Of a DNA stretch of 28,365 bases, positions 1-28,365 are shown one piece after another. The DNA lies in the IMG/VR virus record IMGVR_UViG_3300028550_003815, positions 1-28,365 of that record; one strand, written 5' to 3'. Made by a program: the position numbers and the translations under genes. Numbering within the stretch: position 1 is the first letter of the stretch; each line of letters opens with the position of its first letter. The notes below the pieces were generated by a model, which worked only from the letters and a program-made list of their open reading frames with translations, was not told where the DNA came from and did not search any database. This stretch comes from a virus.

Positions 1-2178
1 GTCAGCTGATTTTTTGAGGTGTAGATTAAATATGTCATCAGAGTTTATTCCAAACTGGATGTTCCACCAATCATTATCGAATAGAGGGTAGTAACCAGAC
101 GACGTTGCTTCATATCCTGCCGAAGCTGTTCTGGTACCGACCCATAATCTGCCGTGGTTGTAGTATGCAGAAGAGGTATTCAATGCAGATGGATGTGCCT
201 CTAATTCTACTCCCCATTTAGAAAACCCGCTATGAATTAAAACTGAGTGTTGCGGTTGGGTGGCATTAAATCGAAGCTCAATAGTGTCTGGGGCTTTGTT
301 TGCAGATATGTGGCTATAGCTACTCGTGGATAATTGAGCCCATGGAGCCCGGAGTCTTTGGCTTCCATCGAAATTAAGAGAGTATCCGGAATTTTCATAC
401 TTAATGTATTGCTTGGTCGACATCTCCTTGGGAGTTCCGCCATACTCTTTTATACGTAGCACCGTTGGTGGAAGTCCATAAGTATTGACCAAGGCTCTAA
501 CAGATCTTTCAGTTCCTTTGGTACTAAGAAGATGTGGTAAGTTATTTAGGGTTCGGGACCAAATTTCTTTTGTGATGTCTTCAGTAGGCATTGACGAAGC
601 ATTAACAAAGGTTTGAGTGCTTCCAGAATCTGTTGCTTGATAGCTTCCAGATTCGTCAGTTCCTAGCTTGTAGGCCCAAAGGTCGTCGAAGTTATATCCA
701 TTAATGCCATTCCACCCCAAAGACTTTAGAACATCCCAAACTAAATCTTTGGATAGTCCTAGGTGGAGCTCGTTCTGCCTGTCATGGATCATATCCATGT
801 GATCTACATAGTTGTAAACATGATCGAAGTTTTGGCCTATCATATTTACAAACATCATGTAGTTTGCATTTTCAGGATCTAGCCTTACGTGAGCAGGAAT
901 TGTTTTTTCTAAGTTATAGGAATTATCTATGTCATAGTCAAGAGCTGCTGAGGTTTGAGTTGTGAACCATGCTATCGCCTCTGAAGATGTTGAGTGAAGC
1001 ATAGCGTGTGGCTTTGCCGAAGTTGATTTAGGCCATGTAGAAGCATTAAAAATACCATAAGATCCATTTTCATAGGAAGATGACTCAGTGTATAAGTAGT
1101 TTTCATAGCCATCAAATTTAGATACAATATTATTCTTTTTTGTTACAAATTGGATTCGATTGACTTCTGATGCTGGTGAAGCTGAAGAACTCAAAACTGC
1201 TGATTGGGCATCGTAATATTCTATTAACTGAATTTTATATTTAAAATTATCGAGTCGCTCTTTAGCAGAACTAAAATGGACAAAGTTATCATACTTCCTA
1301 TAGTCTATTCCAAGGACTGCAGAGGTAGCAGATGATCCACTAAAGACTGCATTTAGTAATTCATTTTTAACCCCTTCGTTAGACCCAAGAAGAGATTCCC
1401 AGGTTTCATACTTGGAAGATAGTGGGCCTTGTGATGTAGAAGAATTGATTGTGAAATCAGGAAGAGCCATTACATTAAGTTCTTCAACATATAGGGGCTG
1501 GGCAATTGAAAAGTTAAATTCTCTTGGCTCTGTTACCTGGATCTCTAATTTAGCTCTTTGGCCTGGTTTTATATTTCTAGGAACTCCATTTGCTAACTTT
1601 ACGGCAAGTTCAAAAGTATTGTATCCAGTTCCAGACATTATTTTATTAGCTAGAATGTGAACACAAGAACCATCAGCTAACGATAACACCAAATTATTTA
1701 GGGGTAGAATATTACTAACAAAGCTCGTAAGTTCTGTTTGATATGCTAGTTTAGCCGAGCTAGCTTCTGAAGAAGTACCTTCACGGGAAACATGGTCATG
1801 GACCCCTAAAACAATTTCGTCTTTTCCAGGAGAAATTGTTTTTATATAAAACTCTACATTTCTTGTTGCGTCAAAGCCGTGTGGAGTTGCATGGGTATAT
1901 AACTTTAAAGAATATGATCCAGGGTTGTCATTCTTAGAATGCAATATGTCTTTTAGGTTAAAGTCTATAGTTTCCTTACCATTCTCGTCGACATTGAAGT
2001 TGCCACTAGGATTGACTAGGTAATCCGATAGCTTTGAATTGTCTGCTAGAGATTCTCCAACCATAAGTTGCCATCTGAAGAATATTCCTGCACCATTGCC
2101 TGTATTTATGCTAAGTCTTTCATAGCGGCTTAGCACATCTTCTATTCCTGGTATGTTGTATCTATTTATGGATTTCAT
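1..2178 (-). CDS. Very large tail/baseplate structural protein (partial, runs off left edge)
   Basis: The reading frame is open for 726 codons from an ATG at 2178 to base 1 with no stop, so only the N-terminal part is visible. The start overlaps the stop of the upstream gene as TAATG. The protein is rich in Ser, Thr, Asn and aromatic residues, with no signal peptide or membrane segment. Around residues 545-580 there is a stretch (NLPHLLSTKGTERSV, then LVNTYGLPP) of a kind I associate with large phage baseplate and tail proteins. The last visible 120 residues look like the start of a beta-sandwich, LamG or lectin-like domain. It lies in the baseplate operon, three genes downstream of the gp6-like gene, where T4 keeps gp7 and later wedge or fibre proteins. 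I infer an adsorption-apparatus or wedge protein. The exact homologue is not known. Confidence 0.8.
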   Translation of the reverse strand, partial: MKSINRYNIPGIEDVLSRYERLSINTGNGAGIFFRWQLMVGESLADNSKLSDYLVNPSGNFNVDENGKETIDFNLKDILHSKNDNPGSYSLKLYTHATPHGFDATRNVEFYIKTISPGKDEIVLGVHDHVSREGTSSEASSAKLAYQTELTSFVSNILPLNNLVLSLADGSCVHILANKIMSGTGYNTFELAVKLANGVPRNIKPGQRAKLEIQVTEPREFNFSIAQPLYVEELNVMALPDFTINSSTSQGPLSSKYETWESLLGSNEGVKNELLNAVFSGSSATSAVLGIDYRKYDNFVHFSSAKERLDNFKYKIQLIEYYDAQSAVLSSSASPASEVNRIQFVTKKNNIVSKFDGYENYLYTESSSYENGSYGIFNASTWPKSTSAKPHAMLHSTSSEAIAWFTTQTSAALDYDIDNSYNLEKTIPAHVRLDPENANYMMFVNMIGQNFDHVYNYVDHMDMIHDRQNELHLGLSKDLVWDVLKSLGWNGINGYNFDDLWAYKLGTDESGSYQATDSGSTQTFVNASSMPTEDITKEIWSRTLNNLPHLLSTKGTERSVRALVNTYGLPPTVLRIKEYGGTPKEMSTKQYIKYENSGYSLNFDGSQRLRAPWAQLSTSSYSHISANKAPDTIELRFNATQPQHSVLIHSGFSKWGVELEAHPSALNTSSAYYNHGRLWVGTRTASAGYEATSSGYYPLFDNDWWNIQFGINSDDIFNLHLKKSAD

Positions 2179-2813
2179 TAGTAGCTCTTAAATGCCGGAT
2201 CTATTATTTCATTCAGGGCAGAGGGTTTATAAATGATATTTCTTAGGTCTAAAGTAATAATTAGATCACTTCCGTCATACACCAATGGCGGATCAGGTAT
2301 TATATCTTCAAGGACCTTTATACCTGCTGTATATTCTATGGTTACTCCATTGTCAACTGGTCCGTCTCCAGCTCGATTTTCATCAGACTCTGGTGGCGGA
2401 GGTGGAGGAGGTGGAGGAGGTGTTCCGCCCAATCCTGCTGGAGGCTCTTCATAATAAGGATCTTCTACAACGATATTAAAATTTGCTGTGAGGTCTAGCT
2501 GAGTTGGGTTGGTAGCTGTTATAATAAATTCTGCTGAGGTTCCTCTCCATGTATCTGACGATGCCTGGTATCCCGTGACATACTGATTGGTGGATTCCCC
2601 CAATTCAATGGGTGTGCTGGTGCCTGTCTCGTTCGAATCAATAAGCTCATAGGTAAAATCATAGTCGGGGGTTTTATCTATCCAATTATTCCCATATTGG
2701 GAAGACTGGTGTTCCACCTTCATTGAACCATTAGCTTCAGAAAGATCTGCACTACCATCTACTACAGGAGCTGTATAGTTTGGCTTTGATAATATAAACC
2801 TTCTTTCTGCCAT
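2178..2813 (-). CDS. Tail/baseplate-associated protein with polyproline tract
   Basis: A 211-residue protein that I do not recognise as a named family. The N-terminal two thirds (beta-rich, Thr/Ser/Asn-rich) resemble a virion decoration or fibre-connector fold. A run of ten prolines near residue 135 is flanked by Gly-Gly-Thr and an acidic ESDEN segment, followed by a beta-rich C-terminus. The proline tract is encoded by a degenerate CCN repeat (about 2391-2432) that could vary in length. The gene sits between a structural gene (stop/start contact at 2813) and the giant structural gene (TAATG at 2178), so a virion role is likely by context. There is no signal peptide. Confidence 0.8.
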   Translation of the reverse strand: MAERRFILSKPNYTAPVVDGSADLSEANGSMKVEHQSSQYGNNWIDKTPDYDFTYELIDSNETGTSTPIELGESTNQYVTGYQASSDTWRGTSAEFIITATNPTQLDLTANFNIVVEDPYYEEPPAGLGGTPPPPPPPPPPESDENRAGDGPVDNGVTIEYTAGIKVLEDIIPDPPLVYDGSDLIITLDLRNIIYKPSALNEIIDPAFKSY

Positions 2814-3841
2814 TATTCGTACACTCTAAACATATCATCGAGGATGTGGTAACCTGATGTTCCGTTATTATCTACTCTGATGTGGAACTGATATAATCTG
2901 TCTGGGTATATTCCACTTAACTTAAGATTGGCAAAGTTCCCTGTAGCATCACAACTGATTTTAGTATATGTTGTGTCAAAAGGAACTACAGTTTCACCTG
3001 TACGAACGTCGACTAGAGAATAGTAACTTGAAGTTGGTAGGTATTCTACAACAGCTGGTGCTGATGATGTGTATGTTGCAGCAGGATACTTTTCTCGACC
3101 TATAAATCTAAATTTAGGGGTTGTGTTAATCTTATATGTGCCAGGATTCGTATCTTGATATATGTAGTGGTCTTTTGTTAGATCTAATGCAGTTAACGAT
3201 CCGGTTAGAAATGTGTTGTCATCATAATGAATTTCTAAACGTGGTTTATATATAGTTGATGTTTCTGCAGAATAGAAATTTATATGACCATATTTATTTC
3301 CATTTGATTCCTGTTCTGGAGTTCGACTAACTAATATTCCCTTGTCGGCTCCTGAAGAAACCCCCAGCTCTTGTACAGCTGTTGTTATATTCACCCTTAG
3401 ATCTTTTATGATATTGGAATTTTCTATTTCATGGGTCGTGCCTGTGAATGAGGCCGTATCGTTAGTCCATGTATTACCAGTAGATGGATAACTCCAAGCA
3501 ACTCCTGTTTTTGTAATTGGGAGGTGTGTTGATCGACCAAGGCCTGGGGTCCATGCATTTGCAACGGGACCTACTTTAATCGTGAATGAATTATCAGGAG
3601 TGTTAGTAGTTGAGGTATACAAATTTAAAAAATAAGCTGAAGCTGTGTTTCCTTCAGTTACCATTGACTGGCTGTTAGCGTATAAATCAAAGTCCATTAA
3701 TATTTTAGTATTGAATGTACCAGAAACTTCAGAGCTAGAAACAGTTTTATTAAGTTCTAAAATTTCATCCCTTGAAGTATTCATTTTAGGGTAGCGCTCA
3801 TAAGCTGTTGCAGTGTGCTTGGGAAAGATTGAATATATCAT
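2813..3841 (-). CDS. Virion structural protein, beta-rich (unknown family)
   Basis: A 342-residue protein rich in Thr, Ser, Asn and Tyr with alternating beta-strand patterns and no signal peptide or membrane segment. The middle part (a GVAWSYPSTGNTW-like stretch around residues 112-125) recalls beta-sandwich domains of the DNRLRE type, but that resemblance is weak and by eye only. It starts four bases after the gp6-like gene ends and touches the next gene at 2813, so it is co-transcribed with baseplate genes. A baseplate-peripheral or fibre-attachment protein is the likeliest role. Confidence 0.8.
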   Translation of the reverse strand: MIYSIFPKHTATAYERYPKMNTSRDEILELNKTVSSSEVSGTFNTKILMDFDLYANSQSMVTEGNTASAYFLNLYTSTTNTPDNSFTIKVGPVANAWTPGLGRSTHLPITKTGVAWSYPSTGNTWTNDTASFTGTTHEIENSNIIKDLRVNITTAVQELGVSSGADKGILVSRTPEQESNGNKYGHINFYSAETSTIYKPRLEIHYDDNTFLTGSLTALDLTKDHYIYQDTNPGTYKINTTPKFRFIGREKYPAATYTSSAPAVVEYLPTSSYYSLVDVRTGETVVPFDTTYTKISCDATGNFANLKLSGIYPDRLYQFHIRVDNNGTSGYHILDDMFRVYE

Positions 3842-3844
3842 AAT

Positions 3845-5695
3845 TTAGAATCCTACAATTTTACCACGTATATCTTTGTCTGGATATTTCACTTCAAAGA
3901 TGCAGGGATCTTGAGAAGGGTAGACCACATTATTTATGGTCGCTGAACCTATGTTGTAAGAGTTGCCAGAATATCCTGAGTCAGCACTAGCGTTATTTTT
4001 AATTTCAATCTTAGACACTGCCTGGACTCCCTCTACCACACTCATTTTAGATACCAAATCGCCAATCATTATGGGTTGGTTAAATTGCCACTTGTCAATA
4101 TCAAAATACTTTTTTATCATATCAATAGTTTGGGCTAAAACTTGTTTTCCATTAAAGCTAGGAAGTACTACTATTTCAAAATCAATACCAATATTTATTG
4201 GGAATCCATTTTTAATATTAATTCCGTCTGTAAGGATTCTATATTGGCTTAAGTATGTTTGTAGATTCTTTTTAGTCGTAAGATTAGTAGTGGCTAAATT
4301 ATTTAAGCCATCATAACTCAATATGTACAAATTTAGTGCAAGAGGGTTTGGTTCTGAAGAATTACTTATTTTATCATCAGATGCTACATATGCTTTTGCT
4401 ATAGAACCAAACTTTGGAGGCATAGCATAAACCCTTGAAATATAATCTTCTTTTGTAACTGCACGATTTTGTGATGCATAAGCTCCAAGAGCATTTTGGC
4501 GAATTTCTTCGTTTGTTTCTGCTGAGCGGCCTCCTGTTGCAGGACTTTCATTTGTTATTGCTATCGAATCCTTTACCGTAGTTAAAACTGTGGCATCTAG
4601 TCCATCCTCGTCGATGTTTATAGTTTTACTTACAATCTTATTTAGAATCCCTGAAGTTACATTAGAAGCTATACCACCACCCTTTAAATATTTTATAGTT
4701 AAAGCTTGGGAAGGTGCTTGACCATATGCTCTGGTGTGCATCATATTGGCAGGGTCAAACGATACGTCTATTTGAGCAGCATTTCCAATTTCCAATACGT
4801 TTCCTATGGTAGATGGATTAGGAACAATAAGTTCGTCAGGGGATGTTGAAACCCCTGCGCCAAAGTTTAATTCTGTATAGTTGTCTTTATTAATTCTGGT
4901 TGTGAAACGTCTTGCTGTACGTCGGAGTTTTAATAGGTATGGAGAATCATCAGCGTCGGCAGCTGTAGTTGGATCGACAGAAGCTTTATTTGACACTTGC
5001 TCGAATATAGTATCCTGAGCTAGGTATGGTACTTCATACCAAACATTACTGTCAGCATCGATTACAGATTCAATGGCTATTAAATTATTACAATCTAGTT
5101 TAAACTTATCAAACTTTGTCGCTTGTGATGGAGTATATGTTTCAGTTATAGATTGCCCAGAAATAGCTTTTACTTTGGTTTTAATTAAAAATGCATCTGG
5201 AACTGTTCCAGCTAAACTAAATACAGTTACTTCGGTTTTTGCAGATCCTGTATTTGCAAAGTTAGCATCTTCTAAAGTAGTAAAGCTAATCCCGGTTGCA
5301 TTTCCAGTTACTTCCATACCTTGAGGAATTGTTAGGGCATAATCCATATTAGGAACTTTCGCATCTGCTGAGCCTGTTGCAGGCACCCATAAATAAACAC
5401 TTAGTTCAACGTGTGCAGGTCCTGTTGCTTTGGCTTTGTAACCAAGAGAATTAGCTATGTCTAAAATGTTAGAGCGTTCTTGTGCTGCAGATAGTAAGCT
5501 TTCTTTTAATTGGTAGTCTGTGTAGTATGATAAAACATCACCTACATAAGCACCCATTTCCATGAACATCATGCCAGGGGATGTTTCATTAAAATCGTTG
5601 TATGTGTCTGGGAAATAGTTCTTTGCAAAATCTACAAGACCTTCCCTAAAGTCCCCAAAGTCTCTTCCTAAATATTTAACTTCTTTTTTTATCAT
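3845..5695 (-). CDS. Baseplate wedge protein, T4 gp6-like (J-family)
   Basis: A 616-residue protein, close to the 660 residues of T4 gp6. The N-terminus has the typical pattern: a short LGRDFGDF segment, then NETSPGMMFMEMGAYVGD and SYYTDYQLKESLL. These match gp6/J-type wedge proteins, which begin with a helical domain stating that the assembly dimerises around the hub. A middle segment near residues 395-425 (EEIRQNALGAYASQNRAVT, then DY) is also characteristic, as is the C-terminal beta domain. In T4, gp6 forms the continuous ring linking the baseplate wedges. It lies directly downstream of a gp25-like gene, the T4-type order. The start ATG is 10 bases after that gene's stop. Confidence 0.9.
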   Translation of the reverse strand: MIKKEVKYLGRDFGDFREGLVDFAKNYFPDTYNDFNETSPGMMFMEMGAYVGDVLSYYTDYQLKESLLSAAQERSNILDIANSLGYKAKATGPAHVELSVYLWVPATGSADAKVPNMDYALTIPQGMEVTGNATGISFTTLEDANFANTGSAKTEVTVFSLAGTVPDAFLIKTKVKAISGQSITETYTPSQATKFDKFKLDCNNLIAIESVIDADSNVWYEVPYLAQDTIFEQVSNKASVDPTTAADADDSPYLLKLRRTARRFTTRINKDNYTELNFGAGVSTSPDELIVPNPSTIGNVLEIGNAAQIDVSFDPANMMHTRAYGQAPSQALTIKYLKGGGIASNVTSGILNKIVSKTINIDEDGLDATVLTTVKDSIAITNESPATGGRSAETNEEIRQNALGAYASQNRAVTKEDYISRVYAMPPKFGSIAKAYVASDDKISNSSEPNPLALNLYILSYDGLNNLATTNLTTKKNLQTYLSQYRILTDGINIKNGFPINIGIDFEIVVLPSFNGKQVLAQTIDMIKKYFDIDKWQFNQPIMIGDLVSKMSVVEGVQAVSKIEIKNNASADSGYSGNSYNIGSATINNVVYPSQDPCIFEVKYPDKDIRGKIVGF

Positions 5696-5705
5696 TTAAG
5701 TTACT

Positions 5706-6212
5706 CTATGCAAATACAACTACTGTTTGTAGGTCTACTTCATTATCAAATATAATATAATCAAGTTTAATTCTAAGTTCATTACTATCTATACGCTCGG
5801 TATTGATATCGACAGCTTTAATAGTTACATAAGGTAACCATATAGAAACTTGGGTGAAAATAGTTTCATGTATTTCCTTAATAATAGATGGGGTTATATT
5901 TTCAAATAGCAATCCTTGAAGACCAATTCCAAAATTTGGATGGTAGAATCTTTCTCCGGGATTGGTTAGAACTAAATTTCTTATATTGGCCTGTACTTGG
6001 ACATTCGTTGTGTATGTAGAATTAAAAACTCCACCTGTGAACTTAGAAGCCCCTATTTCCTGGTCTGCGTTTTCTAAGGAACTAGATCCCTGGTAGCTTA
6101 AAAGCGGTGTTGGATACTTTCCTCCTTCAGCTGTGGTCATTGGGAGTCCAATCCCGATAGCAACATCAGGCTCAAAATCTAAGGGATTATATCTATGTTC
6201 AGTTCTGGTCAA
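5706..6212 (-). CDS. Baseplate wedge subunit, T4 gp25-like
   Basis: A 168-residue protein of the GPW/gp25 family. The diagnostic core sits near residues 78-100: an NLVLTNPGERFYHPNFGIGL motif, where the conserved NPGER...P.FG pattern is clear, followed by a helical segment ending in a beta pair. T4 gp25 is 132 residues; the extra length here is an N-terminal extension of about 40 residues. gp25 joins the inner baseplate wedge to the sheath-initiation site. It is five bases downstream of a small coiled-coil gene and ten bases upstream of the gp6-like gene, so the order matches the T4-type wedge cluster. Confidence 0.92.
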   Translation of the reverse strand: MTRTEHRYNPLDFEPDVAIGIGLPMTTAEGGKYPTPLLSYQGSSSLENADQEIGASKFTGGVFNSTYTTNVQVQANIRNLVLTNPGERFYHPNFGIGLQGLLFENITPSIIKEIHETIFTQVSIWLPYVTIKAVDINTERIDSNELRIKLDYIIFDNEVDLQTVVVFA

Positions 6213-6216
6213 TTAT

Positions 6217-6552
6217 TTATTTCTTCATGGCTTTTACCAATTGGGAATAATCCCTGGTAAATGCCTTTTCTAATGATTCGTCTTTTTGTACTGTTGGATT
6301 AGCTAGTAATGTGTTCATCCCAGGATTGGCTCCTCCACCTTGCATTGCTGCAAATGAAGACCTAGCGTCTTTGCTATCAAATGTTCCCATTGATTTCCAA
6401 TCTCCATTGTCTTTGGTTTGGTCTAGGGCTTCATTTAAAGATATTGGAGCTTCGGATTGTTTTTTTACTTCTGTAAGGGCCGATTTAACAGCCTTTTTAA
6501 CCTCAGACTTAACTACAAGTCTTATGATCTCAACTAGTTCTTTCTTTTTCAT
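6217..6552 (-). CDS. Small Lys-rich protein in the baseplate operon
   Basis: A 111-residue protein with a highly charged N-terminal helix (residues 1-35, alternating Lys, Glu and Val, predicted amphipathic or coiled coil). A central Gly/Asn-rich flexible segment (GGGANPGMN) and a C-terminal helix follow. No named family is recognised. It lies between a hub-region protein and gp25, so it may be a chaperone or a minor tail component. The 60-base gap upstream holds a TATATTTATA-like element (6572-6581 region), so it may head a sub-operon of its own with the gp25 and gp6 genes. Confidence 0.78.
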   Translation of the reverse strand: MKKKELVEIIRLVVKSEVKKAVKSALTEVKKQSEAPISLNEALDQTKDNGDWKSMGTFDSKDARSSFAAMQGGGANPGMNTLLANPTVQKDESLEKAFTRDYSQLVKAMKK

Positions 6553-6613
6553 GTAAATATGTTCCTATAGCTATAAATATAAAGTTATTAGGTAATCAAC
6601 ACTGGAGGAATAA

Positions 6614-7321
6614 TTAAACCAAACCTGACCATGTTGTAGGAGATACTGAGTTTCCATTGCTCCCTATAAAGTTCCCTCCAACTTTTGCAAAATAATCCTC
6701 AAAAGTTTTTACTAGAGCTGATGCTACTTTAGTAGTAATGATATCTTGTGTAGCTCCCTCTTGCTTTAGAGCTAAACCAAAGTCTTGCCCTAGCGTAACC
6801 GGGTTCCCAAAAGTTGTTAGAGTGTTGGATAGCCCAACAGGGAAATTTGTAGCATGAGGACCTAAAAAAGTAAAAATTGTATTTGTTGCCATCCAGGTTA
6901 CAATCCTAGTTCCCATCGGAATAAAGGCCACCCTAAGTTTTGCATCAACCATAACTTCGGTCGTAACCCCTTTCAATTCTAAAAAACCTGCTTCTATATC
7001 ATTGGCCAGGTCTTCGGTTATACCTCCCATAGTATCAAACTCAGTTCTATAAACAAGAGGAATAAGTGGCGGGTTTAATTTGGGATCTTTTATTTTAGAT
7101 AGTAAGTGTTTTGATATTACTTCTGCTAGGAATCTTGCAGTTTCTTTTTCGGTAGCTGGTGGGCTATCTTTTTGTAGCGGTACCCATGGTGGACCACCAC
7201 TATAATCATGGATATCAGTTTCTGGATCATAATCGTCAACAGCCCAACCTTGGTGTTGAAATCCATTTCCCATTAACATTGTTTTTACTTTAGATTCAAA
7301 ACTAGAATATGCAATAGCCAT
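6614..7321 (-). CDS. Baseplate-region structural protein (unknown)
   Basis: A 235-residue protein with no signal peptide or membrane segment. The N-terminus starts with a SSFESKVKTML helix, followed by an acidic Gly/Pro loop (YSGGPPWVP) and then a mixed alpha/beta body. The start ATG follows the stop of the upstream hub-like gene immediately (7322/7321) and a GGAG lies just before it, so translation is probably coupled. In T4-like genomes this slot between gp5 and gp25 often holds small wedge proteins such as gp53. I cannot confirm that identity from sequence alone. Confidence 0.78.
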   Translation of the reverse strand: MAIAYSSFESKVKTMLMGNGFQHQGWAVDDYDPETDIHDYSGGPPWVPLQKDSPPATEKETARFLAEVISKHLLSKIKDPKLNPPLIPLVYRTEFDTMGGITEDLANDIEAGFLELKGVTTEVMVDAKLRVAFIPMGTRIVTWMATNTIFTFLGPHATNFPVGLSNTLTTFGNPVTLGQDFGLALKQEGATQDIITTKVASALVKTFEDYFAKVGGNFIGSNGNSVSPTTWSGLV

Positions 7322-8374
7322 TTATTGCTCCAACATGTCAAGTCTGGTTTTCAAAAGGTTCAATACTACCTGAGATGCTGGGTTAGGACCTGTGGGTCCG
7401 ACTCCGGTTACAAAAGGAGAAACTCCATCTGCTTGGGATTTCATTTCTGCTAGTAGCCCTTTTAGTATATCCATCATCTCAGTGAAATCAGCTTTCCATT
7501 CGGGGGTTGAAATAGACACCCCTTTCTTACCAGAGATCACCACGTTGTCTTCCATAGAGTTTATTATGATCTTATTGGAAGATATAACTATTTGGCTTGC
7601 TCTATATTGGTTAGGTTTTTGATATCCTATAGGCAACTTATTCGAAGTCTCAAAGTTTAATTCTTGAGCAGACGATAGGATTATATTTGAAGATCCATCA
7701 TCTAGGATTTCAGATCTAGTCATCCCTGAAGTTTCTTCTATCCCATTTGCTATTATTGTTATAGGGTCGCCATCGTTGCCAGAATTGTTCCAAAATGTTG
7801 GATCTTCAGAACCATTAGAGGTATTGCCAAATCTTATAGAATTTCCCCATCGGCCTTGGATTATCCTATCTCCTTCAAATGCAATCAGTGCAGGTATAAA
7901 AATGGCTGGAGCATATTCTCCTACCTCAGATTCTTCTTTAGCACTCATGTTTCCTGTAAATGATGTAAATGGGTTTGGGGCTAATGTGGTAGCTACTCCA
8001 GGTGCAGCATTATTACTAATAGAATTAAAGATTCCCACAGTTGAAGTATAGTATAAAGCCCTAGCATGTTTACTAGAAAGTATTCCTGGATTGGGAGCTT
8101 CTGCTATTAGTACTGCTTCGCCGACTAAAGGTATTTTTAGATCGGTGGGGTCGATAGGATTATACCATGACAAATTTTCCAAAGGAGTTCCTTTTTCGGT
8201 ATCATATCTTCGACCTTTAATAGCTCCTATTGAAACCTCGGTAGTATTTTTATATGAGGGATGGCTTTCACTTAAAATAACATCCATGACTTCTACTGGG
8301 AATGAGGTTCTTTTAAAGCCTTCAGGCCCAGCACTAGATGCTTTTTTAGATGTAGCTGAAAAGGGTCTAGCCAT
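7322..8374 (-). CDS. Baseplate hub/central-spike-like protein (gp5-type position)
   Basis: A 350-residue protein. Residues 1-120 contain a beta-rich segment suggesting an OB-like domain (GRRYDTEKG, IPLVGEAVLI). Around residues 165-178 there is FEGDRIIQGRWGNSIRFG, a pattern seen in phage spike and hub proteins. Then come short beta repeats (ISSNKIIINS, VVISGKKGVSI) of the kind that precede a spike tip, and a C-terminal helix. No lysozyme domain is visible, unlike T4 gp5 (575 residues). I infer a gp5-type central spike or hub protein. It overlaps the upstream 116-residue gene by eight bases. Confidence 0.7.
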   Translation of the reverse strand: MARPFSATSKKASSAGPEGFKRTSFPVEVMDVILSESHPSYKNTTEVSIGAIKGRRYDTEKGTPLENLSWYNPIDPTDLKIPLVGEAVLIAEAPNPGILSSKHARALYYTSTVGIFNSISNNAAPGVATTLAPNPFTSFTGNMSAKEESEVGEYAPAIFIPALIAFEGDRIIQGRWGNSIRFGNTSNGSEDPTFWNNSGNDGDPITIIANGIEETSGMTRSEILDDGSSNIILSSAQELNFETSNKLPIGYQKPNQYRASQIVISSNKIIINSMEDNVVISGKKGVSISTPEWKADFTEMMDILKGLLAEMKSQADGVSPFVTGVGPTGPNPASQVVLNLLKTRLDMLEQ

Positions 8375-8717
8375 TTGTAGTAGCCTCGTCTTCCATTTGA
8401 TTAACAGTATCTAATAATTGCTTCTTTTCTTCGTCAGTTAATAATACTCCATTTGCAGAATCACTAGCAGACCTTGACATAGCTCTTTGGACTATTGCTG
8501 CCATTTTTATAAGATGGTCGTCATTCTTTACACTAATATCCATATACTCAGCTATTAGAGGTACAATCACTGTAGCATCCCCTATATTTTTAATCATAGG
8601 TTGTAAGTCTTTGATCAAGCTGTTTATTTGGACCTCTTTCTTTTTTGCATTGGTATAAATGTCGGATAGTAAGCCCGAGAAATTTTTACCTTTAAATATT
8701 TCTTGTTCGCCGTTCAT
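8367..8717 (-). CDS. Helical protein in the tail operon (unknown)
   Basis: A 116-residue, almost wholly helical protein with charged heptad-like spacing (residues 15-50 and 90-112). It reads like a conserved T4-like hypothetical: a KKKEVQINSLI start, an ATVIVPLIAEYMDI centre and a KNDDHLIKMAAIVQR helix. A GGAG lies seven bases before the ATG, and the upstream 35 bases hold a GATATTTATT element after a strong terminator, so this gene probably opens the baseplate transcription unit. It overlaps the spike-like gene. Function unknown; an assembly chaperone is possible. Confidence 0.78.
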   Translation of the reverse strand: MNGEQEIFKGKNFSGLLSDIYTNAKKKEVQINSLIKDLQPMIKNIGDATVIVPLIAEYMDISVKNDDHLIKMAAIVQRAMSRSASDSANGVLLTDEEKKQLLDTVNQMEDEATTNG

Positions 8718-8730
8718 AAGGTTCTCCTAT

Positions 8731-8740
8731 GAATAAATAT
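8731..8740 (-). promoter_or_regulatory. Candidate late-promoter element (ATATTTATTC)
   Basis: On the minus strand the bases read ATATTTATTC, preceded by GG, between the terminator at 8752-8781 and a GGAG ribosome-binding site. The same kind of element (TATATTTATA or close) precedes the 6552 gene, the tmRNA and the 15585 gene. It resembles the Bacteroidota -7 box TAnnTTTG with the last G replaced. Calling it a promoter is an inference from position. Confidence 0.4.
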
Positions 8741-8751
8741 CCTCACACAGG

Positions 8752-8781
8752 AAAATGCCCCGATCATTACTGACCGAGGCA
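8752..8781 (-). terminator. Rho-independent terminator before the baseplate operon
   Basis: On the minus strand an 11-bp stem (TGCCTCGGTCA pairing with TGATCGGGGCA, including two G-U pairs) closes a GTAA loop and is followed at once by TTTT. It lies downstream of the 74-residue membrane protein gene and should separate the sigma-factor unit from the baseplate unit. Confidence 0.8.
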
Positions 8782-8822
8782 CTTAATTGTAACCTGTTCC
8801 ATAAAGGAACTTATTTATGTAC

Positions 8823-9047
8823 TTACTTTTTAATAAAAAATGAGCAAACAAACAAAATAGCAACTAGTCCAGCAAAGCCGCTTTCGCCAACAGACTGGAT
8901 AATTGATGTTAGGTTTGAAATTACATCCAGACCGAATACACCTGTACCGGTTAGGACTTGGAAAAGAATAGTAACTGGAAGTAGAGCTGTTAATAGCGCA
9001 AATAATCCTCCGAGAAATCCATTCATGTATTTAAATACAGAATCCAT
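8823..9047 (-). CDS. Small two-helix membrane protein (holin-like size, unknown)
   Basis: A 74-residue protein with two hydrophobic segments, about residues 9-33 and 52-72, joined by a short polar loop with a Gly-rich turn, and ending in Lys-Lys. The size and topology fit small phage holins, but the same layout is found in other conserved T4-like membrane proteins. A GGAG sits nine bases before the ATG, preceded by TATAAATA in the sense direction, which equals the classic T4 late-promoter motif. The gene is followed by a strong terminator. Function is not established. Confidence 0.75.
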   Translation of the reverse strand: MDSVFKYMNGFLGGLFALLTALLPVTILFQVLTGTGVFGLDVISNLTSIIQSVGESGFAGLVAILFVCSFFIKK

Positions 9048-9060
9048 AGTTATATCTCCT

Positions 9061-9068
9061 ATTTATAA
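9061..9068 (-). promoter_or_regulatory. T4-type late promoter motif TATAAATA
   Basis: Read on the minus strand, TATAAAT lies immediately upstream of AGGAG and the start of the 74-residue membrane protein. TATAAATA is the consensus -10 element recognised by gp55-bearing RNA polymerase in T4. A gp55-like gene lies directly upstream. The AT-rich context means a chance match is possible. Confidence 0.4.
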
Positions 9069-9075
9069 GTTTTGT

Positions 9076-9087
9076 GACAATATTGTC
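9076..9087. promoter_or_regulatory. Perfect 12-bp palindrome GACAATATTGTC
   Basis: A perfect palindrome in the 44-base gap between the sigma-factor gene and the membrane-protein gene, with extra partial symmetry on the flanks (GTG...CGTG). It could be an operator for a dimeric regulator or a short hairpin in the transcript. Confidence 0.4.
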
Positions 9088-9091
9088 GTGA

Positions 9092-9871
9092 TCAAATCGT
9101 ATTACCATTTTCAAAAATTTTGAATAGACGGGTATACTCTGATTTAATTTCATTCACCACCTTAGTGATGTATTGGGTTTTAGTTCCAGTCATTTCTCGG
9201 ATCATAATGTACAAGGCTTTCTTGTTATAATTCTCGATGTTTTCACGGTTCTTAAATAGTTCTAAGACAGCATAGGCTATGCTCTGGTCTCTCTTAATCT
9301 TATATGTTGATTCTACTTTAGCATCATAGTATTCAATAAAGTGATCTAGGAAAGCTAATATAGATTCTTGTCTGTCAGTTCTTACAATTTCATTAATAAC
9401 ATTACGATTGTTGTCGATAGCCTCTTGGGGAATTTTAGTTATAAGGCGCTTGTAACTTTTATTATTGTTTTGGATAAGATAGTTTTTAGCTACAATACTA
9501 AAGTATGAAAACGCTCTTCCTTTTGACAACTCGTATTTGTTTAGTTTTTCCAATAGAAATGAAATAACCTCATACTTAACGTCTTCAGGAGAACCATCCA
9601 TATAATAAAACTTAAAGCGATGAATTAGATTCTCAGCCATTTTATATAATGGATAGTGGATATGTTCCTTATAGATCTTATTACGCTTTGTATAGTCCTC
9701 ATCAATATTATAAGCTACGATTGCAGCCTCTGTGACTGGAGTGAAATACATCTTATTTTTTCTAGGTCTACCACGTCTTCCCGGTCTTAGATATTCTGCT
9801 TCGAATTCTGCCTGGAGTCTATCATGGTCCTCGTAAAATTTAGATATTGGACTAATCTTTGTCTGTACCAT
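9092..9871 (-). CDS. Late-transcription RNA polymerase sigma factor, T4 gp55-like
   Basis: A 259-residue protein of the sigma-70 superfamily, similar in pattern to T4 gp55 (185 residues), which directs host RNA polymerase to late promoters. Residues about 85-130 carry the region 2 core: a helix ending LIHRFKFYYMDG, a VISFLLEKLNKYELSKG helix, then AFSYFSIVAKNYLI, matching gp55's pattern of a helix with YITQA. The basic GRRGRPRKNK segment (residues 31-40) looks like an AT-hook. The C-terminal segment (about 205-259) is another helical region. No full region 4 is obvious, as in gp55. It overlaps the upstream gene by 20 bases. It probably controls the virion genes to its left. Confidence 0.82.
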   Translation of the reverse strand: MVQTKISPISKFYEDHDRLQAEFEAEYLRPGRRGRPRKNKMYFTPVTEAAIVAYNIDEDYTKRNKIYKEHIHYPLYKMAENLIHRFKFYYMDGSPEDVKYEVISFLLEKLNKYELSKGRAFSYFSIVAKNYLIQNNNKSYKRLITKIPQEAIDNNRNVINEIVRTDRQESILAFLDHFIEYYDAKVESTYKIKRDQSIAYAVLELFKNRENIENYNKKALYIMIREMTGTKTQYITKVVNEIKSEYTRLFKIFENGNTI

Positions 9872-10133
9872 ATTTTCCTTCTAGCTTATCCATAACTTCT
9901 TTTAGGTCCTTAAATATAGCCCCTATTTCGTCATCAGCTTCGAAGCCGCCTTTGTAATCTATTTGTTTCATTTCCGAAAATGTTTTATGAATGTCGTCAT
10001 AAAGTTCAACCATTGTGTTGTATAAAGATTCACCATCAGAAATAGCCACATCTAATTTCCGGAGTAGATTCCAGATTATAAATGCAGAGATAATTAACTC
10101 TACTATAAGAAGTATGGATAGTAATAAAATCAT
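9852..10133 (-). CDS. Membrane-anchored coiled-coil protein (unknown)
   Basis: A 93-residue protein with one N-terminal membrane segment (residues 1-24, a run of Leu, Ile and Val) followed by a long helical tail with heptad-like spacing and a conserved-looking IDYKGGFEADDEIG motif near residues 58-72. The motif is typical of T4-like phage hypotheticals seen beside the sigma gene, as far as I recall, but no function is known to me. The start codon overlaps the upstream stop (ATGA) and the end overlaps the sigma gene. Confidence 0.75.
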   Translation of the reverse strand: MILLLSILLIVELIISAFIIWNLLRKLDVAISDGESLYNTMVELYDDIHKTFSEMKQIDYKGGFEADDEIGAIFKDLKEVMDKLEGKYGTDKD

Positions 10134-10876
10134 TCGCCGAACAGATCCTTAAATAAGTCATTTGCTTTTTCACTAGCTACAGAGACCGTTTTCTTTTTAT
10201 TGCCACGAGGGAGATTACTAGGCTTGTCAGATCTAGATGCCTTTGCAGTGTCATGCTCGATTCTAGATGCCATATGATCTGCGTGATGCAAAAGAATTGG
10301 CAAATGGTTCTGCAGTTCCTTCTGAGGATTGTACGTCTTAAAGTAAGCCTCATTAGCTTGGTCATATAGGCCATCATGGCATCTAATAGCTATGGCTTCA
10401 TTTACTGTGAATGGAATACCAAAGTCTTGTAGTAAGAATAGGCTTCGATCTGGTACGGACATATGTCTCAGGTTTGGATGGTAGTCGTAAATCTTACCTT
10501 GATTCTTTCTATGCCACTCAGATGGGTTTGGAATGTAGTATGGAAATTCGCGATCGCCGATTTTACCAAGATCGTGATTTAATGCAGAGAACAGAAGTTC
10601 CTCTGTAGTATAGTCCGAAGATATTGCACCCATAAGGTCCCAAGATTTTTGGAGTTCCTTTGCACATAGTATTACTCTAAGTACGTGGTCTACATATCCA
10701 CCTTCAAAACAATTATGATAATGCTCTAGTCCTGATGCAGGTGCTATAACCATTCTCTCTTCAAAGAATGCATACATAGCAAGGAGCTTATCTTTCCGAT
10801 CACCTGTAAATTCTGTAGAAATTAGGTCCTGTAGTTCTGCCCAATTGTCTGTAATTTGTTTGTCTGTTAATTTCAT
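10130..10876 (-). CDS. HD-domain phosphohydrolase
   Basis: A 248-residue protein with the HD-superfamily metal-binding pattern: His64 in EGGYVDHVLRV, the HD pair at residues 101-102 in ALNHDLGKIGD (with the usual following Lys), a later His in IRCHDGLYD, and a downstream Asp in HHADHMASRIE. HD enzymes use these residues to bind metal and cut phosphate esters, either in nucleotides or in RNA or DNA ends. Substrate cannot be told from the sequence. The C-terminal 40 residues are basic and flexible. The gene is two bases from the ClpP gene and overlaps the next gene by four bases, so it belongs to the same unit. Confidence 0.88.
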   Translation of the reverse strand: MKLTDKQITDNWAELQDLISTEFTGDRKDKLLAMYAFFEERMVIAPASGLEHYHNCFEGGYVDHVLRVILCAKELQKSWDLMGAISSDYTTEELLFSALNHDLGKIGDREFPYYIPNPSEWHRKNQGKIYDYHPNLRHMSVPDRSLFLLQDFGIPFTVNEAIAIRCHDGLYDQANEAYFKTYNPQKELQNHLPILLHHADHMASRIEHDTAKASRSDKPSNLPRGNKKKTVSVASEKANDLFKDLFGE

Positions 10877-10877
10877 A

Positions 10878-11498
10878 TTAGCCTATTTCGTCGATGATTC
10901 CAACTACCATGGCTTCCTGAGCCGTAAAATATTTGTCATGTGAAGTTTCTTGAGTCCACCATTTGGCGGGCTTCTTTGTATACTCTTCTAAGATCTCACC
11001 GATCATTATGTCAATCTTAGTGTAGTGGTCTGCAGTAGATTTTAAATCTCCAATCTTACCTGATGTGGTTCCCATTCCTTGGTGTAACATTATCGAGGAT
11101 CTTTTGGAAGCATATCTGGTTCCGGTACCCGAAGCTAGTATAAGAGCTCCTGCTGACATTGCTTTACCTCTGCAAATTGTATTGACTGGGACGTCTAAGT
11201 TTTCCATATAGTCAATAATGCCTAAGGCAGAAAACGCACAGCCTCCGAATGAATCTATAACTAAATTTATAGGAAGGTTTGCTTCAGCCTCGTCTCTATT
11301 ATTCATAACGATTCGACATTTAACGATGATGTCCGCTAGACTAAATTCGTCAATAGGACCTGTAAGGTAAACCAGAGAATCTTTAATTGACAACCCATTC
11401 TCTAATTCATTTAGATCTGGAGGAGTTTTTTCAATTGTTATTTCAATAGGGGTCTCGTCTTTTTTTAAGACTTTTTCTTTGTATAAATCTTCTGACAT
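10878..11498 (-). CDS. ClpP-like serine protease
   Basis: A 206-residue protein of the S14 family. The catalytic triad is intact with the spacing of E. coli ClpP: the Ser in GKAMSAGALIL (Ser115), His in IMLHQGMG (His139, 24 residues later) and Asp in HDKYFTAQEA (Asp188, 49 residues after the His). The substrate-strand motif LVIDSFGGCAFSALGI is also present. ClpP forms a barrel of two heptamers fed by ClpX or ClpA. No unfoldase is visible here. The ATG at 11498 is chosen because it follows the upstream stop codon (11500-11502); an in-frame TTG three codons earlier is less likely. It could be a processing protease for virion parts or for tmRNA-tagged proteins. Confidence 0.9.
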   Translation of the reverse strand: MSEDLYKEKVLKKDETPIEITIEKTPPDLNELENGLSIKDSLVYLTGPIDEFSLADIIVKCRIVMNNRDEAEANLPINLVIDSFGGCAFSALGIIDYMENLDVPVNTICRGKAMSAGALILASGTGTRYASKRSSIMLHQGMGTTSGKIGDLKSTADHYTKIDIMIGEILEEYTKKPAKWWTQETSHDKYFTAQEAMVVGIIDEIG

Positions 11499-11499
11499 G

Positions 11500-11712
11500 T
11501 TAATCAAGTAATAGTTTTAGTTGTTTAGGATCTCCAGATTCTTCTGGCATTCCAAATGTCTTTTTTATTGAATTGCTATCATATCCTAATGCATGGGCCA
11601 TTCGAATACAGTTTAATTTGAAAGCCTTAAGGGATAAATCATGTTGAACTTCAAATACGATTCTCTGAGCCTCTATTGATTCCACAGAACGTTCATAAAT
11701 TAATTTATCCAT
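11500..11712 (-). CDS. Small helical protein upstream of ClpP (unknown)
   Basis: A 70-residue protein, mostly helical and charged, with no recognised domain. It ends at 11500, directly before the ClpP start, so the two are probably translated together. Its upstream region (11713-11784) is very AT-rich and includes a CTTATATTTAGAT element in the sense direction, a candidate promoter. An adaptor or regulator of the protease is possible but unproven. Confidence 0.7.
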   Translation of the reverse strand: MDKLIYERSVESIEAQRIVFEVQHDLSLKAFKLNCIRMAHALGYDSNSIKKTFGMPEESGDPKQLKLLLD

Positions 11713-11784
11713 CTTACATACTCTAGTTTTTTATTGTTATCTAAATATAAGAAATAAATGTTGAATAAAAAAATAAATGGAAGG

Positions 11785-12396
11785 TTAGTTTGCCATAAAG
11801 TCTTCGAAGACGAATGTCTTTGGGAATTTGCCTAAAGCAATCCGTTGGAGTTTTTTTATTTCTTGCATTATAGGCTTTTGGTCTTTTTTAAATCTTGCCT
11901 TTGCTAGCTTTTTCTTTAGCTTGTGGAGTTGGACTGAAGCATGGCTTTTGGCTGCCTCTTTATCTTTCTTGCGAATACGTTTTTTAGGTTCGACCTTAGT
12001 TGGTTCTAAGGTGCCCTTTAGGTCTGGTTGTTCCACTCCACGGAAGAACACACTTCCATCTTTGTCTACAAATTCAATCATGAAGTGCCAACCTGTAGGC
12101 CGTCCAGAAGAAGTCCTTTGGGATGTTATGTCCGGAGGACCTACCTGTTCTTGGACACACGCGGAACAAACCATACTTACAGTTGCAAGTCCGGCTACAC
12201 AGTCTTGACCACAGTCTTTGCAAGCCATATACCTATAGGTAAGTGCTGGGTTTTGATTCCACTTTGTTCCTAGCTCATATCTAATTGGATATTCACACAA
12301 GGCATCAAAAGCCTTTTGGTCTTTTGGAGGAGCCTCTTTTTTGCGGCTTCTAGATCCTTTGATCTTTGGGATCTTATTTGATTTCTTCTTCGCCAT
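11785..12396 (-). CDS. Zinc-ribbon protein with basic tails
   Basis: A 203-residue protein with two CxxC knuckles (Cys59/62 and Cys77/80) in the pattern of a zinc ribbon. A Lys/Arg-rich N-terminus (residues 1-25) and a Lys-rich C-terminal half (about 135-190) flank it, the latter being likely coiled coil. This suggests nucleic-acid binding, but no named family is recognised. It overlaps the start of the four-helix membrane protein by 23 bases and is preceded by a short AT-rich gap. Confidence 0.8.
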   Translation of the reverse strand: MAKKKSNKIPKIKGSRSRKKEAPPKDQKAFDALCEYPIRYELGTKWNQNPALTYRYMACKDCGQDCVAGLATVSMVCSACVQEQVGPPDITSQRTSSGRPTGWHFMIEFVDKDGSVFFRGVEQPDLKGTLEPTKVEPKKRIRKKDKEAAKSHASVQLHKLKKKLAKARFKKDQKPIMQEIKKLQRIALGKFPKTFVFEDFMAN

Positions 12397-13348
12397 ATAA
12401 ATTTTCTTTTATTTCTTTTATTTTGTCTTCCCGTTCGCTATTTTTAAGAGTTGGCCAAGCTAACAATAAATCTAGGGTAGAAGCTATGTCTTTTTTATTT
12501 TCAAGTATACCTTTGTGAGAAATTACTTCGGGAGGGGTTTCACTTTTGACTATTGTCTCAGGTATAATTACAAGTTCTGGCTCCTTGAGCTTTCTAGTTC
12601 TGCCGAAAGCAATGTTCGCCACTATAACTAAAGCTATAGCTAATGGATCAAATACGAATATGATCAATAACATAAACCAGTTGATGATTGAATCCATAGG
12701 CTTGTCAATAAGAGTTGATACGTATTTTAACGGACCGAGCTCACGAGTTGTCTCGTCATTAATCTTTAAATCTAATATTTGAATGTCAATAGCTGATATT
12801 GAATCTGATGCTACTGCATATGATATTCGGGACTCTTCTAATTGGGCTTGTAGAAGTTTTCGCTGTTTGGAAGATGTTGTAGTTACCAGCTGTCCAGTCT
12901 CTCTATGTACATATTGGATTGTTGAAGGATTAGCCAATGCTTCTGACCATGTTGTAATGTTGGCATTCAATGTCTCAGCATCACGGACGAACCTATTCTG
13001 CTTTGATGTCAGGATAGCGATCTCAGTTGAAGTGATGGCTTCCTTAGCGGATGTTTCCTGGTAAGCTCCTGATAGAAATCCATATATCCCAGCGGAGGTT
13101 ATGCCAATTAGAACAACCATAGCAATAGATAGGTATGTCTTTAAGAATATATTGACCCTGTCCCAGTATTGATATAAGGCAGATGCGGTTACCAGCTTGG
13201 CAAACTCTAATGAAGATGCCATTATGATAACTGCGGTTGATGCACCTGCAAATAAGTTGCTCAATCCATATACAGAATAGAATGCAGCGGAGGCCGAAAC
13301 GAATAGCGCCGACATTGCTACAACATATGGAAATAAATTGAATTTCAT
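12374..13348 (-). CDS. Multi-pass membrane protein with large coiled-coil loop
   Basis: A 324-residue protein. Three hydrophobic segments occur at about residues 5-30, 34-56 and 75-96, followed by a long charged helical region (about 105-215), a further membrane segment (about 223-250) and a charged cytoplasmic tail with many Glu and Lys. No enzyme motif is visible. Large membrane proteins with this architecture occur in T4-like phages, where their function is unknown. The ATG overlaps a TATTTATATG element. Confidence 0.8.
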   Translation of the reverse strand: MKFNLFPYVVAMSALFVSASAAFYSVYGLSNLFAGASTAVIIMASSLEFAKLVTASALYQYWDRVNIFLKTYLSIAMVVLIGITSAGIYGFLSGAYQETSAKEAITSTEIAILTSKQNRFVRDAETLNANITTWSEALANPSTIQYVHRETGQLVTTTSSKQRKLLQAQLEESRISYAVASDSISAIDIQILDLKINDETTRELGPLKYVSTLIDKPMDSIINWFMLLIIFVFDPLAIALVIVANIAFGRTRKLKEPELVIIPETIVKSETPPEVISHKGILENKKDIASTLDLLLAWPTLKNSEREDKIKEIKENLYGEEEIK

Positions 13349-13366
13349 ATAAATAAGTATATTAAT

Positions 13367-14035
13367 TTAAGCTTTGGAGTTTAAATTGAAGATATAGGTG
13401 TGGAATACAGTCTCACCTATGGTCTTTAGCCTATGTTCGCAAGGAAGATTGCCCTTACTAACAAAGACCTTCTTAAGTATATCTAGGGCTTCGATATCAT
13501 GAGATGTTATAGCTAATGCTGAGTTTATGACCGAAACTGTTAATGAGTCCAGCTTGTATATACTGGAGGGCAATTGTTCAGGGCCTTTATTACTAGTTGG
13601 GATTAATGGAAGTGCTGATGTTAATCTATCTACATAAAAATCTAGCTCTAAAGGAGCCAAAGTTGAAAACCAATTCTCAAAGATCCTTTTATCATTTCCG
13701 AACATAACTGATTTATCTTCTGGCTGTAAAAGTTCCCAAGCTTCTCCTGGGTCATACTCAGTGTTTCTATGGGTCCACTCTATATAGCCATCCATCTCTT
13801 CTTTGGTCATAGTAGCAGCAGTAGATATCCAATCAAAGACTACCTCATCATTTTGGTTATCGGTGTTATTCTGGGATATCTCATACACCAGCTCGTTAAG
13901 GAGAGAATTATAAAATGACTTACCTGATTTTTCGACAAAGATCTGTTTAAAATCTTCTTGGCAAAACTTCCACATGGCTTTATTGTCCTGTACGTCTTTA
14001 AATTTCCAAATCATTGCTTCGTTAAAATCATTCAT
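13367..14035 (-). CDS. Hypothetical cytoplasmic protein
   Basis: A 222-residue protein (start chosen at the ATG with GGAG seven bases upstream; a longer version starting at TTG is possible but lies in the tmRNA-flanking sequence). The sequence is rich in aromatic and acidic residues and looks helical, without any recognised motif. It starts just downstream of the tmRNA gene and might be co-transcribed with it. Confidence 0.78.
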   Translation of the reverse strand: MNDFNEAMIWKFKDVQDNKAMWKFCQEDFKQIFVEKSGKSFYNSLLNELVYEISQNNTDNQNDEVVFDWISTAATMTKEEMDGYIEWTHRNTEYDPGEAWELLQPEDKSVMFGNDKRIFENWFSTLAPLELDFYVDRLTSALPLIPTSNKGPEQLPSSIYKLDSLTVSVINSALAITSHDIEALDILKKVFVSKGNLPCEHRLKTIGETVFHTYIFNLNSKA

Positions 14036-14065
14036 TATAATTCTCCAAATATGTTCCTCCAACCT

Positions 14066-14312
14066 CCGGGCTTTAATGATACGACTAGAATAGATCTAAT
14101 CTTGCCCCGTTAATACCAGCAGCTCTGGGTACCTTATTAGGCAGCCATTGCTAGTTCAACTTGTTCGCCAGTTAATTGCGTTGTGATCTTCTGAATGCTC
14201 TTATCATATGGTCAAATCCATGATCACCCCCAGTTATATAAACCGTTTAGTGGAGGTGGGGGGAGTCGAACCCCCGTCCCGATATGTAGCTGACATTCAT
14301 ACTACGATCATC
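14066..14312 (-). ncRNA. ssrA: Circularly permuted tmRNA gene (ssrA), acceptor piece first
   Basis: On the minus strand the tmRNA 3' region comes first: a T arm (GGGGG stem, TTCGACT loop, CCCCC stem) at about 14259-14275, then acceptor strand CACCTCC (14258-14252) and A-CTA. A 19-base spacer follows, then the 5' end GGGGGTG (14231-14225) with the D-loop pattern GGATTTGAC. GGGGGTG and CACCTCC pair over all 7 bases. P2 helices also join the pieces: ATATG (14209-14205) with CATAT (14286-14282), CATTC with GAATG (14298-14294), and GATCA with TGATC (14310-14306). A tag reading frame ends with TAATAA inside a hairpin loop. tmRNA rescues stalled ribosomes. Non-permuted genes have the 5' end first; no 5' half lies upstream here, where a protein gene sits. 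CCA is not encoded. Both outer ends are estimates. Confidence 0.9.
14134..14169 (-). other. tmRNA proteolysis-tag reading frame (GEQVELAMAA, then TAA TAA)
   Basis: Within the coding piece, the frame ending in TAA TAA gives GEQVELAMAA. The resume codon is inferred to be GGC at 14169-14167. Bacteroidota tags commonly start with Gly, which fits, and the hydrophobic C-terminus ending Ala-Ala matches other tags that target proteins to ClpXP-type proteases. The stop codons lie in the loop of a hairpin formed by CTAGCA (14154-14149) and TGCTGG (14121-14116), as expected for tmRNA helix P5. An upstream extension of the frame (TQLT) exists, so the exact resume codon is not proven. Confidence 0.78.
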
Positions 14313-14323
14313 TATAAATATAA
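14312..14323 (-). promoter_or_regulatory. Candidate promoter element before the tmRNA (TATATTTATA)
   Basis: The minus strand reads CTTATATTTATAG directly before the estimated acceptor-piece start (14311). A -10-type element at this spot would place a start at about the first P2 base. Matching elements precede other minus-strand units. Inference only. Confidence 0.4.
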
Positions 14324-14326
14324 GGC

Positions 14327-14674
14327 CTAGCTCATTAACGCTGAGAGTTTCTTATGTTTATTATATAGTTTATTCACGATTTTTAGATCGGTGTTATCTT
14401 TTAGCTTAGTAGATCGATATTTCATTAGAATATCAAATATCTGTTTAGCATCAGATTTAATATCTGGAGTATTGAAGTTTCTTAGATCCAATGACCTTTT
14501 GATATTGTCATGAACCAGAGTTAGTACTACATCTAATTTCTTAGTTATAGAGTCTGAGTCATTTTCATCCTCTAGGGAATTCATGAAGGTGTTTAGGGTT
14601 CCAGTTAAATTTGAGTTACCCCTTCTCCTCCACTCCTTTTTTTCTAGAGGCTTTGGTCTTTGCTTTTTTGGCAT
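14327..14674 (-). CDS. Basic helical protein (unknown)
   Basis: A 115-residue, Lys/Arg-rich and mostly helical protein without a recognised domain. It overlaps the upstream gene by 59 bases; an internal ATG (about 14584) would remove the overlap and give an 85-residue version, so the start is uncertain. Its stop lies a few bases before the tmRNA promoter-like element. Confidence 0.68.
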   Translation of the reverse strand: MPKKQRPKPLEKKEWRRRGNSNLTGTLNTFMNSLEDENDSDSITKKLDVVLTLVHDNIKRSLDLRNFNTPDIKSDAKQIFDILMKYRSTKLKDNTDLKIVNKLYNKHKKLSALMS

Positions 14675-14825
14675 TAACTGTATCCTGGGTTTTTGTATAC
14701 TCTTTGAGAATGTCGATTATGACATGTTTATCTATCATAGCTGATCCTAATCTGGATAGCTTCCGATAGAAGTATAGACCTACGCCTAGACCACCAATTA
14801 GAACTCCACTTAAAAATGTCATCAT
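14616..14825 (-). CDS. Small single-pass membrane protein
   Basis: A 69-residue protein with one N-terminal membrane segment (about residues 3-21, with a Gly-rich GGLGVGLYF face) and a strongly basic C-terminal tail (KKAKTKASRKKG). The start follows the stop of the upstream gene by one base, so they form an operon. Function unknown; it could anchor a phage factor to the inner membrane. Confidence 0.72.
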   Translation of the reverse strand: MMTFLSGVLIGGLGVGLYFYRKLSRLGSAMIDKHVIIDILKEYTKTQDTVNAKKAKTKASRKKGVEEKG

Positions 14826-14826
14826 C

Positions 14827-15162
14827 TTATTCGTAAGTTTTGCTCCACTGACTCACCGGTGTTCCAGTACCTGCATCCAACATACCTAGTCGCCTAGCAT
14901 TGTTGTATTGGTATTGGGCATCTTTGAGTGTGTCCATGATACGTGATGCCTCAGAAGCTGTAATTTCAAACTCCTTACCACCAATGCATAACGAACCAAT
15001 CAATGGTTGTTCAGCAGGAGCAGTAGGTCTTTGAGCTTTCATTCCCTTAGCCAATTTAAAGTCTATCCCATTCCATAGCTTCCCAAATTTATCAGGATTG
15101 AACTTTGGTTTGGAGTGATCCCGATTGGGACCTTGTTTGTAAGAATTATTATTCTTTACCAT
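14827..15162 (-). CDS. Hypothetical protein
   Basis: A 111-residue protein with a basic, Asn-rich N-terminus and a compact middle part (LIGSLCIGGKEFEIT at about 54-68, a beta pair) followed by a helix. It resembles no named family to me. It opens a three-gene operon and is preceded by the long AT-rich spacer at 15163-15318. Confidence 0.72.
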   Translation of the reverse strand: MVKNNNSYKQGPNRDHSKPKFNPDKFGKLWNGIDFKLAKGMKAQRPTAPAEQPLIGSLCIGGKEFEITASEASRIMDTLKDAQYQYNNARRLGMLDAGTGTPVSQWSKTYE

Positions 15163-15318
15163 TTATTAAAAATTTAGATTATTAAAACAACACCCGGTTA
15201 ACATACTTGTTATTATATTAGTATATGTTAACTTATTATTAATTTGTATATTTTATTACTTGAAAGTAAGTAGAATAATTACATTGTAAATATAATACAT
15301 AAACTCCATATAAAAAAA
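15163..15318. promoter_or_regulatory. AT-rich spacer with inverted repeat GTTAACATA/TATGTTAAC
   Basis: A 156-base noncoding stretch, extremely AT-rich. It holds a perfect 9-bp inverted repeat (15197-15205 and 15224-15232) with an 18-base loop. The half-site contains TTAAC, which also forms the core of the early-promoter boxes at 17.3-25.3 kb. It probably carries the promoter or operator for the 15162 gene, and the end of the 15319 unit. No SD or clear -35/-10 pair is seen. Confidence 0.5.
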
Positions 15319-15585
15319 TTATTCAAGAGGTTTATTTTGAATTTCTTCAACTAATTCGTCAACTACCAATTCTGCTTGCAGATTTTGGAGTAAAGCACAC
15401 CGTTCATATTCCTCTTTGCCCAAAAAATGGGTTATGAGGCCTTCGATAAGTTTAGTTAGAGGGAAATCCTGACTGAAAGCCGTACTACCGTGCTCTACTA
15501 ACATAAGGTAAGCTTGTTCAGCAGCCATGTCAGTAATATACTCGGTTATTTTAGGAAATTCTCCTTCGTCAAATGTATGATTCAT
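15319..15585 (-). CDS. Acidic helical protein (unknown)
   Basis: An 88-residue acidic protein, mostly helical, no recognised domain. Its ATG lies four bases downstream of a GATATTTATAT element, so it may be translated from a very short leader. It sits between the deoxyribonucleotidase gene and the AT-rich spacer and ends the DNA-metabolism unit. Confidence 0.68.
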   Translation of the reverse strand: MNHTFDEGEFPKITEYITDMAAEQAYLMLVEHGSTAFSQDFPLTKLIEGLITHFLGKEEYERCALLQNLQAELVVDELVEEIQNKPLE

Positions 15586-15599
15586 CGTATATAAATATC

Positions 15600-16070
15600 T
15601 TATTTAATTTTAGAAATGTTTTCCTTGTTGCTAAGGTATTCTACAACTGATTTCCAATTCATTTCAGTTCCAAAGTGAATATGTTCGCCTTGAAAATTTT
15701 CTACACCGTTCCAAACGTTGTCGTCGATCAAATAATCGCCACGGACCAAACCTTTGTTGTGAGTTAGGATTAATTTCTTCCTAGCTTTCTCTCCGAGGAC
15801 GTTGTCGACCCATAATCTCTTGTCGATCCAGCTAGAAGGATTCCTCCAGCTTGGCGACGAGCAAATGTAAACTTCGAAATGCTCATTGAGCCAATCAAAA
15901 GCCTCCAATGCTCCAGGCATAGGTTCTAAATCCCGGTAGAAACCAGGAATTCCATGGCAGTCATAGTGTTTATCCTTTAGCCATTGAGGCACGAGGGCCG
16001 CTTTCATATCATAATCGCATAGGACTCCGTCCATGTCGACTAAAACTATTTTTTTATTTTCCATTTTCAA
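15600..16070 (-). CDS. 5'(3')-deoxyribonucleotidase (HAD family)
   Basis: A 156-residue protein with the HAD catalytic motif DMDGVLCD at residues 12-19, where the first Asp is the nucleophile and the second the acid/base. Motif II (YICSSPS, residues 72-78), a Lys in a downstream helix and motif III (YLIDDNVWNG, about 115-124) are all in order. This enzyme family removes phosphate from deoxynucleoside monophosphates, helping to balance the nucleotide pool during phage DNA synthesis. Length fits the compact NT5C type. It starts inside the end of the upstream gene (17-base overlap); a second ATG two codons later is also possible. Confidence 0.88.
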   Translation of the reverse strand: MKMENKKIVLVDMDGVLCDYDMKAALVPQWLKDKHYDCHGIPGFYRDLEPMPGALEAFDWLNEHFEVYICSSPSWRNPSSWIDKRLWVDNVLGEKARKKLILTHNKGLVRGDYLIDDNVWNGVENFQGEHIHFGTEMNWKSVVEYLSNKENISKIK

Positions 16071-16545
16071 ACTTTCTAATTAGATCCACGTGGAATTGCA
16101 CGGGATATTTATTTACATCTTCTATAATCCAAAACGATTTACCGTAAAAGGCCCCTATGGTGACAACACGGTCGCACCAAGGTTCGTGGATCTCTTTAAA
16201 ACAGTCGAGACGATAGACTTCGTCATGACATCTAAGCAAAACTTTCATACCCTTTGCCAATTTCACCTTACGATTGGATAAAATTTCGGAAAAGATTTCG
16301 TTTGGGATAAAACTTTTGTCGAGCTTCTGGCATAATAGACTCGAAGTTGGTTCCCAATGTGAAGCAAGAGCAATTCTTACCACCATTGACTGTTCAACAA
16401 CGCCGATTATTTCTAAAACCTTGCGTCTTGTTGCCTGTTCGGATCTACCGATTTGCAATGCCACCTTTTTTATTACTTCGCCGTCTATGTCTTCGTTGAC
16501 ATGAGGAAGTATTTTGAGAATTTCTTCGTTCTTCCAGTAATTCAT
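16054..16545 (-). CDS. Hypothetical protein with HTH-like N-terminus
   Basis: A 163-residue protein. The first 45 residues are helical with a pattern that could form a helix-turn-helix (VALQIGRSEQATRRKVLEII), the rest is mixed and contains Cys and Trp residues with no known metal pattern. I do not recognise the family. The start overlaps the transglycosylase stop (TAATG), and the end overlaps the nucleotidase gene by 17 bases. Confidence 0.7.
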   Translation of the reverse strand: MNYWKNEEILKILPHVNEDIDGEVIKKVALQIGRSEQATRRKVLEIIGVVEQSMVVRIALASHWEPTSSLLCQKLDKSFIPNEIFSEILSNRKVKLAKGMKVLLRCHDEVYRLDCFKEIHEPWCDRVVTIGAFYGKSFWIIEDVNKYPVQFHVDLIRKFENGK

Positions 16546-17009
16546 TATCTATCTAATTGATTATTAACCTTATTCCAATATTTTTGGGTGGCTTTTTTTG
16601 TTAGACCTCTTGGGCCTCCGTTCCAGCACCGAGCTTTTTCTTCTTCGGTTACCAAATTATAGTGTGCACAATAGATATTAAAGATCTCAATAGACTTTGG
16701 TCTACTCCAACGATCTTTCATTTTATATCTTATTGAATTTCCTTGGGCCTTTAAGATCCGATTGACTTCCCTTATCATAATTTTACGTATCTGCAAACAA
16801 CCAACGGCATCTTCCGATGCACAATAGGCTGAATCATTGCCACGGCTTTCAACGTGTATAAGCGCATATACTAGACTATCATTTTCAATGTGGACTAATG
16901 TATGGGGCTTAGCTTGAAGTGGCTGTATTGGGCTCTGAAAGGGCTTTATCATAACCCCTGCAGAGCTCATTAAAGACAGAGCAAATCCTATGACGAGGAA
17001 TCGCTTCAT
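16545..17009 (-). CDS. Secreted lytic transglycosylase (endolysin-type, SLT fold)
   Basis: A 154-residue protein with a hydrophobic N-terminal signal (residues 3-21) and then an SLT-type catalytic region: the catalytic Glu54 lies in ALIHVESRGN, followed by the AVGCLQI motif (residues 68-74) that shapes the active site, and a C-terminal Ala/Asn-rich segment (ARCWNGGPRG). Enzymes of this kind cut the glycan strand of peptidoglycan without water, releasing 1,6-anhydro-MurNAc. Four Cys residues may pair. In a phage it would be the lysis enzyme or a virion-associated muramidase; with a signal peptide it may reach the periplasm through the host Sec system. It overlaps the upstream gene by four bases (ATGA). 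Confidence 0.84.
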   Translation of the reverse strand: MKRFLVIGFALSLMSSAGVMIKPFQSPIQPLQAKPHTLVHIENDSLVYALIHVESRGNDSAYCASEDAVGCLQIRKIMIREVNRILKAQGNSIRYKMKDRWSRPKSIEIFNIYCAHYNLVTEEEKARCWNGGPRGLTKKATQKYWNKVNNQLDR

Positions 17010-17305
17010 AGATTGACTGAAACGATTGCTGCTTCTAATAGAAGATTTAGTTCATCTTCCAGAGTGGAAGCAAGTTTGTCCCTGAAGGGCTTATCACTTT
17101 CATTAGTGACCAAGACATCCTCGGGACGAGAGGGTCTGAACCAAATACTAAGTTTAGTTTCAGGATTGCTGAAGATGATTTCCGAACCTTCGTCGTCGGT
17201 ATCATATCCGAGTTCCTCCATGTGTTCGATAATGAAGTATTTGATTACTCCTAATTTATATTTCTTAGTAGATTTAGAGTTTTTTGTTATTACTGGTAAG
17301 TCCAT
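17006..17305 (-). CDS. Hypothetical protein, first gene after promoter A
   Basis: A 99-residue protein, mixed alpha/beta, with an acidic C-terminal helix. No family recognised. Its leader matches the leader of the 25192 gene base for base for at least 50 positions, so both probably share translation control. It overlaps the transglycosylase start by four bases and may be co-expressed with it. Confidence 0.72.
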   Translation of the reverse strand: MDLPVITKNSKSTKKYKLGVIKYFIIEHMEELGYDTDDEGSEIIFSNPETKLSIWFRPSRPEDVLVTNESDKPFRDKLASTLEDELNLLLEAAIVSVNL

Positions 17306-17342
17306 TTTAGTGGGTTTAAAGGGTTAATTAATGAATGATTGA

Positions 17343-17402
17343 CATAGTCAATATACAACTTTATTTGCAAAGACTATGATAAATATCGTTAAAGTTCGTT
17401 AA
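17343..17402 (-). promoter_or_regulatory. Early promoter A (twin TTAACG boxes)
   Basis: Two TTAACG boxes, 10 bp apart (plus-strand complements at 17397-17402 and 17387-17392), are followed by ATCATAG, a TTTGC segment and GTATATTGACTATGT. The same layout recurs in seven other places. It lies just upstream of the 17305 gene and overlaps the 3' end of the 35-residue membrane protein gene, whose stop codon is inside the first box. Confidence 0.7.
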
Positions 17403-17496
17403 GATTAAAGACGATTATTAAAAAGATAGTTCCAAGGGTGATTACGCCTGTGTAGTAGATGATTGAATCTGCAATCGAGTTGAATGAGTTTTTCAT
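17389..17496 (-). CDS. Tiny membrane protein, 35 residues
   Basis: A short frame coding 35 residues with one membrane segment (about residues 12-31: IIYYTGVITLGTIFLIIVF). It starts one base after the stop of the 80-residue gene, so it is in the same operon as that gene. The stop TAA coincides with a TTAACG box of promoter A. Function unknown; tiny phage membrane peptides often act on host membranes or host regulators. Confidence 0.6.
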   Translation of the reverse strand: MKNSFNSIADSIIYYTGVITLGTIFLIIVFNLNEL

Positions 17497-17497
17497 A

Positions 17498-17740
17498 TTA
17501 ACTTAAGATTGTTAAAAGTGATTTGGGACAGTTGATCTGTCTACGTGCTCCATTTTCTTTAATGATGCAATTGACTGTATTAACTTTGGTAACCAGGAAT
17601 TTAATTCCATTGTATTTTGGTTTGTTAATAGCAACGACAGTACCGGTACGGAAAGCGTTATAAGATAGTAATTTGATCTGAGTATTAATCTCAGACTTGA
17701 GCTTCTGAAGCTCGTTTAAGTTTAAATTTTTAATGTTCAT
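17498..17740 (-). CDS. Small protein after promoter B (unknown)
   Basis: An 80-residue protein with an N-terminal helical part (NLNELQKLKSEINTQIKLL) followed by a compact beta-rich domain of about 45 residues with KOW-like spacing (TGTVVAINKPKYNG, then FLVTKVNTVNC). That resemblance is weak. Promoter B lies 30 bases upstream. Function unknown. Confidence 0.7.
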   Translation of the reverse strand: MNIKNLNLNELQKLKSEINTQIKLLSYNAFRTGTVVAINKPKYNGIKFLVTKVNTVNCIIKENGARRQINCPKSLLTILS

Positions 17741-17770
17741 CAGTATAGGGGTTAAATGAATGATTGATTG

Positions 17771-17831
17771 ACATAGTCAATATACGACTTATACTGCAAA
17801 GACTACGATATTAATCGTTAAGAATCGTTAA
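17771..17831 (-). promoter_or_regulatory. Early promoter B (twin TTAACG boxes)
   Basis: Same consensus as promoter A: TTAACG boxes at 17826-17831 and 17816-17821, then ATCGTAG, TTTGC and GTATATTGACTATGTCAATC. It drives the 80-residue and 35-residue genes to its left. Confidence 0.7.
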
Positions 17832-18020
17832 GATTTCAACCACTGATTGATTGAATCCTTATCGTAAAGGTACTCCCAACTGGGGGACTAGGCCCAAAGG
17901 GAGTGTGGTTAGCTTTAGATCTTTATAGCAGGTGGTCCTCACCCTAGATTTATTAACCCTCTTATGTCAACGTAGTTAGTAGAGCTCTGGGTCCTCGTCA
18001 GGATAGAGGCTGTATTAATG
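17832..18020 (-). ncRNA. ORF-less transcript from promoter C (candidate small RNA)
   Basis: Between promoter C and promoter B lie about 190 bases with no ATG on the minus strand and no convincing frame. The minus-strand sequence can fold: a strong hairpin ACTCCC...GGGAGT with an inner TTGGG/CCCAG stem near the 3' end, a GGTG/CACC stem-loop further upstream, and a CCTC/GAGG stem near the 5' end. GC content is higher than the flanks. I infer a regulatory RNA of about 150-190 nt. It does not fit tRNA, tmRNA or hammerhead consensus. Ends are estimates. Confidence 0.5.
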
Positions 18021-18028
18021 ATTGATTG

Positions 18029-18089
18029 ACATAGTCAATATACAACTTATATGGTAAAGTCCACGATGTTAACCGTTAAGGAACGTTAA
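18029..18089 (-). promoter_or_regulatory. Early promoter C (twin TTAACG boxes)
   Basis: TTAACG boxes at 18084-18089 and 18074-18079, then ATCGTGG, TTTACC and GTATATTGACTATGT. It sits directly downstream of the ligase stop (18111) and has no protein gene immediately to its left, so it probably drives the ORF-less transcript. Confidence 0.7.
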
Positions 18090-18110
18090 GATTTTCAAAT
18101 TAGTTTTTCA

Positions 18111-19457
18111 CTATGTGGTCCTTTCGGCCCCGTGTATAACCTTGACAGTTGGAAATCTTAGTGACCAATCCCCGTCTTGGTTCTGAGTCTCTTCGAAGTA
18201 TGCTACAGTAATTAGTTTGCCTATAATGTCCTTAGGACTTTCATGGTAGCGTATACGTTCTTGTTGGCTGAAGCCAGATCCGACTGCTACTTTGAAACCT
18301 TTGTGCTCGATGTAAACCTGAGCAAGCATATCCATCTTGACTTCTTTACCATTTCTGATAACTCTATGTTCTCTGAAGTCGCATCCTGTAACTTCATACT
18401 CCGCATCATGGAATGTTTTGACCTTAAGGAGATTGTTAGAACGTTTGCCTTCATAGCCAACATTCTTACGGACCATGAATCCTTCCCATTCATTATCTCT
18501 AGCCATATCTTGCCATGTTTCAAAATGAGCATCATCAATTAAACTGAAGTGTTCGACATATTGAAGAGTGTCGCCATCCGATGAGTCCACTATAGAACTA
18601 GCAATACGTAATCTCTTTTCCAGAGGCACATCGCCAACCTTATCGTCAAAGGTTTTCTTACTGAATGAATCGAAGATCTTGAATTTAGGATTCTGGATTG
18701 TGTGATCCTTACGTCTGATCTCCTTCATGATAGCCTGGAAATCTTCATTGTCCAAAATATTACATATACAGATCTCGCCATCGAGTACGGTGTTGACTAG
18801 GTTAAGGGCTTCGATATCCTTGACAACCTTATCCAACGTATTAAAGATCTGTCCTTGACGAGACCTTAGTTCCACGTTCCCGTCCGCATCTATAATAGCA
18901 AGGCAGCGCACACCATCTAATTTCCTAGAAGCATACCAAACCTCACCATAATCACCGTTAGCCAAATCTACAAGTTTAGGTTGATAGACATTAGCAAGTG
19001 CAGGTTTAAAGGTAGGGATCCATCCAGGAACAATGGCATTAAAGACTCCGTCACTAGCACGAACTTCTAAGTTGCGGTCAATGACAGAAAAGATTAAAGC
19101 TTCGTATGCTTTGTTTAAGAATACATAGCCATTGACTTTTGCAATAGCAGCATGACCTGTGTAGACCCGATTATCGAGATCGTCCAGAAGATCGAATATA
19201 TTATCATACCCATGTACGATATCCCGAAGGTCAGGATTAGCTCGACAAGTCTTAGATGTAATGTGGTAGACCTTGAATGGGTCATACGTATACTTAACCA
19301 ATTCGGTAATGAATGAATGGTATTTGTATATATGTATGATTTCCTTTTTGACCGTGGTCTTGGAATTGGCTTTCATTTCATGAACGAAATCGGCAGCCAT
19401 TGGCCAGTTATCTTTTGGATGTTTTTCCATATTATGTGGGTTTTTATACGTAGACAT
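18111..19457 (-). CDS. ATP-dependent DNA ligase
   Basis: A 448-residue protein (ATG at 19457; a longer 474-residue reading would start far inside the upstream gene). The nucleotidyltransferase motif I KLDGVR has Lys179, which forms the covalent AMP adduct. Motif III (TVLDGEICI), motif IV (EWEGFMVRK) and motif V (LLKVK) follow in order, then an OB-like C-terminal part ending with an FPTVKVIH strand. The enzyme seals 5'-phosphate/3'-OH nicks in duplex DNA using ATP, as in T4 gp30 (487 residues). Residues 1-150 form an N-terminal domain that I do not match to a named fold. It overlaps the 63-residue gene by 14 bases. Confidence 0.92.
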   Translation of the reverse strand: MSTYKNPHNMEKHPKDNWPMAADFVHEMKANSKTTVKKEIIHIYKYHSFITELVKYTYDPFKVYHITSKTCRANPDLRDIVHGYDNIFDLLDDLDNRVYTGHAAIAKVNGYVFLNKAYEALIFSVIDRNLEVRASDGVFNAIVPGWIPTFKPALANVYQPKLVDLANGDYGEVWYASRKLDGVRCLAIIDADGNVELRSRQGQIFNTLDKVVKDIEALNLVNTVLDGEICICNILDNEDFQAIMKEIRRKDHTIQNPKFKIFDSFSKKTFDDKVGDVPLEKRLRIASSIVDSSDGDTLQYVEHFSLIDDAHFETWQDMARDNEWEGFMVRKNVGYEGKRSNNLLKVKTFHDAEYEVTGCDFREHRVIRNGKEVKMDMLAQVYIEHKGFKVAVGSGFSQQERIRYHESPKDIIGKLITVAYFEETQNQDGDWSLRFPTVKVIHGAERTT

Positions 19458-19635
19458 CACAACCAGAGTTTTCCCAATGTGTGACATGTTGAAGTAGTTC
19501 CTCGACTTGATGAGTAGCCTTATTAAAGGTCTCATACTTGTCTACCATTTCTACACCATCAAAGACAATGATGGGTGTTATGTCGCCGCCTTCATCGAAG
19601 GTGATCTTAATGTCAGTTTCTTTATAGATGTCCAT
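19444..19635 (-). CDS. Small acidic protein before ligase (unknown)
   Basis: A 63-residue acidic protein with beta-rich N-terminus (IKITFDEGGDITPIIVFDG) and a helical C-terminus with two His residues. It follows promoter D closely and ends inside the ligase start, so the two are probably translated together. No family recognised. Confidence 0.68.
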   Translation of the reverse strand: MDIYKETDIKITFDEGGDITPIIVFDGVEMVDKYETFNKATHQVEELLQHVTHWENSGCDVYV

Positions 19636-19665
19636 GTCGTAGGGAGTTAAATAGTTAATTAATGT

Positions 19666-19726
19666 ACATAGTCAATATACAGCTTTATCTGCAAATACTA
19701 TGATGAATTCCGTTAAAGAACGTTAA
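19666..19726 (-). promoter_or_regulatory. Early promoter D (twin TTAACG boxes)
   Basis: TTAACG boxes at 19721-19726 and 19711-19716, then ATCATAG, ATTTGC, GTATATTGACTATGTACATT. It drives the 63-residue gene and the ligase. Confidence 0.7.
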
Positions 19727-19727
19727 G

Positions 19728-19841
19728 TCAGTAGTGATCCATGTAAAAGTCTAGGACCTCACGTTGCTCTGTTGGGTTTAATTCTCTAGGAAGTTTTCCG
19801 AATAGGATCCTAGCGATCTTGTGTATATAATAACTCTTCAT
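19728..19841 (-). CDS. Small basic protein, 37 residues
   Basis: A 37-residue frame starting one base after the stop of the 126-residue gene and ending (TGA) one base before promoter D. The sequence is basic and aromatic (KSYYIHKIARILFGKL at the start). It is too short for family assignment; position and tight spacing support a real gene. Confidence 0.55.
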   Translation of the reverse strand: MKSYYIHKIARILFGKLPRELNPTEQREVLDFYMDHY

Positions 19842-19842
19842 G

Positions 19843-20223
19843 TTATTGGGGATTGGTGTGTACGTATTCGACAATGTATTCTATAGGCAAATCATATAGG
19901 TCTGCCAGGTACTCAATGCCATTACCTTGCTTGTATAGGGATCTGGCTTCATTGGCTTTAGCAGTGTCTATTCCACTTGTTGGGAAATAATGTTGATCCC
20001 ACTTAACAAAAATATCAAATAAGAGTTTGGGATTAGCCATTTTCCTAGCATTGATTGTGTCCAATGCATGGGAGCATGAATCGCAATGAAGGTTAAGGTC
20101 TTTTGGCATCGGGAGGTTCAGCGTCTCGAAGTCTAGGCGGCGCGCATCCAGCTTGGCGCAAAGCACAGTAAGGAAAGCCTTTTGAGCTATGTAGCTAATG
20201 TAGTTGTGTCCAGGTGTGTCCAT
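19843..20223 (-). CDS. Hypothetical protein with CxxC motif
   Basis: A 126-residue helical protein. A single HCDSCSH motif near residues 46-52 could bind zinc if another ligand pair is supplied by a partner, but no second pair is visible. It is three bases from the upstream gene. Function unknown. Confidence 0.7.
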   Translation of the reverse strand: MDTPGHNYISYIAQKAFLTVLCAKLDARRLDFETLNLPMPKDLNLHCDSCSHALDTINARKMANPKLLFDIFVKWDQHYFPTSGIDTAKANEARSLYKQGNGIEYLADLYDLPIEYIVEYVHTNPQ

Positions 20224-20226
20224 GGT

Positions 20227-20448
20227 TTAATAGTATTTTATAATTGTGCCACCTTTGGTGACGAGGTTAATTCCTAATTCAATTTCGAGCTTACGAAAGT
20301 CTAGTTGACCCATACCGATTGCTTGTTGAAGCACTTGCATGAACACAGGGAAAGGTAGCGCAGTGCCACTCTTCTCGACAAAATAGCCATAGAGTAGTTC
20401 GGCACCTTGTCCGGTGTGCTTAAATGTTATGTATTGGTCTCGGGTCAT
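20227..20448 (-). CDS. Hypothetical protein
   Basis: A 73-residue mostly helical protein, no named domain. It abuts the 108-residue gene by one base and precedes the 126-residue gene by three, so it is part of the same operon. I see no motif that suggests function. Confidence 0.66.
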   Translation of the reverse strand: MTRDQYITFKHTGQGAELLYGYFVEKSGTALPFPVFMQVLQQAIGMGQLDFRKLEIELGINLVTKGGTIIKYY

Positions 20449-20775
20449 TTAGAGTTTTGGCTCGTAGAGCTTCCACCACCTGTTGAGGATCTTGAGTGTG
20501 GCCTTACGAGGTTGTTGACCTTCTTGGACACAGAGCATGAGCTTACGAAGTTGGGTGACGTGGTTACACGTGGTTGGTGTTGAGGGGTGGTACCCGATCC
20601 TAGTGATGAGGCTTTCAATCTTCTTTGTAAAGAGGATTTCGGTTTGCTCACTATGTAGGTTCTTGAGGTCATCATCGGAATACCAATGTTGCGGGTTCGC
20701 CGGGGAGAGAATCCCTGCCATGGGCTTATTTGCAATAGCTTCTACAGCCTTGATAGCTTCTTGTTCGTCAAACAT
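20449..20775 (-). CDS. Hypothetical protein
   Basis: A 108-residue helical protein with a basic, Trp-containing C-terminus. This frame is preferred over an overlapping alternative because its stop is next to the following gene's start and its own start overlaps the upstream stop (TAATG). No family recognised. Confidence 0.7.
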   Translation of the reverse strand: MFDEQEAIKAVEAIANKPMAGILSPANPQHWYSDDDLKNLHSEQTEILFTKKIESLITRIGYHPSTPTTCNHVTQLRKLMLCVQEGQQPRKATLKILNRWWKLYEPKL

Positions 20776-21008
20776 TAGTTGTGTTTCATGCCTGTCATAA
20801 CGCCGTAGCCTTTGCGAGCGGAGAGACGATTAATATTGTCGGCCACCTCTTTGGGTAGCACTTGGATAGTGTTGCCGGTTTTATGATTGCTTATAGCTAC
20901 GCATCCATAGGGTTGCGTGGTGCTGCAGTCAACACATGTGTGGTAACCCAAAGCCGTTCTGCCGGCGGGGATGGTGGCTTTGCAGCCGCATTTAGAGGAC
21001 TTACTCAT
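20775..21008 (-). CDS. Small Cys-rich (zinc-finger-like) protein
   Basis: A 77-residue protein with Cys at positions 7, 9, 25, 28 and 36 and a His at 23, the kind of spacing (HxCxxC) seen in small zinc fingers. A basic C-terminal half (RLSARKGYG) follows. A nucleic-acid or protein-binding role is possible. It starts inside the stop of the 25-residue frame (ATGA) and ends with TAATG into the next gene. Confidence 0.7.
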   Translation of the reverse strand: MSKSSKCGCKATIPAGRTALGYHTCVDCSTTQPYGCVAISNHKTGNTIQVLPKEVADNINRLSARKGYGVMTGMKHN

Positions 21009-21082
21009 TTGTCTTTGAAATTTTGGTGTTCGAGATAGAAAGCCATTAGTGTGGCGGCTACCCCTATTAGGATTACTGCCAT
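21005..21082 (-). CDS. Tiny membrane protein, 25 residues (overlapping frame)
   Basis: A 25-residue frame with a hydrophobic N-terminal half (VILIGVAATLMAFYL). It starts inside the end of the 36-residue membrane frame and ends with ATGA into the Cys-rich gene. Such nested starts are typical of translation-coupled phage operons. Its reality is uncertain because of its length. Confidence 0.5.
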   Translation of the reverse strand: MAVILIGVAATLMAFYLEHQNFKDK

Positions 21083-21183
21083 ATTAGCATATTGACTATA
21101 AGTGTTAGCCAAGCACCAAGTGCAGCAATTAGAGCCGCACCTTCGTAGTTGAAGTGCTTGAGTCGGGATTTAATTTTATTCAT
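21073..21183 (-). CDS. Tiny membrane protein, 36 residues (overlapping frame)
   Basis: A 36-residue frame with a basic N-terminus (NKIKSRLKHF) and a membrane segment (about residues 15-34). It overlaps the end of the 78-residue upstream gene by eight bases and the start of the 25-residue frame by ten. The pair looks like a two-component membrane unit. No family recognised. Confidence 0.55.
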   Translation of the reverse strand: MNKIKSRLKHFNYEGAALIAALGAWLTLIVNMLIWQ

Positions 21184-21412
21184 GGTCCTCATCGACTGTG
21201 ATGTATTGGTTAGAGTAGTCTATGTTCTCGAGAACATCGATAGCATGCTCGAGAGCTGCCGTCATGTTGTTTACAAGAGACTCTAGGCCACTGTTCCTAA
21301 CACAGTTTTTAATTTCGTAAGTCATGTCATTGGTTGAATCGATTATACGACATGCGTGTTTTAGTTCTGGGACACACTCCCAACCGTCTTCGGTGGTTTG
21401 AATTTTACTCAT
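21176..21412 (-). CDS. Hypothetical protein
   Basis: A 78-residue protein (ATG at 21412, overlapping the upstream stop as TAATG; a longer reading with 19 more residues would lie inside the upstream gene). Helical, acidic C-terminus, no recognised domain. Translation is probably coupled to the preceding gene. Confidence 0.66.
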   Translation of the reverse strand: MSKIQTTEDGWECVPELKHACRIIDSTNDMTYEIKNCVRNSGLESLVNNMTAALEHAIDVLENIDYSNQYITVDEDHE

Positions 21413-21717
21413 TACTTTGTAAAGTATTCGCGACTGAAGTCGCCTTGATTGATAAAACTGACAAGGCAAACTTTTGCTGTGCCACTGTAACTTCCTATGA
21501 AGTCTATTTTAGGTAGGGTCCCGCCATTCTCAATTCTGAGATCTTCGAGAAACCAATGTAGAGCTTCTTGCTCTTCCGGAGTATAACCGGCAATGCTTTG
21601 TCCTCCCAGACTAGGTATGTATTTAGGATCCATCTCACGATAGATCTTAACCTTGGGAAAGAGGTTAGTGTATTCCCGAGTCTTTTTGATCGGGCGATGA
21701 ATATTAAATTTTTTCAT
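21412..21717 (-). CDS. Hypothetical protein after promoter E
   Basis: A 101-residue protein. I choose the ATG at 21717 because the earlier ATG (21747) lies inside the conserved promoter sequence (ACTATGTACATTAAC). The N-terminus is basic, the centre has YTPEEQEALHWFLEDL, and a small beta region follows. No family recognised. Confidence 0.7.
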   Translation of the reverse strand: MKKFNIHRPIKKTREYTNLFPKVKIYREMDPKYIPSLGGQSIAGYTPEEQEALHWFLEDLRIENGGTLPKIDFIGSYSGTAKVCLVSFINQGDFSREYFTK

Positions 21718-21743
21718 TTCTGAGTGGGTTAGTGAGTTAATGT

Positions 21744-21804
21744 ACATAGTAAATATACAACTTAATTTGCAATTACTACGATCTTTTTCGTTAAGAAACG
21801 TTAG
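21744..21804 (-). promoter_or_regulatory. Early promoter E (twin boxes, one diverged)
   Basis: Boxes TAACG/TTAACG at 21799-21804 and 21789-21794, then ATCGTAG, AATTGC and GTATATTTACTATGTACATT. The outer box has lost one base of the consensus. It drives the 101-residue gene and the operon to its left. Confidence 0.66.
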
Positions 21805-21988
21805 GAGGGTATTCCGAAGTTAGTACCTCTTTTATAAAATCTTGCTTCGTTAGGTAGCTTGCTTGGACAGCCCTATCTAGTTCAGGCTGAATTAGTATGT
21901 TGGCCATGTGGACTGTGATTTCTCCTGAGGAGACTCTGGCGAGGGTGTTGACCTTAAAGGCGATAAACTTTTTTACGTCTGCGTTCAT
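21791..21988 (-). CDS. Hypothetical small protein after promoter F
   Basis: A 65-residue helical protein, no named domain. The 3' end of this gene overlaps the outer box of promoter E by a few bases. Promoter F lies 22 bases upstream of the start codon. Confidence 0.62.
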   Translation of the reverse strand: MNADVKKFIAFKVNTLARVSSGEITVHMANILIQPELDRAVQASYLTKQDFIKEVLTSEYPPNVS

Positions 21989-22009
21989 GTTAGTTTGTTT
22001 GATTGATGT

Positions 22010-22070
22010 ACATAGTTAATATACGACTTATCTGGTAGATACTACGATGAACTTCGTTAAATTTCGTTAA
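22010..22070 (-). promoter_or_regulatory. Early promoter F (twin TTAACG boxes)
   Basis: TTAACG boxes at 22065-22070 and 22055-22060, then ATCGTAG, CTACC and GTATATTAACTATGTACAT. It drives the 65-residue gene. Confidence 0.66.
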
Positions 22071-22110
22071 AGTTATGAACAATTATTTTTGGGGATTTTC
22101 CCTGGATACC

Positions 22111-22755
22111 CTATAGGTACCAATCTCCGAATGGACCCTTCTGGGTTTTCAACAAGGCATTGTATTTTGCATAGTCGGTACCATACTTCTTTTTCAATGA
22201 ATTGTGGATTCTCTTTACTGAGGTGGGATCGATTTGGCTTTTATCTCCCCATGCATCTGGTGCTATGTTACCTATGAGCTTTTGCAGGCTAACTAAAAAT
22301 TTAGCATATCCTATATTCCGTGAGCCGCCTTCTTTGAGTATGTCTTTTAGTTTGATCATATTATTTTCATCTAACATTTTTAAGCCTCTTTGACCATAGT
22401 GGTCCTTTATTCTTTTTCTGAGTATTGAAGCCGCCTTGGTATAATTGCCATCAACTAATATCTTATGCCCTTCGACATCTGCTTCTAATTCTTGCTTTTT
22501 AGAATAAGTGCCCCTGTGCTTGAGTCTGTAGTGTGCAATCTCATGAGCTTGGATAGCAAGTAAATGATCGTATGACAAAGACCCTAAAGCCTCTCCGTCA
22601 ATATATATTTGCTTTTTGCCTGGCATTAGAAACCCCAAACCATGGGATTTAAATATCGGAGCAAAATCGCTTGCGTATTTTTCATGCTCTGAATAAAGAA
22701 CAAACATTTTGAATGATGTATCGATTTTGCTTTTTGCAGCTACAAGTCCTTTCAT
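22111..22755 (-). CDS. Zinc metallopeptidase, HExxH type
   Basis: A 214-residue protein. The motif AIQAHEIAHYRLKH holds HEIAH (residues 71-75), the zinc-binding and catalytic pattern, and an acidic helix ELEADVEGHKIL (residues 89-100) supplies a likely third ligand, as in gluzincins of the M48 or IrrE/ImmA type. A helical N-terminal part and a basic C-terminus complete it. No signal peptide or membrane segment is seen, so it should act in the cytoplasm, perhaps cleaving a regulator or a host protein. The gene is ten bases downstream of the 82-residue gene. Confidence 0.82.
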   Translation of the reverse strand: MKGLVAAKSKIDTSFKMFVLYSEHEKYASDFAPIFKSHGLGFLMPGKKQIYIDGEALGSLSYDHLLAIQAHEIAHYRLKHRGTYSKKQELEADVEGHKILVDGNYTKAASILRKRIKDHYGQRGLKMLDENNMIKLKDILKEGGSRNIGYAKFLVSLQKLIGNIAPDAWGDKSQIDPTSVKRIHNSLKKKYGTDYAKYNALLKTQKGPFGDWYL

Positions 22756-22764
22756 GTTAATAGA

Positions 22765-23013
22765 CTATAACATATTCTTCATATTTTTCAATGCCGTTAA
22801 CAAGTCATAGAAGGTTGCCCGTGAAGGACCCAATCTTTTGTCCTTGTTATCTTCCACCCAACGTTCTACTTTAAGACCAAATTTCTTTTTAGTTAGTTCG
22901 GCCATTATTAGGGCTATTTCCCAACCATGTTCCTTGATGATTTTTGCAGTTGAATCGTCGGCTTCGTCGATGCGAGTGTCTTTCCACTCTTTCATATTAA
23001 ATTTCTTATTCAT
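22765..23013 (-). CDS. Hypothetical protein before the metallopeptidase
   Basis: An 82-residue basic, helical protein (ATG at 23013; an in-frame TTG five codons earlier is less likely). The upstream bases include GATATTTATTAAC, like the candidate late element. It could be the antitoxin-like or substrate partner of the peptidase by position, but this is only an idea. Confidence 0.66.
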   Translation of the reverse strand: MNKKFNMKEWKDTRIDEADDSTAKIIKEHGWEIALIMAELTKKKFGLKVERWVEDNKDKRLGPSRATFYDLLTALKNMKNML

Positions 23014-23044
23014 GTTAATAAATATCAATTGGGTTAATTAAAAG

Positions 23045-23203
23045 TTAGCGTCTCTTCCTATGGGACTCCATAACAAATGGGTCCGGGGGGTCTATAGGGA
23101 AAAAACCTCCGTCGACATGGGAACGTATCAGGCCGGTCCCTAGGTTTTCCAAAAAGTTCATAGGCACGAGGAAGGGCCCACCCCCACTCGGTGAACCCCT
23201 CAT
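23045..23203 (-). CDS. Gly/Pro-rich short ORF, 52 residues (uncertain)
   Basis: A 52-residue frame in a stretch distinctly richer in GC than its neighbours. The predicted protein is rich in Gly, Pro and Phe with a basic end (SHRKRR). A hairpin TATGG/CCATA occurs near its 3' end. It may be a real small gene or a structured noncoding region after the MoxR gene. The codon use differs from the flanking genes. Confidence 0.4.
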   Translation of the reverse strand: MRGSPSGGGPFLVPMNFLENLGTGLIRSHVDGGFFPIDPPDPFVMESHRKRR

Positions 23204-23241
23204 CTAATATTGTTAATAACTTTTGGTTAAATGTTCATAAC

Positions 23242-24447
23242 TTAGTTTTGAGCATCCTCGACCTCATCGACATTGAAAAGGTCATTTTCTGTGCCATCGT
23301 CGCAAAACTTTTGAACAATTTGCTTAATGAATGTGCGTTCGCTATCGACTCCACCAGACTCATCGTACATAGGGTAGATAATAACTTGAGCAGCCTCCGA
23401 GACACTAAAGCCATCGTAGACTAGTGATGTGAGTTCCACAGATGCACGTGTTGATATAGCAGTTGACAATCTAGGATTCTCAGTGGACATTTCTATTCGT
23501 GTGGCTCCAACTATTTCAGCTATATCGGAAATAATCGTTTTCGCTAGATTTGGATAGAGCTTAGATAATAAGTCTTTCTCCTGTTCAGCCGTTGCCATAC
23601 TCATCTCTATGATAGTGAATCTGTCCATCATAGCTCTATCGATCACACGTGTTGATGTGTATTCGTTACCTATATTGGCAGTAGCTATAAAGCATACGCC
23701 CTTAGCAACATTGACTGTCTTTGAGTCTTGTGCCTCATCGATACGTAAGTACCTTTGGCCTTGATCTAAGACACTCATTAGAATGTTCCATGCTTCTGGA
23801 TGTGCTCTTGATAGCTCATCTAGTAGTATCACTGCGTTCTCTGTTTGTATAGCCCTTACGAATTCTGATTCTGCAAAGACTGTTCCCTCCTCCTTATTGA
23901 AGTGGGTGTTACCTATGAGCGTTGATCGTGGATCTTGTGTTGCTCCTAGATTGAAGTAGAATTCCGGACGATCTAATGCGTTGACCAGTGACTTAGCTGC
24001 CATTGTTTTACCGCATCCAGCTGGACCAGTCATCATAATGTTTTTGCCTCGCATAGCCGATCGAACTAGATATTTCCAATTGAGTGGACCCATCATTAAG
24101 AGATCGGGCTTAAGCTCTGCACATTCGGCATGAACGAAGCTCATTAGTTCGGCTTGTTCTGATGGTACCTCCTTTGGTACTTCCACAAAGTCAATAGCCG
24201 TAGCCATTAGTTCTGGGAATGGTGTGCCACCTGATGGTAGTCCTTTAGTAGCACTGTATGATAGTTCACCATCTATTGTCTTGTCTAGTGTGACCTTGAC
24301 ATTCTGTTTAAATGAGATGGCTTGTTTGATCTTACGAAGTGAGTCAGGATCCTTTGGCACATTGAATGTGGTTTTTCCTGAGTTAGTACGAAGGATGATC
24401 TCCTTGTTGTCATCGCGATATGCGACTAATGTGTAATCTGTATTCAT
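23242..24447 (-). CDS. MoxR-like AAA+ ATPase
   Basis: A 401-residue protein. The AAA+ core starts near residue 118: Walker A GPAGCGKT (141-148), Walker B AVILLDE with Asp210 and Glu211, sensor 1 FIATANIG, and the arginine-finger motif DRAMMDRF. The N-terminal 115 residues form a separate beta-rich domain (VAYRDDNKEIILRT, then KVTLDKTIDGELSYS). MoxR proteins act as chaperones that remodel or activate partner proteins, often with a VWA-domain protein; none is visible here. The leader ends with AACCCCACTAATATG, a pattern shared with other early genes. Confidence 0.9.
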   Translation of the reverse strand: MNTDYTLVAYRDDNKEIILRTNSGKTTFNVPKDPDSLRKIKQAISFKQNVKVTLDKTIDGELSYSATKGLPSGGTPFPELMATAIDFVEVPKEVPSEQAELMSFVHAECAELKPDLLMMGPLNWKYLVRSAMRGKNIMMTGPAGCGKTMAAKSLVNALDRPEFYFNLGATQDPRSTLIGNTHFNKEEGTVFAESEFVRAIQTENAVILLDELSRAHPEAWNILMSVLDQGQRYLRIDEAQDSKTVNVAKGVCFIATANIGNEYTSTRVIDRAMMDRFTIIEMSMATAEQEKDLLSKLYPNLAKTIISDIAEIVGATRIEMSTENPRLSTAISTRASVELTSLVYDGFSVSEAAQVIIYPMYDESGGVDSERTFIKQIVQKFCDDGTENDLFNVDEVEDAQN

Positions 24448-24458
24448 ATTAGTGGGGT

Positions 24459-24668
24459 TTATTTGTTTAGAGTTAGATCCCCCTGAGGTACAAATGTGGG
24501 GATTTTAGATTTTACGTAATTGTCAATTGACTTGCAAACATTAGCAAATCCTGTTTTGACATCATTTGGGTTGATCTCTTTAACAGAGATGATCTCGTTG
24601 TTGCGCTTGATAAGGACCATTGATCCAGAGGTAGTAGCGGTAATGTTAAGGGGGAAAGACTTTGTCAT
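24459..24668 (-). CDS. Small beta-rich protein after promoter G
   Basis: A 69-residue protein, beta-rich N-terminal part (FPLNITATTSGSMVLIKRN) and helical C-terminus. It is 11 bases upstream of the MoxR gene and begins with the same leader pattern (AACCCCCACTACAATG). The N-terminal fold echoes that of the MoxR N-terminal domain, so it might be a partner, which is speculative. Confidence 0.68.
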   Translation of the reverse strand: MTKSFPLNITATTSGSMVLIKRNNEIISVKEINPNDVKTGFANVCKSIDNYVKSKIPTFVPQGDLTLNK

Positions 24669-24699
24669 TGTAGTGGGGGTTTAAGTAGTTAGTTAATGT

Positions 24700-24761
24700 A
24701 CATAGCTAATATACGACTTAATGTGGTAGAAGCCATGATGAATATCGTTAAGAAACGTTAA
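24700..24761 (-). promoter_or_regulatory. Early promoter G (twin TTAACG boxes)
   Basis: TTAACG boxes at 24756-24761 and 24746-24751, then ATCATGG, CTACC and GTATATTAGCTATGTACATT. It drives the small beta-rich gene and the MoxR ATPase. Confidence 0.68.
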
Positions 24762-24832
24762 ATTCTGCAGGACTATTTCATTTTGTTGACCAGGGAAATA
24801 GCATAACTAACTGGGCTAATAGGGGGTAGTGA

Positions 24833-25192
24833 CTAGTAGAAGAGCCTCATAGCAGCTTCGATGCCTTCAGCAGAAGCGAGTGATACACTCTTAACTACTA
24901 GTGGAGCATATTTAGAGTTGTCTCCATTGCCAAATGTTTTAACGGCATTCTCAAAGGCACCCTCTTTGTTGACACCATAGACGGTGTTCCAACCTCCACC
25001 TTCAAAGTGAACCATAAACTCCTTAGAGCCTATGAGGTAGTGATGACGGGCATGATACTCCTCTAACATAGTGTTAATGGTATCACATTTGGCATCGTGA
25101 TCGGTTGTAATTGAGTGGACGGCAACAGAGCTTAGAGCATATATGCGCTCCTCGATCTCGTTAATTTCTTTGGTAATAGCGGCTTTTGTCAT
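24833..25192 (-). CDS. Hypothetical protein after promoter H
   Basis: A 119-residue protein, mixed fold, with an N-terminal helix (ITKEINEIEERIYAL) and a central beta pair (EFMVHFEGGGWNTVYGV). No family recognised. Its leader is identical to the leader of the 17305 gene over about 50 bases. Confidence 0.72.
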   Translation of the reverse strand: MTKAAITKEINEIEERIYALSSVAVHSITTDHDAKCDTINTMLEEYHARHHYLIGSKEFMVHFEGGGWNTVYGVNKEGAFENAVKTFGNGDNSKYAPLVVKSVSLASAEGIEAAMRLFY

Positions 25193-25228
25193 TTTAGTGG
25201 GTTTAAAGGGTTAATTAATGAATGATTG

Positions 25229-25301
25229 ACATAGTCAATATACAACATTCTAGGCAAATACCACGATGTTCTGATGGTTATTTTTCGTTAAGAAACGTTA
25301 A
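25229..25301 (-). promoter_or_regulatory. Early promoter H with a 12-bp insertion
   Basis: TTAACG boxes at 25296-25301 and 25286-25291, then 18 bases instead of the usual six before ATCGTGG, TTTGCC and GTATATTGACTATGT. The added 12 bases are about one helical turn. It drives the 119-residue gene. Confidence 0.66.
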
Positions 25302-25678
25302 AATCGGGGGGAGTGGGTACTTCTGGTGAATACCACGATGTTTTGGTGGTTAATTTCGGTCGGTTTGCCTGTTTGGTTGAAGGCTATGGCTTAGCCAACA
25401 GAATTTGTATAGGGGCGGTGGGTTTACTTCGAAATATTTTACACAAACACCAAAAGGGGGCAAATACGCGCTTAAAACCTATGGCGTTCCTATTCTTCCA
25501 CGCCCAGTATTTACCACAACTTACCAGAACTTCCCACATATTACCAGAATCTCGGGGTATATGGTGGGCTTTTCCAATGGGGTACCACAGTATTAGGGGA
25601 TCATAACAAGGGGACTAGGCTTATGCACACATACTGCATGGTTACTGTGCATTAAGAGCTCATACGTGCACTCTTATC
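25302..25678. other. Long spacer with repeats and hairpins, no convincing gene
   Basis: About 375 bases between the early block and the accessory block. It holds a decayed half of promoter H (25331-25353), two imperfect 20-base direct repeats that begin CTGGTAA on the minus strand (about 25505-25545), and hairpins ATGCACA/TGTGCAT (25623-25629/25646-25652) and TAAGAG/CTCTTA (25653-25658/25671-25676) just after the 80-residue gene. Frames on both strands (97 and 63 codons on plus with GTG or TTG starts, 51 codons on minus) look like chance openings. An origin or terminator function is possible. Confidence 0.5.
25623..25676 (-). terminator. Twin hairpins downstream of the accessory block
   Basis: Two short inverted repeats in a row, with 7-bp and 6-bp stems and loops of 16 and 12 bases, directly after the last accessory-block gene (stop at 25679). 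No U-tract is seen, so this could be a Rho-independent-like stop, an RNA-stabilising element or a protein-binding site. Confidence 0.35.
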
Positions 25679-25921
25679 TTAGCTACACATGTGCATTACT
25701 ACATATACTAGCGTTGTTGTGATATATGTTACTGCAAGACCTATAAATGCATATGCTATTATTCTCATTGCATCTTCTTTTCTTCTGCTGTTATCTGAAT
25801 AGTATGGATGTTCTTTCATGAATCTTCTTACTTCTTTTGTGGCTTGCTTAGCCTCTGCATGTTTTGAATCTGCATTGGCTTTGAGTTGACCAAGGGTTGA
25901 TTTGTATTGTGCTCTTTTCAT
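25679..25921 (-). CDS. Single-pass membrane protein (C-terminal helix)
   Basis: An 80-residue protein with a charged, helical N-terminal part (about 1-52) and a C-terminal membrane segment (about 53-77, IIAYAFIGLAVTYITTTL and onward). Overlaps the upstream gene by four bases (ATGA). Last gene of the accessory block. Confidence 0.72.
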   Translation of the reverse strand: MKRAQYKSTLGQLKANADSKHAEAKQATKEVRRFMKEHPYYSDNSRRKEDAMRIIAYAFIGLAVTYITTTLVYVVMHMCS

Positions 25922-26178
25922 TTAGGTTTACCTCCACCCTTTAGGAAAGGAAGATAGGTGGTTCTTTTTAGACCTTCGGGCATATCCTCTGGAGATGTGA
26001 TATGATCTTCTACAAGCCTATTTCTATTGTACTGGTCTACTAACCACTGATCTTCATCGTTCATTATGTTCCTTAGTTTTTCTATTAGTTCTACTACGTT
26101 GTCTGGATCCATAGTACAAGCACAACATGTATCTACATGTGCTTCTATTTGGTCTAGTATTATTAATGCTTCTTTCAT
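25918..26178 (-). CDS. Hypothetical protein
   Basis: An 86-residue protein (start at 26178 chosen because it overlaps the preceding stop as TAATG; an ATG at 26190 is also possible). Helical, with a CCACTMD segment that has three Cys near residue 18. No named family is recognised. Confidence 0.68.
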   Translation of the reverse strand: MKEALIILDQIEAHVDTCCACTMDPDNVVELIEKLRNIMNDEDQWLVDQYNRNRLVEDHITSPEDMPEGLKRTTYLPFLKGGGKPK

Positions 26179-26294
26179 TATCTTGCCCATATCATTGCCA
26201 CTATATAAACCACTATCATTACTGCTGCGTATATCAATGCCGGTGTATCTGGAGGATGTGGATCTGAGTGTTTATTTTGAACGTGGAATGTCAT
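26178..26294 (-). CDS. Tiny membrane protein, 38 residues
   Basis: A 38-residue frame with a His/Pro-rich N-terminus (HVQNKHSDPHPPDTP) and a C-terminal membrane segment (about residues 18-37). It overlaps the preceding 54-residue frame (ATGA) and the following gene (TAATG), so it is most likely translated in a chain. Confidence 0.58.
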   Translation of the reverse strand: MTFHVQNKHSDPHPPDTPALIYAAVMIVVYIVAMIWAR

Positions 26295-26455
26295 TTTGAC
26301 TGGTGAGTTGGTACTGGGTTTGCATGCTGAGGCTGCTCATGTCTTGGCACTGGTAGCCTGGCTTGCATTAGTATGTATAGCATACCCATTATGATTATGC
26401 TCCATCCTATTGCCTGTAGTGCAAATGATTCTGTTGTTTTCTCTCTGTTATGCAT
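26291..26455 (-). CDS. Small single-pass membrane protein, 54 residues
   Basis: A 54-residue frame with one membrane segment (about residues 13-31) and a Pro/His/Gln-rich tail. The ATG is five bases downstream of the HTH-protein stop. It forms a pair with the following 38-residue membrane frame. No family recognised. Confidence 0.6.
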   Translation of the reverse strand: MHNREKTTESFALQAIGWSIIIMGMLYILMQARLPVPRHEQPQHANPVPTHQSK

Positions 26456-26459
26456 CGCG

Positions 26460-26663
26460 CTACCTTCCTGTGTTATCGTCGCCGGGGGTTTCTTTTAGGT
26501 ACTCATATATCCTACTTACGGATAGATTCATAACCTCTGCTATCTCTGCTACGCTCATGCCTTCTTCCTCTACCATTGCTTTCACTTGGCTTGCTTTATA
26601 TTTTGTGCCTTCTTTTATAATAGGCGTGTGCTTGTTTTCTTTTGAATTCCAATTAGCTCCCAT
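26460..26663 (-). CDS. Helix-turn-helix DNA-binding protein
   Basis: A 67-residue protein (ATG at 26663, overlapping the upstream stop; a longer frame from 26699 lies inside that gene). The segment VKAMVEEEGMSVAEIAEVMN, then LSVSRIYEYLKE (about residues 27-58) is a clear helix-turn-helix of the winged or resolvase type, with the recognition helix at SVSRIYEYL. It may regulate the accessory block or another promoter in the phage. Confidence 0.75.
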   Translation of the reverse strand: MGANWNSKENKHTPIIKEGTKYKASQVKAMVEEEGMSVAEIAEVMNLSVSRIYEYLKETPGDDNTGR

Positions 26664-26928
26664 GGTTGTCTCCGTTTGGATCCCAGCTAAGATCCTCATC
26701 TGTGTTGTGAGGTTTGCTCTGATCTGTTACTATAATACTTGTTATGACTCCGGCAAGAAAGTCTTCGCCTTCTTTTATCTTTGCTATGTAACTTGTTGGA
26801 TACTGCACATTCTCATAGATCTTGGTGCCTCTGTCATCTACATATGTAATGCTTACCCTGAACCCTCCCTCTTTTTTATGGAGTGGGTTAGTTCTGTACT
26901 TGGGTGTTACTTTATATTCTCTGCTCAT
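26653..26928 (-). CDS. Hypothetical protein
   Basis: A 91-residue protein with a basic N-terminus, a beta-rich centre (GGFRVSITYVDDRGTKIYE) and an acidic flexible end. No family recognised. The start overlaps the upstream stop as TAATG. Confidence 0.7.
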   Translation of the reverse strand: MSREYKVTPKYRTNPLHKKEGGFRVSITYVDDRGTKIYENVQYPTSYIAKIKEGEDFLAGVITSIIVTDQSKPHNTDEDLSWDPNGDNHGS

Positions 26929-27137
26929 TATTTTCTATTGTTAAGACCTTTTATGTATCCCCATATAAAATTCAGTATTAAGAATGACAGGAATAGTGGC
27001 CATAGTATTGCTGTTAGTAGTCTCTGGCCATTTGTCATTAGATCTAAAGCTGTAGACCCAACTGCGTCTAGCATTTTGTCAATCAGGTATACTGTTGCAA
27101 GGCCCATTATTAAATATATTGCTGTGAGTTCTAACAT
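26928..27137 (-). CDS. Two-helix membrane protein, 69 residues
   Basis: A 69-residue protein with two hydrophobic segments (about residues 3-20 and 42-62), an amphipathic link and a short basic tail (NNRK). This size and topology would suit a holin or an envelope-active peptide, but nothing else supports lysis function here. Overlaps its neighbours as TAATG at both ends. Confidence 0.72.
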   Translation of the reverse strand: MLELTAIYLIMGLATVYLIDKMLDAVGSTALDLMTNGQRLLTAILWPLFLSFLILNFIWGYIKGLNNRK

Positions 27138-27523
27138 TACATTATAAATAATTTGCCTTTCTTAGGCTTTGGGGTTTTACTATAGCCTTCTGGTAATGCA
27201 TTAACTATTGATAGAAATGGATCATTATCTGATATCTCTAGCAATGAGTGCTCATCAATATTCTTAGTGGTATTCAGAGGCATTAACTGTGGGGTTATGA
27301 ATAGACTGTATAGTGTGTCTATTGTTAACTTGCTTAAGTATTTCTCATTGGCAAGTAAAGAAGCCTCGTCTCTAAAATTGCTGTCAAGGTATGATAGAAA
27401 TGCTCTAGGCGAGTCTCCTTCATATGCTGGTTTGCAATTCGCAAATTCGTCTGAGTCAATTGCATGATACGCTGTTGCGTCTGTTACCATGTGGGTTGAT
27501 CTTTGTCTGATATCATATTTCAT
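27137..27523 (-). CDS. Hypothetical protein
   Basis: A 128-residue protein, acidic, mostly helical, with a basic C-terminus (KTPKPKKGK). No recognised domain. It directly abuts the 77-residue gene. Confidence 0.7.
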   Translation of the reverse strand: MKYDIRQRSTHMVTDATAYHAIDSDEFANCKPAYEGDSPRAFLSYLDSNFRDEASLLANEKYLSKLTIDTLYSLFITPQLMPLNTTKNIDEHSLLEISDNDPFLSIVNALPEGYSKTPKPKKGKLFIM

Positions 27524-27757
27524 TTATAGTAATCCTTTTTGTATTAGTATAGGTTTTAGTATGGGCTCTAGTACTTTACCAGCCCAATCATAACATTCAT
27601 CTAAGCTTGATTTAATATCTTTCGATAGTAATTTCCATTTGCCAGATTCTTCACTTTTTCTTAGCACTGACACTTTCCATTTGATTTTTCCCTTGGGTTC
27701 TATTACGACCCAAAATCCATTGTCGTGTAGTATGTCAGCTTCAGAGACTGGTATCAT
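27524..27757 (-). CDS. Hypothetical protein
   Basis: A 77-residue protein with a beta-rich N-terminal half (GFWVVIEPKGKIKWKVSVL) and a helical C-terminal half. No recognised family. It lies two bases after the T9SS-type gene, so it is in the same operon. Confidence 0.7.
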   Translation of the reverse strand: MIPVSEADILHDNGFWVVIEPKGKIKWKVSVLRKSEESGKWKLLSKDIKSSLDECYDWAGKVLEPILKPILIQKGLL

Positions 27758-27759
27758 TT

Positions 27760-28365
27760 CTATCTAAATATTGTTACCATACCATTGAGCTGAGTTGCTG
27801 ACCCTTCCTCGGTGGCATTAAGTTTCCATGTATATACGCCATCCGGACATAACCAATGACCTGATCTGCTAGTACCTTCCCAATAATCTGTTGGATCAGT
27901 CATTTCCTTAACTAGCGTGCCCCATCTATTGTATATCTGGAGGTTCCATGTTAACCAGCAGGTGACATCTGTTACTACATAGAACATGTCATTTACTCCA
28001 TCATTGTTAGGAGTAAAGGTATTCGGTATAAAGATACTGTCATCATCACATCCATCCATTCCCGGACCTTCATCACATGGCTCACCGGTGTCACAATCTA
28101 TATATTCGGTCGATAGTATATACTCTGTAAAGGTTAGGGTGTCTGTCACATAAACGTAGTTGTCTACTAGTACGTCGACATATATGGTATCGTACGTTAT
28201 CCATTCGACATCTACATATTCTATAATGGTGTCTGTTATGTATTCAGTCAACCATAGGGTATCTGTCGTATTTATGTATTCAGTCAACCATATGGTGTCA
28301 GTTGTATTTATGTATTCAGTTAGCCAAAGAGTATCTGTTGTATTTATATATTCAGTCAACCATAT
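27760..28365 (-). CDS. Surface protein with T9SS type B sorting domain and 12-residue repeats (partial)
   Basis: The frame is open to the right edge, so the N-terminus and any signal peptide are missing. The last 90 residues are a typical gliding-motility-associated C-terminal domain (CHU_C type): FIPNTFTPNNDGVNDMF, then IYNRWGTLVKEM, WEGTSRSGHWLCPDGVYTW and a final VTIFR. In Bacteroidota this domain guides export through the type IX secretion system and surface attachment. Upstream are three full and one partial repeats WLTEYINTTDT(L/I), then degenerate copies (TEYI, VTDT) and an acidic Cys-containing linker. The gene is co-directed with the phage operon, two bases before the next gene. A host-derived origin is likely. 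Confidence 0.85.
   Translation of the reverse strand: MWLTEYINTTDTLWLTEYINTTDTIWLTEYINTTDTLWLTEYITDTIIEYVDVEWITYDTIYVDVLVDNYVYVTDTLTFTEYILSTEYIDCDTGEPCDEGPGMDGCDDDSIFIPNTFTPNNDGVNDMFYVVTDVTCWLTWNLQIYNRWGTLVKEMTDPTDYWEGTSRSGHWLCPDGVYTWKLNATEEGSATQLNGMVTIFR
28240..28365 (-). repeat. 36-bp tandem repeats coding WLTEYINTTDT(L/I)
   Basis: Three complete 36-bp units (28240-28275, 28276-28311, 28312-28347) and half of a fourth at the edge. Each encodes 12 residues. The units differ at several bases, most of them silent or conservative, so the array is old enough to have diverged but still aligned. The number of copies beyond the window is unknown. Confidence 0.85.

Follow-up and report, generated by a model that had tools for sequence, protein, structure and literature searches.

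A phage-encoded two-piece tmRNA from an apparently virus-confined lineage with a probable permutation event of its own among Bacteroidota or the phages that infect them

Two-piece tmRNAs of phages were published in 2022, when public phage genomes were shown to hold 53 of them, 50 in marine or aquatic phages (PMC9004378). The Melnitz-type marine phage tmRNA of that study resembles the gene described here in being permuted, phage-encoded and marine but, unlike ours, was reported as alphaproteobacterial in type (PMC9004378). The Rfam model of permuted tmRNA, RF04321, draws on sequences of Alphaproteobacteria, Betaproteobacteria and Cyanobacteria; the database kept by its authors contains 79 sequences from phages (PMC11915505). 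Two-piece tmRNAs typically carry PK1 before the tag and PK2 after it (PMC3985003). By way of a short T-arm match we also reached the GenBank tmRNA genes of Chryseobacterium phage MA9V-3 and of the crAssphages cr50_1 and cr114_1, which ARAGORN and RF04321 read as permuted. A sequence-only reading of the locus had implied that such a gene in a Bacteroidota phage would be novel. As permuted phage tmRNAs are published and Bacteroidota-phage examples are already in GenBank, a claim to be the first of its kind fails. However, within papers open without subscription, preprints aside, we found no description of a permuted tmRNA lineage in Bacteroidota phages, and what seems new here is the grouping itself: a phage lineage, widespread and seemingly not described before, with ordinary one-piece Bacteroidota tmRNAs as its nearest relatives by sequence.

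The gene lies in a virus record of 28,365 bases, the whole of which is referred to below as the window; the virus and its close relatives are uncultured. ARAGORN called a permuted tmRNA on the minus strand (14341-14046) with the tag GEQVELAMAA and two stop codons, and RF04321 (Rfam release 15) matched 14298-14137 with 65.5 bits (E=1e-10; gathering cut-off 47 bits). The beta tmRNA model RF01850 gave a sub-threshold match (45.8, against a cut-off of 84) in which the PK1 columns were deleted. No tmRNA was called by ARAGORN in 300 dinucleotide-shuffled windows (8.5 Mb). The order is the permuted one: the T arm and the acceptor 3' strand come first, then an intervening sequence, then the acceptor 5' strand. 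All seven acceptor pairs form, including a G3.U70 pair whose G.U character at the third position recurs in the aligned family, and P2 is closed across the spacer by three segments of 4, 7 and 5 pairs. Resume signal, tag reading frame, stop codons and small C-terminal residues are all present, and the gene extends at its 3' side to an H-type pseudoknot ending near 14068 (Table 1). The gene shares its order and its tRNA-like domain with RF04321 but departs from that consensus, which has UUCGAC and CCA; in the window CCA is absent, CTA standing in its place after the discriminator.

Most of what the sequence-only reading had proposed for this structure thus stands, namely a permuted tmRNA on the minus strand, a 19-base spacer, a perfect acceptor stem and three P2 segments pairing across the spacer, and the covariance search did not return a tRNA-like fragment alone. 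The tag frame and the hairpin that it described are there too, the first stop being partly paired in the hairpin.

Table 1. Features of the permuted tmRNA locus, in transcription order, and a host-indicator protein elsewhere in the window
Feature	Position	Strand	Remarks
Motif ATATTTATA	14313..14321	-	Just upstream of the tmRNA gene; probable phage promoter element
P2 distal helix, acceptor-piece strand GATC	14306..14309	-	Partner 14188-14185; probable precursor 5' end region
P2 middle helix, acceptor-piece strand	14293..14299	-	Partner 14198-14192
P2 proximal helix, acceptor-piece strand	14281..14286	-	Partner 14210-14205; 5/6 pairs form in the window
T arm GGGGG TTCGACT CCCCC	14259..14275	-	RF04321 match and family pairing
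Acceptor 3' strand CACCTCC (14258-14252) and discriminator A (14251)	14251..14258	-	
Intervening sequence, 19 nt	14232..14250	-	Probably excised from the mature RNA; 16 nt minus three CCA positions
Acceptor 5' strand GGGGGTG, begins coding piece	14225..14231	-	7/7 pairs with 14258-14252
D-loop-like segment (...TGGATTTGAC), end TTTGAC	14212..14224	-	UUGAC form, like Bacteroidota one-piece tmRNA
P2 coding-piece strands, three segments	14185..14210	-	Pairing and covariation
Resume signal TAACT	14174-14170	-	Directly before the tag frame
Tag frame GGC...GCC, GEQVELAMAA	14169-14140	-	ARAGORN; two stops after, ending 14134
Small hairpin over stop codon	14131..14142	-	14142-14139 with 14134-14131; first stop partly paired
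H-type pseudoknot 3' of tag	14068..14118	-	Family counterparts, helices 7 and 8, covary
Pseudoknot S1	UGGUA 14118-14114 with UAUCA 14081-14077	-	Read from the sequence
Pseudoknot S2	GGGC 14107-14104 with GCCC 14071-14068	-	
Extra hairpin inside pseudoknot	14101-14083	-	Between S1 and S2 strands
Protein with CHU_C type IX secretion signal domain	27760..28359	-	Pfam PF13585, E=2.9e-16; outside the tmRNA, host indicator

Relatives were collected in two ways. A pattern search on acceptor and tag returned 38 viral contigs, from which 30 distinct genes were aligned, while a search on the tag alone returned at least 80 stretches, 64 of them distinct among the matches listed. A tag of the GEQVELAMAA type is common to at least 60 distinct viral genes. 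Among the tag-only matches listed, 61 of the 64 distinct genes resolve as permuted and the other three are interrupted by contig ends, one of these being still recognisably permuted; a one-piece gene with this type of tag, the intermediate one might seek, was absent from the same matches. Because the tag-only search left the acceptor unspecified, its acceptor stems provide a test free of the pattern. In the 61 genes listed these stems read GGGGGTG/CACCTCC (31 genes), GGGGATG/CATCTCC (26) and GGGGCTG/CAGCTCC (3), with a single G.U form, such that pair 5 is G-C, A-U or C-G, a compensatory change across the spacer. The parsing rule demanded seven standard acceptor pairs, so unpaired stems could not have been scored as permuted, though no gene was lost to it.

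In the 30-gene alignment the proposed structure is paired in 92.5% of cells, a figure favoured by the structure having been derived from one of the 30 sequences. This derivation hardly affects the double-changed cells, which number 125 against a shuffled mean of 37.6 and 7-22 in slid controls. Two-sided changes occur in P2, the T arm, the stop hairpin and both pseudoknot helices. Within P2, the distal helix is paired in 93.2% of cells with C-G/U-A/A-U exchange, the middle helix in 99% with two-sided changes at five of seven pairs, and the proximal helix in 79.5% with such changes at four of six; the T arm is paired throughout (100%) and has two covarying pairs, and the hairpin at the stop codon (helix 6) is paired in 91.2% of cells.

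PK1, which is present in the tmRNA of E. coli, is absent upstream of the tag in the window gene, where there is no room for it: the family has 55-62 nt between acceptor and tag, while other permuted phage tmRNAs mostly have 78-90 nt or more. Its absence is compatible with the two-piece class, for which PK1 is described as typical and not as obligatory (PMC3985003). Most contigs conserve the neighbourhood of the tmRNA gene, but in a few, among them the 153-kb relative G002, its surroundings differ. Spacers of 65 nt or more occur in four family members (L002, L194, L200 and L336); those of the last three resemble one another, and that of L002 is partly similar.

Most of the 30 aligned genes have the conserved motif ATATTTATA on their 5' side. 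On the coding strand of G002 it is enriched with a peak 13-21 nt before ATG (27 occurrences, 6.1 expected), and 18 were found before genes in contig G001 where 3.0 were expected. These counts suggest that ATATTTATA is a probable promoter class of this phage lineage. We rejected the alternative of an antisense T4 late promoter (TATAAATA), since enrichment before genes is confined to the sense form, ATATTTATA.

The earlier suggestion that the gene is phage-encoded is upheld. A pattern scan covering 84,980 species, with one genome apiece, produced nine matches, none of which has an ARAGORN tmRNA and which are thus ascribed to chance. In none of the data searched did this gene lineage turn up outside phages.

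The origin of the permutation is a harder question. The sequence-only reading had offered a distinct origin or a separate lineage; the second is supported by sequence comparison, while the first, an independent permutation, is likely and falls short of proof. We compared core sequences omitting the acceptor stem and the tag, which avoids bias from the search pattern as well as convergence. For all 29 family members compared, the nearest core outside the family was a one-piece tmRNA of the GE type and never another permuted phage tmRNA, with mean identities of 0.54 and 0.45, respectively. Taken by parts, a one-piece gene was nearest for 29 of the 29 in the 3' side of P2 alone, for 23 in the D region and for 13 in the stretch before the resume codon. 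IQ-TREE set the family and the one-piece type apart from every other permuted gene (SH-aLRT 95.3, UFBoot 96). With the annotated phage genes included, MA9V-3 and cr114_1 joined the family (93.4 and 82), and the split uniting these with the one-piece Bacteroidota genes received 96.6 and 87; cr50_1 fell outside the family clade. This tree rests on about 118 nt, with references drawn mostly from viral contigs, none from cyanobacterial or betaproteobacterial chromosomes. The family does not group with other permuted phage tmRNAs, Melnitz itself being outside the compared set.

Three shared traits accompany this grouping. Firstly, CCA is absent from 28 of 30 family genes, from 55 of the 61 tag-only relatives among the matches listed and from 11 of 12 one-piece genes, whereas most other permuted genes encode it. 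Secondly, the D loop is UUGAC in the family and in the one-piece type, against UCGAC or UCGAU in most other permuted genes. Thirdly, a GE-starting tag with a GGC resume codon is also found in one-piece tmRNAs of viral contigs (GENNYALAA and similar). One of these one-piece GE-type references matches records of Bacteroides finegoldii, Phocaeicola and Parabacteroides, in agreement with the earlier statement that Bacteroidota hosts use one-piece tmRNA. The one-piece tmRNAs of B. finegoldii and Parabacteroides distasonis share the GE-starting tag, GGC resume codon and UUGAC loop with the family, and Bacteroidota one-piece tmRNAs mostly lack an encoded CCA and are nearest in core sequence; they differ in being unpermuted, about 395 nt long and scored by RF00023. 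In contrast, sampled permuted viral genes without the GEQ tag have mostly AN- tags, the UCGA form of the D loop and a different core, and mostly keep longer acceptor-to-tag segments. MA9V-3 (PV245944) and cr114_1 (NC_055897) are like the family in being permuted, encoded by Bacteroidota or Bacteroidales-type phages and equipped with a G-starting tag, an acceptor-to-tag distance of about 60 nt and a place in the same core-tree clade; they are unlike it in their longer, unrelated tags (GNVIDINKYVAKLEVAA, GNFYVTDYTRIAA), longer spacer and different phage types.

Grouping with one-piece Bacteroidota tmRNAs suggests a separate permutation event. The lineage probably began with a permutation of its own, in Bacteroidota or in phages of theirs, and then passed between unrelated phages of this host group. 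A fuller scenario, in which a Bacteroidota one-piece gene was permuted within phages as a further origin, lost PK1, and passed between phages of T4-like, crAss-like and other types while staying confined to viruses, we regard as evenly poised. The main competitor is a shared permutation, whereby a phage lineage took an alphaproteobacterial-type permuted tmRNA, comparable to those of pelagiphages, and converged on Bacteroidota features, the GE tag, UUGAC loop and CCA loss being under selection by host SmpB, tRNA enzymes and proteases. Permuted tmRNAs are indeed frequent in marine phages of other hosts (PMC9004378), tag, D loop and CCA are all selectable, and the compared sequence is short. We nonetheless consider this account possible but doubtful, for the 3' side of P2, which lies outside tag, D loop and acceptor, is by itself nearest to the one-piece Bacteroidota type in every member compared, and the tree parts the family and that type from all other permuted genes.

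The marine virus of the window probably infects Bacteroidota, as had been proposed, on the strength of several signals that are indirect but agree. The CHU_C domain of the window recurs in G002, and was absent from the further relatives searched. The GroEL of G002 scores best against a reconstructed Fibrobacteres-Chlorobi-Bacteroidetes chaperonin (678 bits, the next 636). The G002 terminase shares 54% identity with the terminases of Flavobacterium immuto phages, and that of Microcystis phage Mel-JY01 is equally close (56%); the GE-type tag points the same way as the Flavobacterium-phage relatives. No permuted tmRNA was found in these nearest phages (the Flavobacterium immuto phage, Mel-JY01 and a 484-kb uncultured phage), nor a one-piece tmRNA in the Flavobacterium immuto phage. 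Shine-Dalgarno-like sequences occur at few genes, an uncontrolled count of little weight. Proteins of the window include a T4-type baseplate wedge protein, an ATP-dependent DNA ligase and a ClpP-like protease. The CHU_C protein combines N-terminal TEYINTTDTLW repeats with its C-terminal type IX secretion signal domain, and is possibly a phage-encoded secreted or displayed protein.

We are fairly confident that the window element is a functional phage-encoded two-piece tmRNA of a phage-confined, Bacteroidota-adapted lineage, one that probably has its own permutation. Transcription would start from the ATATTTATA promoter, placing the precursor 5' end near the distal P2 strand. By analogy with known two-piece tmRNAs, host RNase Z may cut after the discriminator at 14251, with subsequent CCA addition, and host RNase P ahead of 14231, so that the 19-nt spacer is lost. 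The two pieces would then be held together by the acceptor stem and P2, pairing which the covariation itself demonstrates. G3.U70 is the alanine identity pair, through which the RNA may be charged. No phage SmpB was found in 14 records examined, so the tmRNA must use that of the host, with which it would enter stalled ribosomes and append A-GEQVELAMAA, a likely Clp protease tag in view of its C-terminal AA. The phage may benefit from protein recycling or from the rescue of ribosomes that stall, during infection, on mRNA that has been cut or degraded.

An RNA of this kind might instead act as a decoy or regulator that binds host SmpB or is charged and mainly inhibits or redirects host trans-translation, as with the tag-less DS6A form. 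That a tag-less phage tmRNA inhibits host tmRNA is documented (PMC11915505, PMC4131195), and both the missing PK1 and the SmpB result would suit such a role; yet the tag frame and TAACT-GGC are strongly conserved, with an L/M change only (in a set retrieved by tag), and the covariation of the stop hairpin and of the pseudoknot beyond it is what a translated tag would predict, so that we rate the decoy improbable. A degenerate or chance tRNA-like element without function deserves hardly any credence: a chance origin is refuted by the absence of calls in 8.5 Mb of shuffles, by more than 60 relatives with compensatory changes, and by the conserved promoter motif and synteny.

If the separate origin is true, tmRNA permutation has occurred inside phage genomes too, beyond the bacterial lineages, and a minimal two-piece tmRNA with one pseudoknot and no PK1 is under strong selection in phages of one-piece hosts. 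The lineage also makes it testable why a phage carries its own rescue and tagging RNA with a fixed tag.

An Hsp20-like chaperone gene adjoins the tmRNA in several relatives, lying just upstream in L183 and other contigs; ClpP was found in four of eight relatives searched, and a ClpP-like protease gene lies a few genes from the tmRNA in other contigs (window 10878-11507); GroEL is encoded by G002 (L226 3369-4994). The Hsp20, ClpP and GroEL genes fit a protein-quality theme without proving it, and a role for ClpP as partner protease of the tag is tenable but weak.

Further tmRNA genes were encountered among the records compared. In cr114_1 (L331 1147-1589) a high-scoring tRNA-His lies inside the spacer, and the precursor would give three RNAs. 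In two crAssphages Rfam also places an RNA a few hundred bases ahead of the permuted tmRNA, RAGATH-22 in one (L330 554-720) and RAGATH-9 in the other (L331 724-891). A 2.3-kb contig (L259 114-453) has a permuted tmRNA with a Bacteroidota-like tag, GESNFALAA, but with a UUCGAC loop and an encoded CCA; it was outside the tree and may be a different lineage. A second permuted phage group (L109, L160, L307 and L320) couples the tag ANDNFALAA to a UUUGAC loop and an acceptor-to-tag segment that is short (57 nt in L109). Cellulophaga phage Calle_1 (L328 872-1231) carries, according to ARAGORN, a one-piece tmRNA with the unusually long tag AQIEANMEAVNAILNLEVAVGV.
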